DNA of 64,000 bases. It comes from Candidatus Gastranaerophilales bacterium (lineage in GTDB: Bacteria > Cyanobacteriota > Vampirovibrionia > Gastranaerophilales > Gastranaerophilaceae). Shown in pieces: positions 1 to 64,000 of the stretch. How positions within the stretch are numbered: position 1 is the first letter of the stretch; each line of letters starts with the position of its first letter. The position numbers and the translations under genes are program-made. Location: contig CALUYE010000002.1 of the NCBI GenBank assembly GCA_944324945.1, forward strand, positions 1 through 64,000. The letters are read 5' to 3'. Under the pieces are notes generated by a model, which was not told where the DNA came from, ran no database searches, and saw only the letters and a list, made by a program, of their open reading frames with translations.

Positions 1-665
1 TCGTCTTTGAATTTCAATTTTTGGCTGAATATTGCTGAAAGCAATCCTCTTTTATACTTCTTGAGGAGTTCAACAAGCTCTTTTTGTTTTTCAATTTTTT
101 TATCAATTAATGTTAAAAACGAAGCTATTTTTTCTTGTTCTTCTATATTTGGGAATGTGATTTTAATATCTTTAAATGAATTATAGCTGATTTGCTTTCC
201 ATCTCTAATACCTTCAACAGCTATGTTCAATGATTTTATAAAATTATAAGTTTTAAAATAATATTTGAAAAAATCGTATGAAATACTTTGTTTATTATTT
301 AATATAGTATATGCAGGACTTACAATACCCTCTAATCCGGAATATTCTAGTCCTCCTTGAAAAGAACGAAGACTAATAATAAAATTACCAGGTTTTACTA
401 ACTTGTAAGATTTTAAAGATTCATTTTCATATTTTATATTAATTCCACAGCTTTCTCTTAAAATAGTACCTCTTTCTTGTGTTACAGCTAAAACAGGTAA
501 TGAGGGTTTATTTTTTATTGTAACATTTTCAAATATTTCCTCTGTTCTTACCTTTTTCCACTCGACATTATACCCTTTAAAGCGGAGTTTAGGGACATTA
601 CATGTGTTTGCGCATGTATTTTTATTACATTTATCCCTGTCTTCAAGATGATAACTTGAGGTCAA
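1..665 (-). CDS. hsdS: Type I restriction-modification specificity subunit HsdS, 5' part; possible silent cassette
   Basis: HsdS reads DNA sequence for type I restriction-modification enzymes. The leftward reading frame has the usual HsdS order: NVPKLRFKGY opening, one target-recognition domain (TVTIKNKPSL-like start, GNFIISLRSF, EGIVSPAYTIL), then EEQEKIASFLTLIDKKIEKQ and KYKRGLLSAIFSQKLKF, the conserved helical spacer. The second recognition domain lies beyond the left edge. No ATG precedes the NVPKLRF opening: the frame is closed by a TAA at 672-674, and the only candidate start is a TTG at 665 without a well-placed ribosome site. It is divergent from a tyrosine recombinase 47 bases away, the arrangement seen where hsdS cassettes are shuffled by inversion. 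The family call is firm; the silent status is inference. Confidence 0.82.
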   Translation of the reverse strand, partial: MTSSYHLEDRDKCNKNTCANTCNVPKLRFKGYNVEWKKVRTEEIFENVTIKNKPSLPVLAVTQERGTILRESCGINIKYENESLKSYKLVKPGNFIISLRSFQGGLEYSGLEGIVSPAYTILNNKQSISYDFFKYYFKTYNFIKSLNIAVEGIRDGKQISYNSFKDIKITFPNIEEQEKIASFLTLIDKKIEKQKELVELLKKYKRGLLSAIFSQKLKFKD

Positions 666-712
666 GAAATCTTATAAATACCTTAATAAATAGATATAAG
701 GAGGTATTTATT

Positions 713-1669
713 ATGACAAAACTAACAAAAAACACTACTTTTAAAACATTGGCACATTTATGGTTAAAAGAAAAACAGGCTATGGTTACTCAATCAACCT
801 ATGCCGGATTTTTACTTATTGTTGAAAATCATCTGATGCCATATTTCGGAATACAAAAAATATGCGATATAACAGAACCAAAAATTCAGGAATTTATTTT
901 TTATCTTTTTAATAACGGACGACTTGATAATGCAGGCGGTCTTACAGTAAAAACTATAAGGGATATCATTCTTGTCTTAAGACTTACATTAAATTTTGCA
1001 TATAAATCAAGAGTAATTGCTGCATTAAATTGGGATTTAATAGACTACCCAAAAGATTCGGAAATTAAAAAAGTTATAGCATTATCCAAGGACGAAGAAC
1101 AAACACTGATACAAGCAATTTATTTGAATTTAACAAGAAAATCAGTTGGAATATTACTGACATTATTTACCGGATTGAGGATAGGAGAACTTTGCGGCTT
1201 GCAAATGTCAGACATATCTTTGTTCGATAACACTATTACCATAAATAAAACCGTACAAAGAATTTATGATAAATTAAATAAAACATCCTATATTCATATT
1301 GGTTCACCCAAAACAAAAAGTTCGCAAAGAACTATTCCCGTACCATCATTATTAATGAATATTATAAAAAAGTTTTATACAAATAATCCGAATCATTATT
1401 TCTTAACAGGAAAATCAACCCCAACAGAACCGAGAGTTTATAGACAATTTTTCTCAAGATTTGTAAAAAAACATAAACTAACACCGGTAAAATTTCATGA
1501 ACTTCGCCATACATTTGCTATAAGAGCAATAGAGATATCGGATTTTGATATAAAATCCCTGTCAGAAATTTTAGGACACAAAAATGTATCATTCACTCTA
1601 AATGTTTATGGCAGAGCAAACCTTCAACAAAAAATCAAATGCATGAATTTGCTGAATGATTTGCTGTAA
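713..1669 (+). CDS. Full-length tyrosine recombinase (XerD/phage integrase type)
   Basis: 318 residues. The N-terminal 100 residues form a SAM-like core-binding domain (TFKTLAHLWLKEKQAMV); the catalytic domain shows the first Arg in LFTGLRIGELCGL, the beta-strand Lys in SPKTKSSQRTIPV, the H-x-x-R box in FHELRHTFAIRA, and the second His and nucleophilic Tyr in LGHKNVSFTLNVYG. I chose the ATG at 713 because AAGGAGG sits seven bases before it; the frame is open further upstream to 602. It lies back to back with an hsdS fragment and ahead of the Hachiman genes. Its likely job is inversion of hsdS cassettes beyond the left edge, or past integration of this defence region. Confidence 0.9.
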   Translation: MTKLTKNTTFKTLAHLWLKEKQAMVTQSTYAGFLLIVENHLMPYFGIQKICDITEPKIQEFIFYLFNNGRLDNAGGLTVKTIRDIILVLRLTLNFAYKSRVIAALNWDLIDYPKDSEIKKVIALSKDEEQTLIQAIYLNLTRKSVGILLTLFTGLRIGELCGLQMSDISLFDNTITINKTVQRIYDKLNKTSYIHIGSPKTKSSQRTIPVPSLLMNIIKKFYTNNPNHYFLTGKSTPTEPRVYRQFFSRFVKKHKLTPVKFHELRHTFAIRAIEISDFDIKSLSEILGHKNVSFTLNVYGRANLQQKIKCMNLLNDLL

Positions 1670-1676
1670 AATTATT

Positions 1677-1685
1677 TGGTATAAT
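1677..1685 (+). promoter_or_regulatory. Extended -10 promoter for hamA
   Basis: TGG followed directly by TATAAT (1680-1685) makes an extended -10 element just after the recombinase stop. Transcription would start about at the ATG at 1693, which has no Shine-Dalgarno sequence, so hamA may be read from a leaderless message. No good -35 is visible at 17 bases. Confidence 0.5.
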
Positions 1686-1692
1686 AATGAAC

Positions 1693-2535
1693 ATGGAAAA
1701 AAGAATTACAGATGCTATAGAAGAATGGTTAGATTGTAAAGTTTCTAAAAACCCATCATATATACATTTATTATTAAATGCAGATGGTGAAAATTTCCCT
1801 GATGAATTAATTACTTATATTAAGATTGCACATGAGCAAGCTCAAAAAAAATATATTGATAAAATAAATGAATTTAATTTAGATCCCTTAGAACAACCAC
1901 CTATATATACTGTGGTATTGCCATTGAAAACTTTACAAGGTTATTTGGGAGAAGTTTTTGGAGGTTTAATTGCCATTACTCAAAAACCTTTTGACCTTGA
2001 TTGGGAAATTCCGGTGCATCTTTTTTCTTTCCATGATACAGTTTTTGATTGGTTAGATATGTATTTGCAAAACGCTGAAATATCAACGGATATACCTGGA
2101 AGAACTGGTGATGATAATTTAGCTTTTTTACGTAATAAAAATAATGAAATAATTGCTGTATTATTTATAGAAGCCAAATGCACATTAACGCATAATGTTG
2201 CTTTAATCAATGATGCACATTCTAAATTAAGCAAGAGTAATATAATTCCAGTATCCAGAGATAAAATAAAGCAATTACTAATTGAAAAAGGTGATAGTGA
2301 TAGCCTCCTTTTTGTAGATGCGATAAACAATATAACAAATACACAAAAAGAAAGATATGATATGGTTAGTTATTTATATAACCAAAAACCAATAAAAAAT
2401 GACAGTTGGATTTCAAAAGATAAAATTAACAGTTATTATACTGGTAAAAGGAACCTTGTCGCTGCAGAGTTGTGTATCACAAATCTTAAAAATTTTATCG
2501 ACAAAATTTATCGGAATGGAGATTCTGATGAATAA
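1693..2535 (+). CDS. hamA: Hachiman defence nuclease HamA (DUF1837)
   Basis: About 280 residues, the usual HamA size. HamA is the effector nuclease of the two-gene Hachiman anti-phage system and is held inactive by the HamB helicase. Visible signs are GYLGEVFGGLIA, IPVHLFSFHDTVFDWL, the PD-(D/E)xK-like core GRTGDDNLAFL followed by VLFIEAKCTLTHN (catalytic E-x-K), and INDAHSKLS, all of which I recognise from DUF1837. An ATG at 1687 is also in frame; 1693 fits a leaderless start behind the -10 element. The gene overlaps hamB by eight bases, so the two are translated together. The call is based on motif memory plus the partner helicase. Confidence 0.85.
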   Translation: MEKRITDAIEEWLDCKVSKNPSYIHLLLNADGENFPDELITYIKIAHEQAQKKYIDKINEFNLDPLEQPPIYTVVLPLKTLQGYLGEVFGGLIAITQKPFDLDWEIPVHLFSFHDTVFDWLDMYLQNAEISTDIPGRTGDDNLAFLRNKNNEIIAVLFIEAKCTLTHNVALINDAHSKLSKSNIIPVSRDKIKQLLIEKGDSDSLLFVDAINNITNTQKERYDMVSYLYNQKPIKNDSWISKDKINSYYTGKRNLVAAELCITNLKNFIDKIYRNGDSDE

Positions 2536-5500
2536 AAAACAAGATTTGGAAATTTCAAATAAAATTATTGAAGAATATGCAGGGGAATCATTTCCTTCAG
2601 ATTTCGCAAAACTATATGCACATCATTCAAGATTACAAGCCAAAAAAGAGGGACTAAAATCTTGGAATGACCAAATGTTTGAGTCTCAATTGAATAAAGC
2701 ATTATTATTAATTGAATATGCAGAAATACAAAGGGAAGGAGATAATAATAAATTTAAAAATGCTTTAAAACGTGCAGGAGAAGTCTTAGAATGGCTTGCA
2801 CATCCCGAAATAAATAAAAATGATTTACCATTATATTTATTATCAGCCGCTTGTTATCAGTTAGCAGAATACCCTGCAAGAGGGTTAGGTGTTTTAAATA
2901 AATATGATATTGATAGTCACCAATCTAAAATACTACAAGCATTATTAAAAGCTGACTTTATAAGTATTATAAAATTGTTATCTGACTATTATACCAATAA
3001 TATAAATATTATAATTGCAAACATTGATAATACTGAAACTCAAGACTTATCATTACAACAGTATATTATAAACGAAACTATAAGGGTTATAAGTATTACA
3101 TATTCCTATTTCCGTTGGGGAGATAATGATAGATTAGATATTGCAATGAAAAAATTTGAAGCAATAGAAAAATTTATGCTACACGGTAAAGATTCTTTTT
3201 CTTGGATTTTATGTAGGCTTTGTAATCAAGTAATAAAAGTATATTTTGAAACATCATTAAGAAAGTGGATTCAAAAATTAAAAGAAACTGTCAATGATGA
3301 TGGTAAAAAAGCATTAGATTTATATTTAAAATTAAATTTTTTAGAAAATAAAACTCTTGCATGGACATCACAAATAGTAGGGATAGAAGAATTAGCAAAA
3401 AATGAAAGTTTTTTACTTTGTACGCCAACAGGTTCTGGTAAAACAACTATAGCCGAACTAGCGATCATACAGAATTTATTATCTAAAAATATTTCTGATA
3501 ATAGCATTAATGATAGCATTGCTTTATATATAGTACCTAAACGAGCTCTTGCAGCGGAGGTTGAATTTAAATTATCTAAAATTTTGACACAAAATTTAAA
3601 TACAAATATTCAAATTACATCTTTGTATGGAGGCAATGACTATGGACCAGATGAAATATCAATAACGGAGGCTATTCATCCTTTTGTTCTCATATGTACG
3701 CAAGAAAAAACGGATGCTCTTATTAGGCTATTTGGAAATGAATTTCTTGAAAAAGTTAAATTGGTAATTATTGATGAAGCACATAATATTAATTCCGAAG
3801 ACTCTCGTGCTTTTTGTTTGGAAACATTAATTACACGATTAAAAATGAAATTAAAAGCAAATACTAGATTCATAGGCTTATCTGCTATTGCTGATGGAAT
3901 TGAAAAAAGCTTATCTGCATTCATTGGTAGTAAGGATAGACCAATCAAATCGGATTACAGAAGCACTAGACAAACGATCGGTCGCCTTTATTATTCACCA
4001 CTGGGTACATATGAACAATACGTTGATATTATAGATGGTAAAATTGTAAAGCTTGAAAATGAAGAAAAACAGAGACCTTATATATTAAATCCTATTGAAA
4101 GATGTCCTTTCCCCCAAAAATATAATAATTATGAAAAAAGTATTCAAAAAATGAGGCCAAGATTATTTTGGGCAGCACTTAACTATGCTTCACAGACAAA
4201 CAAAGACAAAAATAAAACTGTATTAATTTCTATATTAGGTATTGAAGATATAGTTTCACAATATGCAACTCCATTTCTAAAATACATTGAAGAAGATTTA
4301 TCTAATGTTGAAAATATTCCACAATATTTCGTAATACCTAATAATGATAAATTAGATATTTATAATAAAGCATTAAAAATATGTGCAGATTATTTTGGGC
4401 AAGATTCTGTTGAATATAAATTATTAAAAAAAGGAATTGTTTTACATCATGGTAAAATGCCGGGAAGATTAGGAAGAATATTAGTACAATTGGTAGAACA
4501 AAATATAATAAATGTAGTTATTGCAAATTCTACTTTAATTGAAGGTATAAATTTACCATTTGAGATTATTTTATTACCATATACATCATTAAAAAGAAAA
4601 CCATATGATATCAATGATAATAGTTTAGTAGATATAAAAAATTTTAAAAATCTGATAGGAAGGGCTGGACGTCCTTGTTTAACAACAGAAGGGCAAACTT
4701 ATATTTTATTACCACAACAAGAAAAACAACTAAAATATTTACATACAAATTATGTAAATATTTTAGAAGAATTTATGAATAATTCACAAAATGAAGAAAC
4801 TAGTGCACTATTTAAGTTATTAGAAAAAATTTATAATAAATGGCAAAAGATTACACAAGAAACAAGTCGAGAAAAGTTTATTGAATGGATCGAAAATACT
4901 AGGCCAATTAATGAAAATAACGAAGCAGTAAATGTATTAGATAATTTAGATGAATTTTTATTATCAGTTATAGAAGAAATTGATAATGTTTCAAAAGAGG
5001 GTGATTTAGAAGATAAAATATTAAAAATTTGGGAAAATACATATGCAAATTATGTAAATAATAGTGATTATATATTTTATAAAAATGTTATTAACCTCAG
5101 ATGTAAAGCGCTTCTAAAAACTATCTATCCAAATAAAAAATTCCGTAATTATTTTTATAAAGTTTCATTAACTCCAAAGATTACAATGGAATTAACAGCA
5201 AAATTTAGTGAAATATACAAAATTCTAAAAGAGGGGGAATCTTACTTTTCTCTCGGAAACAATTGCAGAATTAACTATATTATGAAAATTGTACAAATTT
5301 TTAATGAAATAGAAAAAATCAAAATTGATAAAAAGTTTGATACAATAAAAAAACATATTGAATGGTGGTTTTCAAAAGATAAAACGCTATTTACAGGTAC
5401 CGCTTCAAATCATTATGATTTTATTAGTAAAGAATTTTTATATAAATTTACTAGAAACATAGGTGCTTTTATTTCTTTATGTTTATTAAACAAAGATGAT

Positions 5501-5998
5501 TTAAAAGGTAATCAAAAAGAAAAAACAGGATTGCCTTGGATTATATTTTGGCTAAAAGATATAATAACATGGGGAACCCTTGATCCTGTTACTGCATATA
5601 TAATGGCGAATGATTCTTCCGTTATAACAAGAGTGGATGCTCAAAAAATTTCTCAAAACTATTATAATAACTATGGTTACATTAATAACGATGAAATCTT
5701 CAATCCGGATACGATCAAAAAATGGTATCACATATATAAAATTCAATATAATAAACATGCAGAAGAAGAACATAATAATGAAGAACAATTCCAAGTAAAA
5801 TTGGATAGAAATTCTATATTATATACACAACTAAAATATAGAGTAATTCCTATAATAAAAAATAATAAGATATACTGGATTGATATTGCGGGTTATATTA
5901 TGGCAGTTTCTGATATAGGTAAAATTAATGTTTATGATAATGATTATATATTATATCCTAAAGAAAAACGCGTTATTTCTAGTAAGTACTTATCTTGA
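2528..5998 (+). CDS. hamB: Hachiman defence helicase HamB (SF2, DEAH)
   Basis: 1156 residues. A roughly 270-residue alpha-helical N-terminal region is followed by a Ski2-like superfamily 2 helicase core: LLCTPTGSGKTTIAELAI (motif I), LVIIDEAHNINSED (motif II), RFIGLSAIADG (motif III), VVIANSTLIEGINLPF (motif V) and FKNLIGRAGRP (motif VI), then a long helical C-terminus of unknown fold. HamB senses invading DNA and releases HamA. The frame is open back to 2399, but GGAG at 2519 points to the ATG at 2528, which overlaps the hamA stop. The gene is very A+T-rich, consistent with acquisition by transfer. Confidence 0.86.
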   Translation: MNKKQDLEISNKIIEEYAGESFPSDFAKLYAHHSRLQAKKEGLKSWNDQMFESQLNKALLLIEYAEIQREGDNNKFKNALKRAGEVLEWLAHPEINKNDLPLYLLSAACYQLAEYPARGLGVLNKYDIDSHQSKILQALLKADFISIIKLLSDYYTNNINIIIANIDNTETQDLSLQQYIINETIRVISITYSYFRWGDNDRLDIAMKKFEAIEKFMLHGKDSFSWILCRLCNQVIKVYFETSLRKWIQKLKETVNDDGKKALDLYLKLNFLENKTLAWTSQIVGIEELAKNESFLLCTPTGSGKTTIAELAIIQNLLSKNISDNSINDSIALYIVPKRALAAEVEFKLSKILTQNLNTNIQITSLYGGNDYGPDEISITEAIHPFVLICTQEKTDALIRLFGNEFLEKVKLVIIDEAHNINSEDSRAFCLETLITRLKMKLKANTRFIGLSAIADGIEKSLSAFIGSKDRPIKSDYRSTRQTIGRLYYSPLGTYEQYVDIIDGKIVKLENEEKQRPYILNPIERCPFPQKYNNYEKSIQKMRPRLFWAALNYASQTNKDKNKTVLISILGIEDIVSQYATPFLKYIEEDLSNVENIPQYFVIPNNDKLDIYNKALKICADYFGQDSVEYKLLKKGIVLHHGKMPGRLGRILVQLVEQNIINVVIANSTLIEGINLPFEIILLPYTSLKRKPYDINDNSLVDIKNFKNLIGRAGRPCLTTEGQTYILLPQQEKQLKYLHTNYVNILEEFMNNSQNEETSALFKLLEKIYNKWQKITQETSREKFIEWIENTRPINENNEAVNVLDNLDEFLLSVIEEIDNVSKEGDLEDKILKIWENTYANYVNNSDYIFYKNVINLRCKALLKTIYPNKKFRNYFYKVSLTPKITMELTAKFSEIYKILKEGESYFSLGNNCRINYIMKIVQIFNEIEKIKIDKKFDTIKKHIEWWFSKDKTLFTGTASNHYDFISKEFLYKFTRNIGAFISLCLLNKDDLKGNQKEKTGLPWIIFWLKDIITWGTLDPVTAYIMANDSSVITRVDAQKISQNYYNNYGYINNDEIFNPDTIKKWYHIYKIQYNKHAEEEHNNEEQFQVKLDRNSILYTQLKYRVIPIIKNNKIYWIDIAGYIMAVSDIGKINVYDNDYILYPKEKRVISSKYLS

Positions 5999-6105
5999 AT
6001 AATAAAATAAATTTAATTTATAATGTTTTCATCTCCATCTCATAGTTAATTACATCTTGTTCTGTATGTTAAATTACAGAGATGTGGCGCGAAAATTTGA
6101 GAGGA

Positions 6106-6134
6106 TTGATTATAGCATAAATATTATGTATAAT
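6106..6134 (+). promoter_or_regulatory. Sigma-70-type promoter
   Basis: TTGATT (6106-6111), 17-base spacer, TATAAT (6129-6134), about 55 bases ahead of the ATG at 6191, which has AGGAG before it. This is the best-formed promoter in the window. Confidence 0.7.
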
Positions 6135-6190
6135 ACTTTACATAATAAATTTTAAAACTATTATTAATTATTATCTTAGGAGATTTACTT

Positions 6191-6628
6191 ATGAAGAAAG
6201 TTTGTTTAGGGTTAGTACTGTTGCTATCGGGTATTTTTATGACTGCAAATGCGAAGGTTCAATGCAGTTATGATACTTTTGAAGGGTATAAAGCATGTCG
6301 GGCGTTGTTTGATGAAATGATGAATTTGCCCGTTCCTCAAAGTGATAATATTCGTGAGCTAAACCGTGTTTTTTTTAAAGAACTTGAGACATTATACGCA
6401 CAAAAAGAGTCTCTTATAGCTTCTTTGCAAAAATTATATTCAAAAGCTGATGCAAATCCTGAAGATATTAAGAAATTAGAAAATGAACTTCAGCAATTAG
6501 ACAGTAAGATTCACAAAACAATCGGAATTCATAGTGAAAAGTCGGTTTATCTGCTTCTTCCTATGCAAAAAATTAAATATAAAGAAGTGAAAGAAGAGTT
6601 TGAGCGTATAACTAATACAAATAAGTGA
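6191..6628 (+). CDS. Small secreted helical protein, function unknown
   Basis: 145 residues. Residues 1-21 form a classic signal peptide (KK, hydrophobic LGLVLLLSGIFM, then ANA-K as cleavage site). The mature part is almost wholly alpha-helical and charged, with two Cys near its start (QCSYDTFEGYKACRALF) and LETLYAQKESLIASLQKLY in the middle, which resembles Spy/CpxP-type periplasmic helical proteins only in general character. It stands alone between the Hachiman genes and two leftward hypotheticals, with its own promoter. No function can be assigned. Confidence 0.75.
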   Translation: MKKVCLGLVLLLSGIFMTANAKVQCSYDTFEGYKACRALFDEMMNLPVPQSDNIRELNRVFFKELETLYAQKESLIASLQKLYSKADANPEDIKKLENELQQLDSKIHKTIGIHSEKSVYLLLPMQKIKYKEVKEEFERITNTNK

Positions 6629-6631
6629 TTT

Positions 6632-7525
6632 TTAGAATAAATACACCCTTTCATTCGTTATATTTTCCCAGCCTTTGTCTTTTAATTCAAAGCATTTTTG
6701 GGCTGTTGTTGTTTGGTTGTAGTCAAAAATTACTTTATAGGCTTCGCCTTTGTCGTTAAATCTTACGTATCTTTTAATGGTTTCGGTGCCGTTTTTTAGG
6801 TTTGACGAACCCTCTTCGTATGAGATTATTTTTCCGTTTTCAAATATTGCCGTTTTATCTTGTTTCCAAGAATCTCCTTCGATTTCTTTACGACCTTCGA
6901 TATAATGGCAGAAGATATTATTAAAAAATCCCAGTCTTTTTCCTTCTTGTAATGCCTGCTCACCTCTATACAAGCAATTTTCGCAGTAATCCATAAGTTT
7001 ATCTTCGTCAAAGTAGAAAATTTTTGAAATTTTTTCGCTGCCATCCGTATTTTTTTCAACATCTATATCTATTCTATCAATCTTTCCGTTAATAAAAGTT
7101 GATCTTCTAAGGAGTTTTTTGCCGTCGGGTGAGAATTCTTCCATTGTTTCTTTGTTATTATCTTTTGTTATTTTTCTTGTTGTTATGTTGTTTTTAATTT
7201 CTTCACCTTTTTTATAATTTTCGCTTATCTCGCTAAGTTGTTTATTTGCTTCTTTTTGTGCTTCAAGAGCAAGCTGTTGTATTTCTTTATCAGCTTTAAG
7301 TGCGCTATTAATAAGCATTTCTGCTTCTTGCGGTAAAACGGCTTTATTTTGTTGAATATTATATTGCGCGCTAACTTGCGGGAATGTTACCGTTTTTGCA
7401 TCTTGACTTTGAACAGACTCGTTTGTTTGTGTTTTAGGTGCATTTTTAGCTAAAGAGTTGCTTAAAATCGGGCTCATTAGCGAGTTTGATTTAAAATTTA
7501 AATATGAATTAAGTAAAATTTTCAT
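6632..7525 (-). CDS. Lineage-type hypothetical protein, paralogue of the upstream gene
   Basis: 297 residues, no signal peptide seen. A helical, Gln/Ala/Glu-rich region (residues 60-110) is followed by a Thr/Asp-rich beta domain with the block TTRKITKDNNKETMEEFS and DGKKLLRRSTF, which recurs nearly unchanged in the gene just upstream. Later segments carry repeated 'KI.Y.E' and 'YVRFNDKGEAYKVIFDY' strands like those of repeat proteins that hold short beta-hairpins. Start supported by a GGAAGGG ribosome site. It follows its paralogue by 14 bases, so both are one operon. Function unknown. Confidence 0.7.
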   Translation of the reverse strand: MKILLNSYLNFKSNSLMSPILSNSLAKNAPKTQTNESVQSQDAKTVTFPQVSAQYNIQQNKAVLPQEAEMLINSALKADKEIQQLALEAQKEANKQLSEISENYKKGEEIKNNITTRKITKDNNKETMEEFSPDGKKLLRRSTFINGKIDRIDIDVEKNTDGSEKISKIFYFDEDKLMDYCENCLYRGEQALQEGKRLGFFNNIFCHYIEGRKEIEGDSWKQDKTAIFENGKIISYEEGSSNLKNGTETIKRYVRFNDKGEAYKVIFDYNQTTTAQKCFELKDKGWENITNERVYLF

Positions 7526-7539
7526 TTTTTCCCTTCCGA

Positions 7540-8529
7540 TTAAACAAAATTGTAAAATTCTTTTTCTATATCTTCTTTTGTTGTATCTTTCGCGCCTTTT
7601 TGGGTTATTGTGTATGATTTTTCTATTGTTTTATTATTTGCATCGTATCCGAAGTATACTCTTGAAGGTTTATTTTTTTCATCGAATATGACCATTTTTT
7701 CTGCTTTGGTTCTTTTTTGGGGTTCATTCCATTCATAATTTTCAAAATATTCATTGTATTCGTTGATTGCTTTTGATGCTTTTATTGAACCGTCTTGTGT
7801 CTTGGTTATATTTTCAAAATAGAAGGATAAGGAGCTGTCAAAAGAATATTCAATCTTTTTTTCTGCTTTGAAAGTTTTTTTATCAATAATTTCTAGATTC
7901 TTGTTGTATTCAATTAGAAACCCGTCAAATGCGTATAAAAATACCCTTGATGCTTTTTTTGAATCGTTTTTTGTTTGCGTGTTTTGCGAGTATTCGCTTA
8001 GTTCATTTTGAAAGAATTTGTATGTTTCTTGCGTTTTTTCGCTTCCAAAGGGAGCATTTTCAATACCTTTTGATATAATTGTTTTATCGGGTAAAAATGT
8101 TGTTCTTCTTAAAAGCTTGCTGCCATCAGAAGAAAATTCTTCCATAACGGTTTTATCGCTGTTTTTTGTGATTTTCCTTACCGTTATGCCGTTAATTGTT
8201 TCTTCTCCTTTAGCGTATAATTTATTTACTTCATTCAATAAGCTTTTTGATTTTTTATAGATTTCAAATCCTTCTTCTTCTATATCACGCGATAGCTCAT
8301 CTGCTTTATTTTTTTCTATGGTTGCCTTATTTAAAAGATTTTTTATCGGGTTTTCTTTACTTTTAATTTGCGAAAGCGTATATGTTCCAAAAAGCGCAAG
8401 AGCTGTACTTCCTATAACGGCTGCTTTTGCTTTCGGGTTTTTAATCGTGTTTATTGAAGGTTTTTTTATTGCGTGATTTTTTGAGAAATTACTTAATTTT
8501 GAATGGAAAAAACTAATCGGTTTTATCAT
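7540..8529 (-). CDS. Lineage-type hypothetical protein with one membrane segment
   Basis: 329 residues. A Lys-rich N-terminus leads to a hydrophobic stretch near residues 35-52 (AKAAVIGSTALALFGTYTL), a helical linker, and the same VRKITKNSDKTVMEEFS / DGSKLLRRTTF block as the next gene, followed by beta-rich repeats. The N-terminal segment suggests membrane anchoring, which the downstream paralogue lacks. An AAAGGA ribosome site supports the start. The pair looks like a local duplication that diverged in its ends but kept the central block. Function unknown. Confidence 0.7.
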   Translation of the reverse strand: MIKPISFFHSKLSNFSKNHAIKKPSINTIKNPKAKAAVIGSTALALFGTYTLSQIKSKENPIKNLLNKATIEKNKADELSRDIEEEGFEIYKKSKSLLNEVNKLYAKGEETINGITVRKITKNSDKTVMEEFSSDGSKLLRRTTFLPDKTIISKGIENAPFGSEKTQETYKFFQNELSEYSQNTQTKNDSKKASRVFLYAFDGFLIEYNKNLEIIDKKTFKAEKKIEYSFDSSLSFYFENITKTQDGSIKASKAINEYNEYFENYEWNEPQKRTKAEKMVIFDEKNKPSRVYFGYDANNKTIEKSYTITQKGAKDTTKEDIEKEFYNFV

Positions 8530-8581
8530 TTTTATTTCCTTTTGATTGTATTAAAACTCGAAAACAAAATATTTTGCTAAA

Positions 8582-9775
8582 TTAAAAATGATACAATCTG
8601 TCGTTAAATTTTCTTGCCTGCTGTGTTAATTCGACATTATGCACTCTTATGTATTCAATTTCATTCTGCATTAAATAGCTTGCGGCTATTGCGGAGACAA
8701 AATCAGCGTCTTTAGGCTCTTTTGTATTTATTACATCCCGCATAAATCTTTTTCTTGAAACCCCTGCAATAATCGGGTATCCCATGGATTTAAATTCGGA
8801 TATTCTTTTTAAAAGTTCGAAATTTTGCGCTATATCTTTTGCAAAGCCAAAGCCTAAATCGATTATTATATTTTCTCTATCAAGTCCTAAAGATTCTGCA
8901 AGCTGTGCTTTTTCGTATATTTCTTTATAAATATCATCAACAATTTCACTGTAATAATTAAGAGAATCCATGGTTTTAGAATCCCCTCTTGAATGCATTA
9001 TGACAAGTTTTTTGTTGTGTTCGCGGCAGATGTTTGCAAATTCTACATTATTTAAAAAGCTTACATCATTAATAATATCCGCCCCTGCTTCAATCGATGC
9101 CTTAGCGCATCCGAGCGTCATTGTATCGACGCTTATTTCAATGTGCGGATATGTTTTTTTAAGCGCAACTACTATAGGCACAACTTTTTCAATTTCATAT
9201 ACAACAGAAACTAAATCCGCATACGGTTTTGTTGATTGCGCTCCGATATCAATGATATCTGCTCCCGAGTCAATCATATCAATTGCATGATTAATAGCTT
9301 TTTCAATTTCAACATATTCGCCTCCGTCTGAAAAAGAATTCGGGGTTAAATTTAAAATACCCATGATTTTGGGTCTTTGAGACGGTTTTAATTCGTTTTC
9401 AAGTTGTTTAAGCAATACTTTGCTTAATTTTGAAAGCGAAAAAGGCTGGTTTGATAATTTTTTAGCAACATGCTCCAATTGCGAAACAGATCCCGATAAA
9501 AGACAATCTGAAAAACTGACGGAGCAATCTATGACTCCTCGATTAACCGCGCAATCACATCCGCATGAAAGAGCTGTTTGCTTGATTATTGTTGCTTGCG
9601 ACGGTGTAACATCGAAAATTTTAAGTGATAAGAAAATGTGCTTTTTTGTCGCGTGGCTAACATAACTTTCATCAAATCCAACCGAGGCTACTTCATCTTT
9701 TATAAATTTTTTTAAAACTGTTTTTGATAAAAATTGCATTTTTTTATTTAACAAATATAATAGTGATACATACAT
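8582..9775 (-). CDS. folP: Dihydropteroate synthase with N-terminal extension
   Basis: 397 residues; ordinary FolP has about 280. It condenses p-aminobenzoate with pterin pyrophosphate in folate synthesis. The DHPS TIM-barrel begins near residue 136: IMGILNLTPNSFSDGG (pterin loop), DIIDIGAQSTKP, ISVDTMTLGCAKASIEAGADIINDV, IIIDLGFGFAKD and IIAGVSRKRFM are all present. Residues 1-130 form an extra domain with several Cys (CGCDCAVNRGVIDC), resembling the accessory region in some longer DHPS proteins. No strong ribosome site is visible; a second ATG at 9739 would remove 12 residues. The start region overlaps a promoter on the other strand. Confidence 0.92.
   Translation of the reverse strand: MYVSLLYLLNKKMQFLSKTVLKKFIKDEVASVGFDESYVSHATKKHIFLSLKIFDVTPSQATIIKQTALSCGCDCAVNRGVIDCSVSFSDCLLSGSVSQLEHVAKKLSNQPFSLSKLSKVLLKQLENELKPSQRPKIMGILNLTPNSFSDGGEYVEIEKAINHAIDMIDSGADIIDIGAQSTKPYADLVSVVYEIEKVVPIVVALKKTYPHIEISVDTMTLGCAKASIEAGADIINDVSFLNNVEFANICREHNKKLVIMHSRGDSKTMDSLNYYSEIVDDIYKEIYEKAQLAESLGLDRENIIIDLGFGFAKDIAQNFELLKRISEFKSMGYPIIAGVSRKRFMRDVINTKEPKDADFVSAIAASYLMQNEIEYIRVHNVELTQQARKFNDRLYHF
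9734..9761 (+). promoter_or_regulatory. Promoter of the L25 gene, overlapping the folP start
   Basis: TTGCAT (9734-9739), 16-base spacer, TATAAT (9756-9761). The -35 lies inside the first codons of folP on the other strand, so the two genes share a compact divergent region and may interfere with each other. Confidence 0.55.
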
Positions 9776-9815
9776 TATTAAAGATTAAGCAAAACATTAA
9801 GTCAAGGAGAATAAA

Positions 9816-10094
9816 ATGGCAAACGCTACAATTAATGCAACAAAAAGAGAAGAAGGTAAAAACCCTCGTCAAATCAGAAGTGCAGGTTTTTTACCCGGTT
9901 CAATATACGGTAAAGGAATTGAAGCTCAATCAATCCAATTAAACACCCATGAATTTGAAATGGCATATAAAAACAATAAAGATGCTCAATGGGAAGTAAA
10001 TTTTGACGGCAAAAAATTAAATGCAAAAATTCAAGAATTGCAAATTAACTACGCAACAAACGAATACTTAAACGTTGAGTTTGTTTTGGTTTAA
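9816..10094 (+). CDS. rplY: Ribosomal protein bL25, short form
   Basis: 92 residues. L25 binds 5S rRNA on the large subunit. The hallmark is near the N-terminus: PRQIRSAGFLPGSIYGKGIE, which matches the R-x-x-G-x-(I/L)-P-x-x-(I/V)-YG signature. The length matches E. coli-type L25 rather than the longer CTC form with a second domain. AAGGAG five to six bases before the ATG at 9816 fixes the start; an overlapping frame from 9724 is a shadow. Its stop codon shares the bases TTAA with the stop of the convergent gene. Confidence 0.85.
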   Translation: MANATINATKREEGKNPRQIRSAGFLPGSIYGKGIEAQSIQLNTHEFEMAYKNNKDAQWEVNFDGKKLNAKIQELQINYATNEYLNVEFVLV

Positions 10095-10408
10095 ACTGCC
10101 TCATCATCTTCATTTAAAAATGTTGCACTAAAATCGTTTTGAGAATTAAGTGAATCAATAAAGTGATTATATCTTTCAATTCTCAATTTTAACCAACCGA
10201 GCATTGTGGTTGGGCCTATAATTTTAACGACACGAACAGGAGCAAAACAGTTTCTGCTCGTGTTGTATTTTTCTTCCATAAATGTCTGACATTTACAGTT
10301 TAATTCATCGATTAAATCATACAAAGTCCTTAACCATGCACCCTGAACCGATAATTCATCTACTTTAATTTCTAATATCATATCTACCTGTCTTTCCGTG
10401 ACCTTCAA
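10091..10408 (-). CDS. Small hypothetical protein
   Basis: 105 residues, acidic, with no signal peptide or membrane segment. It starts MKVTERQVDMILEIKVDEL, has two isolated Cys in NCKCQTF and an amphipathic middle (MLGWLKLRIERYNHFIDSL). I do not recognise the family. It is convergent with rplY, the two stops sharing four bases, and its start is about 120 bases from uvrC on the other strand. The regular reading frame and its tight fit between genes favour a real gene. Confidence 0.55.
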   Translation of the reverse strand: MKVTERQVDMILEIKVDELSVQGAWLRTLYDLIDELNCKCQTFMEEKYNTSRNCFAPVRVVKIIGPTTMLGWLKLRIERYNHFIDSLNSQNDFSATFLNEDDEAV

Positions 10409-10525
10409 TACATTTTAAGCTGCTGCTTAGCTAATAAGTTCCACAAAGCAAATATTATTAACATGTTTTTGATTTTATTGTTTTAAAATCATTCAAATAT
10501 CGTATTATGGTGTTAATATAATATT

Positions 10526-12199
10526 ATGAGTTTTAAAAACGAGGATATAAAAAAACAAGTTAAATCAATGCCTAAACTGCCCGGCTGTTATCAATATTTT
10601 GATAAGAAGGGCGAACTTATTTATATCGGCAAAGCAAAAAATTTATTTAACAGAGTTAACAGCTATTTTATGGGAGATAAAAAAGATTCTCCAAAATTAC
10701 AGGTTATGGTGCCGCAGATTGAAAAAATCGAATGCATTGTTGTTAATTCTGAAATTGAAGCTTTGATTTTAGAAAATGAATTGATAAAAAAGCATAAACC
10801 AAAATACAATATTTTATTAAAAGACGATAAAAAATTCCCCTATTTTGTCCTAACAAAAGAAGATTACCCAAGAATAATAATTGCAAGAAAAGCAAATAAA
10901 AACATGCTAAAAGGTAAATATTTCGGGCCTTATACGGACGCAAGAGCAATGCATGCGACGCTTGAAGTAATAAATAAAATTTTTCCGATAAAAAAATGCA
11001 AAACACCAAAATATAAATCCCGTCCTTGTTTATATTACGATATCGGTCAATGCTGCGCGCCTTGTCAAAATAAAATAACCAAAGAAGAATACGCGCAGAT
11101 TATGAAAAACGTTGAACTTTTTTTATCGGGGAAAAGAAAAGAGCTTTTAAAAATTTTAAAAAAACAAATGGATAAAGCATCATCTTCTCTTGAATTTGAA
11201 AAAGCGCTTTTATACAGAAATTCAATTAGCGACATTGAAAAAACCCTTGAAAAACAAAATGTTGTCTTTAATTCAACAAGTTCAAATTATGATTATGTTG
11301 CAATTGCATCGTCTTCGAATTTAATTTGTATGAGTATTTTAATTGTGCGCCAAGGAAGGCTTATTAATAAAAAAGACTTTTCTTTTTTGCAAAATTTAAC
11401 CGATGAGTCAAATTTTTCTGAAATTATCGAAAATGCGCTTCGCGAATATTATATAATGCTTGATGATAATGAGCTTCCGCAAAAAATAATTTTAGCCGAT
11501 TTATTTGATGAAATTGAAGTTTATCAAAAATGGCTTTCTTTGAGATTATCGAAAGAAGTAAAAATCATAAAAGCAAAAACAAATAAAGATAAAGAACTTT
11601 TGGAACTTGCGCTTAAAAATGCAAAATACAACCTTGAACAACTGAAATTAAAAGAATTATCAAAAATTCAAAACGATTACAATGATGTCGGGTGTTATAT
11701 TCAGGAAAAATTGAATTTAAATAAATTCCCCCACACAATTGAATGCTATGATATATCGCATATTCAAGGCACAAACACCGTTGCATCGGGTGTTTATTTT
11801 GAAAACGGACAGCCTAAAAAATCAATGTATCGAAGATATAAATTAAAAACAATCCAAAAAGGCGAAGTGGATGATTTTAAATCTTTAAGAGAAATTCTAT
11901 CAAGAAGATTTAAAAGAATTAAAGAAGGTAAAATTTCTCCTCCGGATTTAATAATAATTGATGGCGGAAAAGGTCAATTATCAAGTGTTATACAGATTAT
12001 GGACGAATTTGATTTAAAATTAAATATTGTTTCTTTAGCAAAAAGAGAAGAAGAAGTTTTTCTTCCTCATAAATCTTCCCCTGTAATTTTTCCTCTAAAT
12101 TCTCCCGCTCTTCATCTTTTTCAAAGAATAAGAGATGAAGCCCACAGGTTTGCAATAACTTTTCATAGGGAATTGAGAAGTAAAAATATGCTGAAATAA
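10526..12199 (+). CDS. uvrC: Excinuclease ABC subunit C, lacking the C-terminal HhH domain
   Basis: 557 residues; typical UvrC has about 600. UvrC makes both incisions in nucleotide excision repair. Present are the GIY-YIG nuclease (GCYQYFDKKGELIYIGKAKN, residues 14-37), the Cys cluster (RPCLYYDIGQCCAPCQNKI), the UvrB-binding UVR region, and the RNase H-like nuclease (ECYDISHIQGTNTVASGVYF, LIIIDGGKGQLS, FQRIRDEAHRFAITFHREL). The protein stops right after RSKNMLK, where other UvrC proteins go on into a tandem helix-hairpin-helix; no HhH code is seen in other frames downstream. A TTGATT/TATTAT pair at 10479-10508 may be the promoter; no clear ribosome site. Confidence 0.93.
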   Translation: MSFKNEDIKKQVKSMPKLPGCYQYFDKKGELIYIGKAKNLFNRVNSYFMGDKKDSPKLQVMVPQIEKIECIVVNSEIEALILENELIKKHKPKYNILLKDDKKFPYFVLTKEDYPRIIIARKANKNMLKGKYFGPYTDARAMHATLEVINKIFPIKKCKTPKYKSRPCLYYDIGQCCAPCQNKITKEEYAQIMKNVELFLSGKRKELLKILKKQMDKASSSLEFEKALLYRNSISDIEKTLEKQNVVFNSTSSNYDYVAIASSSNLICMSILIVRQGRLINKKDFSFLQNLTDESNFSEIIENALREYYIMLDDNELPQKIILADLFDEIEVYQKWLSLRLSKEVKIIKAKTNKDKELLELALKNAKYNLEQLKLKELSKIQNDYNDVGCYIQEKLNLNKFPHTIECYDISHIQGTNTVASGVYFENGQPKKSMYRRYKLKTIQKGEVDDFKSLREILSRRFKRIKEGKISPPDLIIIDGGKGQLSSVIQIMDEFDLKLNIVSLAKREEEVFLPHKSSPVIFPLNSPALHLFQRIRDEAHRFAITFHRELRSKNMLK

Positions 12200-12243
12200 T
12201 TATTTAAGAATCAAAACTACCTTTTTTGCACTTAACTATAATA

Positions 12244-12271
12244 TTGACATTATTTCTTTATTTAATAAAAT
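12244..12271 (+). promoter_or_regulatory. Promoter of tRNA-Cys
   Basis: TTGACA (12244-12249), 16-base spacer, TAAAAT (12266-12271), ending 20 bases before the mature tRNA 5' end. Confidence 0.6.
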
Positions 12272-12291
12272 TGATAATAACGATTCCTTAA

Positions 12292-12362
12292 GGCGACATG
12301 GCCAAGTGGTAAGGCAGGAGCCTGCAAAGCTCTTACCCCCGGTTCGAATCCGGGTGTCGCCT
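12292..12362 (+). tRNA. tRNA-Cys (anticodon GCA)
   Basis: 71 bases folding as a cloverleaf: acceptor GGCGACA with TGTCGCC, discriminator T, anticodon loop CTGCAAA giving GCA, T loop TTCGAAT in a CCGG/CCGG stem. The CCA end is not encoded (TTTT follows), so it must be added by nucleotidyltransferase. The following T run at the end may help stop transcription. Confidence 0.95.
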
Positions 12363-12363
12363 T

Positions 12364-12963
12364 TTAAATTTTAGGGGAGAATTGGTATAATATTTTTTTA
12401 TCAATATTTTTGTTATTATTTATATTTATATAAAATAAATCGGTATTTTCGTATTTTTTCAATTTTTTAGCTAAGTTGGATTTTGTATATACTTCGGCTA
12501 AGCCCTTTTTTAAAATTTCTTTTTCGTAATTTTTACAATTTTTTCCTTTTGAATTGCAATCGTAATAAATTGAAACCAGGGGGCGGTTGTATTTATCTGT
12601 TTTTTCCAAAGCTGAATATTTTACTTTTACGTATTTATCCAAAAGTTCTTCTTTTGCAAATAAATAACCTAAATATCCTAAAATCAGGCAATCTTGTTTT
12701 TGAAGGTTGTATTTTTTGGCTTGAAAGTATATTTTATCGTTTATTTTGTTTTCAAAACAATCAATCCCGTTGATTCTCACCCGTTCGTTTTTGTTCGGGA
12801 AATTGTTATAATTAAAATCAATATAAACCGTATCCCCATCAACGATTTTAATTACCTTATAATATTGCGCATCTTTTGATTTTGCGGGCAATATTATAAA
12901 CAATATCAAAATTAAAAAAAGAATTATTTTACCATACAACTTTTTCAACAACTTCAATTTCAT
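12364..12963 (-). CDS. Staphylococcal-nuclease-like (SNase) protein, membrane-anchored or secreted
   Basis: About 199 residues from the ATG at 12963; a longer frame to 13002 would overlap the upstream gene further. A Lys-rich start and a strong hydrophobic segment (ILFLILILFIILP) form a signal or anchor, then the SNase OB-fold: VIKIVDGDTVYIDF, RVRINGIDCFE, LDKYVKVKYSALEKTDKYNRPLVSI. The D-G-D-T, the Arg of RVRINGI and the D-K-Y-N-R-P motif are the catalytic and calcium-site positions of thermonuclease. Cys residues are more common than in the family (NSKGKNCKNYE). Its start overlaps the VOC gene by about 35 bases. Likely extracytoplasmic nuclease for DNA breakdown. Confidence 0.8.
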   Translation of the reverse strand: MKLKLLKKLYGKIILFLILILFIILPAKSKDAQYYKVIKIVDGDTVYIDFNYNNFPNKNERVRINGIDCFENKINDKIYFQAKKYNLQKQDCLILGYLGYLFAKEELLDKYVKVKYSALEKTDKYNRPLVSIYYDCNSKGKNCKNYEKEILKKGLAEVYTKSNLAKKLKKYENTDLFYININNNKNIDKKILYQFSPKI

Positions 12964-13297
12964 ATCCGTCATTATCATATAAAAATGCAACATTTGAGCC
13001 ATGACCCGTTATATCAAAAGGCTCTTTTGAAAATTTATAACCGAGATTATTAATTTTTTTTGAAAATTCATCCATTGATTTAACACTAAATCCTAAATGC
13101 ATGGGTTTGTTAAAATTTAAATTTTCATTTGTTTCCATAAGCTCTAATTGAAGCGAATTATCGCTGTTTGATAAAAACCATAATCTTGTATTTTCAATTG
13201 ATTTTTGAACAACAATTTTCATATCCATAACATCACGGTAAAACCCGGCTGCCTTATCAAGGTTATTTGTTTTTATCATCACATGATTAAAATTCAT
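12929..13297 (-). CDS. VOC / glyoxalase-fold metalloprotein (lactoylglutathione-lyase-like)
   Basis: 122 residues, the size of a single GloA-type subunit. Two beta-alpha-beta-beta-beta modules are visible: FNHVMIKTNNLDKAAGFYRDVMDMKI with the first His ligand, LQLELMETN with a Glu ligand, MHLGFSVKSMDEFSKKINNLGY with the second His, and GSNVAFLYDNDGYEIEVVE with the last Glu. That H/E/H/E set is the metal site of glyoxalase I. Substrate is not certain since VOC proteins vary. It shares an operon with the nuclease gene downstream, which begins inside it. Confidence 0.8.
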   Translation of the reverse strand: MNFNHVMIKTNNLDKAAGFYRDVMDMKIVVQKSIENTRLWFLSNSDNSLQLELMETNENLNFNKPMHLGFSVKSMDEFSKKINNLGYKFSKEPFDITGHGSNVAFLYDNDGYEIEVVEKVVW

Positions 13298-13335
13298 AAT
13301 TTATCTCCTTATTTTTATTTAAAATAACATAAACA

Positions 13336-13344
13336 TGGTATAAT
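13336..13344 (+). promoter_or_regulatory. Extended -10 promoter of the epimerase gene
   Basis: TGG directly before TATAAT (13339-13344), 25 bases ahead of the ATG at 13369, with GCGAGG as ribosome site between. No good -35. Confidence 0.5.
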
Positions 13345-13368
13345 TTTATAAAATAGCGAGGTTTTTAA

Positions 13369-14340
13369 ATGAATATTTTAATAACAGGGGCTGCGGGGTT
13401 TATTGGGTCTAATCTTGCCGACAGATTGCTTTTTGAAGGTAATACCGTCTATGCGCTTGATAATTTTTGTGATTATTATCCCGTTTATTTAAAAAGACAA
13501 AATGTTGAAAACAATTTAAATAATCCTAACTATAAGCTTTTTGAAGGGGATGTTTTAGATAATTCTTTTTTGGATTATGTTTTTCAAAATCCGATAGATT
13601 GCGTTATTCATCTTGCAGGACAGGGAGGCGTGAGACCTTCAATTGAAAAGCCGATTAATTATATTGAAGAAAATGTAATTGCAAGCGTTAATATTTTAGA
13701 TAAAATGAAAAAATATAACGTAAAAAAAATTGTTTTTGCGTCATCCTCTTCAGTTTACGGAAATTGCAATGAAGAAAAATTCAGTGAGGATTTTAAAATT
13801 TCAAAACCGGTCTCGCCTTATGCGGCAACAAAAATTTCAAGCGAATTATTTTTATACACTTATTCATATTTATACAACATTAATGCCATAGCTTTAAGAT
13901 TTTTTACTGTTTTTGGCCCGCGTCAAAGGCCTGATTTAGCGATTAGGAAATTTATTGATTTAATTGAAGACAATAAACCGATTCCTTTATATGGCGACGG
14001 CACAACATGTCGTGATTATACATATATTGATGATATTATTGATGGAATTAAAAGAGCGATTAATTATAATATTGATGGTTTTGAAGTTTTTAATCTGGGG
14101 GCGGGAAGTCCTGTTTCTTTAAGACAAATGGTTCAAACAATTGAAAAAGTTTTGAATAAAAAAGCAAAAATCGAATACCTGCCTATGCAAGAAGGTGATG
14201 TTTTAAGAACTTCCTGTGATATTTCAAAAGCGAGGGATTTGTTGGGTTACAATCCTAAAATAAATTTTGAAGACGGTATTAAAAAATATATAAAATGGAA
14301 AAATGAAAATAACTTAACTAAAAAAGCCCTTCAATCCTGA
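13369..14340 (+). CDS. NAD-dependent nucleotide-sugar epimerase (UDP-glucuronate 4-epimerase-like)
   Basis: 323 residues, extended short-chain dehydrogenase fold. ILITGAAGFIGSNLADRL is the NAD-binding GxxGxxG; ASSSSVYGN and SPYAATKIS carry the catalytic Ser, Tyr and Lys; FFTVFGPRQRPDLAIRKF and GDGTTCRDYTYIDD are the sugar-nucleotide site signatures. The N-terminal DNFCDYYPVYLKRQNVE resembles the UDP-glucuronate epimerase branch more than GalE. It would supply sugar nucleotides for envelope glycans such as those made by the operon at 54-59 kb. Ribosome site GCGAGG. The stop codon lies within a terminator hairpin. Confidence 0.88.
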   Translation: MNILITGAAGFIGSNLADRLLFEGNTVYALDNFCDYYPVYLKRQNVENNLNNPNYKLFEGDVLDNSFLDYVFQNPIDCVIHLAGQGGVRPSIEKPINYIEENVIASVNILDKMKKYNVKKIVFASSSSVYGNCNEEKFSEDFKISKPVSPYAATKISSELFLYTYSYLYNINAIALRFFTVFGPRQRPDLAIRKFIDLIEDNKPIPLYGDGTTCRDYTYIDDIIDGIKRAINYNIDGFEVFNLGAGSPVSLRQMVQTIEKVLNKKAKIEYLPMQEGDVLRTSCDISKARDLLGYNPKINFEDGIKKYIKWKNENNLTKKALQS

Positions 14341-14349
14341 AGGGCTTTT
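14322..14349. terminator. Bidirectional intrinsic terminator
   Basis: AAAAGCCCTTCA (14322-14333), loop ATCC, TGAAGGGCTTTT (14338-14349): a perfect 12-bp stem that ends in A/T tracts on both strands. It overlaps the epimerase stop and sits just past the stop of the convergent stomatin gene, serving both. Confidence 0.9.
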
Positions 14350-14353
14350 AAGT

Positions 14354-15325
14354 CTATTCTTTTGTTAACATTTGTTTTATGCCGTCAATTGAAGATAAAA
14401 TCCCTGTTGCTTCATAAGGCATATAAACAACTTTGTTGTTTTGACCTCTGCTTATATCCTGCAAGGATTCAAGATATTTCATAGCGATTAAATATTTATC
14501 GGGCTGTCCTTTGTTTTCAAATGCTTCCGTTATTCTTCTGATCGCTTCTTTTTCCGCATCTGCTTCAATTAATCTTGCTTTTGCAGCACCTTCCGCTTTT
14601 AGAATTTCCGCTTGTTTTGTACCTTCCGCTTTGTTGATAGCTGCTTCTTTTTCGCCTTCTGCTTTTAAGATTGCCGATTTTTTCAAGCCTTCGGCTTCTA
14701 AAATTGCTGCCCTTCTGTCGCGTTCTGCTTTCATTTGTTTTTCCATAGCGCTTTGAATATCAACGGGAGGTATAATGTCTTGAAGTTCAACCCTGTTTAC
14801 TTTAACACCCCATTTGTTTGTTGCTTCGTCTAAAATTGAGCGCAGTTCAACATTTATTTTATCTCTTGAAACCAAGGTTTCATCTAAATCAAGCTGTCCG
14901 ACAAGGTTTCTTAAAGTTGTTTGAGTAAGCTTTTCAATTGCTTCAGGTAAGTTTTGGATTTCATAAACCGCTGATTTAGGATCAACAATTTGAAAATATA
15001 ATAAAGCATTAATTGAAATTGAAACATTGTCTTTTGTGATGACGGTTTGGCGGGGAAAATCATAGACTGATTCTCTTAAGTCTATTTTTGTTCTTTCTTT
15101 GATGTATGAATAAGTATTACCGTCGATTCCTTTTTGTGTAATTTTCCAGGCAACGCCTCTTGGGGCTTCTATAATCGGGAAGATAAAATTAAGCCCCGAT
15201 TCAAGAGTTCTTGAATATTTACCTAAGTTTTCAATTATTACAACTTCTGCCTGTTGTACTATTACAACGCCTTTTGCAACAAAAATAATTGCTAAAACTA
15301 TAAGTAAAATTAAAAATATTTCCAT
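14354..15325 (-). CDS. SPFH/stomatin-family membrane protein (QmcA-like)
   Basis: 323 residues. One N-terminal membrane segment (FLILLIVLAIIFVAKGVVIV), then the SPFH domain (VVIIENLGKYSRTLESGLNF to VNRVELQDIIPPVDIQSAM), then a long coiled coil of repeated 'AILKAEGEKEAAINKAEG' units and a C-terminal helix. Such proteins form cage-like oligomers on membrane microdomains and often control membrane proteases. It lies 28 bases after a NfeD-like gene and is transcribed with it, the classic NfeD-stomatin pair. Confidence 0.9.
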   Translation of the reverse strand: MEIFLILLIVLAIIFVAKGVVIVQQAEVVIIENLGKYSRTLESGLNFIFPIIEAPRGVAWKITQKGIDGNTYSYIKERTKIDLRESVYDFPRQTVITKDNVSISINALLYFQIVDPKSAVYEIQNLPEAIEKLTQTTLRNLVGQLDLDETLVSRDKINVELRSILDEATNKWGVKVNRVELQDIIPPVDIQSAMEKQMKAERDRRAAILEAEGLKKSAILKAEGEKEAAINKAEGTKQAEILKAEGAAKARLIEADAEKEAIRRITEAFENKGQPDKYLIAMKYLESLQDISRGQNNKVVYMPYEATGILSSIDGIKQMLTKE

Positions 15326-15353
15326 TTTTCCTCCTCAATAAGCTGCGCAAAAA

Positions 15354-15773
15354 TTAATTCTCGTGTTTTTTAACTTTCATAATAAGGCTGTCATATCCGA
15401 TTATTTCAGCATTTTGTCCTGCTTCAATAACTTCATCGCTCCTTGCTTGCCATCTTTCATCATAAATTGATATAACACCGTTTTCGCTGTCAATTTTTTC
15501 GATTACTTTTGCAATTTTACCTATGTATTTAGCTTCCATGCCTGTTTTTTCTTTATTTTCTTTTCTCATTTTAATAAAAAACGGCCTTATTAAATACAAA
15601 AGCGCAATTGATAAAAGCGCAAAAGTGATTATTAATACAGGGATATTTTTTATATAAACCGATAAAATTGCGCAAACAAAACAAGAAAGCGCAAAGTTAA
15701 TAAAAAATAATGCGGGAGTAAACATCTCCAAAATTAAGAATATTATGCCTATTCCAAGAATTATTTCCCACAT
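15354..15773 (-). CDS. NfeD-like membrane protein
   Basis: 139 residues, short NfeD form without the N-terminal protease. Three or four membrane segments fill residues 1-75 (IILGIGIIFLILEMFTPAL, VCAILSVYIKNIPVLIITFALLSIALLYLI), followed by a small OB-fold (EAKYIGKIAKVIEKIDSENGVISIYDERWQARSDEVIEAGQNAEIIGYD). The OB-fold is the mark of NfeD/YbbJ. It starts the two-gene operon with the stomatin gene and is its expected partner. Confidence 0.88.
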   Translation of the reverse strand: MWEIILGIGIIFLILEMFTPALFFINFALSCFVCAILSVYIKNIPVLIITFALLSIALLYLIRPFFIKMRKENKEKTGMEAKYIGKIAKVIEKIDSENGVISIYDERWQARSDEVIEAGQNAEIIGYDSLIMKVKKHEN

Positions 15774-15824
15774 AGTATTTTGAGTTTAGCAAATTTTTTA
15801 AAATTTTGCAATAAACAAATTGTA

Positions 15825-16367
15825 TTATTCTATAATGTGTTCATCTATTTCTTTTGCAATTTCCTGTGTTGCAAGAAGGCAAAGCCCGTTTATAATTTGG
15901 GTTCCTATATCTTCGGAATTTCCGTATTCGTTGTATGTTGTATAGCTTGTCGGCATAATTCCTTCAAATTCCATCTTGCTTTGTATTATGCCATCAGGCG
16001 TGTAGCTGTATATAATTTCCTCATCATTGTCTGAATTTTCATCTATATACAGTTTGTATTCGTTATTGTATTTTTTTAAAGAAAGTTCAAAATTTCCGTC
16101 GTTATTTGCATCATATTCAAAACTTTTAAGTTTTCCTTCAGAAAGCATGGTTTCATAATCAACTCCCGTAAAGAACTTTCGATATTCTTCCAAGTCAACG
16201 GCATCTATTACAACGCTTGAATTTTCTCCTGTCGGATATTTTAATTCGTTTGTAAATATACTTTGAATTTCTTTTTTGAAAGGATCAGCGTATCTGCTTT
16301 TTGAAAATGCTTCTTTAAGATAACTGTTGTTAACTAATAAACTCGTGCTTTTTACTTCTTCGCTCAT
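15825..16367 (-). CDS. Hypothetical protein with a Ca-binding-like D-x-N-x-D-G loop
   Basis: 180 residues, acidic, no signal peptide. The middle reads YDANNDGNFELSLKKYNNEYKL then YIDENSDNDEEIIYSYTPDG, two loops like those of calcium-binding or RHS-type beta repeats. The C-terminus (GTQIINGLCLLATQEIAKEIDE) is helical. I do not recognise the family. It is preceded by a GGGGA ribosome site and stands between mutS2 and the NfeD operon on the same strand. Confidence 0.6.
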   Translation of the reverse strand: MSEEVKSTSLLVNNSYLKEAFSKSRYADPFKKEIQSIFTNELKYPTGENSSVVIDAVDLEEYRKFFTGVDYETMLSEGKLKSFEYDANNDGNFELSLKKYNNEYKLYIDENSDNDEEIIYSYTPDGIIQSKMEFEGIMPTSYTTYNEYGNSEDIGTQIINGLCLLATQEIAKEIDEHIIE

Positions 16368-16438
16368 ATTTTCCCCGCTTTATATATTTTATGTATATAT
16401 AAAGTATATTTAGCAAAAAAAATTGCGCGTATTTTTAA

Positions 16439-18778
16439 CTAAATTAAATCAACAATAACAATACCTTCTCTACCTTCGTCTCCGTATCTGAATTTTGAGA
16501 CGTATGGAGATGTTTTTAAATATTCATTTACCGCCGATTTTAGTGCTCCTGTACCATACCCATGGATTACGGTTATTTGATTTAGCCCCCTTAAGGATGC
16601 TTTATCAAGCTTTTCATCTAAATATTCTATAGCTTCAATCACTCTCATGCCTCTTAAATCAAGAGTTGATAGCAATCCATCGGTATTATCAAAGGATACC
16701 TGTACTTTTTTTAAATGCGGAGCTATTTTTTTATCGGTAGGCGCTATATCATCAAGTTTTACTTTTGATTTAATGTTTCCTATTCTGACTATAACATTTC
16801 CTTTTTTATCAGGCATTGAATCAAGAATAACAACCTGATTTAATTTTTTAATCAAGACATTTTGCCCGATTTTAAGAGAATTTATATCAATTTTTTTATA
16901 TTTTTCGCTTAATTCATCATCATGGATGCTAAATTCTTCTCTTATGTTACTTTCAATTTTATTTAGTCTGTTATATGAGCGCATGGCAACTTTAAGAGAC
17001 TTTTCTTTTCTTATTTCGTCTACGATTTCTTTAATTTCGCCTCGCGCTTCATCGAGTTTATTTTGGAATTTTTTTCTGAAACTTTCAAGAGATTTTTTCT
17101 TGTTTTTCTTAATATCGTTTAATTTTTCTTCAAGCTCTTCTTTTGATTTTTTAATTTCGCTTAAATTTTTACTTGCTTCTTCTTCTTTTTCAACAAGGTT
17201 TTGATTGGTTTGTTCGATTTTTGAAAAAATATTTGAAGCGTTATTATTATTTTCTTTTAAAATTTCTCTTGCGCGATTTATAATTTCAGACCTGATTCCA
17301 AGTTCAGATGAAATATCTATAGCATTTGACGTTCCTGACATTCCGATTATAAGATTGTATTTAGGTTTTAAGGTATTTATATCAAAAAGCACGGTTGCAT
17401 TTTCAAAGTAAGGGTTTTCGTATTTCAGGCTTTTTAATTGCCCAAGATGCGTTGTAATAATGCATGCTGTTTGTTTTTTTGAAATATATTCCAATATCGC
17501 GCGCGATATAGCTGCTCCTTCTTCAGGGTCTGTTCCTGATCCCAATTCATCAAACAATACAAGCGAATTGGAATCTATTTTATTTAAAATTTCAGATATA
17601 TTTTTAATATGGGCGCCGTATGTAGAAAAGCCCTGTTCTAAGCTTTGTTCTGTTGAAATATCGCAATAGATATTTTGATAAGGGTATATTTTAGCTCCCA
17701 AGCAAGGAACAAAAAGCCCTGCTTTTGCCATTAATACAATAACACCTGCTGTTTTTAGGGCGACAGTTTTACCTCCCGTGTTTGAGCCTGTAATTAAAAG
17801 ACAGTTGTAGTTTTTTCCTAAAATAAAATCGTTTCTTATAACTTCATCCTTAACTTCTAAAAGCAAAGGATGCGCCATAGATTGAATATCTATAATTTTC
17901 TCATCCGTAATTTCAGGCTCTGTTGCACACAGATGGATTGCATATCTTGCTTTAGCAAAAATAAAATCGAGCTTAACTAAAAGATGTTGATTTTCAATAA
18001 GTTCTTTTTTAATTTCTTTAAATTTTTGGCATAATTCGTCCAGAATTCGCTCTATTTCGGCTTTTATTTCAATTTCAATCTGTTTTAGTTTGTTTGTTTG
18101 AGGGACAAGACTAGAAGGTTCTATAAAATAAGTTAAGTTTGTCGATGAAATATCATGGATAATCCCCGCTACTTTATTTTTGTAGCTTGCCTTAACCTGA
18201 AAAACGGGTCTTGAATCTCTCGTTGAAACAACGGTGTCTTGAAGATTTTGAACAAATGAAGGATTTTGTAAAAGTAAATTTATAGAGTTTTTTAAATTTT
18301 CTTTATTGTCTTTATATGAATTTCTTAATGATTTTAATTTATCCGATGCATTATCTTTTAAATTATATTCATTATCAAAGATATTAAAAATATAGTCTTC
18401 AAATTCTTTATTTATATAGAAATTTGCCGTAATTTCAGCTAAATTTGATTTATTGTTTTTTTGAATAAAATTTTTCGTCTCACGTGCGTATTTTAAATTT
18501 TTTGCAAGTTCGACAATTTCTTTTGATGTTATTTTATTTGTTTTAAAAAGCTCATTAATATCTAAAATATCACCAAAAGGTAAATAACAGGATGTATCAT
18601 CGATTATTTTTTTAGCTTCGCTTGTAAGATTTAATTCATATTCGATTTGTGATTTATTGTTATAAAATTCAACATTCAGGCATTTTTTCTTTCCTAAAGA
18701 CGAATTTGCATATTTTGATAAATTGATTAATACTTTATCAAATTCCAGTGCTAATTGGTGATTATCTAAATTATTCAT
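16439..18778 (-). CDS. mutS2: MutS2 ATPase with C-terminal Smr domain
   Basis: 779 residues, full length. The clamp/lever region is followed by the MutS ATPase: LLITGSNTGGKTVALKTAG near residue 330 (Walker A), LVLFDELGSGTDPEEGAA (Walker B and signature), ACIITTHLGQLK. A long coiled coil of Lys/Glu (residues 520-620) follows, then the KOW-like IGQNVLIKKLNQVVILDS and the Smr nuclease domain LDLRGMRVIEAIEYLDEKLD with ITVIHGYGTGALKSAV. MutS2 limits recombination and rescues collided ribosomes in other bacteria. It stands 22 bases after an XRE regulator on the same strand. Confidence 0.95.
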   Translation of the reverse strand: MNNLDNHQLALEFDKVLINLSKYANSSLGKKKCLNVEFYNNKSQIEYELNLTSEAKKIIDDTSCYLPFGDILDINELFKTNKITSKEIVELAKNLKYARETKNFIQKNNKSNLAEITANFYINKEFEDYIFNIFDNEYNLKDNASDKLKSLRNSYKDNKENLKNSINLLLQNPSFVQNLQDTVVSTRDSRPVFQVKASYKNKVAGIIHDISSTNLTYFIEPSSLVPQTNKLKQIEIEIKAEIERILDELCQKFKEIKKELIENQHLLVKLDFIFAKARYAIHLCATEPEITDEKIIDIQSMAHPLLLEVKDEVIRNDFILGKNYNCLLITGSNTGGKTVALKTAGVIVLMAKAGLFVPCLGAKIYPYQNIYCDISTEQSLEQGFSTYGAHIKNISEILNKIDSNSLVLFDELGSGTDPEEGAAISRAILEYISKKQTACIITTHLGQLKSLKYENPYFENATVLFDINTLKPKYNLIIGMSGTSNAIDISSELGIRSEIINRAREILKENNNNASNIFSKIEQTNQNLVEKEEEASKNLSEIKKSKEELEEKLNDIKKNKKKSLESFRKKFQNKLDEARGEIKEIVDEIRKEKSLKVAMRSYNRLNKIESNIREEFSIHDDELSEKYKKIDINSLKIGQNVLIKKLNQVVILDSMPDKKGNVIVRIGNIKSKVKLDDIAPTDKKIAPHLKKVQVSFDNTDGLLSTLDLRGMRVIEAIEYLDEKLDKASLRGLNQITVIHGYGTGALKSAVNEYLKTSPYVSKFRYGDEGREGIVIVDLI

Positions 18779-18799
18779 AAAAATATTTTAACAAAAAGA

Positions 18800-19120
18800 T
18801 TAAATATTTTTAGCAATAATGTATAAAATTTTTAATTTTTCTTCAGGCAGGTTTTCAATAAGCGCACTGAATTTGGATTTTGTAATTTTAGTTTCTTTTA
18901 TAAGTTCAAAATCGAATAAATCCGATACGGGACAATTTAAAAAAGAGGCAATTTTTGAAATTGTTTTAGGAGAGGGGAAACTTTTGCCAAGCTCAATCAA
19001 GGACATCTGTCTTTGTGTGATTCCTATTTTTTCGCTGAATACTTCCTGGGTAATATTGAGCTTGTTTCTGTAATATTTTAATTTTAAACCGAAATATTTT
19101 TTTAAATTATCTTCACTCAT
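18800..19120 (-). CDS. XRE-family transcriptional regulator
   Basis: About 106 residues from the ATG at 19120, chosen because CAAGG precedes it; the frame is open to 19165 without a ribosome site. The HTH fills residues 7-65: LKYYRNKLNITQEVFSEKIGITQRQMSLIELGKSFPSPKTISKIASFLNCPVSDLF. The C-terminal 40 residues (ALIENLPEEKLKILYIIAKNI) look like a dimerisation helix pair. It could regulate itself or mutS2, which follows in the same direction. No metabolite-binding domain is present. Confidence 0.85.
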   Translation of the reverse strand: MSEDNLKKYFGLKLKYYRNKLNITQEVFSEKIGITQRQMSLIELGKSFPSPKTISKIASFLNCPVSDLFDFELIKETKITKSKFSALIENLPEEKLKILYIIAKNI

Positions 19121-19239
19121 AAGCCTTGAATTAATTATATAAGCTACTTTTTGACATATAAACATAATAATTAGTTGTAAAAAATAATAAAATATGATAT
19201 ATCATGTTGTAAAATCGTACTAAGATATGTGGAGTAAAA

Positions 19240-20013
19240 ATGAAAAATAATGCTTTTACACTGGCGGAGATTTTAATTGTTCTTGTAATAATTGGTGTTT
19301 TAACCATGATACTTTTACCTATGGCATTTCAATCTTCTCCTGATGAAAAAGCCATGAAATTTAAAAAAGGATATAATACTCTAAATACGGTTATTAAAGA
19401 ACTGGTAACATCTGACAGATACTATCAAAATGGTGATCTTGGTACAAGAGCAAACGGAATATTAATCGATAGAACCCACAAAGGGGATTTTACATATTTT
19501 TGTGAAACGTTTGCAGATACCATAAGTACAAAAAGTGTAAATTGTTCGCAAGGGGTTTTAAATTCGTACGGGTCCTTATACGGCATGTTTGATATAGAGG
19601 ATGGAGATATAAATGCTGCAACACTTGAAGTTATGAAAGATAAGCTTGATTCAACGTGTGCAGTTAAGGAAGTTCAAGAAAATTACGGCAGCGCGATAGT
19701 ATCAAGCGACGATATTCGTTATTATGAATCGGGGCCTGAGAGGACTTTTGGCTCAAGCATTGCATCCTGGGTTGCTGAGGATGGAAAAACGACTTATAAT
19801 ACTACAAACAGAGCTTTTGCCGCACCCGATACAACTCCTTATTATAAAGATAAAAACGGTTTTGATATAAATTATAAAATATTTTGTATGGATATAGATA
19901 AACCAAATAAAGATGAAGCTCCGTTTGGTTTTGGAATAAGGGCGGATGGGAAAATTTTAAACGGAAAACGTGCCGATGAATGGCTTAAAAAGTCAATTCA
20001 AAAGAAGAATTAA
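19240..20013 (+). CDS. Type IV prepilin-like protein
   Basis: 257 residues. The N-terminus KNNAFTLAEILIVLVIIGVL is a prepilin signal: short basic leader, cleavage before Phe, Glu at mature position 5, then a hydrophobic helix. The globular part contains two to four Cys (CETF, NCSQG, CAVKE, CMDID) and ends GFGIRADGKILNGKRADEWL, like other minor or pseudopilins of this lineage. No pilus assembly genes lie nearby, so it is an orphan. GTGGAG precedes the ATG. Its stop overlaps that of the convergent helicase gene by four bases. Confidence 0.85.
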   Translation: MKNNAFTLAEILIVLVIIGVLTMILLPMAFQSSPDEKAMKFKKGYNTLNTVIKELVTSDRYYQNGDLGTRANGILIDRTHKGDFTYFCETFADTISTKSVNCSQGVLNSYGSLYGMFDIEDGDINAATLEVMKDKLDSTCAVKEVQENYGSAIVSSDDIRYYESGPERTFGSSIASWVAEDGKTTYNTTNRAFAAPDTTPYYKDKNGFDINYKIFCMDIDKPNKDEAPFGFGIRADGKILNGKRADEWLKKSIQKKN

Positions 20014-23000
20014 TTTTCCATATTCAGATTTTGTCTGATTCTATCAAGACAGGCGCTGTTTGATATATCCCATTCTCTTTTTGTGATTCTCATAACGCTA
20101 AAGCCGCAGCGCTCAATTAAAGCTTGCTTTTTAATATCGTTAAATTTGCATTCCGTATTATCTTCAACCCCGTCTATTTCAACAACGAGTTTATCAATTA
20201 CGATATCAGCACTCACAGAACCCATATTTACTCCGGCTTTGATTTTATTTTCTTTATCAAGAGTCGGGAATTCTTCTTTTATTGCGCTGAATACTTCTTT
20301 TTCAAAGTTGTTTTTAAAAGTATCTTTAATATCGCTGTTTTGAATTTTTCTTACATATTCAAGATAATTTCTTAAAATTCCTTCGGGGAGTTCGTTTATA
20401 TCTCTTGAGATGAAATTGATTAATTTATGTCTTGCACGGGTTATTGCAACGTTAAAAAGATTGGGTTTTTGTGCAAAAATCAGACTTTGCGAATGTGAAT
20501 TAGGCGCAAATGTCCATGATAAAAGCATTATATCTCTTTCATCCCCTTGGAATGTGTGTGCTGTGCCGACATCTATACCATGGCGCAAAATCGTATCACC
20601 GTCAAAAACTTTTAAAATAGCTTTTTTAATTAAATCAACCTGCGCTCTAAAGGGAGAAATCACTCCGATTGAGACGGGTTTTTCGTTATTTTTATCGTTA
20701 ATTATGATTTCTTGTATTGTTTTTACTACTTCTTCACACTCAGGCGTGTTTCTTGTTGCATCGTAATCAACCCTGCCGTCTTTTACTATTCTTAATTCAA
20801 GCGCATTTTTATTATCTAAATCAGGGCTCATGATTTTCATTTTGCCGCCGTAGAATTCCTGATTGGAAAAACCGATGATAGGAGAAGGAGATCTGAAATG
20901 TTCATCCAATAAAACAGGTGTTGTTGAATAATAGTTTGCTAAATCAAACATGGAGTTATCCCTGAATCTCCACATAAGCTGATACTTATCATCAATTCCA
21001 TATTGGTTTAAAAAGCTTTGTTCTTTTGCTTTTTCAAGGAATGATAAATGAGGAAGCTGTTTATCATCCCCCACGATTATTGCTTTTTTTGCTCTGAATA
21101 AAACGGGTATACAGGATGCAATATCGCATTGAGACGCTTCATCGATAATTGCAACATCAAACATGGCGGGTTTTAGGGGTAAGCTTGATGAAATTGCATA
21201 AGTTGTTGTACACCAGCAGGGAAAAGCAGTAAGCAAAGGCTTAAAATCTTCTTTTTCAAGTACCCTGTTTTGAAGGTTTGCTTTTCTTGAAACAAGCGAT
21301 TTGGAATGAATCATTAATCTTCTTCTTTTTTGCGGGTCTGAGAGAATGTTTTTAAGCGCTGTTCTTCTTTTATTTTTTAAAATATCGATTGCAAGCTTCT
21401 TTTGCTTTGATTTTAGAAGTTTTATTCTTTTTAAGAGTTGATGAAGGTTGCCTTTTGACATTATTTTATCTTCGATTGACGTAAGTTTTGCTTCTTCAAG
21501 CGCAACATTTAATTCAAAAGGAAGTCTTTTTAAGATGTCTGAATTTATTACTTTATTTAATTTTAGAATTTTTTTGAGTTTTCTGTAATCAAAAAACAGC
21601 TTTAACTTATCTAAAATATTTTTCTTGTGTTTATTTTCTATATCTTCAATAACGGAAAAGATTTTTTTCGCGTTTTCAAGTTCTTCAAATTTAATTTTTT
21701 GAACTATTAAAACCATGTCTGAAATCGAATCTTTTGCCGCTTCAAATTCTTCGTAAATTTGAGTGTATTTTTTTTCAAGCGAAAGAATGGATAAAACGCT
21801 TTCTTCCATGCGTTTTATGTCTTTTAAAAGTTCTTTCATATCATCAACATCAGCACTCAAGTTGTCATTTGCATCAATATTTAAATCAACTTTGTTCGAT
21901 AAAAGCTCTTGAAGTTCCATATTAAGCTGCCTTTGATAATTGGCCCTGCCTGCTCTAAGAGCTAAATAGGGAGCTTTTAGAGCATTTAAGCGTTCTGCTA
22001 CAACGTCAACCGCTTTATCCATGCGGCTTGCAAAAAGTACGGTCTTGTTATTTGCAACAAGATGAGCTATAACATTCACAATTGTTTGGCTTTTACCTGT
22101 TCCCGGGGGGCCGAATACCGATAAGAAATCATTTTCTTCTATTTTTCTTATGACATCTTCCTGTGAATCCGATAAATTAAGAGGGGTAATAGGGAAAAAG
22201 TCCGAAATTTTATCATTTTGTGATTTAATTTCATTTTGTCCGTTTGATTCTAAAAATTCTTGATTAATTACGTTTAAAACGGTTTCTCTATGAACACCCG
22301 AGGGTTTATCCGCTATTTGTGTTAATTCATGTAATACACCTGCAGTTACAGTGGGGCGCGTGGTTAAAATTACGGCTTTTGAATATTCAAGAGTAAGTAT
22401 ATCAAGTTTTACTTTTGGAGATTTATTGATGGCTTCAAGTGAATCAAAATCAAAGTCTCCGTTTTCAATTTTTTCTTTTATGTTATCAATTTCACTATCG
22501 TCGTTATAAAATTCATCATCTGATGCATTTTGAAAATCATCGCCTAAATTAAGCTTTATATCTATATCGGGAACAATTGATTTCAGTGTTGTTAAAAATA
22601 CGTTTAAATCATCTTTATTTAAAGGAAGCGAAGGGACAACATCCAATAATCCGCACAAAAGTGCGTCAACTTCCTGTTCGTCTTCTTTTTGAATTAATTG
22701 CGCGATAGCGCCTGTGTTTAAAGATATAACATCTTCCTGAATCGATAATTTTATTTTCATACCGTCGCGCTCAAGCTTGGCGGGTGCATATAAAAGCGGG
22801 GTTAAAAATTCGTTATTTTTCTTTGATTTACCGTTTTTACCCACTAAAAACATATACCCGTAGATTAAATATTTATCTTTTTGATTCATTTCTGATTGAA
22901 TCATAAGTTCGGTTAATTTTGAATCGCTGCCGTCAAGTTCCTGCGCTTCGCCAAAACGGGTAAATGCAAATTCATCGCCTTTTAAAAACACCCACTTATT

Positions 23001-23138
23001 TTCTTTATCACCTTTAAGGTTTCTAAAAGTGGATGATTTAACTTCTTCTCTTACACAATCGTGCAAATAGTTGCAGACTTTTTTAATAAAACTACCTTTA
23101 AAAGCGTTTTTTATCGCACTAGGGACGGCTTGTAACAT
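20010..23138 (-). CDS. SF1 (UPF1/DNA2-like) helicase fused to a C-terminal Vsr/DUF559-like nuclease
   Basis: 1042 residues. N-terminal 300 residues: unknown domain. Helicase core: LSVFGPPGTGKSQTIVNVI (Walker A), VAIIDEASQCDIASCIPV (motif II), AIIVGDDKQLPHLSF (motif III), DEHFRSPSPIIGF (IV), GTAHTFQGDERDIMLLSW (V) and NVAITRARHKL (VI). A coiled-coil insertion lies between motifs I and II. The last 90 residues (ADIVIDKLVVEIDGVEDNTEC, ALIERCGFSVMRITKREWD) form a PD-(D/E)xK-type fold of the DUF559/Vsr group with D, E-x-D and a helix. This type of helicase-nuclease may act in repair or in defence; the surroundings are core genes, so repair is as likely. Confidence 0.85.
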   Translation of the reverse strand: MLQAVPSAIKNAFKGSFIKKVCNYLHDCVREEVKSSTFRNLKGDKENKWVFLKGDEFAFTRFGEAQELDGSDSKLTELMIQSEMNQKDKYLIYGYMFLVGKNGKSKKNNEFLTPLLYAPAKLERDGMKIKLSIQEDVISLNTGAIAQLIQKEDEQEVDALLCGLLDVVPSLPLNKDDLNVFLTTLKSIVPDIDIKLNLGDDFQNASDDEFYNDDSEIDNIKEKIENGDFDFDSLEAINKSPKVKLDILTLEYSKAVILTTRPTVTAGVLHELTQIADKPSGVHRETVLNVINQEFLESNGQNEIKSQNDKISDFFPITPLNLSDSQEDVIRKIEENDFLSVFGPPGTGKSQTIVNVIAHLVANNKTVLFASRMDKAVDVVAERLNALKAPYLALRAGRANYQRQLNMELQELLSNKVDLNIDANDNLSADVDDMKELLKDIKRMEESVLSILSLEKKYTQIYEEFEAAKDSISDMVLIVQKIKFEELENAKKIFSVIEDIENKHKKNILDKLKLFFDYRKLKKILKLNKVINSDILKRLPFELNVALEEAKLTSIEDKIMSKGNLHQLLKRIKLLKSKQKKLAIDILKNKRRTALKNILSDPQKRRRLMIHSKSLVSRKANLQNRVLEKEDFKPLLTAFPCWCTTTYAISSSLPLKPAMFDVAIIDEASQCDIASCIPVLFRAKKAIIVGDDKQLPHLSFLEKAKEQSFLNQYGIDDKYQLMWRFRDNSMFDLANYYSTTPVLLDEHFRSPSPIIGFSNQEFYGGKMKIMSPDLDNKNALELRIVKDGRVDYDATRNTPECEEVVKTIQEIIINDKNNEKPVSIGVISPFRAQVDLIKKAILKVFDGDTILRHGIDVGTAHTFQGDERDIMLLSWTFAPNSHSQSLIFAQKPNLFNVAITRARHKLINFISRDINELPEGILRNYLEYVRKIQNSDIKDTFKNNFEKEVFSAIKEEFPTLDKENKIKAGVNMGSVSADIVIDKLVVEIDGVEDNTECKFNDIKKQALIERCGFSVMRITKREWDISNSACLDRIRQNLNMEN

Positions 23139-23211
23139 CTTAAATTCCTCTATAATTATTGAAATTATTATAGCATTAATGTGAAGTTATGTAAATTTAT
23201 ATTTAAAATAA

Positions 23212-23238
23212 AAAACCCTGTTTCATACGCAGGGTTTT
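23212..23238 (-). terminator. Terminator after rpsG
   Basis: AAAACCCTG (23212-23220), nine-base loop, CAGGGTTTT (23230-23238); read leftward it ends in a T run. It closes the rpsL-rpsG unit 25 bases past the S7 stop, so the usual fusA/tufA genes are not joined to it. Confidence 0.88.
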
Positions 23239-23262
23239 AGAATAATTAACTATATTATCATA

Positions 23263-23733
23263 TTAATATCTGTAATGAACAAAAGCTTTGTTTGCTTCTG
23301 CCATTTTGTGAGTATCTTCTTTTTTCTTAACAGCTGAACCTGTTGAATTTGAAGCATCCATGATTTCGTTTGTTAATTTTTCAATCATGGATTTACCGCC
23401 CCTTTTTCTTGCAGCTTCAATAATCCATTGAGAAGCAAGAGCAGTTCCTCTGTCGGGTTTAACGTCAATCGGTACTTGATATGTTGAACCGCCGATACGA
23501 CGAGCTTTAACTTCGATTAAAGGAGTTGCGTTTGTAATTGCTTTTTTGAATGTTTCAATCGGTTCTGATTTTGTTTTTTCTTGAATTTGTTGCATAGAAG
23601 TGTAGAAAATTCTTTGTGCAACCGATTTTTTACCTCTTTTCATCAATCTGTTGATGAATTTTGCAATATCTGCGCTGTTATATATTGGATCCGGTGCCGG
23701 TATTCTTTTGGCAGGTTTTGATCTTCTTGACAT
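23263..23733 (-). CDS. rpsG: Ribosomal protein uS7
   Basis: 156 residues, the normal length. S7 starts assembly of the 30S head and binds 16S rRNA at the E site. Recognised by DPIYNSADIAKFINRLMKRGKK, VEVKARRIGGSTYQVPIDV and RPDRGTALASQWIIEAARKR-type blocks and the ending KMAEANKAFVHYRY. It follows rpsL by 20 bases; a strong terminator comes next, so this is a shortened str operon. Confidence 0.97.
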   Translation of the reverse strand: MSRRSKPAKRIPAPDPIYNSADIAKFINRLMKRGKKSVAQRIFYTSMQQIQEKTKSEPIETFKKAITNATPLIEVKARRIGGSTYQVPIDVKPDRGTALASQWIIEAARKRGGKSMIEKLTNEIMDASNSTGSAVKKKEDTHKMAEANKAFVHYRY

Positions 23734-23753
23734 TACTAATTTAACCTTTCTTC

Positions 23754-24134
23754 TTATTTCTTAGCTTTCGCTTTTTTGGTACCGTATTTGGATCTTGATT
23801 GCATTCTGTTTGCAACACCTTGAGTATCCAGAGTACCTCTGATGATATGATATCTTACACCGGGAAGGTCTTTAACCCTGCCGCCTCTGATCAGCACAAC
23901 AGAGTGCTCTTGTAAATTGTGTCCGATACCGGGGATGTAAGTTGTAACTTCAAATCCGTTGGTAAGGCGTACACGAGCTACCTTTCTCATGGCAGAGTTG
24001 GGTTTTTTGGGAGTTGTTGTATAAACTCTTGTGCATACTCCGCGTCTTTGAGGGCAGCTTGTAAGAGCCGGTGATTTAGTTTTATCTTTAATTTTTTGTC
24101 TTTCTTTTTTAATTAATTGATTAATTGTAGGCAT
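23754..24134 (-). CDS. rpsL: Ribosomal protein uS12
   Basis: 126 residues. S12 lies at the decoding centre. Blocks present: [84 protein letters not shown]. Lys in TTPKKPNS and in the GRVKDLPGV loop are the wild-type residues of streptomycin-sensitive forms as far as can be read. First gene of a two-gene unit with its own promoter. Confidence 0.97.
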
Positions 24135-24167
24135 ATTTTCCCCTTAATAATAGTTACTGCGTAATCA

Positions 24168-24196
24168 ATTACACTATAAACAATGTGTGAAGTCAA
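24168..24196 (-). promoter_or_regulatory. Promoter of rpsL-rpsG
   Basis: On the reverse strand, TTGACT (24191-24196), 17-base spacer, TGTAAT (24168-24173), 34 bases ahead of the rpsL start. The leader includes AAGGGGA as ribosome site. Confidence 0.65.
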
Positions 24197-24241
24197 TATT
24201 TTTTTGCTTATAAATGTGTGGAATATTAATTTTTGTTAAAA

Positions 24242-25836
<1,595 letters not shown>

Positions 25837-25862
25837 AATTACCTCGTGTTTTCTACAAAAAC

Positions 25863-25891
25863 ATTAGAACACAGTTTGAAATTAAGTGCAA
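25863..25891 (-). promoter_or_regulatory. Promoter of ndk-tgt
   Basis: On the reverse strand TTGCAC (25886-25891), 17-base spacer, TCTAAT (25863-25868), 27 bases ahead of the ndk ATG. Confidence 0.5.
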
Positions 25892-25931
25892 ACTATTCTT
25901 TTTGATAAAAGTGTAAAAAAAATTTAATAAT

Positions 25932-25961
25932 TAGACACGTAAATAAATTTTTTTATATAAT
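25932..25961 (+). promoter_or_regulatory. Promoter of the gene at 25991
   Basis: TAGACA (25932-25937), 18-base spacer, TATAAT (25956-25961), 30 bases ahead of the ATG. Confidence 0.5.
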
Positions 25962-25990
25962 TAAATCAATGAATTAGCAGGAGTTAATTA

Positions 25991-26455
25991 ATGTATCACA
26001 ACAGTAATACTGCTTATCGAAGCTTTAACTATAATAAAAGAGAATCAAACATTGATGATTATTATGCAAGCATAAATACTTCGGTTGCACTTGGTAAAAC
26101 AAATGTACCCATTAAGCATAAACAACTTGCATCAAACTATGTCTTAATTAAAAAAATATTCGGAAATTGCTCCGCGATTATTCCAATAACTGCAACAGAT
26201 AAAGCGACACTTGCACGGCATGGGTTTATGCCTTTGGAAAACACTACTATTTCTCAGATAAACAGACAAATAGAGCAGTTGAAAAACTGGTCAAATAGCG
26301 GGGATATTTTGCTCGGGGCTTATGCAAACGAGCTGTTTGAAATAAGAATAAAAGAACTTAAATACATCCGCTTAACAGTTCCATCAGGCAGATATGTTGA
26401 ATTTAAGGATGGATATAAAGCTTTTGAAAAGTATGTTGAGTATATAGCCGGGTAA
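25991..26455 (+). CDS. Hypothetical protein
   Basis: 154 residues, no signal peptide. The N-terminal 40 residues are Asn/Tyr/Ser-rich and probably disordered (NSNTAYRSFNYNKRESNIDDYY); the rest is a compact domain with KIFGNCSAIIPITATDKATLARHGFMPLENTTI and RLTVPSGRYVEFKDGYKAFEKYVEYI. I do not recognise it. AGGAG nine bases before the ATG supports the start. It stands alone with its own promoter. Confidence 0.65.
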   Translation: MYHNSNTAYRSFNYNKRESNIDDYYASINTSVALGKTNVPIKHKQLASNYVLIKKIFGNCSAIIPITATDKATLARHGFMPLENTTISQINRQIEQLKNWSNSGDILLGAYANELFEIRIKELKYIRLTVPSGRYVEFKDGYKAFEKYVEYIAG

Positions 26456-26480
26456 ATAATTACAAAATATTAAGCTTATA

Positions 26481-26489
26481 TGGTATAAT
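26481..26489 (+). promoter_or_regulatory. Extended -10 promoter
   Basis: TGG followed by TATAAT (26484-26489), about 50 bases ahead of the ATG at 26538. Same TGGTATAAT element as at 1677 and 13336. Confidence 0.5.
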
Positions 26490-26537
26490 TTTGTTGTAAA
26501 TTTCTAATTAAATGGTATCTTTTATTTAGGAGGTAAT

Positions 26538-26861
26538 ATGATTAGATTAATTTCGGTATTGTTATTTGGTTTATTGGTTATGTCAACATCGGTTTCATTT
26601 GCAAACGAAAAAAATCCTGCTTCCGAAACTAATGCTAACGCGCAACAAACAGACAATTTCAGCGAACAAGTTTTTGATGAAGATGATTTTAATTTTAACG
26701 ACGTATCAAATTACCTTACTGAAGAGCAGTTACAAGAAGCTCAAGAAATTAATGAAATTGAAGAAAAATCAAGCTTCAGTTCAAAAATTATCGACTCGGG
26801 TCATTTCACATCCGAAACTGCTTCCAAAACCTATATTCCCATTAACAAAGTCTTAGAATAA
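26538..26861 (+). CDS. Small secreted acidic protein
   Basis: 107 residues. Residues 1-22 are a signal peptide (MIRLISVLLFGLLVMSTSVSFA-NE). The mature part is acidic and Asn/Gln-rich (DEDDFNFNDVSNYLTEEQLQEAQEINEIEE) and probably disordered, ending with a short beta segment (TYIPINKVLE). A perfect AGGAGG lies six bases before the ATG and a terminator follows. Function unknown; an exported, abundant small protein is plausible from the expression signals. Confidence 0.75.
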   Translation: MIRLISVLLFGLLVMSTSVSFANEKNPASETNANAQQTDNFSEQVFDEDDFNFNDVSNYLTEEQLQEAQEINEIEEKSSFSSKIIDSGHFTSETASKTYIPINKVLE

Positions 26862-26883
26862 TTTTAATTGACTCATACTTATA

Positions 26884-26909
26884 AAGACAGGCCGGTTAAT
26901 GCCTGTCTT
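26884..26909. terminator. Intrinsic terminator between convergent genes
   Basis: AAGACAGGC (26884-26892), loop CGGTTAAT, GCCTGTCTT (26901-26909), followed by ATTATT. It lies between the secreted-protein gene and the end of the leftward signalling/flagellar run and may serve both. Confidence 0.8.
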
Positions 26910-26910
26910 A

Positions 26911-27948
26911 TTATTCTTGCTGCGGTTTTGCTATCTCGTAATTATTTGTTGGTGTATTATCGGCATATTGTTCGATTTCATTCATGGCTTCAGGCAGGAT
27001 GGATTTGAAAATTTCAACTAAATTAGGGTCAAATTGTTCTCCTGCGCCTTGTTCAAGAATTTGTACCGCTTCATCGGGTGTTTTTGAGCTTCTGTAAGCA
27101 CGGTTTGAAACCATGGAGTCAAATGCGTCCGCTATTGCAATTATTCTTGAACCAAGCGGAATTTCTTCTCCTTTTAAGCCGTATGGATAGCCTTTACCGT
27201 TATAGTATTCGTGGTGATATTTAATAATCTCCGTTATTTCGTTTAACTGTTTAATATCTTCAAGAATTTTAATACTGTAGAATACATGCATTTTAACTTT
27301 ATCGTATTCTTCTTGTGTCAGTTTTTGGCTTTTATTTAAAATGTCTTCTGCAACGCCTATCATTCCGATATCATGTAAAAGTCCTGCAAGCTCTATTCTG
27401 CTTGCTTCTTCAGGTTTAAGTGCAAGTTTATTAACCATTTTAAGAGCATAAAAAGCAACCCTTTTGCTTCTTCCGGAGGTAAATGTGTCTTTAGCGTCAA
27501 GCGCTTCTATAATTGCTTTTACGGTTCCCGAGAAAAGGTCTTGTAAGTCGGTTATAAGGTTTTCGTTATCAATTTTTAACTGATACGTTTCAAGTGCTGA
27601 TTCAACAATCATAACAAGTTCATCGGGGGAATAGGGCTTTTTAATGTAGCGGTAGATTTTTGCATAGTTAATAGCATCAATTAATATTTTGACGTCAGAA
27701 TATGCCGTAACCAATAAACGCATGGTTTTTGGCTGTATATCGTTTACTCTTTTTAAAAATTCAACACCGTCCATTAAAGGCATTTTATGGTCAGATAAGA
27801 TGCAATCAAACTCTTCGTTTTTTAATATTTCAAGCGCTTCAATCGCATTGTGCGCTTTTGTAATATCGTATTTTGAGCGCAGGGTGCGATACATTAGTGC
27901 TAAATTATCTTCTTCATCATCTACTATAAGAATTTTGTATCTTGGCAT
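26911..27948 (-). CDS. Response regulator with HD-GYP c-di-GMP phosphodiesterase domain
   Basis: 345 residues. Receiver domain 1-120: ILIVDDEEDNLALMYRTL, the phosphorylation Asp in DCILSDHKMPLMDGVEF, and the Thr/Lys positions in LLVTAYSD and RYIKKPYSP. A linker helix follows, then HD-GYP: LAGLLHDIGMIGVAE, YHHEYYNGKGYPYGLKGEEIPLGSRIIAIADAFDSM (both HD and GYP intact). It should lower c-di-GMP when phosphorylated. It lies 18 bases after the histidine kinase and ends the leftward run that also holds a PilZ c-di-GMP receptor and the flagellar export genes. Confidence 0.92.
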   Translation of the reverse strand: MPRYKILIVDDEEDNLALMYRTLRSKYDITKAHNAIEALEILKNEEFDCILSDHKMPLMDGVEFLKRVNDIQPKTMRLLVTAYSDVKILIDAINYAKIYRYIKKPYSPDELVMIVESALETYQLKIDNENLITDLQDLFSGTVKAIIEALDAKDTFTSGRSKRVAFYALKMVNKLALKPEEASRIELAGLLHDIGMIGVAEDILNKSQKLTQEEYDKVKMHVFYSIKILEDIKQLNEITEIIKYHHEYYNGKGYPYGLKGEEIPLGSRIIAIADAFDSMVSNRAYRSSKTPDEAVQILEQGAGEQFDPNLVEIFKSILPEAMNEIEQYADNTPTNNYEIAKPQQE

Positions 27949-27966
27949 TTTTAACTCCGTTTATTC

Positions 27967-29562
27967 TTAATTTACTTTTTCTTTATCAATTGCTTCGCTG
28001 CTTACATGGTTTATTGGAAGTGTTATTGTGAATTTTGTTCCGACTCCGACTTCGGATTCGACTTCTATTGTTCCGTTATGATCTTTAATTACTCTGTATG
28101 AAATGCTCATTCCAAGACCTGTTCCTTTTCCTACGGCTTTAGTTGTAAAGAACGGGTCAAAGACTTTTGATAAGTTTTCTTTTGGAATACCTTTGCCTGT
28201 ATCGATAAATTCGATTTTAACGTTTGTATCAACTCTATAAACGTTAATTGTTAATGTTCCGCTTGCGCCCATTGCATCCTGTGCGTTATCAAGGATGTTC
28301 ATAAATACCTGATTTAATTGACCGCCATAAGCTTCAATTTTAGGAACGTCTTCGTTATAGTTTTTAATAACCGTGATTCTGTTTTTGTATTTATTATTTA
28401 AGATATTAAGCGTTGTATCTATTTCTTTTGGTATATCAAATTGGGTTAATACCATTTCTTCCATTCTCGAGAAGTTTTTAAGGTCAAGAATAATATTTTT
28501 TGTTCTTTGAGTACCTTCTATACAGCTTTTAATTAAGTCATGGATATCTGTTTTTAAGAAATCAAGATCGATATCTTTTTTAAGTTTTTCGATTTTATCT
28601 TTGATTTCTTGAGGGAAGTTTACGGAGTTTTCATCGTATAGCTCTATAAGACTCATTAAATCATCAACATAATTTTGTAAAATCATTATGTTGCCGTGGA
28701 TAAAATTAACAGGATTATTGATTTCATGTGCAATACCTGCAACAAGTTCACCAAGTGAGCGCATCTTTTCCGAATGCACCATCATAGCTTGTGTTTCCTG
28801 AAGCTTATAATTTGCTTCTTCAAGGGCTAATGTGCGCTCTTGTACTTTTTGTTCCAGTGATGTATATAATTCTTTTAACTGCGAACCCATTTCATTATAT
28901 GAAAATATCAAATCGTTAATTTCGGAAAAAGTTGACTCTTCGATTTTTGTATTGAAGTTGCTCTTTGCGATTTCTTTTGCGGCACTTGATAGTTTTTGCA
29001 AAGGTTTTGATAAAAGGTTTGCCATAAATATACTCGCAATTATACCTAAAAGGATAACTATAAACATAATATTAAGCATTACTTTAAAAAAGCCCATGAA
29101 GTATTGCGACATGTTGCTTTTTGTTTGAATACCGAAAAATACTGTATAGTCTCCTATATCTTTTGATAAGTTTTGAATTTCCCCCGTATCCGTACCAAGC
29201 GATGTTGGGTTTGTGGCAAAATCTTCACCGAAGATGATTTTATTGTTTATATTATTTTTAACAAATGCGTAAGTCAAAAGGTTTTCTTTTTTTAATAAGT
29301 CAATCATATTTTCGGTGCTTGAAAATTCTTTTCTCTCGGAATCCAGCATAACCGATTGTACAAGCATTGTGGAAATTGAATATCTTAATTTATAAATATC
29401 TGATTCATAGGCACTTGCTAAGTTTTTGATGTTAAACATCATATATGAAGTAAACAGAGTCGTTACGACGATTATTATTGCACTCATTAATATTGCAAAG
29501 TATACGCTAAGCTTTATTGACCTGTAGTTGTTAAGTTTCTCCATTAGTTTCATTAAGTTCAC
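27967..29562 (-). CDS. Membrane sensor histidine kinase
   Basis: 531 residues. Two membrane segments (about 18-40 and 160-185) border a 120-residue periplasmic sensor region ([19 protein letters not shown] to [15 protein letters not shown]). A HAMP segment ([21 protein letters not shown]) and coiled coil lead to the dimerisation domain with the phospho-His in [17 protein letters not shown], then the ATPase: [18 protein letters not shown] (N box), [11 protein letters not shown] (G1), VFDPFFTTK (F), [11 protein letters not shown] (G2). The N-terminus overlaps the preceding gene by 32 bases; starts at Met4 or Met7 are also possible. It is the likely partner of the HD-GYP regulator. Confidence 0.93.
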
Positions 29563-29872
29563 CCGTATTGTTATCTAAATCCGAATTATTGTCCATATTT
29601 CCAAATATGCTTGGTATTTCATAGGCTTGTTTTTCATTATTTTCGCGTATTTCTTCAAGTTTGTTGCGGTATGAATCAAGAATTTTTCCCGATGCAAAAC
29701 CGAGCATCCATGCGCAAATTCCTGCAGGAATTACGATTTTTATAAGAAAAAGCATGCTGTAAATATCAAGTGATTGATTATTTAATAAACAAAGTATTGA
29801 CAGCCCCAAAGTCGCAACTGATGAAAACAATGAAGATAAAAATTGTGAATAAATTATGTTATATTTTCCCAT
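29531..29872 (-). CDS. Small two-segment membrane protein
   Basis: 113 residues with two membrane segments (FSSVATLGLSILCLLNN and MLFLIKIVIPAGICAWMLGFASG) and an acidic, Asn-rich cytoplasmic tail ([20 protein letters not shown]). The layout is like that of small accessory membrane subunits but no family is recognised. It overlaps the histidine kinase start by 32 bases and follows the PilZ gene by 16, so it belongs to the same transcript. Confidence 0.65.
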   Translation of the reverse strand: MGKYNIIYSQFLSSLFSSVATLGLSILCLLNNQSLDIYSMLFLIKIVIPAGICAWMLGFASGKILDSYRNKLEEIRENNEKQAYEIPSIFGNMDNNSDLDNNTGELNETNGET

Positions 29873-29888
29873 TTAATTAATCCAAAGA

Positions 29889-30518
29889 CTATATTGTGTC
29901 GTTGTTTTTGTTTTGCTCTTCCATTTTTACTTTAAACGCATATTGTACAAGAACAATTCTGTCCATGTTTTCTAAATCAACAAATTTTCCCGATGTTACA
30001 AATTCTTTTTTGCCTTCGTGTTCAATTTCATTGATTCTAATCGGTTTTAGTTTACATTCTATTTTCATATTATTTGTTAATTTTATTAAAATAGAATAAG
30101 TTTTATCTGTTTCAAGGGCGTTTTTGGCAATAAATTTAACACCGCCTGCGGATATATCTTCAACGCTTGTAACAAAATCTTCGCTTAAGTCATTAAAGAT
30201 TATGCTTCCGTTTTCAAGATTTACACGTGAATATTCTCTTCTTTGAATAATGCTGTAGTCGTTTGTCAGCGCAAGATGAGCAATATCTTTATCTATATCT
30301 AAAATTTTTGTTTCAAAATAAATAAGTCCGACACTGTTTACGCCAAATACTTCAACGCTTCCACCGGGTTTATAGTCTTGAAGTTCGGATTCATCAAGTA
30401 GTATTAATCTTACTTTCATTTTATCTTCACTAACTTCAAGAAGTTCAAACTCGCCCGCACTTTTAAAATTGTTTGGTATTATTTTAAAATCTTTTACCGA
30501 TTGAATTAACTTGTTCAT
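29889..30518 (-). CDS. PilZ-domain c-di-GMP receptor (YcgR-like)
   Basis: 209 residues. The N-terminal half is a YcgR-N-like beta barrel (GEFELLEVSEDKMKVRLILL, GGSVEVFGVNSVGLIYFETK); the C-terminal half is PilZ with the c-di-GMP motifs R-x-x-x-R in QRREYSRVNLE and D-x-S-x-x-G in DISAGGVKF. YcgR-type proteins bind c-di-GMP and slow the flagellar motor. It follows flhA by 17 bases in the same transcript, matching a motor-brake role. Confidence 0.88.
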   Translation of the reverse strand: MNKLIQSVKDFKIIPNNFKSAGEFELLEVSEDKMKVRLILLDESELQDYKPGGSVEVFGVNSVGLIYFETKILDIDKDIAHLALTNDYSIIQRREYSRVNLENGSIIFNDLSEDFVTSVEDISAGGVKFIAKNALETDKTYSILIKLTNNMKIECKLKPIRINEIEHEGKKEFVTSGKFVDLENMDRIVLVQYAFKVKMEEQNKNNDTI

Positions 30519-30535
30519 TTTTATTCCTTATTGTG

Positions 30536-32638
30536 TCAGCTTGCAACTTTTACGTTATCGACTCTTATTATACCGACCGATTTTGCTTTAACATTATTTG
30601 TAACTTCATTATAAGACATAATTGCTATTTGTGGATAGCTTCTTTCAATTAATCGTCTAAAAATCAACCTTATGGGTGAAGAGCATAAAATCACGGGCTG
30701 ATTTCCTGTTTGTTTTATTGCTTTTTCAAATTCATGGTTAAGGCTGTCCGTTAAACGTTTTACAAAATCGGGATTCAGTGTTAAACTTTCGCCATCAGGG
30801 TTTATTCCTCTTGCAATTTCCGCTTCAACATCCTGAGTCATTGTAATAACAAGAAGCTCTCCCGTGTCTGATAAATTTTGTTTGCAGATATTTCGCGCGA
30901 GCGCCTGGCGGACTTGTTCTGTCAGATAGTTATAATTTTTGTTAATTTTATATTGCAGGCTTATTGTTTCAAGAATTGTTTTTAAATCTCTAACAGAAAC
31001 CCTTTCTTTTAATAAGTTTTGCATAATCTGTTGAACATCGGCGGTTGTAACTTCTTTCATTAAATCATTAACATAAGTATCGTTTACTTCTTTTTTCAAG
31101 TTGTCAATTAATTGCTGAACATCGTTTCTTGTTAAAATTTCGCTTGCGTTTTTCTTAATGATTTCAGTCAAGTGCGTCGATATAACGGCACTCGGGCTAA
31201 CAACGGTATAGCCTTGAGCTTCCGCGTATTCTTTATCTTTTTCAAGTATCCAGATGGCAGGAAGATGAAATGCGGGTTCAATCGCATTGATTCCGACAAT
31301 GTTAGGATCATCCTCTCCTCCCATGGAATTCATTGCAAGTTCTCTATCAGGGTATACTTCGCCTGTTTCGATGCTTACTCCTTTTAATTTAATTTGATAA
31401 GTGTTTGGAGGCAATTGAAGATTATCTCTTACTCTTATTGAAGGGAGTACAATACCCAAATCGAGCGCGGTTTGCCTTCTTATTTGAGATATTCTATCCA
31501 GTAAGTCCCCTCCTTTTTCTATATCAAGCAATCCGACAAGCCTGTAGCCTATTTCAATTTCAAGCGTTTCAACGCTTAATAATTCAAGAACACTTTCTCT
31601 TGTTGCTTTCTTTTTCTTTTTGCCGAGTTTTTCGGCTCTTTTTGCTTCTTTTTCAGCTTCTTTTTGAAGTTTTTCCTGATTTATTTTATCTTTATATTTT
31701 TTATAAGCAAATCCGCCCGATGCAAGCGCTATTGTTAAAAAAGGGATAGTGGGCATGCCCGGTACTATACCCATTAGCGCTAAAAGCCCCGAGATGATTC
31801 CAAGAACCTTGGGATTTTGAAACATTTCAAGGCGAATATCTTCGGATAGTGAATTGTCGGAACCCGACGCGCGCGAGATAATTAAACCTGTTGCAGTTGA
31901 TATAATTAAGGCAGGTATTTGAGATACAAGTCCGTCTCCGACGGTTAAAATCGTATATGTGGATAGTGCAGTAGCAGGAGGCATCTTTAATTGGACTATC
32001 CCGATAATTAAACCGCCTACGATGTTTATAACCGTAATTATTATACCTGCCGTTGCATCTCCTTTGACAAACTTTGAAGCACCATCCATTGTGCCGTAAA
32101 AATCAGCTTCTCTTAAAAGATTTTTTCTTCTTCTTTTTGCTTCGTTTTCATCAATAAGCCCTGAGTTTAAATCGGCATCGATGGATAATTGTTTACCCGG
32201 CATCGCATCCAAGGTAAATCTTGCCGAAACCTCAGCAACCCTTCCTGCTCCGCCTGTTATAACCATAAAGTTAATTATAACAAGTATTACAAATATAACC
32301 GCACCGACTACATAATTACCCCCGATTACAAACTGTCCGAACGATTCAATAACAGACCCCGCATCCGCTTCAAGAAGAATTAATCTTGTTGATGTAACGT
32401 TAAGACCAAGCCTGAAAAGAGTGGCAATCAAAAGAATGGTCGGAAAACTTGAATATTCAAGAGGTTCTTTTGTATAAAGACAAACAAGCAAAATAAGCAC
32501 GGAAAAGGATATATTCAGCGTTAAAAGTAAGTCAAGTAAATGTGCAGGAATGGGAATTACCATCATTAAAACGATGGTAACAAGACCGATTGCAAGCGCA
32601 ATGTCATTATTTTTTAATAAATCTTTTAACTTTACCAA
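30536..32638 (-). CDS. flhA: Flagellar export gate protein FlhA
   Basis: 700 residues, full length. Eight membrane segments fill the first 310 residues; the conserved loop GRVAEVSARFTLDAMPGKQLSIDADLNSG is the FHIPEP family signature with the essential Asp of DADLNSG. The cytoplasmic half (from ESVLELLSVETLEIEIGYRL) forms the nonameric ring that docks substrates; PAVWILE-like (LPAIWILEKDKEYAE) and NICKQNLSDTGELLVITM segments are present. Last gene of the fliPQR-flhBA block. Confidence 0.97.
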   Translation of the reverse strand: MVKLKDLLKNNDIALAIGLVTIVLMMVIPIPAHLLDLLLTLNISFSVLILLVCLYTKEPLEYSSFPTILLIATLFRLGLNVTSTRLILLEADAGSVIESFGQFVIGGNYVVGAVIFVILVIINFMVITGGAGRVAEVSARFTLDAMPGKQLSIDADLNSGLIDENEAKRRRKNLLREADFYGTMDGASKFVKGDATAGIIITVINIVGGLIIGIVQLKMPPATALSTYTILTVGDGLVSQIPALIISTATGLIISRASGSDNSLSEDIRLEMFQNPKVLGIISGLLALMGIVPGMPTIPFLTIALASGGFAYKKYKDKINQEKLQKEAEKEAKRAEKLGKKKKKATRESVLELLSVETLEIEIGYRLVGLLDIEKGGDLLDRISQIRRQTALDLGIVLPSIRVRDNLQLPPNTYQIKLKGVSIETGEVYPDRELAMNSMGGEDDPNIVGINAIEPAFHLPAIWILEKDKEYAEAQGYTVVSPSAVISTHLTEIIKKNASEILTRNDVQQLIDNLKKEVNDTYVNDLMKEVTTADVQQIMQNLLKERVSVRDLKTILETISLQYKINKNYNYLTEQVRQALARNICKQNLSDTGELLVITMTQDVEAEIARGINPDGESLTLNPDFVKRLTDSLNHEFEKAIKQTGNQPVILCSSPIRLIFRRLIERSYPQIAIMSYNEVTNNVKAKSVGIIRVDNVKVAS

Positions 32639-32656
32639 TCTATCCTCATTTTCCCC

Positions 32657-33736
32657 TTAGTGTCTGTTTTTTTGCGCATATACGTATTGAAGAATTTCTG
32701 CAACCGCAACATATAGTTCTTGTGGTATTATATCATTAATTTCAACTAATTTGTATAGGCTTCTTGCTAACGGTTTGTTTTCGACAATCGGAATCCCGTT
32801 GTTTTTGGCTATTTCTCTTATTTTAAAAGCTATAAAATCAACCCCTTTTGCAACAACCACGGGTGCTAAGTATTTTTGAGGGTCGTATTTTAGGGCAACC
32901 GCAAAGTGCGTCGGGTTAACGACAACGACATCGGCTTCTTTTACGTTTGCCATCATTTTTTGCTGCATCATTTTTATCTGGAATGAGCGGATTTTACCTT
33001 TAATCATGGGGTCTCCGTCCATGTTTTTTCTTTCTTCTTTTACTTCCTGTTTTGTCATTTTTATGGATTTATTGTATTCCCAATCCTGATATTTTTTATC
33101 AAGAAAACCCATAATAATAAGTAAAATACAGATGCTAAACATTAGTTCAAAAATAATTGAACCCATAACCATAAATCCTGTTGAAGCATCAGCCCCGATT
33201 AAACCTAAAAGGTCGTTTTTGTGCTTTATTATGACTTTCGCTCCGACCATTACGATAATAAAACTTTTCACTATGGATTTTACAAATTCTACCATCTGGC
33301 GCGGTTTGAAAATGTTTATTTTATCCATAAGCTGTTTAAAAGCGCTTGAAGGGGATAATCTTTGAAAAGACGGTTTCAGAGCTTCTTTTGCAAACAGTGC
33401 TCCTGTTTGCATTCTTAAAACAAAAACGGCAATTATTGCAAGAAATCCGAAAAATAAAAGCACTATATCGCACAAATTTGAAAAATAAGGAGACATTATT
33501 AAAATAAAATCATTATCCGAGATATTATCGGGATTTAAATTGTTTAATGTTAAAGACAGCATTGCGCTCATTTTTTCAAGCATTCCGTCGCCCATAGCAT
33601 AAATAAGCCCCAAGCCTCCCGTTAAAACAAGTGCGGAGCTCAGGTCATGGCTTTTTGATATGTGTCCCCTGTCGCGCTCTTTTTCTCTTCGGCGCGGGGT
33701 GGCTTCTTCGGTTCTGTCTGCTTGATCGTTTGCCAT
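32657..33736 (-). CDS. flhB: Flagellar export switch protein FlhB
   Basis: 359 residues. N-terminal DRTEEATPRRREKERDRGHISKS is typical, then four membrane segments, and a cytoplasmic domain with the self-cleavage site Asn-Pro-Thr-His in VVVNPTHFAVALKYDP. Cleavage there switches export from rod/hook to filament substrates. It lies 13 bases after fliR and 19 bases before flhA. Confidence 0.97.
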   Translation of the reverse strand: MANDQADRTEEATPRRREKERDRGHISKSHDLSSALVLTGGLGLIYAMGDGMLEKMSAMLSLTLNNLNPDNISDNDFILIMSPYFSNLCDIVLLFFGFLAIIAVFVLRMQTGALFAKEALKPSFQRLSPSSAFKQLMDKINIFKPRQMVEFVKSIVKSFIIVMVGAKVIIKHKNDLLGLIGADASTGFMVMGSIIFELMFSICILLIIMGFLDKKYQDWEYNKSIKMTKQEVKEERKNMDGDPMIKGKIRSFQIKMMQQKMMANVKEADVVVVNPTHFAVALKYDPQKYLAPVVVAKGVDFIAFKIREIAKNNGIPIVENKPLARSLYKLVEINDIIPQELYVAVAEILQYVYAQKNRH

Positions 33737-33748
33737 TATTCTTTACCT

Positions 33749-34540
33749 TTATTTTGCAAATAATGCCCCTATGGCACTCATATAATCCCCCGTAACTCCC
33801 GTTAAATATACGTTTGTTGCGCTTAAAAACGCCATCATTAAAAATAATCCGATATAAATTTTAACGGGAATTGCAACCATATATACATTCATCTGTGGCA
33901 TCATTTTACTCATTAAACCAAGTAAAACATCACATATTAATAAAACCGCAAAAATAGGCAGTGCTATTGCAAACGATATTTTAAAAAGATATGCAAAAAG
34001 ATGTATCATTGATTGGACTATATTTGAATCAAAAACAACAAACATTCCGCATGGAATGGATTCAAAGCTTGAATAAAGTGTTGCAAAGAGCATATTGGCT
34101 GCTCCTGTTGCTAAAAACACAAGCGTTGCAAAGTAAATATAAATTCTTGATAAAATATTTGAACTAACCCCCGTTGCAGGATCAAGAGCTTCAGATATTG
34201 ATAAACCCATTTGAATCGATAAAATACTCCCTGCCATTCTTGCTCCTTCTATTAAAAGGTTTGCAACATATCCTATTAAATATCCGACAAAAAATTCTAT
34301 CGCTGTTAATATTATAAATTCTGCCATGTTGTGAGGCAAAATAAATTTATAATTTGCAAGTACCATAGGGTATAAAATAAACGCTATAAGCGCGCTAAAC
34401 CAGGTTTTTGTAATTAAGGGCATAGAAAGTGTCGAAAAAAAAGGCGCGCTTGAAATTAAACCCGTTATTCTTGTAAAAACAAGCATAAATATTATTATAT
34501 TTGTCTGTGAAAAAAGATTTAATAAATTCGGAGTCTGCAC
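33749..34540 (-). CDS. fliR: Flagellar export gate protein FliR
   Basis: 263 residues with about six hydrophobic segments (ARITGLISSAPFF-type opening as TRITGLISSAPFFSTLSMP, EFFVGYLIGYVANLLIEGARMAGSILSIQMGLS, VFLATGAANMLFATLYSSF, SFAIALPIFAVLLICDVLLGLM). The order and spacing match FliR, which packs with FliP and FliQ in the export gate. It follows fliQ by 14 bases. Confidence 0.95.
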   Translation of the reverse strand: MQTPNLLNLFSQTNIIIFMLVFTRITGLISSAPFFSTLSMPLITKTWFSALIAFILYPMVLANYKFILPHNMAEFIILTAIEFFVGYLIGYVANLLIEGARMAGSILSIQMGLSISEALDPATGVSSNILSRIYIYFATLVFLATGAANMLFATLYSSFESIPCGMFVVFDSNIVQSMIHLFAYLFKISFAIALPIFAVLLICDVLLGLMSKMMPQMNVYMVAIPVKIYIGLFLMMAFLSATNVYLTGVTGDYMSAIGALFAK

Positions 34541-34554
34541 TTTTTATACCCGTT

Positions 34555-34824
34555 TTATGAAATAAAAACTTTAATATATTCAAACATTTCTTTTGTGGTT
34601 GAAGTAAAAACATCAATCATCCAAGGTGCCGTTAGAATAAGAACAATCAATGCCGCAAAAATTTTAGGTACGAACGTTAGGGTTTGTTCTTGGATTTGCG
34701 TTACCGATTGAACAATGCTGATTGCAAGCCCGACAACTATCGCAGAAAGCAATATCGGGGCTGCTGTTACCATGGTTAAGATAATCATTTTTTGAAATAT
34801 GGTTAAAAATAAAGTTTCATCCAT
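34555..34824 (-). CDS. fliQ: Flagellar export gate protein FliQ
   Basis: 89 residues, two membrane hairpin helices (IILTMVTAAPILLSAIVVGLAISIVQSVTQIQEQTLTFVPKI and LIVLILTAPWMIDVF). The QSVTQIQEQTLTFVPK block is the FliQ signature. Between fliP and fliR in the standard order. Confidence 0.95.
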   Translation of the reverse strand: MDETLFLTIFQKMIILTMVTAAPILLSAIVVGLAISIVQSVTQIQEQTLTFVPKIFAALIVLILTAPWMIDVFTSTTKEMFEYIKVFIS

Positions 34825-34838
34825 TTTTTAAAATCCTT

Positions 34839-35594
34839 CTAGGTTACAAAACCTTCTATTAAAGACTTTGTAACAAGCGCCCATCCGTCTACCATGACAA
34901 ACATGATTAATTTAAAAGGCATAGCAATTGTCGTAGGCGGCAAAAACATCATACCCATTGAAACAAGAACGGACGCTACAACAAGGTCAATGACAAGAAA
35001 AGGTAAAAATATTACAAACCCTATTTTAAAAGCTGTTTTTAATTCGGATAAAACAAAAGAAGGTATTAAAACATAAGTCGGAACATCGTCTTTTGTTTTC
35101 GGCTTGTTGATTTTTGACAATCTTACAAAAAGCGCAAGTTCTTCTTCATGGGTTTGTTTAAACATAAATTCTCTTAAAGGTTTGATGGAATTATCAAGCG
35201 CCTGTTGCTGGGTAATCATGTTTTTCATATAGGGTTGATAAGCGCTATCGTTAATTTTTGCCAGTGTCGGAGACATAACAAAAAATGTTAAAATCAGCGC
35301 AAGTCCGACAATTACCTGATTAGGAGGAAGAGTTGTTGTTCCTATTGCCTGGCGTGTCAAGGATAAAACAATAACAATTCTTATAAAAGCCGTAGTCATA
35401 ATAATTATACTCGGTGCTAATGTCAGGATTGTAAGTAAAATTAAAACCTGAACACCCTGGCTGAATTCCTGTGCGGTTGTGGCGTTTTGCATTCCTATGT
35501 TAATACTCGGGAAACTGATTGCAGCGCTTGATGACAGCGTTGCAAACAAATATAATACTAATACTCCCAATAATTTTTTAAATTTTGATATCAT
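34839..35594 (-). CDS. fliP: Flagellar export gate protein FliP
   Basis: 251 residues with a cleavable signal-like start (LLGVLVLYLFATLSSSAA-IS), then ILLTILTLAPSIIIMTTAFIRIVIVLSLTRQAIGT, PPNQVIVGLALILTFFVMSP, and VLIPSFVLSELKTAFKIGFVIFLPFLVIDLVVASVLVSMGMMFLPP, the FliP signature. First of the export-gate genes, 29 bases after accA on the same strand. Confidence 0.97.
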   Translation of the reverse strand: MISKFKKLLGVLVLYLFATLSSSAAISFPSINIGMQNATTAQEFSQGVQVLILLTILTLAPSIIIMTTAFIRIVIVLSLTRQAIGTTTLPPNQVIVGLALILTFFVMSPTLAKINDSAYQPYMKNMITQQQALDNSIKPLREFMFKQTHEEELALFVRLSKINKPKTKDDVPTYVLIPSFVLSELKTAFKIGFVIFLPFLVIDLVVASVLVSMGMMFLPPTTIAMPFKLIMFVMVDGWALVTKSLIEGFVT

Positions 35595-35623
35595 TTTCTA
35601 TCCATATAACTTATATATTTTAT

Positions 35624-36589
35624 TTATTGTTCAAAAACTCCCATTGCTCTGAATTTAGAATATCTTTGGTTTCTCAATTCTTCATCTGTCATATTTTTAA
35701 ATTCTTCAAGCGAATTTAAAAGGGCTGTTTTAAGATTGTTTGCCATAAGCTCAATATCATAATGCGCGCCTCCCGTGGGTTCTTTTATAATTTCATCAAC
35801 AATATGATATTTTAATAAATCAGCTCCCGTAATTTTAAGAGCATCCGTTGCAACACGCGCCATTGAAGCATCTTTCCACAATATTGAAGCGCATCCTTCG
35901 GGAGATATAACGGTATAGTAAGCATGCTCCAATATCATTACTTTATTTGCAACCGCTAAACCAAGTGCTCCTCCCGAGCAGCCTTCGCCTGTTATAACGG
36001 CAATTGTCGGTACGTTTAATTTTGCCATTTCTTTTAAATTAACGGCAATGGCTTCACCTTGTCCTGTTTCTTCCGCCATCATGCCGGGGTATGCTCCCAT
36101 GGTATCAACAAGAGTGATTATGGGTAAATCAAAGCGGTTGGCATGTTCAAATAGTCTCAGCGCTTTTCTGTAGCCTTGCGGCTGGGGCATGCCAAAATTG
36201 CATTCAAGATTTTCTTTTGTGGACTTACCTTTCATTGTGCCGATAAGCATAACATGATGTCCTCCTATGCTTGCAAGACCGCCTGATATTGCTTTATCAT
36301 CATAACCGTGTCTGTCTCCATGAAGCTCAATAAAGTCATCGCACATTAAACTAACGTAATCCATAAAATTGGGTCTTTGCGGATGTCGTGCAATTTGAAG
36401 TTTTTGATAAGGTTCCAGCTTGTCATATAATTCTTTTTTATACACTTTTGTTTGTTCTTCCAATTTTTTAATCTCGTCGTTGTAGTCTATATTTGTATCT
36501 ATGCTTGTTTTTTTTAATTCGTCAATTTTATCCTGAATCTTATATATCGGCTTTTCAAAATCCAATATCTGTACTTTTTTATCGCTCAT
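35624..36589 (-). CDS. accA: Acetyl-CoA carboxylase carboxyltransferase subunit alpha
   Basis: 321 residues. AccA and AccD move the carboxyl group from biotin to acetyl-CoA in fatty acid synthesis. Present are LDFEKPIYKIQDKIDELKK, RHPQRPNFMDYVSLMCDDFIELHGDRH, IGTMKGKSTKENLECNFGMPQPQGYRKALRL, PIITLVDTMGAYPGMMAEETGQGEAIA and GEGCSGGALGLAVANKV. It follows accD by nine bases and precedes fliP by 29, so lipid and flagellar genes are likely read together. Confidence 0.97.
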   Translation of the reverse strand: MSDKKVQILDFEKPIYKIQDKIDELKKTSIDTNIDYNDEIKKLEEQTKVYKKELYDKLEPYQKLQIARHPQRPNFMDYVSLMCDDFIELHGDRHGYDDKAISGGLASIGGHHVMLIGTMKGKSTKENLECNFGMPQPQGYRKALRLFEHANRFDLPIITLVDTMGAYPGMMAEETGQGEAIAVNLKEMAKLNVPTIAVITGEGCSGGALGLAVANKVMILEHAYYTVISPEGCASILWKDASMARVATDALKITGADLLKYHIVDEIIKEPTGGAHYDIELMANNLKTALLNSLEEFKNMTDEELRNQRYSKFRAMGVFEQ

Positions 36590-36598
36590 TAAAATTCC

Positions 36599-37465
36599 TT
36601 ACTTTTTGATGTGCAATTCTATTAATTTTGCCAGCTTGTTTTTCATATCTTTTCTTTCGACTATAAAATCAATTTGTCCGTATTTTAAAAGATATTCCGC
36701 GGTTTGAAAGTCGGCAGGCAGTTTTTGTCTTATTGTTTGCTCAATTACCCTTCTTCCCGCAAAACCTATTCTTGCGCCTTTTTCTGCTATTATAATATCG
36801 CCGATTGTGCCGAAAGAAGCCGTAACTCCTCCAAACGTCGGTTCACAAAGAACAGTAATATATAATAATTTTGCTTCGTTTAATTTTGCAACAATACAGC
36901 TTGTTTTTGCCATCTGCATTAAGCTAAGAGCACTTTCTTGCATTCTGGCGCCGCCTGAGGAAGTGAAAACTATGGATGGCAGTCTGTGTTCAAGTGCATA
37001 TTCAAGAATTCTTGTGATTTTTTCTCCTACAACAGAACCCATTGAACCACCCATATAATCAAAATCCATAACGGCAATAGCTGTTTTTAGCCCGTTTATT
37101 TTGCAGGTTCCGACAACAACCGCCTCATCAAGGCCTGATTTATTTTTAGCTTGCTCCTGGCGCATTTTATAACTTTGAGTGTCAAAAAATTCCAAAGGAT
37201 CGCAGGGTTTAATGTTTGCAAACATTTCTTCAAAAGAATTTTCATCCGCAATCAATTCAATTCTTTTTCTTGCCCCGATTCTAAAATGATAATCGCAATT
37301 AGGGCAAACCATTAAATTATTTTCTAAATCTTTTTTAGGTAATTGTGCGCCGCAATTATAACAAAGAGTCCACAATTTCCCGATAGAATCGTCTATATGA
37401 ACATCGTTATCCCTGGCAGCAAGCTGCTGGGTTTTTCTTTTGTTAAACCAATCGGTTAAAGTCAT
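36599..37465 (-). CDS. accD: Acetyl-CoA carboxylase carboxyltransferase subunit beta
   Basis: 288 residues. Four-Cys zinc finger near the N-terminus (LCYNCGAQLPKKDLENNLMVCPNCDYHF), then the crotonase-like core: GLDEAVVVGTCKINGLKTAIAVMDFDYMGGSMGSVVGEKITR, FTSSGGARMQESALSLMQMAKTS and PTFGGVTASFGTIGDIIIAEKGARIGFAGRRVIEQT. First gene of the run, with its own promoter; GGTGAGGA precedes the ATG. Confidence 0.97.
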   Translation of the reverse strand: MTLTDWFNKRKTQQLAARDNDVHIDDSIGKLWTLCYNCGAQLPKKDLENNLMVCPNCDYHFRIGARKRIELIADENSFEEMFANIKPCDPLEFFDTQSYKMRQEQAKNKSGLDEAVVVGTCKINGLKTAIAVMDFDYMGGSMGSVVGEKITRILEYALEHRLPSIVFTSSGGARMQESALSLMQMAKTSCIVAKLNEAKLLYITVLCEPTFGGVTASFGTIGDIIIAEKGARIGFAGRRVIEQTIRQKLPADFQTAEYLLKYGQIDFIVERKDMKNKLAKLIELHIKK

Positions 37466-37499
37466 AAATTATCCTCACCAAGTTTATTTACTTTCAATT

Positions 37500-37529
37500 A
37501 TAATATAAAATCAACATGGAAAAAGTCAA
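37500..37529 (-). promoter_or_regulatory. Promoter of the accD-accA-fliPQR-flhBA run
   Basis: On the reverse strand TTGACT (37524-37529), 18-base spacer, TATTAT (37500-37505), 34 bases ahead of the accD ATG. No terminator hairpin is seen from here to flhA, and gaps are 9-29 bases. Confidence 0.6.
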
Positions 37530-37567
37530 AATATGAATAATTATAAAGTTTTTTTAAGCGGCAGTAT

Positions 37568-38023
37568 TTAAATTTGTTCAAAATCCCGAGGCGGTTTTTT
37601 TAGTACTTTTTTAAATACTTCATCAAATTTTTCAATCGGCTCAAAGCTGTACCCGCACCCTTCTTGCAATTGTGCGCCGAAGGAAAATATTTCTTCGCTC
37701 GGGTAATTTTTGCAAATTGAGGGTCTTTTTTTGTGGTCTTTGCATAGTCTTTTTTCTTTATCAAACCTGTCGCATTCAAAAATTAATCCGAAATCGTCTT
37801 TATCAATAACGCTGATGTGTTGATAAAAAGAGTATGAATCGCTTTTCTTTATTTGTTCAAATTCTTCTTTTGTTTTAATGATTTTATTTTTATGCCTTAC
37901 ATAGATATTTTCGCAGCAACATCCGCAGCGTCTACATTTGCCTAATCTATAGTAGTGCCTTTTTAGAATCTTTAAATGATAAAATTTTTTTAATTTTTCA
38001 AACAGTCTATTCTTTAATGTCAT
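37568..38023 (-). CDS. YkgJ-family cysteine-cluster protein
   Basis: 151 residues. Cys-rich pattern of the zinc/iron-chelating YkgJ (UPF0153) family: LGKCRRCGCCCENIYVR at residues 25-40, then FECDRFDKEKRLCKDHKKRPSICKNYPSEE, with a late QEGCGYSF. The Cys set can hold a metal cluster. Its N-terminus is basic and overlaps the previous gene by 17 bases, so both are translated together. The family's substrate is not known with certainty. Confidence 0.8.
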   Translation of the reverse strand: MTLKNRLFEKLKKFYHLKILKRHYYRLGKCRRCGCCCENIYVRHKNKIIKTKEEFEQIKKSDSYSFYQHISVIDKDDFGLIFECDRFDKEKRLCKDHKKRPSICKNYPSEEIFSFGAQLQEGCGYSFEPIEKFDEVFKKVLKKPPRDFEQI

Positions 38024-38339
38024 TTAAAAATTCTTCATTATTTAATAATTCATTTAAAAATTCATCGTCATCAATTGAGTATTTTTGCGAAAATATTTCT
38101 TCCAAAACCCTTTGTGTTGCTTCCTTTTCATCGCTTTGAAGCAGAATTTCACTGAATTTTTTAACATCTTCTTCTTTTTGATATTTTTCAAAAGCGGCTT
38201 GAGAAATATCGGATTGATCTATGAAGAAATTTTTATCATTGTCCGATTTTTTTAAAGATGAGTTATTGTTAATGCCTTCAAGTGCGGCACTTTGCCCTAT
38301 AACTTCCGCAATATTGTCATTCTGGATTTTGTTAATCAT
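38007..38339 (-). CDS. Small acidic hypothetical protein
   Basis: 110 residues, Asp/Glu/Asn/Ser-rich, no signal peptide. Two helical segments are likely (SQAAFEKYQKEEDVKKFSEILLQSDEKEATQRVLEEIF and DEFLNELLNNEEFLNDI). No family recognised. It overlaps the YkgJ-like gene and stands at the far end of the leftward run, whose main promoter lies beyond it. Confidence 0.6.
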   Translation of the reverse strand: MINKIQNDNIAEVIGQSAALEGINNNSSLKKSDNDKNFFIDQSDISQAAFEKYQKEEDVKKFSEILLQSDEKEATQRVLEEIFSQKYSIDDDEFLNELLNNEEFLNDIKE

Positions 38340-38496
38340 AATTCCTTAAAAATTTTTCTATCCAATTTATATTTTACTATATTTTTTTTGTTTGTAATTA
38401 TACTTTAGGTTTATTTTTTATAAATTCCATAAAATAAAAATTTTATTCGTTTATTTGGATGATTATCTTTTTTGAAATTTTTGAGAGAGTATTAAT

Positions 38497-39162
38497 ATGA
38501 ATAATACTATAAAAATCACGCTTTTTTTAATAATTTTTATTTCCGTAATTGCGCTTGGAATTTTCGCAATATCAAGAATCGAAGTAGATGATTTTAAAAA
38601 AGCCTCAGTTATATTTTTGCTTGATGCTTCAGCTTCAAACCAAAAAAATCTCTCAGCACAAAAAATGTCTTTAAGACGTTTGTGCTCAATGCTTGATCCT
38701 GAAGACCATGTAAAAATAATAAGAGTATCTGAGGATGCTTATATTATCTATGAAGGATCAGCGCAATCAGGATCGGAAATCAGAAAAGTAATGGATAAAT
38801 TTACTCAATACAATTCGAATGAATATGGAACCGCTTACGGGGATGCCCTTAAGAAGGCTTTTAATTATTCAATTGTTATGTCAAAACAAGGCTATATTCC
38901 ATCCGTTGTTGTAATAGGCGATTTAGAAAACGAAGGTGCTACCCAAAAGCAAATTAACTGGACAAGTTTACCATCGCAAATTAAAAACGTTAAAAAACAA
39001 AATCCTGATTTTGCAATGATGTTTTTATATGCGGATCCTTTAAAACTTGATATGATAAAAGAAAAATTATTGCCCGTGTTGGGTGAAAACAAATTAACAA
39101 TTGGAAACGAAGTTACGACAAATAAGTCTTTAAGAAGATTTTTACAATCGATTGGCAGATAG
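38497..39162 (+). CDS. Membrane-anchored vWA-like protein
   Basis: 221 residues. An N-terminal membrane anchor (ITLFLIIFISVIALGIFAI) is followed by a von Willebrand A-like fold: VIFLLDASASNQKNLSA carries the D-x-S-x-S metal-site start, KMSLRRLCSMLDPEDHVKIIRVSEDAYIIYEG is the next strand-helix, and NEYGTAYGDALKKAF holds the Thr/Asp positions, with VVVIGDLENEG as the third loop. vWA domains bind protein partners through a metal ion. First of three co-directional genes with gaps of 4 and 2 bases, forming an envelope complex in all likelihood. Confidence 0.75.
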   Translation: MNNTIKITLFLIIFISVIALGIFAISRIEVDDFKKASVIFLLDASASNQKNLSAQKMSLRRLCSMLDPEDHVKIIRVSEDAYIIYEGSAQSGSEIRKVMDKFTQYNSNEYGTAYGDALKKAFNYSIVMSKQGYIPSVVVIGDLENEGATQKQINWTSLPSQIKNVKKQNPDFAMMFLYADPLKLDMIKEKLLPVLGENKLTIGNEVTTNKSLRRFLQSIGR

Positions 39163-39166
39163 AATT

Positions 39167-40750
39167 ATGAAATTAATTATTAAGTACAAAAACATTGAAA
39201 ACGAGTTTGAAAATCAAGCTTCAATTTTAATCGGCAATACTCCCGAGTGCGATATGTATATTCGCTCCCTTGCGGATAACGAAGTTTTTAAATTTGTCTG
39301 GTCGGGCGAATATAATAAATACATTCTTATAAATGTTTATAAAAATAACGGTGCATTGTGTAACAATAAAGAATTTTCAAAAATCCTCGTGCCTCAAAAA
39401 AATTTCTTTTTAAAACCGGCATCTTTTGATGAACCTATAAATATTTATATCGAAGATGAATCACAAGTTTTAATAAACAGAAATATTCAAAACGTTGAAC
39501 ATGTTACAAAAGAAGCTCAAAATTTAAACATTTTAAGCCAAAATCCGGGTAAAATTTTTGATTCTTCAGTTGAAAAGAACAGAATAGCAATAATTAAAGA
39601 AATAGGTTTTAAGGTTATTGAACTTAAAAATACAATCAAAACCTCGGAAATTATTAATTTGATTCTTTCGATTAATATGATTGTGTTGTCTTTGGTTTGT
39701 TCGTTTGGCATAACAAATTTTCTTTTAGGATTCAGAATAGACAAAAGCGCTTCGGGAGTCAATCTTACTACTAATTTCTGGTTTTTGTTTGAAGTAACTC
39801 TTATTGTTGCTGCTGTGTGTTTGGCTTTAAAATATTCCCTAAGCGCGATGCTTTGGAATAAATATATTAAGAAAAATACAAACAATAACATTGCTCAAAA
39901 AGCAACCGTCAACACTGCTTTTATATTTTTATTCGTAATTTATATTTTAAATCTTTCATATTACAAACCCATGTCAGGAATAACAGCGTTTTTTATCTCG
40001 CTTCTTTTTGTAGGTGCTCTGTGTGCTTTGACTGTCGGAAGCGGCTATTTTCACAACAACATTAAAGTATTAAAAAAACAATTGACGGATTGCGAATATC
40101 GAGAAGATTTCGAAACGGTTGCAAAACAATACCGCGGTTTAATCCATGCTTATATTAATAAATTAAGCCAAAACAAAATTCAAAATATTAAAAACAACAT
40201 CGTAAATCATTATATGAAAGCAACGGTTGAAGTATTTATAGGACTTTTGACTGCTCCTTTTCTTGCTTACGGTGTTTCAAATACTCTTGCAGGGTGTTTT
40301 CCTGAGGCTGCAAGCTGGATTAGGATTTCAGGAATAAGATTTAGCCCAATATTCCTTGTTCTTGCAACATTTTTGATTATATTTGCGTTTTTTACTTTTG
40401 TGCGCGCATTTACAATTGCAAAACAAATTCAAGGTTCTGAAATCATTAAATTTGACGGTTTCCATGACTACAACAGACACGGTGTTAATATCTTAGGTCT
40501 TGACTCGGTTAAAAACCTTGAAAAAGAAAAAGCAGCGCTTTTATTTATTGCGTTTTCAATAATTGTAATAGAATTTACAATGAATGTTTCATACTTCATA
40601 AGTGAAATAGGAGCAGATGCACAAGGTATGTTTTTAAGTTTCGTAACAGCACTTGTTCCAACAGCGCTTTTAATTGCAGAAACTACAATGCTAAGCGACA
40701 CTATGTATAGAATTGAAAATTGCAATGAATTATTGGAAGCCGTTGATTAA
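39167..40750 (+). CDS. Multi-spanning membrane protein with FHA-like N-terminus
   Basis: About 527 residues from the ATG at 39167; a TTG at 39152 inside the preceding gene is the other in-frame start. Residues 1-110 look like a small beta-sandwich (IIKYKNIENEFENQASILIGNTPECDMYIRSLADNEV), resembling FHA domains in rhythm. Residues 160-530 hold about eight membrane segments in pairs (IVLSLVCSFGITNFLLGF, FLFEVTLIVAAVCLALKY, AFIFLFVIYILNL, AFFISLLFVGALCALTV, and four more). The middle gene of the vWA/TonB-like operon. Family unknown. Confidence 0.7.
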   Translation: MKLIIKYKNIENEFENQASILIGNTPECDMYIRSLADNEVFKFVWSGEYNKYILINVYKNNGALCNNKEFSKILVPQKNFFLKPASFDEPINIYIEDESQVLINRNIQNVEHVTKEAQNLNILSQNPGKIFDSSVEKNRIAIIKEIGFKVIELKNTIKTSEIINLILSINMIVLSLVCSFGITNFLLGFRIDKSASGVNLTTNFWFLFEVTLIVAAVCLALKYSLSAMLWNKYIKKNTNNNIAQKATVNTAFIFLFVIYILNLSYYKPMSGITAFFISLLFVGALCALTVGSGYFHNNIKVLKKQLTDCEYREDFETVAKQYRGLIHAYINKLSQNKIQNIKNNIVNHYMKATVEVFIGLLTAPFLAYGVSNTLAGCFPEAASWIRISGIRFSPIFLVLATFLIIFAFFTFVRAFTIAKQIQGSEIIKFDGFHDYNRHGVNILGLDSVKNLEKEKAALLFIAFSIIVIEFTMNVSYFISEIGADAQGMFLSFVTALVPTALLIAETTMLSDTMYRIENCNELLEAVD

Positions 40751-40752
40751 TA

Positions 40753-41682
40753 ATGAATAAATTATATATTATTTTTGGTATATTTTTGTTTATTTTTTTT
40801 ACAATTCTTGTATTGTGCACGGATTCAAATTCCATGGCGGGAAAAGTTAATCTTTTTTCTGCTAACCCGAAAATTGCTCTAAAAGACGCTTATAACTTAA
40901 AAAATTCTTCAACAAATACGGAATTTAGCGATATTAACATAAATTCAGACAATAAATTAAAAAATAAGAATGCTTTTTTTAACAATTCAAATTCAAATAT
41001 ATCAAATAATAAAGCTGTAATTAACGATTCAAATATTAATTTAAACAATAAAAATACAGATACAAGACACTATCCTTCAATCAATTCTCCCGATATATAC
41101 AGAAAAAATGCTTATGTAAATTTTAATAATAAATCAAATGTCAATGCGCAACAATCTGATATAAATGAAGAGAATTTTGCGCTGAAGGATATATATCTTC
41201 ATCCTGAGGATATGAAAAAAATTCAAAATGCAGGTTTAAAAGATATAAACAATATTTCAACCGCTGATTTAAAAAATATTGAAGCGCTTTTAAACCAGCC
41301 CGAGGACGAAAAATACACCCTTGAAGATATTGATTGGAATACCTGGAAAAGCAGGTTAATAAATAAAATAACAACTGATAGTGGCTATATAAAAGATTTA
41401 GATTATTACCCGCTCGATACGCCGCTGTATTATTCTTTTAATGTACATAATGACGGAACAATATCGGATGTTTTAGTTATTTCTCTTGTAGTTGTAGAAT
41501 CTGACAGAAAAAAATTAGCCAATTTAATAAAAAGTTACGAACACAAACCAATAGTTAAATTTCCAAAAGGTTCCAAAAGAAAGAAGGTAAGCCTTTCTTC
41601 AATCATGCTTTTATCAAACGAATCCAAGCTTTCAAAACCGGGTGATTTTAATGATATTGAAAAGATAAAAGTTAAAATGTAG
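40753..41682 (+). CDS. Envelope protein with TonB-like C-terminal domain
   Basis: 309 residues. One N-terminal membrane segment (LYIIFGIFLFIFFTILVLC), then a long Asn/Ser-rich linker (residues 30-130, including INSDNKLKNKNAFF), then a C-terminal domain starting WNTWKSRLINKITTD and reading YYPLDTPLYYSFNVHNDGTISDVLVISL, which has the layout of the TonB C-terminal fold (W, Y-P, F-x-V-x-x-D-G-x-I-x-x-V). Anchor plus spacer plus TonB-like end implies reaching across the periplasm. Third gene of the operon with the vWA-like protein. Confidence 0.65.
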   Translation: MNKLYIIFGIFLFIFFTILVLCTDSNSMAGKVNLFSANPKIALKDAYNLKNSSTNTEFSDININSDNKLKNKNAFFNNSNSNISNNKAVINDSNINLNNKNTDTRHYPSINSPDIYRKNAYVNFNNKSNVNAQQSDINEENFALKDIYLHPEDMKKIQNAGLKDINNISTADLKNIEALLNQPEDEKYTLEDIDWNTWKSRLINKITTDSGYIKDLDYYPLDTPLYYSFNVHNDGTISDVLVISLVVVESDRKKLANLIKSYEHKPIVKFPKGSKRKKVSLSSIMLLSNESKLSKPGDFNDIEKIKVKM

Positions 41683-42279
41683 TTATTTTATGGATAACTT
41701 TTCATTCAGATATTTTACTTCTCTAAATTCATAGTTATTAATGTATTCAAGTGCTTTATGCGGAGATTCCGTTGCAAAGTATATCTCTTTCATGCTTTTA
41801 CTTGCAAAATTATTTTTTATGGCATTATCAAAAAAGCTTATTAAATCATCATAATAATTATTACAATTAAGAATTACAATCGGCTTATTGTTGTATCCTA
41901 ATTGTTTTTGAACAATCATCTCGCTTAACTCTTCCAATGTCCCGAATCCCCCCGGCAGCGCAATGATTGCTTGAGATAATTCATCCATTTTTGCTTTTCT
42001 TTCGCGCATTCCTTTTGTTAAAATAAATTTATCGCATTCCCCCGGGTGTATTCCTAAATTATACAATTTTTCAGGCATAACCCCCGTTATTTGCGAACCG
42101 TTTAACCTTGCGCAATTTGTAACTTCTCCCATTAATCCAAGGTTAGAGCCGCCATAGATAATATCATATCCTTGTTTTGCAATTTCTTTTCCTAAGTTAT
42201 AAGCCTGATTAAAGAAATTTTTATCAAGATTATTGCAAGAACTTGCAAAAACGCAAATTGTCTTTATATTTTTATTCAT
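41683..42279 (-). CDS. LOG-family nucleotide-5'-monophosphate phosphoribohydrolase
   Basis: 198 residues. The family splits nucleotide monophosphates into base and ribose-5-phosphate. Signatures are GYDIIYGGSNLGLMGEV (substrate loop), KGMRERKAKMDELSQAIIALPGGFGTLEELSEMI (the PGGxGTxxE catalytic box with Arg and Glu) and KPIVILNCNNYYDDLISF. Its stop abuts that of the convergent TonB-like gene with no room for a terminator. Single gene, upstream of tRNA-fMet. Confidence 0.92.
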   Translation of the reverse strand: MNKNIKTICVFASSCNNLDKNFFNQAYNLGKEIAKQGYDIIYGGSNLGLMGEVTNCARLNGSQITGVMPEKLYNLGIHPGECDKFILTKGMRERKAKMDELSQAIIALPGGFGTLEELSEMIVQKQLGYNNKPIVILNCNNYYDDLISFFDNAIKNNFASKSMKEIYFATESPHKALEYINNYEFREVKYLNEKLSIK

Positions 42280-42380
42280 AATGTCTCGTTAATGTAGTAC
42301 TTTATAATATCATAAAATAACTTTAATATTTTGCAAACCAAACTTTCAAATGAGACTTTGAAACTTTTCATCCCCTTCCC

Positions 42381-42408
42381 TTGATTTTTTATTTTTAGCG
42401 TGCATAAT
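42381..42408 (+). promoter_or_regulatory. Promoter of tRNA-fMet
   Basis: TTGATT (42381-42386), 16-base spacer, CATAAT (42403-42408), 20 bases ahead of the mature 5' end. Confidence 0.55.
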
Positions 42409-42428
42409 ATAAATATAAAAGAATTTAT

Positions 42429-42508
<80 letters not shown>

Positions 42509-42513
42509 ATAAC

Positions 42514-42546
42514 AAGGGTTTTAGGTTTTTACTTAAAACCCTTTTA
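42514..42546 (+). terminator. Terminator after tRNA-fMet, supplied by the element
   Basis: AAGGGTTTTA (42514-42523), ten-base loop, TAAAACCCTT (42534-42543), then TT and an A/T-rich tail with a T run at 42551-42555. It replaces the tRNA's own terminator, displaced to 51753. Confidence 0.75.
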
Positions 42547-42669
42547 ATATTTTTTGTGTAATATTTGTGTAATTGAATAATTTTTAATGTACATATAGGT
42601 TTATAAATTTTTATAAATAAAGAATAAAAACTTTTTTTATGGTATTAATTATTTAGAAGGTAAAGATAG

Positions 42670-42840
42670 ATGGCTATAAAGAAAATTAATGCAAAATTAG
42701 ATGATTATTTCAATATATTTAAAGCAGAAACAGAAAAATTATATAATAATGTTTCTGGTTTTGAAAAGCTACTTATAAAAAACAATGTAAAAGCAAAAGA
42801 ATACTGTTTTAAGTTTATTTATAATGGAGTTGTAATTTAA
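42670..42840 (+). CDS. Small hypothetical protein of the element
   Basis: 56 residues, MAIKKINAKLDDYFNIFKAE then NNVSGFEKLLIKNN, basic and helical, with AGAAGG about 11 bases before the ATG. No family recognised. It is the first reading frame inside the element and the only one in its left 700 bases; a short DNA-binding or excision accessory protein is a guess only. Confidence 0.45.
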   Translation: MAIKKINAKLDDYFNIFKAETEKLYNNVSGFEKLLIKNNVKAKEYCFKFIYNGVVI

Positions 42841-42854
42841 CGACCGGTTTTATT

Positions 42855-43047
42855 TGTACGGATACTTTGATTATTTTGGCTTAGGTCGCTCTGTGAGGGC
42901 GTTTTCGGGTCGGAAAAATTAAGTGTTCCAAAAAAATCAAACTGCCGAAATGGACTTTTTTCGGACTGTACGGATAGATTGAGATTTGTATATTATCAGT
43001 GAGATACGTACCAAATTTGAACTGTACGGATAATTTGATTATTTTGG
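42855..43047 (+). repeat. Three spaced copies of a TGTACGGATA repeat
   Basis: A 25-base unit TGTACGGATA-n-TTTGATTATTTTGG lies at 42855-42879 and 43023-43047 with one difference (C or A at position 11); the first ten bases recur alone at 42967-42976. The second full copy runs into TGG-TATAGT (43048-43053), an extended -10. The copies may be operator sites or recombinase arm sites. Confidence 0.7.
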
Positions 43048-43300
43048 TATAGTCCAGTTGTGCAAGGAATTAAGAAAGCGTAAGCCAGAGTGAAGACCAA
43101 AACGATGAGTTTTGGTCGTAACTGTTGATAGGCGACGTGAGAGTTTTGCTTAGCAAAACTCAACAGGAGCAAAGGTCAATCAAAGCACAATCACCATTCA
43201 AACTTTCAGAAAAATTAACACAAGGTTTTGGAAATTTTAACGATACAAGAATGACACAAAGCTCGGAAGTGATGTTACAATACATTTAATTCCGAGCTAA
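43048..43300 (+). other. Hairpin-rich non-coding stretch
   Basis: From 42841 to 43371 there is no convincing complete gene. Within it are three strong stem-loops: GACCAAAAC/GTTTTGGTC (43095-43117, loop GATGA), GAGTTTTGC/GCAAAACTC (43141-43161, loop TTA), AGCTCGGAA/TTCCGAGCT (43260-43298, 21-base loop). Together with an extended -10 at 43048 they suggest a structured transcript or leader. I cannot match it to a known RNA family. Confidence 0.45.
43122..43289 (+). pseudogene. Possible C-terminal relic of a phage head/portal gene
   Basis: An open frame without ATG ends in SPFKLSEKLTQGFGNFNDTR and a stop at 43287. The residue mix reads like real protein, and the position just ahead of a Mu-like gpG gene is where head-morphogenesis or portal genes stand. 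A TAA at 43119 closes the frame upstream and only a GTG at 43137 could start it. Two of the hairpins overlap it. Low certainty. Confidence 0.3.
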
Positions 43301-43371
43301 TGTGTGTCTGCGATGAAAAACAAAGAATATATAGATATAAGCAAAATCATTGGGGTTATAGGAGGTCATTT

Positions 43372-43869
43372 ATGAACTTAGAAAACATTTTAGAAGAATT
43401 AAAAAAATGCCATAAAATAAGCATAAAAGAAGATTACGAAAAAATACAAGAACCACTTTTAAAACTTATTGTCGATATAAGTTCAAACTCTACACTAGAA
43501 AAAACTGGTAAAGATTATACACGTTATGACATTATATTTATAAATTCTTCAAATAAAAAAGAAACTAATATTCCAAAAGCCAGAGTTCCAGAAATTACAC
43601 TTCAATACTTGATTAGTAACAATATTTTAAGTAGTTCTGATTTTGCTTTTTTTGAAGAGAATAATTTCGAAAGAACCTTTGCTTCAAGTTCTGGAGACTT
43701 GATAAAAGAGTATAATCAAGATATTGACAAAGTGCAACGATACACAGAAATTAATTGTAACGGTCAAATATGGTATGTATGTAATCAATGGGATAAAACT
43801 ACCATTGATAAATTCAATGAATATGTAAATAGTAAATTTTCAAAGTATATTAAGATTGTTGAACACTAG
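43372..43869 (+). CDS. Hypothetical protein of the element
   Basis: 165 residues from the ATG at 43372, which has a perfect AGGAGG upstream; the frame is open to 43300. Acidic/basic mixed, no signal peptide: LENILEELKKCHKISIKEDY, KLIVDISSNSTLEKTGKDYTRYD, RVPEITLQYLISNN, CNGQIWYVCNQWDKTTIDKFNEYV. I do not recognise it. It ends immediately before the phage tail-type gene (no gap), so the two are co-translated. The W-Y-x-C-N-Q-W segment is a distinctive handle for searches. Confidence 0.6.
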   Translation: MNLENILEELKKCHKISIKEDYEKIQEPLLKLIVDISSNSTLEKTGKDYTRYDIIFINSSNKKETNIPKARVPEITLQYLISNNILSSSDFAFFEENNFERTFASSSGDLIKEYNQDIDKVQRYTEINCNGQIWYVCNQWDKTTIDKFNEYVNSKFSKYIKIVEH

Positions 43870-44319
43870 ATGAGTGAACCAATAGAAATAAAACTTGATA
43901 ATAAAGAGGTTGAATCAAGATTACTTGATTTGGCAAAACGAAGCGAAAACCTGCGGCCGTTAATGAAAAATATCGCAGGTATTTTCGCATATTCTACCGA
44001 AGAAAATTTTAAAGAAGAGAGCAGATCTGATAAGTGGATAGATTTAGCCGAATCAACGAAAAAACAGAGAACGAAGACAGGACATTACCCCGGACAAATT
44101 TTACAAGTTTCAGGGCAACTGGCATCATCAATAAGTACATATTATGACAATGATTCCGCTGTTATTGGTTCAAATCTTGATTATGCCGCAATTCATCAAC
44201 TTGGAGGTCAAGCCGGTAAAAATCAATCTGTAACCATACCTGCAAGACCATATTTACAACTTAATAATGAAGACTTTGAAGAAATCCTTAGTATGACCGA
44301 AAATTTTTTAGGGGAATAG
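43870..44319 (+). CDS. Phage virion morphogenesis protein (Mu gpG / tail completion type)
   Basis: 149 residues, normal for the family. SRSDKWIDLAESTKKQRTKTGHYPGQILQVSGQLASSISTYYDNDSAVIGSNLDYAAIHQLGG carries the family signature: W-x-x-L, the Gly-x-x-L-x-x-S-G-x-L turn, and the A-x-I-H-Q-x-G end, with IPARPYL near the C-terminus. In Mu-like phages it helps complete heads or tails. Here it has no structural partners, so it is a survivor of a decayed prophage or a gene reused by a satellite. Confidence 0.8.
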   Translation: MSEPIEIKLDNKEVESRLLDLAKRSENLRPLMKNIAGIFAYSTEENFKEESRSDKWIDLAESTKKQRTKTGHYPGQILQVSGQLASSISTYYDNDSAVIGSNLDYAAIHQLGGQAGKNQSVTIPARPYLQLNNEDFEEILSMTENFLGE

Positions 44320-44358
44320 TTCCCTAATATTTAGTAGGTCTTAAGAAAGGAGAGGAAT

Positions 44359-44901
44359 ATGACAACTGTAGAACCTATTAGAAACAAAACCGATATTAAA
44401 AAGGTTGAAAAAGTTTTAAAAAGCCAAAGTCAAAGAAATTTATTGCTTTTTGTTCTTGGAACAAATTGTGGATTAAGAATTTCTGATTTACTTTCACTTG
44501 ATGTTGGAGATGTAAGGAATAAAACTCACATTCAAATAGTAGAGAAGAAAACAGGAAAATTTAAAAAGTTTCCAATTAACGAGAGATTAAAACCTATGAT
44601 TGAAGAATTTGTTAAAGGCAGAAGAAATACTGAACCTTTATTTTTATCGCATTGGAAACATCGTCTTGATAGAGTAACTGCATATTACTTGATTCGTGAT
44701 GCGTGTGAAAAAGCAGGACTTCAAGAAAGAATCGGAACGCATTCGATGCGAAAAACATTTGGATATCATCATTACCAACAATTTAAAGATGTAGTAATCC
44801 TGCAAAAGATTTTTAATCATTCCAGTCCTCAAATAACATTGAGATATATTGGGATTGAGCAAGACCAAATTGATTATAGTTACAGTAACTTTATTATATA
44901 G
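44359..44901 (+). CDS. Compact catalytic-only tyrosine recombinase (FimB/RecV-like size)
   Basis: 180 residues, lacking the N-terminal core-binding domain. Catalytic residues: Arg in GTNCGLRISDLLSL, Lys in KKTGKFKKFPI, H-x-x-R in IGTHSMRKTFGYHHY, His in FNHSSPQITLRYIG with the Tyr nucleophile. AGGAGAGGA precedes the ATG. About 70% identical by eye, over the same length, to the protein at 53181. Recombinases of this size (FimB, FimE, C. difficile RecV) invert promoter segments; an inverted-repeat pair starts 45 bases after this gene. It could also be the element's integrase, as there is no other. Confidence 0.88.
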   Translation: MTTVEPIRNKTDIKKVEKVLKSQSQRNLLLFVLGTNCGLRISDLLSLDVGDVRNKTHIQIVEKKTGKFKKFPINERLKPMIEEFVKGRRNTEPLFLSHWKHRLDRVTAYYLIRDACEKAGLQERIGTHSMRKTFGYHHYQQFKDVVILQKIFNHSSPQITLRYIGIEQDQIDYSYSNFII

Positions 44902-44945
44902 TCAAAACCCTCTCTACTAGAGTGGTTGCATTACATTTTATTTAC

Positions 44946-44972
44946 CTTACAAAATAACCATTTTGTATAGCA
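44946..44972 (+). repeat. Inverted repeat IR1-L of candidate invertible segment
   Basis: 27 bases beginning CTTACAAAATAACCATTTTG; matches the reverse complement of 45109-45135 at 23 of 27 positions. Each copy is itself a dyad, CTTACAA or TACAAAAT arms around an AACC-like centre, as tyrosine recombinase core sites are. Confidence 0.7.
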
Positions 44973-45043
44973 TTTAATAAAAAAATCATAGAAAGCGTTG
45001 CTACTGTTTAATTTTATGAAATTTTTATCTTCTTTTAAAATGT

Positions 45044-45072
45044 AGTGTATCAAATATTTTTTCTTCATTCAA
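45044..45072 (-). promoter_or_regulatory. Leftward promoter inside the candidate invertible segment
   Basis: On the reverse strand TTGAAT (45067-45072), 17-base spacer, TACACT (45044-45049). It points away from the regulator gene at 45161; inversion of 44973-45108 would turn it towards that gene. An ACCCATATGGGT palindrome (45075-45086) sits beside its -35. A/T-rich DNA gives chance promoters, so certainty is low. Confidence 0.4.
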
Positions 45073-45108
45073 TTACCCATATGGGTTAATTTTCCAGCAT
45101 AAAAAAAT

Positions 45109-45135
45109 TGCCTTACAAAATGGTTAAATTGTAAG
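45109..45135 (-). repeat. Inverted repeat IR1-R of candidate invertible segment
   Basis: 27 bases from TGCCTTACAAAATGGTTAAA to TTGTAAG; reverse complement of IR1-L with four differences. It ends 25 bases before the regulator start. The spacer between the repeats is 136 bases. Confidence 0.7.
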
Positions 45136-45160
45136 ACACAAAAAGCTGAAAAGTGGCTCT

Positions 45161-45736
45161 ATGACAAGAAAATCGTATTTTAAACAAAGAAGAATTGAAA
45201 TATTAAAACTCGTTGGAAAAGGTTATAACGATATGGAAATTATCCACGAAATGAAAATAGGATTACCAAACTTGAAAACACAAATTTCAAGAGCAATTAA
45301 TTATTCCAATGTAACCAATAGGCACGAAGACTTTTTTGAAGCGTTTAAACAAAATTATATAAACAAAAGAGATTTAATAGTTAAGAGGGTAAACAAAATG
45401 AATGATGAAATGAAAATCAATGAAGATGTAGCATTGTTGCCAATTCAAACCATCAAAAGTGTTTTAAAAATTTCTAAAAAAACACTTGAAATGTATGAAA
45501 AAATTGGCATTTTAAAAGCAGAGAGAAAAAACGATAAAAGATATTATTCTTTATCGGATTTAGAAAAATTAAAAGCAATTGTCGTTCTTACAAGAGATTT
45601 GAGAGTTAATCTTGCAGGGGTTGACGTTGTGCTTGCAATTTTAGAGAAGTTTAAAATTAAAAATTATAACGATTTTGCGATTGAAATTGCTCAAATAATT
45701 AAAAATAAACAGGAAAAAATAAATGATAACAACTAG
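45161..45736 (+). CDS. Regulator with a LuxR-like and an HspR/MerR-like HTH
   Basis: 191 residues. Residues 8-48 (RRIEILKLVGKGYNDMEIIHEMKIGLPNLKTQISRAINY) follow the LuxR-type helix-turn-helix spacing. Residues 98-180 (IKSVLKISKKTLEMYEKIGIL, KRYYSLSDLEKLKAIVVLTRDLRVNLAGVDVVLAIL) follow the MerR group, and the LTRDLRVNLAGV piece is close to HspR. I know of no family that joins these two. A 40-residue basic linker lies between. It is the first gene right of the candidate invertible segment, so its expression would be the switch output. It overlaps the next gene by 14 bases. Confidence 0.7.
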   Translation: MTRKSYFKQRRIEILKLVGKGYNDMEIIHEMKIGLPNLKTQISRAINYSNVTNRHEDFFEAFKQNYINKRDLIVKRVNKMNDEMKINEDVALLPIQTIKSVLKISKKTLEMYEKIGILKAERKNDKRYYSLSDLEKLKAIVVLTRDLRVNLAGVDVVLAILEKFKIKNYNDFAIEIAQIIKNKQEKINDNN

Positions 45737-46028
45737 ATCAAAATTTACTATTGTTTTAAAAGCTGAAAATAAAATGGAAACTTATCGTGTATCTGAAAAA
45801 TTATTTAAAAAAATTAAAGAAATAATTGCACCTTATCGTTCAATTTGCCCTAGCGCAAAAGCCATAAGATGTATTCAGATAAATAAAATTTTTAAATCTG
45901 CTCGTGATGTTGCATGTTGGTTATGCGAAAAAGGTTTAACTAAATCAAGCAAAGCAAACGAAAGAATTAAAAATGCGTGCAGAAAAAATCGACGTGCTTA
46001 CGGTTTAAATTGGGAATTTATAGAATAA
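45723..46028 (+). CDS. Small basic hypothetical protein
   Basis: 101 residues, strongly basic, with four Cys (SICPSAKAIRC, DVACWLCEKG, KNACRKN). The middle INKIFKSARDVACWLCEKGLTKSSKANERIKNACRKNRRAYGLNW resembles short DNA-recognition helices found in phage regulators that modify replies to numbered motifs. No family is certain. It overlaps the two-HTH regulator by 14 bases and is followed by a terminator, so the two form a closed unit. Confidence 0.6.
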   Translation: MITTRSKFTIVLKAENKMETYRVSEKLFKKIKEIIAPYRSICPSAKAIRCIQINKIFKSARDVACWLCEKGLTKSSKANERIKNACRKNRRAYGLNWEFIE

Positions 46029-46070
46029 ATTTTTATGATAAAATACTCTTGAATAAGTAGAGAGGCAGAA

Positions 46071-46094
46071 AGGCTCTAAATTAGAGCCTTTTTT
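46071..46094 (+). terminator. Intrinsic terminator after the regulator unit
   Basis: AGGCTCT (46071-46077), loop AAATT, AGAGCCT (46083-46089), T run to 46094. It separates the regulator unit from the AAA+ genes. Confidence 0.85.
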
Positions 46095-46195
46095 GTACTA
46101 AATCAAACTGTTAATTTTTGTAAATAATTTGATTTTTAGGCAAAAAATAATATTGATTGGTTTTATATTGGTGGATTACAATAATAAAGAATAAT

Positions 46196-46414
46196 ATGCG
46201 TATAAATAACATACAAAATACAAGAAATATTAATGTAGTATCTTTTAATGGAGTGTTTACAACAAATATTAAAGATATTGACAAGAAGCATGGTTCTGTT
46301 GTTGTTACAGACTATGTAGATAGTTTTCAAAAAAGTGTAGATGATATAACCGATACTTACGAAAAAGAAAGAAAAAAGCTGAAAACAAATTTTTTGGCAA
46401 AAAAAGAGCGTTAA
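46196..46414 (+). CDS. N-terminal piece of the AAA+ protein, in a shifted frame
   Basis: 72 residues from the ATG at 46196. Begins MRINNIQNTRNINVVSFNGV, the short N-terminal signature common in this lineage, and ends FLAKKER at a TAA. At 46399-46405 seven A's form A-AAA-AAA in this frame; a -1 slip there continues as KKRALRKLDDEYRGRMDAW and joins the ATPase frame without loss. So this is either the first part of one 403-residue protein made by frameshifting, a broken gene, or a base-calling error in a homopolymer. Confidence 0.6.
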   Translation: MRINNIQNTRNINVVSFNGVFTTNIKDIDKKHGSVVVTDYVDSFQKSVDDITDTYEKERKKLKTNFLAKKER

Positions 46415-46443
46415 GAAAATTAGACGATGAATATAGGGGTAGA

Positions 46444-47406
46444 ATGGATGCTTGGAGGCAAGATCAAGCTATTTTTCAAAAAGCGAAAGAAGCGCATTTG
46501 AAAGACATCGAACAACTTTTAGAAACCGCAAAAAGACATAACGCTACACTTGATGAATTAATAAAATTAAAATCTGATTTTGAAGCAACCCAAAAAACAA
46601 TTGATTTAGCAAAGAAGCAACAAGCCGCAAATAAAAATAGTGGTTTTAGTAGATTAGCAGGTTATGAGCCAGAAAAAGCAACTTTGCAAAATATTTTAAT
46701 AAATAAAATTTTTGAAGAGCAATCAGGTGTGCCAACAAAACTTCCAAATGCAATTTTATTTTTTGGACCAACGGGAACCGGAAAAACTACATTTGCAATT
46801 GCATTAGCACAAGAAATAAAAGAAGGTGCAAAGCCAGTTACGATTGACACTTCTGAAGAACCAGATGATGTTATGGATGAAATAGAAGTTGAAACCAGAA
46901 GAGCTAGAAAAAAATACAAACAAACAGGCGAAAGAACAATTATTCTTTTAGATGAAGTAGAGGCAATTGCAGGCAGAGATTCAGAAGTATTAGAAGAATT
47001 AAAAGCAAAATTAACAAAAGCATTTGATGATGACAAATGCATATATATAATGACATCAAATAATCCTACGGAAATATCACCAGATATTTTAACTCCTGAC
47101 AGAACAAAATATATTGTTAGTGTAGATCCTCCTGATTTTGAAAATGCTCTTGCAGTTGTAAAGTTCTATTTTTCTGGACTTAAACAACAAGGTTTGGATT
47201 ACAATAGAATTGCTCGTGCGATAACCAACCGTTCAAATGGCAAATTTAGTAATTCTGGTATAGAAGAATTGTATAAACAATGTTGTACTAGCAAAATATG
47301 TACAACTGATGGTATAATAAATTTAATAAATAAAACATCACCCAATATTACTCAAAGTGAATTATATTCATACGAAAATGATAAAAAAGTATTTTTAGGA
47401 AGATAA
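46444..47406 (+). CDS. AAA+ ATPase, active member of an AAA pair
   Basis: 320 residues from the ATG at 46444 (AGGGG just upstream gives an independent start), or 403 if read through from 46196. A coiled-coil N-terminus (residues 1-70) leads to the AAA+ core: AILFFGPTGTGKTTFAIAL (Walker A), RTIILLDEVEAIAG (Walker B), YIMTSNNPTEI (sensor 1), DRTKYIVSVDPPDFENALAV (Arg finger/sensor region) and a C-terminal lid (ITNRSNGKFSNSGIEELYKQC). It looks like FtsH/ClpX-group remodelling ATPases without a protease. TAATG overlaps the next gene's start. Confidence 0.82.
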   Translation: MDAWRQDQAIFQKAKEAHLKDIEQLLETAKRHNATLDELIKLKSDFEATQKTIDLAKKQQAANKNSGFSRLAGYEPEKATLQNILINKIFEEQSGVPTKLPNAILFFGPTGTGKTTFAIALAQEIKEGAKPVTIDTSEEPDDVMDEIEVETRRARKKYKQTGERTIILLDEVEAIAGRDSEVLEELKAKLTKAFDDDKCIYIMTSNNPTEISPDILTPDRTKYIVSVDPPDFENALAVVKFYFSGLKQQGLDYNRIARAITNRSNGKFSNSGIEELYKQCCTSKICTTDGIINLINKTSPNITQSELYSYENDKKVFLGR

Positions 47407-47846
47407 TGCAAATGAATAATACTGTTAATAATTCAAATATTTACACAAAAACCAACGCTATGCTCGTTGGTGCTACTGGCGTTGCTGGTGCTTTGGGTGG
47501 CATTGCAAAAAGTCATTTTTTAGACAAGCCGGATGTCCAAAAAGGTTTAGAACAGGAATTTCATAAATACACTAGAGCTGTTGCTCAAAATGAAATTGAT
47601 ATAAAAGACACTTTTGAGCGTACAGTAAAAAATCAAGAACTTAAAGATAATTTTAACAAATTATGTGATTACTGGTATAATACTGGCTTAAAAAAAGTAA
47701 ATAAAAAAAATATAATAATTGGTTCATTGATTGGTATTGCGGTCGGAATAGCAGGAGTAGTTGCAAAAAATTTATTAAAGAAAAATAAAGGCACTACAAA
47801 TGAAACTGGCACCAATAAAATACAATACTATAACGCACAAAAATAG
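47406..47846 (+). CDS. Membrane protein of the AAA+ module
   Basis: 146 residues with two hydrophobic segments, near 17-34 (NAMLVGATGVAGALGGIA) and 101-120 (NIIIGSLIGIAVGIAGVVA), and a helical loop between them (QEFHKYTRAVAQNEIDIKDTFERTVKNQELKDNF). Starts within the ATPase stop codon (TAATG); a second ATG lies two codons on. Its end overlaps the next gene by 47 bases in another frame. No family known. The setting suggests it ties the AAA+ proteins to the membrane. Confidence 0.65.
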   Translation: MQMNNTVNNSNIYTKTNAMLVGATGVAGALGGIAKSHFLDKPDVQKGLEQEFHKYTRAVAQNEIDIKDTFERTVKNQELKDNFNKLCDYWYNTGLKKVNKKNIIIGSLIGIAVGIAGVVAKNLLKKNKGTTNETGTNKIQYYNAQK

Positions 47847-48843
47847 TAATTATAATAGAATAAACAATACTGCATTCAAAACAACAGCACAAAATATATC
47901 TTTTGGAAGCTCAGAAGAGACTCTTTCGAAAATTAATTCAGATATTAACGCAATCTCTAATTCTTATAAATTTAAAACAAAAATGAGCTCATTAAGAAGA
48001 AAATCACTCAATGATAGAGTATCTTATGATGATTTTATAGTTGCATCCATGTTTGCTTACAATGAACATGCAGTTAATTTTCCAATAAAGGAAGATTTTT
48101 TTGAATATAAAATAAAAGCAAGGTTTATAGAAGCTGTTAAAAAATATTTAAATCTTGAAATACAAAAAGAATTAAATGACTTCTTAAAAGCGAATTATTC
48201 TTGGGGATTTTTTACAGATAAAAAATATGGTGGCTCTGAATCTTTTGCAATAGCAATTCCTTGTGTATTACCATATATTAAAGGATATGAAGCCGAAATT
48301 AGTGTATTAAAATTAAAAGATCTTGAAAAAAAAGAGGCGGGTTTAAGAAAAGATATTGATAAACAAGATAAAGTAATAACTACAAAAGAACAATTAAGCA
48401 ATGAATATTTAAAGCCAGTACAAGCTGTCCAAAAAGATTCCACGCTTAACTTGCCAAATTCTATTATGCTAGAATGCAAAGATAAAGCTATAGCCAATGA
48501 AATTATGCAGTGGACTTTATTAAATACCTCAGCAAGACCTATTGCTATAGGCACTAGTTCGTATGATTCAAACTCTGCAGTAAGAAATAAACTAAAATCT
48601 GCACTAGAAAATGCACGCGAAACTTATGAAAATTATCGAACACCAACATTGATATATTGTGAAAATTTTGACAAGTTGTTGCAAAATTCAAATCCTAAAT
48701 CTGAACTAGCTGCAATAAAAGCATTATTATCTAATACTTACGAAAAATATCATGCTACTATTATTTTTACTACAGCCAATTCGAATACTATAGAAAACGT
48801 GTTAAAGCAACCCCACAGAATGAAGCAAATAAAAGTTGAATAA
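47800..48843 (+). CDS. AAA-like partner without Walker motifs
   Basis: 347 residues. The N-terminus holds AQNISFGSSEE, the lineage signature. Residues 215-345 line up with the neighbouring ATPase: LNLPNSIMLECKDKAIANEI takes the place of LPNAILFFGPTGTGKTTFAI but has no P-loop; ARETYENYRTPTLIYCENFDKLL matches RARKKYKQTGERTIILLDEV with E-N in place of D-E; TIIFTTANSNTIENVL matches sensor 1. So it seems to be a catalytically dead AAA domain that would form a mixed ring with the ATPase. The alignment is by eye. Confidence 0.6.
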   Translation: MKLAPIKYNTITHKNSNYNRINNTAFKTTAQNISFGSSEETLSKINSDINAISNSYKFKTKMSSLRRKSLNDRVSYDDFIVASMFAYNEHAVNFPIKEDFFEYKIKARFIEAVKKYLNLEIQKELNDFLKANYSWGFFTDKKYGGSESFAIAIPCVLPYIKGYEAEISVLKLKDLEKKEAGLRKDIDKQDKVITTKEQLSNEYLKPVQAVQKDSTLNLPNSIMLECKDKAIANEIMQWTLLNTSARPIAIGTSSYDSNSAVRNKLKSALENARETYENYRTPTLIYCENFDKLLQNSNPKSELAAIKALLSNTYEKYHATIIFTTANSNTIENVLKQPHRMKQIKVE

Positions 48844-48844
48844 A

Positions 48845-49174
48845 TTACTTTGATTGCTGTTCTTTTTTTGCTTCTTTATTTTTTTGATATATTTTTGCAA
48901 AGGTAACTACCCCCATTGTAGCCAAAGCACTAACAGTTGCAGACATTAAAGATATTCCAATAGTTTTTGGTATGAAATTTTTTGTTGCTTTTGTAATATT
49001 CATTTTTGTTAAATGCATACCAGCTACAGCTAACCCTATTATAGCTGCAGCAATTGAACCACTTTCCATATCATTTTCTGAAAATTTTAAATCTACTTCT
49101 TTAGCTTTAAAGGTTAGATGTTTATGATTTTGATTTTGATAATTTTTTATATTAGTAATATTATTTATTTTCAT
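48845..49174 (-). CDS. Small membrane protein, lineage-type N-terminus
   Basis: 109 residues. Begins MKINNITNIKNYQNQNHKHL then TFKAKEVDL, the N-terminal signature. Two hydrophobic segments (GSIAAAIIGLAVAGMHL and IGISLMSATVSALATMGVVTFAKIY) and a Lys-rich tail. AGGAGG precedes the ATG. Third gene of a leftward unit (nuclease, 178-residue protein, this one); its stop is one base from that of the rightward AAA unit. Confidence 0.65.
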   Translation of the reverse strand: MKINNITNIKNYQNQNHKHLTFKAKEVDLKFSENDMESGSIAAAIIGLAVAGMHLTKMNITKATKNFIPKTIGISLMSATVSALATMGVVTFAKIYQKNKEAKKEQQSK

Positions 49175-49180
49175 AATTGT

Positions 49181-49717
49181 TTACCTCCTATAAAAAGTTT
49201 CTTTATCTAATTTAAATCTTTTTAAGTCTTCCTGCAATATTTCTGGTTTTGTTTGTTGAATTGCATCAAGTAAACTTTGTGTGTTTATTCTACCATTATT
49301 TTGCATTTTTGTTAATTCGACAATATTTTTAATTTGACCATTGCTATACCTTGCTTGCTGGACTTGACATTGTTTTTCAAAAGCATCTATTACTTTATTA
49401 AAATCAACCTCAATTGTTTTAGTATTTATTGTTGAACCAGAAGCAATTATTTGAGGTTTTGGTGCAAAAAATTTATTTTTCTTCTTTTTATCTTTCTTTA
49501 CATCTTTATTCTCAAAAACACTATCCATCTGCTCAAAAGCTTTATTAGCGGCTTTTTCTATTTTCCAAGCAATATAGCTTCTGTCCAAATTAACAGTAAT
49601 TACACATATAATTACCGTATATACCAGTAAACTAATATTTAATTGCAATCCGATTTTTTGAGTAGTTTCTGCAAGTTTCGTATATAACTCTTTTATTTTT
49701 ACATTATTTATTTTCAT
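49181..49717 (-). CDS. Hypothetical protein with one membrane segment
   Basis: 178 residues. A single membrane helix (residues 24-43, QLNISLLVYTVIICVITVNL) is followed by a Lys-rich linker (VKKDKKKKNKFFAPKP) and a helical soluble domain (DFNKVIDAFEKQCQVQQARYSNGQIKNIVELTKMQ). GAGGT precedes the ATG. It lies 12 bases after the nuclease and six before the next gene. No family recognised. Confidence 0.6.
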   Translation of the reverse strand: MKINNVKIKELYTKLAETTQKIGLQLNISLLVYTVIICVITVNLDRSYIAWKIEKAANKAFEQMDSVFENKDVKKDKKKKNKFFAPKPQIIASGSTINTKTIEVDFNKVIDAFEKQCQVQQARYSNGQIKNIVELTKMQNNGRINTQSLLDAIQQTKPEILQEDLKRFKLDKETFYRR

Positions 49718-49729
49718 AACTTGACCTCA

Positions 49730-50782
49730 TTATTTTGAATTAATACACAATATTTCATTAATTTTTTCTTTTATCTGTTCACAAAAACTAAATATATCAT
49801 CAACAGAATTTATTGCGATTTTTTCTTCTTTTTTATCTTTTACGAATGCTATATATTTTTGAGAGCGGTTAAAATATAATCTACATATAGTTTTTCTTAT
49901 ATTATCGTCTAATAAGACATTAAAATAACTTGCATTATCTCTATATGTTATTCTTTTTGTATCAACAACACCATTTAAAAGACTTTTTACTATTGCGTAG
50001 CCTTCTAATTCTTCAAGGGTCGTTATAATTTCGTTTTTTGTTTCTTTAGTTTCTTGTTTGGAGCTTAAATTAAAATCGAGGGATGTTTTCATTACTTTTG
50101 ACATAAAGAGATTAAATGCTTCTATGGTAGTATTTTTATGTTTTTCAATAATTCTATCGGTAATGCGACCTTCACAAACTCCAGATTTATTTATTAAATA
50201 CCTTATAAAATCATCGCTGGGCTGTCTGTATTCATTTTCAATAACTTCTTCAAATTGCTTGATATACTTTAAATCACCTGCGTTTGAAAATGCTTTTTCT
50301 ATATCAAAATTTTCTTTGCAAAATTCAGAGAGGGTTTCTATCTGATTTTCTTTGAAATCTAATAAGTTAAAGGTAAAAAACGGTTCATTATCTAATTTGC
50401 CAGCAGATTCAATATCAGAAAAGAATTTATATACAATGCCATTTGATAAAATTATAAACTTTGCGTCAGTAACGCTAAAATATCTTATAAGTTGAGTTGC
50501 GTGTTTTTTAATATCTAAAGATTTATTATCAACTTTCTTGCACTCAATAAGTATTATCGGTTTATTATCTTTTAATATTGCGTAGTCAACCTTTTCACCT
50601 TTTTTAACTCCGACATCTGCAATATATTCAGGTACAACTTCTATAGGGTTAAAAACATCATATCCAAGAGCATTAATAAAAGGCATAATTAATGCGTTTT
50701 TTGTTGCTTCTTCTGTTTGCAAGCTGTCTTTCATAGCTGAACAGCGTTCTTTTAGTTGGTTAATCTTTTCAATAAATTCCAT
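49730..50782 (-). CDS. Stand-alone HsdR-N-type PD-(D/E)xK nuclease
   Basis: 350 residues. Residues 15-125 match the N-terminal nuclease domain of type I restriction enzymes: TEEATKNALIMPFINALGYDVFNPIEVVPEYIADVGVKKGEKVDYAILKDNKPIILIECKKV, with the catalytic Asp in KVDYAIL, the E-x-K in LIECKK, and the downstream helix KKHATQLIRYFSV. There is no helicase part; the C-terminal half is a separate domain (YAIVKSLLNGVVDTKRITYRDNASYF) of unknown role. Such stand-alone proteins occur in phages and islands. A defence or element-stability role is inference from context. Confidence 0.8.
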   Translation of the reverse strand: MEFIEKINQLKERCSAMKDSLQTEEATKNALIMPFINALGYDVFNPIEVVPEYIADVGVKKGEKVDYAILKDNKPIILIECKKVDNKSLDIKKHATQLIRYFSVTDAKFIILSNGIVYKFFSDIESAGKLDNEPFFTFNLLDFKENQIETLSEFCKENFDIEKAFSNAGDLKYIKQFEEVIENEYRQPSDDFIRYLINKSGVCEGRITDRIIEKHKNTTIEAFNLFMSKVMKTSLDFNLSSKQETKETKNEIITTLEELEGYAIVKSLLNGVVDTKRITYRDNASYFNVLLDDNIRKTICRLYFNRSQKYIAFVKDKKEEKIAINSVDDIFSFCEQIKEKINEILCINSK

Positions 50783-50834
50783 ATAGCAAATACCTCATTA
50801 TTTTTTAACTACCTCAACAGGATATTAACACAAA

Positions 50835-50867
50835 AAGGAATATAAATATACCTTATTTTGGTTAAGG
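50835..50867. promoter_or_regulatory. Operator-like repeats between nuclease and XRE genes
   Basis: AAGG-AATATAAATATA-CCTT (50835-50854) is a near-perfect dyad and CCTTA-N7-TAAGG (50851-50867) overlaps it. They lie in the 152-base divergent region, where an XRE repressor would bind to control both directions. Confidence 0.5.
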
Positions 50868-50934
50868 AATAGAAAGAGAGTTAAAAAGTAGTCATAAATA
50901 TTCTATTTTAAGAAAAATAGCGAGGTACAACCCT

Positions 50935-51276
50935 ATGATATTTTACGACAAGGAATTTTTAGGCAAAAAATTTAAAGAATATAGAAAAAAGGCGAAATTA
51001 ACCCAAGAAGAACTATCGGAAAAGATAGGAATTGCAGAAAAACACTATGGAAAACTGGAAAGAGGTGTTTTTATGCCTAGTCTTGAAACATTTTTTAAAT
51101 TAATAGATGTTTTAAATGTTCCGCTATCAGAGTTTGGGTTTCAAGTTGAAGAAAACAAAAATACGAATAGGGATAAGATTATTAAAGAAGTGTATTCTTC
51201 TAATAATGCAGAGTTAGAGTTATTTTTAAATTTCATAGAGTCGATAAAGAAATATAATAAGAAAATTAAGGGATAG
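50935..51276 (+). CDS. XRE-family regulator of the element
   Basis: 113 residues. HTH at residues 10-66: GKKFKEYRKKAKLTQEELSEKIGIAEKHYGKLERGVFMPSLETFFKLIDVLNVPLSEFG. The C-terminal 40 residues are helical. AGCGAGG precedes the ATG. It is divergent from the nuclease operon across operator-like repeats, and four bases from a small gene it is translated with. A phage-type repressor layout. Confidence 0.85.
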   Translation: MIFYDKEFLGKKFKEYRKKAKLTQEELSEKIGIAEKHYGKLERGVFMPSLETFFKLIDVLNVPLSEFGFQVEENKNTNRDKIIKEVYSSNNAELELFLNFIESIKKYNKKIKG

Positions 51277-51280
51277 GATT

Positions 51281-51562
51281 ATGGGTAAACGTCAAGAATA
51301 TGCAAATGAATTGCTAAATTTACTATATAACTCAAAGCAGAATAACAAAACATTACTAGAAGTAAATCAAGGAGTTAAAGAGCTTATAAGAAAAGATATA
51401 AGCGGTATGATTGAGGTTATAAATGAATTGAATACACTAGGCTATACGCACGTTGTAGCCAAAAGAGGTATAGCACAGAACTTTTTTACAACTATACCAG
51501 AGGATTATTTGACATTAAAAGGTGAGGAATACCTTGAAGATATGCAAAAAAATTTTACATAA
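51281..51562 (+). CDS. Small hypothetical protein downstream of the XRE gene
   Basis: 93 residues: KRQEYANELLNLLYNSKQNN, LIRKDISGMIEVINELNTLGYTHVVAKRGIAQNFFTTIPEDYLTLKGEEYLEDM. The end (D-Y-L-T-L-K-G-E-E-Y-L) is a pattern of small winged-helix-like proteins such as YjcQ-type, though I cannot assign it. It starts four bases after the XRE stop and is the last gene before attR. Confidence 0.6.
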   Translation: MGKRQEYANELLNLLYNSKQNNKTLLEVNQGVKELIRKDISGMIEVINELNTLGYTHVVAKRGIAQNFFTTIPEDYLTLKGEEYLEDMQKNFT

Positions 51563-51702
51563 AATAATTCAACAATAATTCAACTTTTTTACAAAAAACT
51601 ACTAAAAATTATTAAAAATTAACTGATATAAAATAGCTAAAATAATTATAGGAGTAGAGCTTGTGGGATATTGTTAAAAATCACAAAAAGCAAATTTCTC
51701 AA

Positions 51703-51750
51703 CTCATAACCCGAAGGTCGTTGGTTCAAATCCAGCTCCCGCAACCATTT
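51703..51750 (+). repeat. attR: right 48-bp direct repeat (tRNA-fMet 3' half)
   Basis: Exact copy of 42461-42508. It lacks the tRNA 5' half, so it is not a second tRNA gene. Confidence 0.95.
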
Positions 51751-51752
51751 TA

Positions 51753-51774
51753 GGCTCCTTATGGAGTCTTTTTT
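51753..51774 (+). terminator. Original tRNA-fMet terminator, now 9 kb from its gene
   Basis: GGCTCC (51753-51758), loop TTAT, GGAGTC (51763-51768), six T's. It lies right after attR where the tRNA transcript would have ended before insertion. Confidence 0.7.
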
Positions 51775-51780
51775 AATATT

Positions 51781-51808
51781 TTGATTATATTTTGTATTGT
51801 ATTATAAT
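51781..51808 (+). promoter_or_regulatory. Promoter giving a leaderless exonuclease message
   Basis: TTGATT (51781-51786), 16-base spacer, TATAAT (51803-51808). The ATG at 51815 is where transcription should start, and no ribosome site precedes it. Confidence 0.6.
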
Positions 51809-51814
51809 TTAATT

Positions 51815-52438
51815 ATGCAATTGAGTTTTGAATTGGGTTTAGAGGGTGATTTGCCCTTGAATTTAGGAGAAAAAGAAGGCGTATTTTTAAATAAGTTGCC
51901 TGATGATTATGTAATTATTGATATTGAAACAACGGGTTTTAGTGCTGTTTATGATTCGATAATTGAAATATCCGCGCTTAAGATAACGTCAGGCGAAATC
52001 GAGGGTCAGTTTTCTTCTCTTGTAAAACCAAACAAGAAAATCTCATCATTTATTTCAAATTTAACGGGAATTACGCAGGAGATGGTAAATAATGCTCCCG
52101 ATAAAAAGGAAGTGCTTAAAAATTTTTGTAATTTTTTGGAATTTTATCCGATTGTCGGTCATAATGTAAAATTTGACCTTGGTTTTATTAATAATAATTT
52201 AAAAGAGATTTATAACAAGACCCTTGTTAATAATTTTTCGGACACTTTGTATTTTGCAAGAAAAATATACAAAGACCTTCCTTCTCATAAATTAAGTGAA
52301 ATTGCAAAACATCTGAATTTTGACACCAAAGGTGCCCACAGAGCCCTCTTTGATTGCTTTTTAACGTTTAGAATAATACATAATATGAAATATAGACTAT
52401 TACAACTTATCCAAAATGATTTAAAAAGTTTAGAGTGA
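51815..52438 (+). CDS. DnaQ-like 3'-5' exonuclease
   Basis: 207 residues from the ATG at 51815; a TTG at 51797 is also in frame but upstream of the likely transcript start. DEDDh exonuclease motifs: VIIDIETTGFSAVYDSIIEI (Exo I with D and E), VGHNVKFDLGFI (Exo II), HRALFDCFLTF (Exo III with His and Asp). About 30 residues precede the domain (LSFELGLEGDLPLNLGEKEG). Stand-alone proteins of this type act in repair or RNA/DNA trimming, or as a polymerase proofreading subunit. First chromosomal gene after the element. Confidence 0.88.
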   Translation: MQLSFELGLEGDLPLNLGEKEGVFLNKLPDDYVIIDIETTGFSAVYDSIIEISALKITSGEIEGQFSSLVKPNKKISSFISNLTGITQEMVNNAPDKKEVLKNFCNFLEFYPIVGHNVKFDLGFINNNLKEIYNKTLVNNFSDTLYFARKIYKDLPSHKLSEIAKHLNFDTKGAHRALFDCFLTFRIIHNMKYRLLQLIQNDLKSLE

Positions 52439-52454
52439 AAATCAATGTTATAAA

Positions 52455-53114
52455 TTATTTTTTATCTTTAGTTAGATTATAACTTTCATCAATTAATTTT
52501 TCTATAATTTTGCTTGAAACAGATTCATCTAAAATAACCGATATCCAGTACTTTTTATTCATGTGGTATGCGGGAAATATTGTTTTATTATCTATAATTT
52601 TTTCTAAATTATTAACTCTTAAATTTAAAACCTCAACAAAATCAGAATTTTTGTAATTAAACTTTTCTTTTGAAACCGTCATAAAAACGCAATACCACTT
52701 TGAATTGTCTTTTCTTCTTACAATTGCGTTTTTAGGCGATTTTTCCCATAAATATTCAAGCTTATCATTGTATTTATCTTTAATATATTTAATTAATTCA
52801 AGAGTCTGTTTATTTTTAAAAATATCTTTTTCAAAACAATTAAGAGCAATTTTTTCTAAAACGTTATTAAATTCTTCTTTGATTTTACCGATGAATTCAC
52901 CTTCAACGCCTTCAATTAAATGAAGCGTATATGGTTCTTTTGTTTGAATTTCGGTTAATTTTGTTTTTATATTTTTTGAATTTATCTTAATTTCAAATTC
53001 AAACTGCCCTTCAAATAAAAATTGTCTGTATGTGTAATTTTGTCCTTCTTTTTTAAAACCGAACTTTAGCAGTTTTTCTTTGTTATATTTTTTATTTTTA
53101 AAGTAATCTTGCAT
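52455..53114 (-). CDS. MmcQ/YjbR-family protein
   Basis: 219 residues, about twice the usual length. The C-terminal half matches MmcQ/YjbR: YIKDKYNDKLEYLWEKSPKNAIVRRKDNSKWYCVFMTVSKEK and TIFPAYHMNKKYWISVILDESV, the K-W-Y and P-A-Y-H-M-N-K-x-x-W blocks. The N-terminal half (FGFKKEGQNYTYRQFLFEGQFEFEIKIN) is an added beta-rich domain, also seen in other long members. The family has a double-wing DNA-binding-like fold; its role is not known. Single gene, convergent with the exonuclease. Confidence 0.82.
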   Translation of the reverse strand: MQDYFKNKKYNKEKLLKFGFKKEGQNYTYRQFLFEGQFEFEIKINSKNIKTKLTEIQTKEPYTLHLIEGVEGEFIGKIKEEFNNVLEKIALNCFEKDIFKNKQTLELIKYIKDKYNDKLEYLWEKSPKNAIVRRKDNSKWYCVFMTVSKEKFNYKNSDFVEVLNLRVNNLEKIIDNKTIFPAYHMNKKYWISVILDESVSSKIIEKLIDESYNLTKDKK

Positions 53115-53180
53115 AATTTAATACTAGCATAATTTCTTAATTTCAAACTTCTTTTTAATTGATAAAAAAGGAGGCAAATT

Positions 53181-53723
53181 ATGACTTGTGTAGAACCAAT
53201 AAGAAAAATTTCGCAAATTAGAAAAATCGAAAAACTGTTAAATCTTCAAAGCAAAAGAAACCTTATTTTATTTACGATAGGTATAAACTGCGGATTAAGG
53301 ATTTCAGACATTTTATCGCTTAATGTCGGTGATGTTAAAAATAAGAATTTTATTGAAATTAAAGAGAAAAAAACGGGAAAATTTAAAAAATTTCCAATCA
53401 ATTCAAAATTAAAACCCATGCTTGATGATTTTGTAAAAAACAGAAAAAACAATGAACCTTTGTTTTTATCAATTTTTAACAATAGGCTTGAGCGCATTGG
53501 TGCATATTATATAATTACCGATGTTTGCAAAAAAGCAGGTCTTGAAGAAAAAATCGGAACTCATACAATGAGAAAAACGTTTGGCTATCATCATTATAAA
53601 AAATTCAAAGATATAGCCATGCTGCAAAAAATTTTTAACCATTCCACCCCTCAAATAACCCTGAGATACATAGGAATAGAACAAGAGGAAATTTATCAAA
53701 GCTATTCCAATTTTATTCTTTGA
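53181..53723 (+). CDS. Second compact catalytic-only tyrosine recombinase
   Basis: 180 residues, about 70% identical by eye to the protein at 44359, with the same catalytic set: Arg in GINCGLRISDILSL, Lys in KKTGKFKKFPI, H-x-x-R in IGTHTMRKTFGYHHY, His/Tyr in FNHSTPQITLRYIG. AAGGAGG precedes the ATG. It stands 1.4 kb outside the tRNA-fMet element. An inverted-repeat pair begins directly at its stop codon and the glycan operon follows, so inversion of the 92-base spacer is its probable job, in the way of FimB-type switches. Confidence 0.88.
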   Translation: MTCVEPIRKISQIRKIEKLLNLQSKRNLILFTIGINCGLRISDILSLNVGDVKNKNFIEIKEKKTGKFKKFPINSKLKPMLDDFVKNRKNNEPLFLSIFNNRLERIGAYYIITDVCKKAGLEEKIGTHTMRKTFGYHHYKKFKDIAMLQKIFNHSTPQITLRYIGIEQEEIYQSYSNFIL

Positions 53724-53749
53724 TTTAACAATATGTGCATAATGTTAAG
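53724..53749 (+). repeat. Inverted repeat IR2-L of candidate invertible segment
   Basis: 26 bases, TTTAACAATATGTGCATAAT then GTTAAG; matches the reverse complement of 53842-53867 at 22 of 26 positions, the shared part being TTAACAA-nn-TGTGCATAAT-GTTAA. TTAACA/TGTTAA half-sites around a six- to eight-base centre fit a tyrosine recombinase core site. Confidence 0.78.
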
Positions 53750-53797
53750 ATGTATTATTTTAGAACTGTTTTGCCTTTAAATTTTATTAAATTTATC

Positions 53798-53827
53798 TTG
53801 CGCAGTGCTATTTTTTTGTGTTATTAT
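53798..53827 (+). promoter_or_regulatory. Rightward promoter inside the candidate invertible segment
   Basis: TTGCGC (53798-53803), 18-base spacer, TATTAT (53822-53827); a second weak pair TTGCCT/TATCTT lies at 53771-53799. Both point to the glycan operon in the present orientation. Low certainty in DNA this rich in A+T. Confidence 0.35.
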
Positions 53828-53841
53828 CAACTTAAATTTGA

Positions 53842-53867
53842 TTTAACATTATGCACAATTTGTTAAG
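53842..53867 (-). repeat. Inverted repeat IR2-R of candidate invertible segment
   Basis: 26 bases, TTTAACATTATGCACAATTT then GTTAAG, the partner of IR2-L across a 92-base spacer. Confidence 0.78.
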
Positions 53868-53939
53868 TTAAATTTAGACATAACTGTTTGGGTTAATTGA
53901 TGTTTTTTATTGAAAATAATACAAATAGTTTAAATATAG

Positions 53940-54005
53940 CTGCGCTTTGCGCAGTCCAAAAACATTCATTGTTTCTTGTGCATATTGCGCAAGAAACATT
54001 TTTTT
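53940..54005 (+). terminator. Leader hairpins and strong terminator before the glycan operon
   Basis: CTGCGC/GCGCAG hairpin (53940-53954), then TGTTTCTTGTGCA (53970-53982), loop TAT, TGCGCAAGAAACA (53986-53998) with seven T's: a 13-bp stem with one G-T pair, a textbook terminator. It ends 16 bases before the ATG of the first glycosyltransferase, and no promoter fits between. Any transcript of the operon must pass it, so attenuation or antitermination is likely. CTTGCGCA at 53797 and the related CTTTGCGCA at 53945 can pair with TGCGCAAG in the terminator arm. Confidence 0.75.
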
Positions 54006-54021
54006 AAAAAAAAGGTCTTAA

Positions 54022-54963
54022 ATGTTTATAAAATTTAAAAACATAGATTCTCATTATATAATTTCATTCTTTGGTTTGACAATTAAAATAAAACACAAAA
54101 ACCCAAAAATCAAAGATGCAAAACTGTCTTTGCCTTGTTTAAACACTAACCCCCGTACAGTTAAAATCATCCTAAGCCTTACAACTTTCCCCGATAGAAT
54201 TAACTCAGTCTCAAAAACAATTAAAACCCTCCTAAATCAAACCCTAAAACCCGATAAAGTTATTCTATGGCTAGCTAGCGAACAATTCCCAAAAAAAGAA
54301 CAAGAACTTCCCAATGACCTTTTAGAACTTAAAAATTTCGGACTGGATATTAAATGGTGCGAAGATATTAAATCTTACAAAAAACTAATCCCATCCTTAA
54401 TTGAATTTGAAAACGATATCATAATAACCTTTGATGATGATATTTATTATGATGAAGATATTGTAAAAAGGCTTTATGATGCGCATCTTGCAGATAGGGA
54501 AGCAGTTGTTGTTAACAGATATTCAAGAATTTATTTTAAAAACGATAAAATTAAATTTTTAAAAAGTTCAAAATTATACTTTTCAAACCCTCCAAAACCC
54601 TCTTTGTTAAACGTAATAATCGGCTGCGGCGGTGTTTTATACCCCCCAAAATCCCTAAACCCAAACGTCCTAAACAAACAAGAATTCATGTCCTTAATCC
54701 CAACCCACGACGACATCTGGTTCTGGCTAAACGCCATCCTAAACAACACCAAAATAAAAATTGTTGACGGATTCTCAACCAACCTAATTCCAATCGAAAA
54801 CACCCAACAATTCGGTTTATGTAAAATAAACAACAAATCCAAAAACGGAATTAATGCACTTGATGCACTTCGCATTATAACAAACAAATACCCATCAATC
54901 ATAAAAAAACTAAAGGAAGAAGATACCAATCTCAAAAAACTACTAAACGGAGACCTGAAATGA
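54022..54963 (+). CDS. GT2-like glycosyltransferase
   Basis: 313 residues. An opening like those of envelope glycan enzymes (ISFFGLTIKIKHKN) leads to a GT-A type fold: VKIILSLTTFPDRINSVSKTIKTLLNQTLKPDKVILWLASEQFP, then the metal-binding D-D-D in IIITFDDDIYYDEDIVKRLYD, then IGCGGVLYPPKSL and THDDIWFWLNAIL as acceptor-side signatures. No membrane segment. First gene of the operon, just behind a terminator; AAGGTC is a weak ribosome site. From about 54,580 to 55,280 the codons shift strongly to C-ending forms, unlike either side, which hints at a recombined segment spanning this gene and the next. Confidence 0.82.
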   Translation: MFIKFKNIDSHYIISFFGLTIKIKHKNPKIKDAKLSLPCLNTNPRTVKIILSLTTFPDRINSVSKTIKTLLNQTLKPDKVILWLASEQFPKKEQELPNDLLELKNFGLDIKWCEDIKSYKKLIPSLIEFENDIIITFDDDIYYDEDIVKRLYDAHLADREAVVVNRYSRIYFKNDKIKFLKSSKLYFSNPPKPSLLNVIIGCGGVLYPPKSLNPNVLNKQEFMSLIPTHDDIWFWLNAILNNTKIKIVDGFSTNLIPIENTQQFGLCKINNKSKNGINALDALRIITNKYPSIIKKLKEEDTNLKKLLNGDLK

Positions 54964-57029
54964 ACCCTAATATCTCAATATGCTTAAGCTCAGATAACAA
55001 CTACACCCAACACCTGGCTGCTACAATATCCTCCATCCTAAAAACCAAAAACCCAAACGACAAAATAAACATATACATCCTGGACGGCGGAATATCAACC
55101 CAAAACAAACAAAACCTATCCTTCTTCGAAAAAAAATACAACTGCAAAATCACATACCTATCTCCCGACACTACCAAACTAAACAACTGCACAATATCCA
55201 AAAGCGACTACATCTCACTTGCAACATACTACCGCCTCCTAATCCCCGAACTAATCCAAAACGAAGACAGAATAATATACCTGGACTGCGATATTATTGT
55301 AAGACATTCGTTATTTGATTTATACAATCTCGATTTCAATAACAAATTAATCCTGGGTGTTCAAGATATAGGCGGCATAAATATTGAAAGATTAAATTCA
55401 AAAAATTATATAAACGGCGGCGTTTTGCTTTTAAATTGTGAACACATGAGAAAAGAAAATACCGTTAACAGACTGCTTGATTGGTGTCGGGATAATCAGA
55501 GTTTAATTCAAAAACATGATCAAGATATAATAAACGGCTGTTTGAGCGATTTAATCGGTTTGATTGACGATAAATTTAACGCACAGGTTTTAAGAAAAAA
55601 TAACAGCTTCTTTGATAAAATCAAAGACCCTGTAATATTGCATTTTATCTCATCTCAAAAACCATGGTCATATTGGAAGCCTCTAAATTCTACCCCCTGG
55701 GCAAGAGAATACTTTGAAGCCTTAAAAGATACTCCCTGGGAAGCTTTTATTTATGAATACAACAAAAAAGCAAAGCTATGGTTTTTCTTAAGATTATTTT
55801 ACCCGTCAGGAGTTTTTAGAACAATTCTTCAAAAAATATTCTCAATCAAAAATTCTGCTGATAGGAAATATAAGTTTGTAACTGTTTTGGGAGTTAAGTT
55901 TAGAATAGTAAACAACAAGGATATAAGAAATGAAAAATCTTTGAATGCGTATGTAACATTTAATAAAATCAAAAATTTTTTATACAAAAAAAGTCATAGT
56001 GAGCAGATTGCAACAAAAAAAATATTTGGCTTTAATTTTAAATATGTAAAAGGTAAATGTTACAAGGGGTGTATTCAACTATTTAATCTTGTTAAAGATA
56101 ATCTGGATGAATTTCCGCATGAAATGATTGAGGATTTTATGCGGAAATCAAAAAAACATTACATAAGTTCTGAAGTTTTTTTAAAGGACAAGGCACTTGT
56201 CTCAAAGATTTTGTCTGATATCAATCCTTCAATACTTCCAAAAGCAAAAGGCAAATTGCGAGAAAAGCAATTATTGCAATTAAGGTTTGCAAACGAAATA
56301 ATATCCGATATAGAAAATAATGTTAAAATTTTCCCTTTTATGGATGATGGCACTTTACTTGGAGCGGTCAGACATAACGGCTTTATTCCCTGGGATGATG
56401 ATATGGATTTTTCATTAATGAGGGATGATTTTGAAAAATTAAAAAATTATTTTAAATCAAAATATATATGGATTGATGCATCTTGTTGCACATATCATTC
56501 ATTTAAAAAAACTTTGTTTAAATATCTTAAAAGATATCCAAATAAGATTTTAGCGGTGCACGAACCAATGGCGCTTAAGTGCTACAAAGGCGATTCTAAC
56601 TTGCATGTTGCATTGGATTTTTTCCCGCTGGATTTTTATAAAGACAATTTGTCCTTTGAAGATATGACCAAATTTATCGATGATGTAAAAAATAATCAGC
56701 CTGTAAATTTAAAATTTTCTGAAATATTTAATTATTATGATTTAATGAACAATAAATTTCACTATACTGTCTCAAAAAGCAATAAAATTTCGCCTGCTAT
56801 TGATAATTATGATTTTCATAATTATTCTTTTAAGGGTTTTAGAAAAAAAGAAGATATTTTTCCTTTAAAGAAAATGAAATTTGAAAATAGTGAATTTTGG
56901 GCGCCAAATAACCATGACGGCTATTTAAATACAATATATTCAGATTATAAAAAATTGCCGTTTGATATTGTAAGCGGCTTACATGGTGTGTATGATGATT
57001 TTTTCGATTCTGATAAGCAGGAGCTATAA
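54960..57029 (+). CDS. GT8 glycosyltransferase fused to a LicD-type transferase
   Basis: 689 residues. Residues 1-265 are a GT8 enzyme: ISICLSSDNNYTQHLAATISSIL, YYRLLIPELI-like AYRLLIPEL region, the D-x-D in RIIYLDCDIIVRHSL, INGGVLLLNCEHMR, HDQDIINGCL, ILHFISSQKPW. A linker (KFVTVLGVKFRIVNNKD and INKIFGFNFKYVKGKCYKGC-type repeats) leads to LicD at 430-680: FPFMDDGTLLGAVRHNGFIPWDDDMDFSLMRDDFEKL with the D-D-G and D-D-D-x-D sites, GVYDDFF at the end. LicD proteins add phosphocholine or similar groups to glycans. It overlaps both neighbours by a few bases, so it is translated with them. Confidence 0.88.
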   Translation: MNPNISICLSSDNNYTQHLAATISSILKTKNPNDKINIYILDGGISTQNKQNLSFFEKKYNCKITYLSPDTTKLNNCTISKSDYISLATYYRLLIPELIQNEDRIIYLDCDIIVRHSLFDLYNLDFNNKLILGVQDIGGINIERLNSKNYINGGVLLLNCEHMRKENTVNRLLDWCRDNQSLIQKHDQDIINGCLSDLIGLIDDKFNAQVLRKNNSFFDKIKDPVILHFISSQKPWSYWKPLNSTPWAREYFEALKDTPWEAFIYEYNKKAKLWFFLRLFYPSGVFRTILQKIFSIKNSADRKYKFVTVLGVKFRIVNNKDIRNEKSLNAYVTFNKIKNFLYKKSHSEQIATKKIFGFNFKYVKGKCYKGCIQLFNLVKDNLDEFPHEMIEDFMRKSKKHYISSEVFLKDKALVSKILSDINPSILPKAKGKLREKQLLQLRFANEIISDIENNVKIFPFMDDGTLLGAVRHNGFIPWDDDMDFSLMRDDFEKLKNYFKSKYIWIDASCCTYHSFKKTLFKYLKRYPNKILAVHEPMALKCYKGDSNLHVALDFFPLDFYKDNLSFEDMTKFIDDVKNNQPVNLKFSEIFNYYDLMNNKFHYTVSKSNKISPAIDNYDFHNYSFKGFRKKEDIFPLKKMKFENSEFWAPNNHDGYLNTIYSDYKKLPFDIVSGLHGVYDDFFDSDKQEL

Positions 57030-58006
57030 TGAGACTAATCAGAAAATTTGAGACCTTGAATAGTAACTATACTTATATTTTTGACAATAAGTTGCTAAAT
57101 ATAAGTGAGAAATTGAAGTTTGTAAAAACTCTTGATTATCTTGAAAAATATTCTTATGCTTTTGATAATCAATTGGGATTTGATGTTTTGGATAATTTGG
57201 ATTGTCCGATATGGCAAATGTGGCTGCAAGGGGAGGATGGGATGCCTCCTTTGGTTAGGGTTTGCCATAATTCAGTTAAAAAATTTTGCTCGGATAGAAA
57301 TATAATTTTATTGACACAGGATAATATTAAAAATTACGTTAAACTTCCCAAATATATTATTGAAAAATATAATAAGGGTATAATTTCAAAAACACATTTG
57401 TCAGACATTATAAGATTGATTCTTTTGTATCAACATGGTGGTTTTTGGATTGATTCTACGGTGTACTTAACAAATTACATTCCTTTAAATATTCAAAAAT
57501 CAGATTTTTTTGTTTTTAAAACAGTTAACGGTTTAATTGTTGATAAGGATATTTCTTTAGATAAGTATAAGCTAATAAGTAATTATTTAAACAAAGAAGC
57601 TCATCTTGCATCAAACTGGTTTGTTAAGGCAAAGGCGGGAAATAAGATAATTGAAAATGTTTTAAAAATGCTTTTAGAATATTGGAAAAATGAAAATAAA
57701 CTTATAAATTATTTTATATTTCATTATATTTTTACAATTGCAATTTTAAAAAACGATAATTTTAAAGAGGAATATATAAACATGCCTTCTTATTCAAACA
57801 TTAACGTACACTTGCTTCAAAAGTGTCTGTTTGAAAAATATGACAGAAATCTTTTTAATCTTATAAAGTCAATGTCTGATATCCATAAGTTAACTTATAA
57901 AAATTTAAATTTAAATATTTATCGGGATTCTTTTTTGAATTATTTACTACATCTATCGAGCAATATTCAAGAGAGAGAGAGAGAGAGAGTTAAAAGCATT
58001 ATTTAA
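57029..58006 (+). CDS. Capsular-polysaccharide-type glycosyltransferase with a 3' (GA)n tract
   Basis: 325 residues. IWQMWLQGEDGMPPLVRVCHNSVKKFC opens a Caps_synth/GT32-like domain; SKTHLSDIIRLILLYQHGGFWIDSTVYLTNYI holds the D-x-D-like site (W-I-D-S) and the Ser-D-x-x-R helix. The last residues are NIQERERERVKSII, coded by a 19-base GA repeat (57971-57989). In another frame the code stays open past the repeat for 33 codons and ends in a TGA that overlaps the next ATG (ATGA), so gain of one GA unit would give a longer protein coupled to the next gene. The start overlaps the GT8-LicD stop by one base. Confidence 0.82.
   Translation: MRLIRKFETLNSNYTYIFDNKLLNISEKLKFVKTLDYLEKYSYAFDNQLGFDVLDNLDCPIWQMWLQGEDGMPPLVRVCHNSVKKFCSDRNIILLTQDNIKNYVKLPKYIIEKYNKGIISKTHLSDIIRLILLYQHGGFWIDSTVYLTNYIPLNIQKSDFFVFKTVNGLIVDKDISLDKYKLISNYLNKEAHLASNWFVKAKAGNKIIENVLKMLLEYWKNENKLINYFIFHYIFTIAILKNDNFKEEYINMPSYSNINVHLLQKCLFEKYDRNLFNLIKSMSDIHKLTYKNLNLNIYRDSFLNYLLHLSSNIQERERERVKSII
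57971..57989 (+). repeat. (GA)9.5 simple sequence repeat at a gene 3' end
   Basis: Nineteen bases of alternating G and A inside codons 315-321. Tracts of this kind change length by slippage. Present length gives V-K-S-I-I-stop; one unit less gives a stop at once; one more gives the long C-terminus described for the gene. Confidence 0.85.
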
Positions 58007-58029
58007 ATTTGTAGAATTAAATAAAATTA

Positions 58030-58068
58030 ATTCAAGCGCAGGAAATGTTTATTTTCCTGCGCTTGAAT
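58030..58068. other. Perfect 16-bp stem-loop between glycosyltransferase genes
   Basis: ATTCAAGCGCAGGAAA (58030-58045), loop TGTTTAT, TTTCCTGCGCTTGAAT (58053-58068). No T run follows on the + strand, so it is not a normal terminator. It lies just before the AAGGAGG ribosome site of the next gene and could pause transcription, guard the upstream message, or tune translation. Confidence 0.7.
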
Positions 58069-58087
58069 ATTTTAAGGAGGATGCGGC

Positions 58088-58921
58088 ATGAAAATTATTG
58101 AAAAAATTAAAAAAGAGCTTCATATTAATCAAATTAAACCGTTAAATAATAAAGTATATTTAAGCATAGCGGCAATTATAAAAAATGAGGCCCCTTATTT
58201 AAAAGAATGGATAGAATATCATAAACTTCTTGGAGTTGAAAGATTTTATATTTACGATAACAATTCTGATGATGATACAATTGACATATTAAAACAGTAT
58301 ATAAAAAATGGCGATGTTGTTTATAAGCTTGCAAAAGGTAAAACTATGCAAATGCCTGCATACAAGGATGCTATATATTCTCATAGAAACGATACGGAAT
58401 GGATGGCTTTTATTGATCTTGATGAATTCATAGTTCCTGTTGAAAAGGATACAATTTCAGAGTTTTTAAAAGAATATGAACATTTTCCTTCGCTTGCAAT
58501 AAATTGGTTGCTGTTTGACTACAATAAACATGAAACAAAGCCTGAAGGTTTGGTTATAGAAAATTATACAAGGACTGATTATGGATTTAAAGACAATATA
58601 TATGTAAAATGCATTGTACGTCCGAGAGAAGTTATTGATATTAAAACCGCACATGCTTTTGTTTTTAAACATGGCAGAAGGAGTGTGGATTCTAATTATA
58701 ATGTTGTAAAACATTCAACAAATAAAAATTATTGCATAGATAAAATTAGAATAAATCATTACTATACAAAATCAAAGGAAGAATATTTAAAGCGAATTGC
58801 AAAAGGGAATGTTTTTTATGATAGAAATCGAGAATTTAATAAAGAAAGATTTGATTTCGGAGTTGAGCATGATACTTTGGTTATAGATAAGTATTTAAAG
58901 AAATTAAAGAATTTATTATAG
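58088..58921 (+). CDS. GT92/GT2-like glycosyltransferase
   Basis: 277 residues. VYLSIAAIIKNEAPYLKEWIEYHKLLGVERFYIYDNNSDDDTIDIL is the start of the DUF23/GT92 group; TEWMAFIDLDEFIVPVE holds the D-x-D site; LAINWLLFDYNKHETKP and VVKHSTNKNYCIDKIRINHYYTKSKEEYLKR are the family's later blocks. AAGGAGG lies nine bases before the ATG. Last gene of the operon, coupled to the previous one if its (GA)n frame is shifted. Confidence 0.88.
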   Translation: MKIIEKIKKELHINQIKPLNNKVYLSIAAIIKNEAPYLKEWIEYHKLLGVERFYIYDNNSDDDTIDILKQYIKNGDVVYKLAKGKTMQMPAYKDAIYSHRNDTEWMAFIDLDEFIVPVEKDTISEFLKEYEHFPSLAINWLLFDYNKHETKPEGLVIENYTRTDYGFKDNIYVKCIVRPREVIDIKTAHAFVFKHGRRSVDSNYNVVKHSTNKNYCIDKIRINHYYTKSKEEYLKRIAKGNVFYDRNREFNKERFDFGVEHDTLVIDKYLKKLKNLL

Positions 58922-59104
58922 CTTCCTTTAAAGCAATATATTTCTGCTGTTAAATATTTGTATTTTGAATTTTATCTTTGTGCCATCTAAAGCAATGTCG
59001 GTCTTTATTTTGGTATATGTATTTTATATTATCTTTCGAATATTATACGGATATTATAAGCATTTTTTGCCTTATTTCAAGTGTTGTGGTGTAAAATTGT
59101 ATTA

Positions 59105-59130
59105 AAAAAGCGCTCGAGAGAGCGCTTTTT
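59105..59130. terminator. Bidirectional terminator after the glycan operon
   Basis: AAAAAGCGCTC (59105-59115), loop GAGA, GAGCGCTTTTT (59120-59130): a perfect 11-bp stem with A and T ends. It overlaps the stop of the convergent gene. The 180 bases before it (58922-59104) hold nothing I can identify. Confidence 0.9.
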
Positions 59131-59833
59131 ATTCAAATAATCCAAGTGCGTTTCCTATTGCGTAGCTTTCTTTATCTAAATATACTGGGATTGATTTTAT
59201 TCCTAAATCTTTCATAGCAAAATACATGCAATGATCAGGATCAAAAGTTTCTTGGTTAAGCCAGATAGTCAGACTGTTGTCATTAAGTGCGTTTGCTCCG
59301 TTTTTAATTATATATTTAAGAGCATCTTCGCTTCCGTCTTTTGGGTTTATATATAGAGTAGAGGTTGCAAATTTATCACCGCTTTTAAGCGCTAAATCGG
59401 TTTTTCTGTTGAAATAGTCTTCGTAATCACTTTTAACATGGGCAAAATTACTGGATTGTTTTTCAATCAGCTTATCCAATTTTTTAGTATTTACGTATGC
59501 TAAAACTTTATCTTTGGGCGCGGGTTGAATTCTTGAAAATATATTTTCGGGTCTTAGGAGTTTATGGGTAAAGATTTTTGTAAATGTAATTCCATGGAGT
59601 GCGCAATATCTTTCAACATCTCTATCTAAAGATTCAGGTACAACAAGAGTTTGTGTTGCGCTCCAGTTGTAGGGATATTTTTTTTCTACTTTATCTTCGT
59701 ATTTTGTGCTGCCTTTGCGCTCGGAATGAACTATTTCGCATAATTCCTGGAATTTATCAAAAGCAATAACTTCGCTGTCTTTTGAATTTGTTGAAACCTT
59801 GTAAGTGCTTCCAAATGAAATCGGATTAATCAT
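59129..59833 (-). CDS. Lineage-type hypothetical protein
   Basis: 234 residues. Begins MINPISFGSTYKVSTNSKDS, the short N-terminal signature. The rest is a mixed alpha/beta protein: TQTLVVPESLDRDVERYCALHGITFTKIFTHKLLRPENIFSRI, LKYIIKNGANALNDNSLTIWLNQETFDPDHCMYFAMKDLGIKSIPVYLDKES. No membrane segment and no known domain. Ribosome site AAGGAG. It is convergent with the glycan operon and shares its terminator. Confidence 0.65.
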   Translation of the reverse strand: MINPISFGSTYKVSTNSKDSEVIAFDKFQELCEIVHSERKGSTKYEDKVEKKYPYNWSATQTLVVPESLDRDVERYCALHGITFTKIFTHKLLRPENIFSRIQPAPKDKVLAYVNTKKLDKLIEKQSSNFAHVKSDYEDYFNRKTDLALKSGDKFATSTLYINPKDGSEDALKYIIKNGANALNDNSLTIWLNQETFDPDHCMYFAMKDLGIKSIPVYLDKESYAIGNALGLFE

Positions 59834-59942
59834 TTTTTCTCCTTTTTAATAACTTTTATGTAACCATTAAAGTATCCTGAATAAAAAAAATTGCTATTTA
59901 ATTAATATTTAGCAATAGTCTAAATTATGCTATTATTTTGTT

Positions 59943-60854
59943 ATGAAAAAATACGCTTTATTTTTTGTTTTGTTTTTGACTGTTATTTTGTTTATTGCTA
60001 TATATTTTACATTAAATACAAGCGATATTACCGTTATTGTCCGCTCTGTCGGGGAAAATAGCGAAGAAGTTTGCGTTAAAAATTTAGAAAATATTTTTTC
60101 AAAAAGAAATGTTTTTTTAATTAAAAACATAACTCCTCTATCAAGCGCAACTAAAAAATCTTTTGAACTTGCACTAAAGCGAAACAAAAAATGGACGCTA
60201 TTGGTGGATGCTGATACTATAGTTGACGGGGATAAAATTAAGCTTTTTATTTCAAAAGCGGATGAAATAATTAAAAATGACCCAAAAGCTTTTGTTTTTC
60301 AAGGACTTTTGTTTGATAAATTTCCGCAATGCTATAGACAGTCGGGAGTTTGGCTGTATAAAACAAAGAGTTTAGCTAATCTTTTAAAGTATAATTCAAA
60401 ATGTTCTTCAATGTTAAAACCTGACGATTGTATGGTTATGTCTTTTAAAAATGAAGGATATAATACATACGGGATTGATTGCGTTATTGGAATCCATGAT
60501 TTTTTTCAATCGCCAAGAAGTATAGTTAAAAAATATTTTATAAGATGTGCAAAATATCCTGATAGGATTTTAGCGTGGCAAGAGCGCTGGAACAGCTTAG
60601 CAAAAAGTGATAAAGATTTTCTGTGGGCTATAAGAGGGGTTGAACTGTATAAAAAAAATAAAAAGAAAGTTCAAAACAACTCCTGTTTAATTGATGAAAT
60701 ATTAAAAGATAATAACATTAATTTACCTGATAAAATAGGGATAGATGAAAATAAAATCAATAGTTTAATTGAAAAATATGTCAAAAATAACACTATTGAT
60801 AACAATGGAATTAAATACTACCGCTCAAGACTCCATAAAAATGAATTCATATAA
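59943..60854 (+). CDS. Membrane-anchored GT2-fold glycosyltransferase-like protein
   Basis: 303 residues. An N-terminal membrane anchor (YALFFVLFLTVILFIAIYFTL) precedes a GT-A type domain: ITVIVRSVGENSEEVCVKNLENIF, KKSFELALKRNKKWTLLVDADTIVDGDKI with the D-x-D, QCYRQSGVWLYKT, MLKPDDCMVMSFKNEGY and GIHDFFQSPRSIVKKY. These follow the order donor site, D-x-D, acceptor loop, ED-like base. The region ahead (59891-59915) has a TTGCTA/TAGCAA inverted repeat that may be an operator. Separate from the operon to its left, but of the same trade. Confidence 0.72.
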   Translation: MKKYALFFVLFLTVILFIAIYFTLNTSDITVIVRSVGENSEEVCVKNLENIFSKRNVFLIKNITPLSSATKKSFELALKRNKKWTLLVDADTIVDGDKIKLFISKADEIIKNDPKAFVFQGLLFDKFPQCYRQSGVWLYKTKSLANLLKYNSKCSSMLKPDDCMVMSFKNEGYNTYGIDCVIGIHDFFQSPRSIVKKYFIRCAKYPDRILAWQERWNSLAKSDKDFLWAIRGVELYKKNKKKVQNNSCLIDEILKDNNINLPDKIGIDENKINSLIEKYVKNNTIDNNGIKYYRSRLHKNEFI

Positions 60855-60888
60855 AAAACCCGCCTGCTTTTAACACAGACGGGTTTTT
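60854..60888. terminator. Bidirectional terminator
   Basis: AAAAACCCG (60854-60862), C, CTG; nine-base loop; CAG, A, CGGGTTTTT (60880-60888): a 12-pair stem with one mismatch, between the glycosyltransferase-like gene and the end of ppdK. Confidence 0.85.
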
Positions 60889-60901
60889 ATTTTATATTCC
60901 G

Positions 60902-63550
60902 TTATTTTTTATTTTCAATTACGGCTTGTGCTGCTGCAAGAGCTGCTTGCGGGATTCTAAAGGGCGAGCAGGATACATAATCCAGACCGATTTTATATGC
61001 AAATTTAACACTGTCGGGGTCGCCGCCATGTTCTCCGCATATACCGCCGATTAGATGCGGATTAACCGATTTACCTTTTTCCATAGACATTTTAATAAGC
61101 TCTCCGACGCCATTGAAATCAAGAGTATCGAACGGGTTGTAGGGAAGAATTTTTTGTTCTACATAACGTTTTAAGAATTTTCCTTCCGCATCGTCTCTTG
61201 AATATCCGAATGTCATTTGAGTTAAATCGTTTGTACCGAATGAGAAGAATTCAGCGTATTGTGCAATTTCATCAGATGTTATTGCGGCACGCGGAATTTC
61301 AATCATTGTACCGAATTTGTATTCAACTTCAATGCCTTTTTCTTGCATAACGTCTTTTGCAACTTTAACAAGAATTTCTTTGGCTGTTTTAAGTTCGTTA
61401 ACATGCCCGATTAGAGGAATCATAACGTAAGGCATTACGTTAATTCCTTCTTTTTTAACATCGCACGCTGCTTCAAAGATTGCTCTTACTTGCATTTCGT
61501 TGATTTCAGGATATGTTAAACCTAATCTGCATCCTCTAAGCCCCATCATGGGGTTAGCTTCGGATAAAGATTCAACAACATGAAGCATTTTTTCATCTTC
61601 AAGGCTTACTTCACCCAATGCTTTTTTGCGTGCAACGGTTGCGATTAAGTCTTCTTTTGAGGGTAAGAATTCATGAAGCGGCGGATCTAAAAGACGGATT
61701 GTTAACGGTTTTTCATTACCAAGAGCCTTGAACATTCCGTAGAAATCCTGATATTGCATTGGAAGAAGCTTGTCAAGAGCTTCTTTTCTTGCTTCTTTGG
61801 TTCCTGCAATAATCATTTTTTGTACCCAAGGTAATCTTTCAGGATCCATAAACATGTGTTCCGTACGGCATAAGCCTATACCTTGAGCTTTGAATTTAAG
61901 AGCGTTTTCAACGTCTTTTACGGTATCTGCGTTTGCTTCAATTGTCATTGTTTTAATTTCATCAACCCAGTTGAAGAATGTAATGAAATTATCGTCAATT
62001 TGAGCATCCGCTAATTTAACGGCACCTTCCATTACAACGCCTTTTCCCCCGTCAAGAGAAATTACGGTGTCTTTTGGATATACTGTACCGTCTGATGCAA
62101 TTAAAACTTCCTTTTCTGCGTCAATTTTAACATCTTCGCATCCTGCAACGCAAGGAATACCCATACCTTTTGCAACTACTGCAGCGTGAGATGTTGCACC
62201 GCCTCTTAGTGTTAAAACACCTTGTGAAACAGCCATGCCGTGGATATCGTCAGGACAAGTTTCAACCCTGACCAATATAACTTTTTCGCCCTTTTCGCCT
62301 CTTTGAGCTGCTTCTTCGGTATCAAATACGATTTTACCGACAGCGGCGCCCGGTGAAGCGTTAACGCCGTGCGCTATAACTTTTGCAAGTTGAAGAGCGG
62401 TTGAATCGAAGCAGGGCAATAATATTTGATTAACCGTATAAGGATCAACAAGTTGAATTGCTCTTTCTTTAGTGATAATACCTTCTTTTTCCATTTCAAC
62501 GGCGATTCTAACGGCAGCTGCCGCTGTTCTTTTGCCGTTTCTTGTTTGAAGGATGTATAGTTTTCCTTTTTCAATCGTAAATTCCATATCTTGAACATCT
62601 TTATAACCTTGTTCAAGTTTTTTTGCGATATCAACATATTGGCGATATAAATCGGGCATTTCATGTTCAAGTTCGCTAATAGGTTTAGGTGTTCTGATAC
62701 CTGCAACAACGTCTTCACCTTGCGCATTTGTTAAATATTCGCCATAGAATTTATTTTCGCCTGTTGCGGGGTTTCTTGTAAATGAAACACCTGTAGCGCA
62801 ATCATCACCCATATTGCCGAATACCATTGTTTGAACGTTTACGGCTGTTCCGAAGTTATGGTCGATTTTGTTCATTGTTCTATACGCAACGGCACGCGGA
62901 ATATTCCATGAGCGGAATACCGCTTCAATTGCTTCTTGAAGTTGAATAAACGGATCTTGAGGGAATTCTTTTCCCGTAACTTCTTTAATTACATTTTTAT
63001 AGATGGGAATTAAAGATTTCCAACCTTGTGCAGATACTTGAGTATCTTCTTTTACGCCTTCTTTTTCTTTGATTTTTTCAACTTCCGATTCGAAGTATTT
63101 TTGTCTGTCCATATCCCAAGCGACTGAACCAAACATCGTTAGAAATCTTCTGTATGAATCATAACAGAATCTGGGGTTGTTGGTTAATTTAATCATTGCT
63201 TCAACTGTTTCATCGTTTAAGCCAAGATTTAAGATTGTTTCCATCATGCCGGGCATTGAAACTCTTGCACCTGATCTAACGGAAACAAGAAGAGGATTTT
63301 CTGATGAACCGAATTTTTTGCCTGTTTGATTTTCGACATCGGCCAAAGCTTTTTTTACTTCATCCATTAAGCCATCGGGCATTTTATTGCCTGCGTTAAT
63401 GTATTCCATACATACTTCAGTCGTAATGGTCAACCCCGGAGGGACAGGCAAACCAAGGTTTGTCATTTCTGCTAAGTTAGCACCTTTCCCGCCAAGGAGG
63501 TTTCTCATATCCGCATTGCCTTCTCTAAAAAGCCATACACGTTTTTGCAT
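60902..63550 (-). CDS. ppdK: Pyruvate, phosphate dikinase
   Basis: 882 residues, full length. It interconverts pyruvate, ATP and phosphate with PEP, AMP and pyrophosphate, and in fermenting bacteria often runs towards pyruvate. N-terminal nucleotide-binding part (FREGNADMRNLLGGKGANLAEMTNLGLPVPPG), VSVRSGARVSMPGMMETILNLG, the swivelling His in LTLRGGATSHAAVVAKGMGIPCVAGC, and the PEP-binding barrel (GIGLCRTEHMFM, GLRGCRLGLTYPEI, GTNDLTQMTFGYSRDD, NPHLIGGICGEHGGDP). AGGAGG precedes the ATG. Single-gene unit. Confidence 0.97.
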   Translation of the reverse strand: MQKRVWLFREGNADMRNLLGGKGANLAEMTNLGLPVPPGLTITTEVCMEYINAGNKMPDGLMDEVKKALADVENQTGKKFGSSENPLLVSVRSGARVSMPGMMETILNLGLNDETVEAMIKLTNNPRFCYDSYRRFLTMFGSVAWDMDRQKYFESEVEKIKEKEGVKEDTQVSAQGWKSLIPIYKNVIKEVTGKEFPQDPFIQLQEAIEAVFRSWNIPRAVAYRTMNKIDHNFGTAVNVQTMVFGNMGDDCATGVSFTRNPATGENKFYGEYLTNAQGEDVVAGIRTPKPISELEHEMPDLYRQYVDIAKKLEQGYKDVQDMEFTIEKGKLYILQTRNGKRTAAAAVRIAVEMEKEGIITKERAIQLVDPYTVNQILLPCFDSTALQLAKVIAHGVNASPGAAVGKIVFDTEEAAQRGEKGEKVILVRVETCPDDIHGMAVSQGVLTLRGGATSHAAVVAKGMGIPCVAGCEDVKIDAEKEVLIASDGTVYPKDTVISLDGGKGVVMEGAVKLADAQIDDNFITFFNWVDEIKTMTIEANADTVKDVENALKFKAQGIGLCRTEHMFMDPERLPWVQKMIIAGTKEARKEALDKLLPMQYQDFYGMFKALGNEKPLTIRLLDPPLHEFLPSKEDLIATVARKKALGEVSLEDEKMLHVVESLSEANPMMGLRGCRLGLTYPEINEMQVRAIFEAACDVKKEGINVMPYVMIPLIGHVNELKTAKEILVKVAKDVMQEKGIEVEYKFGTMIEIPRAAITSDEIAQYAEFFSFGTNDLTQMTFGYSRDDAEGKFLKRYVEQKILPYNPFDTLDFNGVGELIKMSMEKGKSVNPHLIGGICGEHGGDPDSVKFAYKIGLDYVSCSPFRIPQAALAAAQAVIENKK

Positions 63551-63624
63551 TAAGTTTCCTCCTATACACTATACTTAATTATAAATTTTAAAAAATTGTA
63601 TCAAAAACATGACAACAAAGCAAC

Positions 63625-63666
63625 AAAAAATCTGCACCCGAAATGCGCTTGGGGTGCAGATTTTTT
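63625..63666. terminator. Intrinsic terminator, probably after dapA
   Basis: AAAAAATCTGCACCC (63625-63639), loop of 12 bases, GGGTGCAGATTTTTT (63652-63666): a perfect 15-bp stem with T/A ends, just beyond the dapA stop. It lies upstream of the ppdK promoter on the same strand, insulating it. Confidence 0.9.
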
Positions 63667-63679
63667 TATAATTTATAAA

Positions 63680-64000
63680 TTATAGATTGTTTAATTTTGC
63701 AAGGGTTGAATCAAGACATTCTCTTAAATCTAACCTATCTTGTTCATCAAGCTCAACAAGCGGACGCCTTACGACATTTTCAATTAATTGCATTTTTGAT
63801 AACAATGCTTTAATCGGAGTCGGGTTTGGTGCCATAAATATCTTTTTAAATAACGGATATAAGATTTTGTGCATATTTGTTGCAGCTATTACCTGGCCTG
63901 ATTTAAAATTATGAATCATGGATTTAATTTCATTTCCCACAACATGGGATGCAACGGAAATTACCCCGTGTGCACCAAGTGAAAGCATGGGAAGTGTCAA
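63680..64000 (-). CDS. dapA: 4-hydroxy-tetrahydrodipicolinate synthase, C-terminal part
   Basis: The last 106 residues of DapA, running off the right edge; the TTG at the very edge is not its start. The enzyme joins pyruvate and aspartate semialdehyde in lysine and diaminopimelate synthesis. Visible: LPMLSLGAHGVISVASHVVG (the G-x-x-G-V-I-S-V-x-x-N/H region), MIHNFKSGQVIAA, LYPLFKKIFMAPNPTPIKALL, VRRPLVELDEQDRLDLRECL. Wording is close to cyanobacterial DapA, in line with the suspected lineage. Confidence 0.9.
   Translation of the reverse strand: MTLPMLSLGAHGVISVASHVVGNEIKSMIHNFKSGQVIAATNMHKILYPLFKKIFMAPNPTPIKALLSKMQLIENVVRRPLVELDEQDRLDLRECLDSTLAKLNNL

Follow-up and report, generated by a model that had tools for sequence, protein, structure and literature searches.

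A finger-only AAA-like protein as a candidate partner subunit in proposed composite AAA assemblies of Gastranaerophilaceae

In the 64,000-nucleotide stretch of DNA analysed here (the window), genes for an AAA ATPase (AAA1), a small membrane protein (MEM) and a 347-residue AAA-like protein that has lost its nucleotide pocket (PSA) are encoded on the same strand (46444–47406, 47406–47846 and 47800–48843), and their ends overlap, as an earlier note made from the sequence had stated. The earlier note had proposed an active and an inactive AAA protein with membrane parts on a mobile element. That description was correct, the element being a transferable cassette, and to it we add that PSA keeps an arginine finger, R340, which the earlier note did not mention. 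The new point is the proposed division of a catalytic site between sister subunits. The features of the locus are:

46122–49411, transferable cassette, 97.9% identical to locus L043 over 3292 columns (blastn of L043 against the window)
46196–46414, plus strand, N-terminal AAA1 fragment that includes the tag MRINNI...SFNG; the remainder of the gene is in a different frame
46372–46377, plus strand, frameshift site, an A-run with one base fewer than its counterpart in the unbroken L043 copy
46444–47406, plus strand, AAA1, a classic AAA domain with Walker B DE and sensor 1 Asn
46765–46788, P-loop of AAA1 (position computed from residue numbers)
47101–47103, arginine finger R220 of AAA1 (position computed from residue numbers)
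47406–47846, plus strand, MEM, small membrane protein with a strong transmembrane (TM) segment at residues 102–120
47800–48843, plus strand, PSA, finger-only pseudo-AAA protein of 347 aa without P-loop, catalytic Glu or lid
48817–48819, plus strand, arginine finger R340 of PSA
48845–49174, minus strand, TM100, small membrane protein bearing the tag, final gene of the convergent operon B, inside the 97.9% identical cassette
49181–49717, minus strand, AAA2 stump, a C-terminal part preceded by a foreign N-terminal piece that has a TM segment
49730–50782, phage-family endonuclease (phrog_4225, E 2.7e-112), outside the cassette

L043 comes from another genus of Gastranaerophilaceae, a family of gut-dwelling bacteria related to cyanobacteria, and blastn of L043 against the window found no similarity beyond 46122 and 49411. 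A cassette of about 98% identity is also present in L039 (Candidatus Galligastranaerophilus intestinavium, same family), the one locus returned when genome contigs were scanned with the window PSA alone. In its full form the cassette comprises a pair of convergent operons, and some copies encode an EF-hand protein. In L043, AAA1 is a single 403-aa frame and operon B is complete, encoding TM100, a second ATPase termed AAA2 (732 aa; PF00004, E 2e-16) and protein X (450 aa), which has EF-hand repeats (Pfam, E 6e-14).

The window copy is a decayed remnant that, as assembled, probably has no function. Its AAA gene is not intact, being split into 46196–46414 and 46444–47406 by the frameshift at 46372–46377, which could have arisen by genuine mutation or be an error of the MAG. 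A programmed frameshift at the A7 run just before 46408 was rejected, as the gene in the 98% identical copy reads through in one open frame and the difference lies at another A-run. The stretch shared with L043 stops inside AAA2; X is absent, and the phage-family endonuclease comes next. The operon of a nuclease and membrane proteins that was said to face the AAA genes is of mixed make-up: 48845–49174 does belong to the cassette, but 49181–49717 is the AAA2 stump (41.5 bits against the AAA1 profile at residues 101–176), in which 49181–49411 matches the end of the 732-aa ATPase of L043. The nuclease at 49730–50782 was rejected as a partner of the AAA pair because it lies outside the shared cassette. 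MEM, described earlier as a two-helix protein, has its strong hydrophobic segment at residues 102–120, but the second (16–34) is weak.

Two similar 180-aa tyrosine recombinases flank the region (44359–44901 and 53181–53723); together with a tRNA-Met (42429–42505) and a tail-completion gene (43870–44319) they may mark an integrated element in the window. The same genome carries a further locus on contig C1, L040, with AAA1, MEM, PSA, a TM100-like gene, AAA2 and X; here X forms one reading frame with a Mu-type transposase piece that precedes it (14339–17068, minus strand; weak rve and Mu-transpos_C matches).

AAA1, PSA and AAA2 are homologous AAA proteins. The window AAA1 matches PF00004 (E 8e-18), and an AAA1-domain profile built from 22 loci found p97 at 4.6e-47 and Vps4/CdvC at 1.5e-37; the best 60 of its 363 matches in the PDB were p97/VCP, Cdc48, Vps4/CdvC, Afg2 or Rix7. 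By sequence, AAA1 is therefore grouped with the classic AAA proteins of the p97/Vps4 clade. PSA matched no Pfam family, but the AAA1 profile found it at E 2e-14, which identifies it as a degenerate AAA domain. The alignment with the AAA core of its neighbour that had been made by eye was reproduced by BLASTP (25% identity over 116 aa, E 4e-4). At the place of the P-loop PSA reads CKDKAIAN and the Walker B DE has become EN, so that both losses noted earlier were borne out. The protein stops right after the fifth core strand and has no lid.

The earlier note had made the fold of the partner a test of its proposal. In an AlphaFold2 model of moderate confidence (11-row alignment; pLDDT averaging 51.5 over the full chain and mostly ∼50–83 in the core), PSA residues 187–347 superimpose on p97 D1 residues 204–370 with Z 16.7 and an rmsd of 3.0 over 155 residues, and the five strands follow the AAA order. 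PSA is thus predicted to have an AAA fold. The fold comparison gave no LAP1 among the 50 matches listed, and a PSA profile searched against PDB sequences gave eight matches with E no higher than 1, the best at 0.092; the names LAP1 and Torsin did not occur among them.

To see how pockets and fingers are distributed, we collected 259 AAA-like cores from 105 fetched loci and the window, and kept 244 from 101 loci, counting GKN as a pocket. Those dropped were the window (the same element as L043), L142, L143, the 903-aa ATPase of L103 and 10 truncated or unaligned cores; L142, L143 and the L103 ATPase were judged by eye to be household AAA proteins. The kept cores comprised 118 with a finger only, 84 with a pocket only, 35 with both and seven with neither. 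The finger arginine was therefore present in 118 of the 125 pocketless subunits and missing from 84 of the 119 pocket-bearing ones.

Within the pocketless set, whose mean pairwise identity is 24%, the finger arginine is the most conserved of 148 columns (95%); in the pocket set the same column ranks 72 of 147. The set was gathered with a profile that itself contains the arginine, which is carried by 106 of the 109 high-scoring members. In a HMMER alignment the column falls on the FGR arginine of p97 D1, which we take to be an arginine finger of p97. For 80 of the 84 pocket-only proteins no arginine lies within two residues of the column; the remaining four do have one there, a point against the reading favoured below. 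At least 32 of the 125 pocketless subunits are lidless, since they end within 30 residues of the finger, as against 0 of 119 pocket subunits.

In a FastTree phylogeny of all cores, calculated with the P-loop and finger columns removed, the pocketless subunits formed one large clade and a small second group of four proteins nested among pocket subunits. Finger-only subunits therefore arose at least twice, if this topology is right. The four proteins come from L062, L114, L119 and L121, five-AAA operons that each encode one finger-only, one neither-type, one both-type and two pocket-only subunits. With three pockets to two fingers, these arrays also count against the reading favoured below.

Conservation of the arginine could also have another cause. 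Dead AAA paralogues can serve as scaffolds, and with this precedent PSA could be an inhibitory or scaffolding decoy that caps AAA1, its arginine being kept for folding or some other contact. R340 is not the sole conserved site: lysine at K307 (48718–48720) is conserved nearly as well, in 118 of 125 pocketless subunits, and occurs in 46 of 119 pocket subunits. However, a decoy would explain neither why AAA1 is mostly fingerless where PSA-type proteins are its sole partners nor why AAA2 lacks a finger, and we consider it improbable. K307 may be another residue, besides R340, that works across the subunit interface.

The finger of AAA1 itself varied with the presence of AAA2. Choosing AAA1 by profile score alone, we could count 62 loci; 25 of 87 AAA1 loci, 20 lacking the finger and five with it, were dropped because they meet a contig end and the presence of AAA2 could not be judged. 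Where AAA2 was present, AAA1 kept its finger in 26 of 27 loci; where AAA2 was absent, the finger was gone in 31 of 35. The two features thus agreed in 57 of 62 loci (26 + 31), with 4 + 1 discordant. Of the discordant loci, L050 and L122 lie inside the AAA2 group on the tree, and L053 and L103, with a finger kept in the absence of AAA2, are true exceptions. AAA2 itself has no finger. Every AAA2 locus (27/27) has exactly one finger-only subunit, and the loci without AAA2 have one (14 loci), two (14), three (3) or none (4).

Counting by subunit composition gave a similar picture. Among the 26 loci with at least two pocket subunits and a finger-only partner, exactly one pocket subunit had a finger in 24. 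The exceptions were L067, in which the AAA1 gene is split and the second piece carries the arginine (the split also keeps L067 out of the 62-locus table), and L111, a true exception with two AAA1-like ATPases and no finger in either. Where there was one pocket subunit and a finger-only partner, the pocket subunit lacked the finger in 48 of 53 loci. The five that kept it were L050, L053, L065, L103 and L108; of these, L050 has a 98-aa AAA-like stump, and in L065 and L108 there is an AAA2 whose P-loop reads GKN. Solo pocket subunits with no finger-only partner nearby, a further point against the reading favoured below, were seen in L041 (this genome), L115 and L127.

The weight of this association depends on how often it arose. 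On the AAA1 tree the finger changed about six times and AAA2 presence about five times, and an independent-pairs test of finger against AAA2 was not significant (three supported pairs). Fisher's exact test gave p 4e-12, a value overstated by the relatedness of the loci; given the few tree changes and the non-significant pairs test, it is not independent evidence. The association rests on about five to six evolutionary changes. With so few changes (six for the finger, five for AAA2), the pattern might reflect ancestry, the finger losses of AAA1 being unrelated and their match to AAA2 a coincidence. Against this, the finger-only subunits of the five-gene arrays arose separately from the others, and losing an arginine that hydrolysis normally requires must be compensated somehow. 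We regard this reading as quite improbable.

We favour, at a probability of roughly 70%, a hetero-oligomeric, membrane-associated AAA machine with composite ATPase sites, in which the finger of PSA acts in trans. AAA1 would bind ATP and PSA would donate the arginine finger, in the manner of LAP1 to Torsin. In the fuller version the finger of AAA1 would also serve AAA2; because AAA2 has a pocket but no finger, the order of subunits would be finger-only, AAA1, AAA2, with each finger serving the next pocket. From these sequence patterns we infer complex formation, this order and an ATP dependence on the partner. With the catalytic site divided in this way, PSA turns from an inactive into a probable activating partner.

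The genes stay together, as the earlier note had expected: a finger-only partner lies in the AAA1 strand run in 55 of the 62 loci with a fully visible neighbourhood. By hydropathy calls, the strand run of AAA1 includes a TM protein no more than three genes away in 48 of 62 loci, and 44 of 118 finger-only proteins have a predicted TM segment themselves, C-terminal in 25 of the 44. These predicted segments and nearby TM proteins suggest that the proposed machine contacts the membrane. Its most likely work, a guess prompted by the recurrence of membrane subunits and by the place of the ATPase in the p97/Vps4 clade, would be to use ATP to remodel or extract proteins at the cell membrane.

The arrangement resembles that of Torsin and its activators LAP1 and LULL1 at the eukaryotic nuclear envelope and ER, where a fingerless pocket AAA+ protein is paired with a pocketless activator that has the finger. 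According to PMC4358337, Torsin lacks the arginine finger, and LAP1 is membrane-anchored and has no P-loop, no C-terminal domain and a strict arginine. The same split is found here in 31 of 35 loci without AAA2 and in 118 of 125 pocketless subunits; the window AAA1 departs from it, having kept its own finger. Unlike Torsin, AAA1 groups with p97 and Vps4 by sequence, and unlike Torsin–LAP1 the present proteins are bacterial, operon-linked and in many loci accompanied by a second ATPase. LAP1, according to the same source, has its TM segment N-terminal to the AAA-like domain, whereas here it is C-terminal in 25 of the 44 finger-only proteins that have one. We therefore liken the arrangement to Torsin–LAP1 and do not claim membership of that family.

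Clamp loaders (RFC, γ complex) also have an ordered chain of finger-only, both-type and pocket-only subunits. They differ in that AAA1 aligns best with p97/Vps4 structures and in that membrane proteins occur in many of the present loci. A clamp-loader origin was rejected on sequence, the best 60 of 363 PDB matches including no RFC or DnaX type; a match to a phage clamp-loader profile does exist (phrog_168, E 2e-14). Pex1/Pex6 is a type II AAA+ complex with two AAA domains per protein, and it is not known to include a stand-alone finger-only subunit. What it would share with the present proteins is the pairing of AAA paralogues for membrane-linked work: PMC4490564 describes two AAA paralogues in one ring that transports proteins across a membrane. 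The vWA–MoxR–FtsH ternary conflict systems, as described in PMC7159879, are bacterial multi-gene systems combining a classic AAA domain with an inactive one; they differ in carrying both domains on one fused protein, alongside MoxR and vWA proteins, neither of which was recognized among the core genes here.

The AAA pair is part of a much larger family, of which no published description was found among the papers listed in literature searches. In overlapping draws, all within the phylum, the PSA profile was found in 101 of 383 Gastranaerophilaceae genomes and 21 of 41 genera (E up to 1e-10), in 59 of 192 genomes of an order-wide draw that included four further families, and in 51 of 386 genomes and 17 of 142 genera of a phylum-wide draw, where every listed match came from the same order. 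If the proposed reading is true, comparing the simpler with the fuller versions among some hundred diverse loci would reveal how a composite AAA site evolves, the operon-encoded proteins would suit a test of whether a trans arginine finger sets subunit order, and genes of nameless families in common gut bacteria would gain a hint at function.

The main rival, which we hold to be possible but doubtful, is that the hetero-AAA proteins form an anti-phage or anti-element defence carried on prophages, sensing infection and acting at the membrane. It ranks first among the rivals on account of the movement and decay of the cassette and of the Mu-like or other phage genes that adjoin the AAA2 form in several loci. 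The earlier note had suggested defence, competition or element maintenance, and any of these may be the role. The spread is patchy (101/383 family genomes), a 98% identical cassette occurs in two genera, copies decay, and Mu-type phage genes lie beside L040 and L043, phage head or tail genes beside L046 and others and restriction–modification genes beside some AAA2 loci. A scan of 123 neighbouring proteins from 23 of the 27 AAA2 loci (excluding the near-duplicates L076, L077, L090 and L092) gave methyltransferases, type III restriction genes and phage head and tail genes. However, of the 135 neighbours listed for loci that lack AAA2, the 115 scanned (those of L050, L115, L122, L126 and L127 being excluded) were mostly household-like, and the core genes include no recognizable effector. 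PADLOC 2.0 matched no core protein to a described defence family over its length; its weak, generic matches were to AAA domains only, the best being IetA with one array ATPase (E 1.8e-10).

The phage genes also allow that the proteins are a morphogenesis or replication accessory of Mu-like phages, since Mu transposase-type genes adjoin L043 and are fused to X in L040, and head and tail genes adjoin several AAA2 loci. Against this, the 25 commonest PHROG matches among neighbours of loci without AAA2 include no phage structural family, tblastn of AAA1 and PSA found no match in 50,697 phage records, and the window PSA has no relative on viral contigs; such a role seems very improbable. Viral-contig scans with the PSA of L075 and with X likewise found no relatives, and a viral origin was rejected on the phage records and these scans; the AAA1 profile gave partial matches at 45 viral-contig loci, mostly at 20–35% identity.

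X-type proteins were found in 20 of 27 AAA2 loci versus 2 of 35 without AAA2, and about half of them have EF-hand-like loops. A more far-reaching and tentative version of the composite machine would comprise obligate, ordered hetero-AAA motors of up to three subunit classes that arose independently of Torsin–LAP1, with membrane subunits coupled to an extracellular Ca2+-binding EF-hand protein, and that move or remodel proteins carrying an N-terminal tag specific to this lineage.

The tag in question, approximately M-[KRQ]-[IV]-x-x-I ... [ST]-F-x-G, stands at the start of many proteins of the AAA system and of many neighbours, in the window (46196–46260, 47800–47920 and 48845–49174) and in most loci. 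An FxG-type motif was present within residues 9–60 in 129 of 247 core proteins, versus 21 of 247 in an internal stretch; for other proteins the counts were 111 and 41 of 687. The tag is possibly a targeting signal of this lineage. Tagged neighbours include a 279-aa protein of L065 (10761–11600, minus strand) with an HEFLH motif (HExxH, zincin-like) and no Pfam family, relatives of which adjoin 13 loci, five-gene arrays and others, and an ankyrin-repeat protein of L053 (14114–15634; Ank_2, E 3e-54) whose family, found next to eight loci, recurs where AAA2 is absent.

Follow-up and report, generated by a model that had tools for sequence, protein, structure and literature searches.

Does the short stretch of DNA between a compact tyrosine recombinase gene and a run of glycosyltransferase genes in a Candidatus Gastranaerophilales genome act as an invertible promoter? 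The window that we analysed is 64,000 nucleotides long and lies on contig C2 of this 1.92-Mb genome, which is assembled in 15 contigs. Promoter inversion is well established in Bacteroides, Akkermansia, Clostridioides and E. coli. A literature search with most subscription journals outside its coverage turned up no description of phase variation or of invertons in Gastranaerophilales/Melainabacteria. We consider it very probable that the focal locus is a self-contained phase-variation switch, in which the recombinase would invert a 94-bp promoter segment and a surface glycan would vary between ON and OFF. The kind of switch is known; what is new is the lineage, the recombinase clade and the phage setting, and the phage setting is more novel than the switch itself. 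Coordinates are collected in Table 1.

The product of the recombinase gene matches Pfam Phage_integrase (PF00589, E = 2.2e-24), and R40, K64, H128, R131, H154 and Y163 are unchanged across all 102 aligned homologues; with this R-K-H-R-H-Y set inside a Phage_integrase domain the protein belongs to the tyrosine site-specific recombinase superfamily. It is also a member of phrog_216, whose profile covers residues 2–178 (E = 1.5e-56). The open frame has only 185 codons, and therefore no N-terminal domain is concealed 5' of the gene. The original prediction of a 180-residue, catalytic-only enzyme is borne out by the Pfam match and the conserved catalytic residues. The models closest to the recombinase core are XerA, XerC and XerD, and the protein aligns with their C-terminal part only. 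Membership among these chromosome-dimer recombinases was ruled out, with 63.1 bits against a cut-off of 335 and similar values, over the C-terminal half alone. Full-length Xer-like recombinases, of 297–309 aa, are encoded separately on contig C6.

The two core dyads, TTAACAATATGTGCATAATGTTAA and TTAACATTATGCACAATTTGTTAA, agree at 22 of 24 positions in inverted register, and both of the originally predicted repeat positions (53724–53749 and 53842–53867) hold. The same dyads can also be aligned as direct repeats (72% over 53 nt) because each site is near-palindromic, and it is only in inverted register that the central 6 bp (TGTGCA/TGCACA) agree. A whole-genome search gave no further copies of the site, its other two matches carrying 2 mismatches. 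The spacer had no exact match in viral contigs, and a DNA search with 53600–54200 against 28 genomes of the genus returned the end of the recombinase and scattered fragments, with no orthologous spacer. For the focal locus, which is known from one assembly, we infer inversion from sequence.

Table 1. Features of the focal cassette, its operon and the second cassette of the window
Feature	Coordinates	Strand	Basis or remark
Paralogous compact recombinase, 69% identical, in phage-remnant integrative element (second cassette of window)	44359..44901	+	
Second cassette, left site, 23/27 inverted match	44946..44972	+	
Second cassette, right site; 136-bp spacer between sites	45109..45135	-	
Compact catalytic-only tyrosine recombinase, 180 aa, predicted invertase	53181..53723	+	Phage_integrase, phrog_216, catalytic residues 102/102
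Left recombination site IRL, dyad TTAACA-N12-TGTTAA, 1 bp 3' of stop codon	53725..53748	+	
Predicted invertible segment, 94 bp	53749..53842	no strand	Homologous spacers inverted in relatives
Weak -35-like TTGCGC, 18 nt 5' of -10 hexamer (putative)	53798..53803	+	Sequence reading
Extended -10 motif TTTGTGTTATTAT, hexamer TATTAT 53822–53827, facing glycosyltransferase genes	53815..53827	+	
Right recombination site IRR, inverted copy, 22/24	53843..53866	-	
Leader, 155 nt, switch to first glycosyltransferase gene; unusually long in family	53867..54021	+	
Intrinsic-terminator-like hairpin, 13 pairs, then TTTTTTT, directly 5' of RBS	53970..53998	+	Absent from original prediction
Glycosyltransferase family 2-like protein, 313 aa, operon gene 1	54022..54963	+	Pfam E 2.5e-4, below cut-off
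GT8 + LicD protein, 689 aa	54960..57029	+	Pfam
Capsular polysaccharide synthesis (Caps_synth) / DXD sugar transferase, 325 aa	57029..58006	+	Pfam
GT92/GT2-type glycosyltransferase, 277 aa	58088..58921	+	Pfam

Homologous loci were assembled from genome contigs (80 loci; the relatives named in the search are Gastranaerophilales/Melainabacteria MAGs) and from the focal genome itself (three loci), and 74 had sufficient downstream sequence. A locus was scored as positive if an inverted pair matching at 20 or more of 24 positions, with a spacer of 40–400 bp, lay within 450 bp 3' of the recombinase stop codon. By this test 50 of the 74 loci, among them all three of the focal genome, are positive, as against 1/68 for upstream sequence, 1/67 for sequence 2000 bp further downstream and 5/222 for dinucleotide shuffles; the focal score of 22 was reached by none of the 222 shuffles. 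The inverted pair at the focal locus as a product of chance is excluded by this count and its controls. Some loci are near-copies of one another, and clustering of the spacers left 45 distinct ones among loci with a pair of at least 19/24. The arms often follow a common plan, TnACA-TTTTA-nnC-A-TTTTGTnA, with an asymmetric core that varies between loci and agrees between the two arms of a locus. The other 24 loci have no pair of at least 20/24; some of them (e.g. gL184) have weaker or three-site versions. Within the focal genome, two more close copies of the recombinase are encoded, one in the window (69% identity) and one on contig C12 (818–1357, 66%); the latter is glycan-linked and is followed 3' by an exact 24/24 inverted pair. 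With inverted pairs found specifically downstream of the gene, the adjacent recombinase is the predicted enzyme of inversion.

Several loci depart from the simple layout. Three sites are present within the first 400 bp past the recombinase stop in L116, L117, L095, L110 and gL184 (L184), where the middle site divides a region of ~290 bp into a pair of segments that may each flip; in L095 and L110 each half has a promoter motif, and the two point in opposite directions. Often the recombinase gene is followed by another compact one, as in L012 (118–591, minus strand), L051 (7779–8321), L069 and L070. On C12 this second gene lies between the exact inverted pair and a GT2 gene truncated by the contig end.

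Natural variants show that the cassette inverts at the family level. Between L118 and L119/L120, which come from independent assemblies of separate projects, the 129-bp spacer is 100% identical and opposite in orientation, and the flanks are 99.3–100% identical (recombinase gene 536/537 nt, upstream 298/300, stop codon to arm 182/183, downstream 1000/1000). Both orientations were likewise found for L116 and L117, which differ by inversion of a 141-bp segment: the inner half-sites travelled with the segment and the outer half-sites stayed in place, and strand exchange therefore took place within the shared core TTAGTATT, the ~8-bp core of the dyad. Exchange at this position is what would be expected of a tyrosine recombinase. 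More diverged spacers that can be aligned only in reverse are those of L048/L121, L083/L121 and L094/L099.

What would such a segment switch? Spacers of the family are enriched in TTTGTGnTAnnAT, an extended -10 motif, with 3.7 occurrences per kb inside the spacers vs 0.14 per kb outside; its distance from the exit arm is mostly 12–29 nt, and conservation of the -35 region is poor. The motif was scored with a matrix against shuffled spacers. This matrix was derived from the same spacers, and therefore the score of the focal motif is not independent. The informative part of the result is instead the mixed direction of the motif, which points toward the downstream genes in 11 loci (the focal one included) and back over the recombinase in 23; for 22 loci no direction was assigned. 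Promoter-like pairs aimed at the glycosyltransferase genes had been predicted originally: a generic sigma-70 scan of the plus strand over 53650–54060 called no promoter, and what stands is the extended -10 motif of Table 1. From this motif we infer promoter activity of the focal segment, and the assembled orientation is predicted to be ON.

All four downstream genes had been read as glycosyltransferases, which Pfam confirms with the qualification given for the GT2-like first gene in Table 1. Across the family, no more than about 60 bp usually separates the second arm from the start of the next same-strand gene, and the first and second downstream genes chiefly encode glycan enzymes (GT2, GT1, GT9, Stealth, epimerases, UDP-galactopyranose mutase, UDP-glucose dehydrogenase, LicD). 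The focal operon fits this cargo. The layout of an invertible-promoter switch, with inverted repeats bounding a short segment with a predicted promoter 5' of an operon, is present here and common to dozens of related loci. The idea of an invertible promoter is supported by inverted repeats 3' of homologous recombinases and by both spacer orientations in two relatives, and further by the two directions of the spacer -10 motif among relatives and by glycan operons as the usual cargo. The first glycosyltransferase gene has a paralogue on contig C1: positions 54142–54200 are 92% identical to G000:C1:70268–70326 over 59 bases, and there are additional near-identical coding stretches, which points to glycosyltransferase genes having recently been duplicated or undergone gene conversion.

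We propose that the recombinase would bind the two inverted dyads just 3' of its own gene and exchange strands inside their central ~6–8 bp, inverting the 94-bp segment between them. The segment would hold a single promoter of the extended -10 type, driving the four-gene operon in the assembled orientation (ON) and facing back over the recombinase gene after inversion (OFF), where it would run antisense to the recombinase and might provide feedback. A surface glycan would then switch between ON and OFF, both the expression effect and the glycan phenotype being predicted from sequence. An ON transcript would have to traverse the strong leader hairpin. The leader is hairpin-rich (fold z -5.1); an Rfam search of it returned no RNA family, the focal hairpin has no second copy in the genome, and of the other long leaders tested only that of L052 has anything similar, a weak hairpin. 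Either attenuation may take place at this point, or the operon may be partly uncoupled from the switch.

It is unlikely that the locus is a true switch by descent that is now locked or decayed, with a segment that no longer flips or controls the glycosyltransferase genes. The focal arms differ at 2 of 24 positions, the 94-bp spacer is in the shortest class of a family in which most are 115–145 bp, the unusual leader places a hairpin and T7 between promoter and operon, and a related locus, gL187, has the promoter motif without a detectable inverted pair. Against decay, the recombinase is intact with all its catalytic residues, the central 6 bp still agree in inverted register, and relatives with 3 mismatches in 30 arm positions occur in both orientations. 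The hairpin-rich leader and its terminator-like element also speak for a more improbable reading, that inversion regulates after initiation, through leader RNA or termination, and not by moving a promoter; the C. difficile flagellar switch, which is reported to act after transcription initiation with Rho, is a precedent (PMC7446863). This is difficult to reconcile with the position of the hairpin outside the invertible segment, with the -10 motif of the spacers, which has a direction and is spaced fairly evenly from the exit arm, and with the absence of an upstream plus-strand promoter from the generic scan.

Two further alternatives concern the sites themselves. Xer-type sites have a layout of about 11-6-11, which each dyad resembles, and the two copies can be aligned as direct repeats; the recombinase core is nearest to Xer models and its family falls under the phage 'integrase' group phrog_216. 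That the dyads serve in resolution, excision or integration, as dif-like or attachment sites at which the recombinase deletes or inserts a short segment, is nevertheless very improbable: the central region matches in inverted register only, the relatives show inversion, and full-length Xer-like recombinases are encoded elsewhere in the genome. Each dyad, being palindromic, could also bind a dimeric regulator or fold as RNA, and might then be an operator or terminator, the inverted pairing being incidental and the recombinase working elsewhere. We give hardly any credence to this account, since arm identity, including the asymmetric core, is conserved over many recombinase-adjacent loci, and the natural inverted pairs, L118 vs L119 in particular, largely refute it at the family level.

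The promoter-inversion reading invites comparison with known systems. In E. coli fim, the compact FimB and FimE (~200 aa, no N-terminal domain) are encoded beside a promoter segment that is bounded by inverted repeats and faces a surface-structure operon. The fimS segment is ~314 bp long between 9-bp inverted repeats, vs 24-bp dyad arms and spacers of ~94–145 bp in the focal family, and fim has two recombinases, whereas the focal cassette has one and a glycan cargo. In Bacteroides, inversion at capsule loci is largely the work of a global serine recombinase, Mpi; in focal-type cassettes the recombinase is the cassette's own and directly upstream. The likeness to fim lies in a compact tyrosine recombinase without an N-terminal domain beside such a segment, and in the surface-structure operon (history in PMC11868660). 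By analogy, the focal cassette would function like the fim switch and like the capsule promoters that invert in Bacteroides and Akkermansia (PMC11868660, PMC13343947, PMC11892184). These gut commensals have promoters bounded by inverted repeats 5' of polysaccharide operons (PMC13343947, PMC11892184), in another phylum and with other repeat and promoter motifs; the Akkermansia motif, CGGATT..AATCCG, is unlike that of the focal family. In C. difficile, the tyrosine recombinase RecV inverts short segments 5' of surface and regulatory genes (flgB, cwpV; PMC7446863, PMC5386303), and RecV is needed for several unlinked switches, unlike the focal family, in which each cassette has its own enzyme. Of the FimB/RecV comparison made originally, the functional side stands; membership in FimB/FimE (NCBIfam NF007371 and NF007370) was ruled out, the models matching far below their cut-offs (37.7 vs 222 and 34.3 vs 221 bits).

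By sequence, the protein comes closest, among named relatives, to the phrog_216 'integrases' of phages of Streptococcus, Clostridioides and other Firmicutes, which are 42–51% identical over almost its full length. They share the compact size and also have dyads past the stop codon, but most lie 5' of HNH or terminase genes instead of glycan operons, and they fall outside the Gastranaerophilales sequences, which form a clade of their own against six Firmicutes phage proteins in the recombinase tree. In the eight examined, the 500 bp downstream contain no inverted pair above 17/24, and we dropped them as a precedent for the repeats. A dif-like dyad without an inverted partner (e.g. AATTAGACAGAATATAAGATATGTCTAATT) lies just past the recombinase stop in the Firmicutes phage relatives L174, L178, L180 and L181.

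In roughly two dozen of the 80 loci, phage genes closely precede the cassette (tail sheath, head closure, portal, minor head protein, Dam methylase and neck protein, or terminase with endolysin). Glycan operons stand behind the switch in the phage-adjacent loci L044, L099, L116/L117 and L118–L120, and both naturally inverted pairs are therefore prophage-borne. In L117, L119, L099 and L044, prophages with a contractile tail or with terminase and endolysin have the recombinase and invertible segment directly 5' of glycosyltransferase operons. Such cassettes suggest phase-variable lysogenic conversion. Prophage and chromosomal copies, the latter being loci with none of the nine phage markers tried within reach, are intermixed in the recombinase tree, whose supported branches require at least 11 changes between the two. 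A recombinase homologue (E <= 1e-30) is found in 197 of 288 sampled genomes of the family and in 34 of 41 genera, and a genome may have up to 10 of them; among 292 sampled genomes of the phylum, all 99 positives belong to this family, the Gastranaerophilaceae.

Tentatively, and with less than even confidence, we propose that temperate phages of Gastranaerophilales carry a portable cassette of phage-type mini-recombinase, its own inverted sites and promoter that makes their cargo (often glycan operons, also regulators and surface proteins) phase-variable, and that hosts have repeatedly acquired it for their own glycan loci, the focal one included. If true, phages would have spread phase-variable lysogenic conversion through a bacterial family, in two- and three-site versions. 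Gastranaerophilales are a common uncultured gut lineage in which the recombinase is widespread, each cassette having its own copy, and the cassette also occurs in prophages that have glycan operons behind it; it would join phase variation, phage-borne surface modification and possibly superinfection resistance in one transferable part. With sites, core and promoter motif known, ON and OFF states should be readable from existing metagenome reads.

The TTTGTG motif is missing from prophage loci in which a small HTH gene follows the switch, and the spacer has one and the same orientation in all of these. Cassettes of this type with a related spacer are found in the window (44973–45108) and in L050, L051, L053, L056, L062, L074 and L160–L166, with extra half-sites TTACATTTTG / CAAAATGTAATG upstream and in mid-spacer. 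In L066, a few kb beyond a prophage cassette, the opposite strand carries genes that resemble those of type I restriction specificity subunits (8333–10463, minus strand, by sequence reading). Within the window, a 48-bp exact direct repeat (42461–42508 and 51703–51750) of the 3' part of a tRNA-Met gene (42429–42505) encloses an integrated element of ~9.2 kb that holds the second cassette (44359–45135), a phage neck-like gene (43870–44319), an AAA ATPase and an HsdR-N-like gene. The focal switch is not part of this element and is 1.4 kb away from it.
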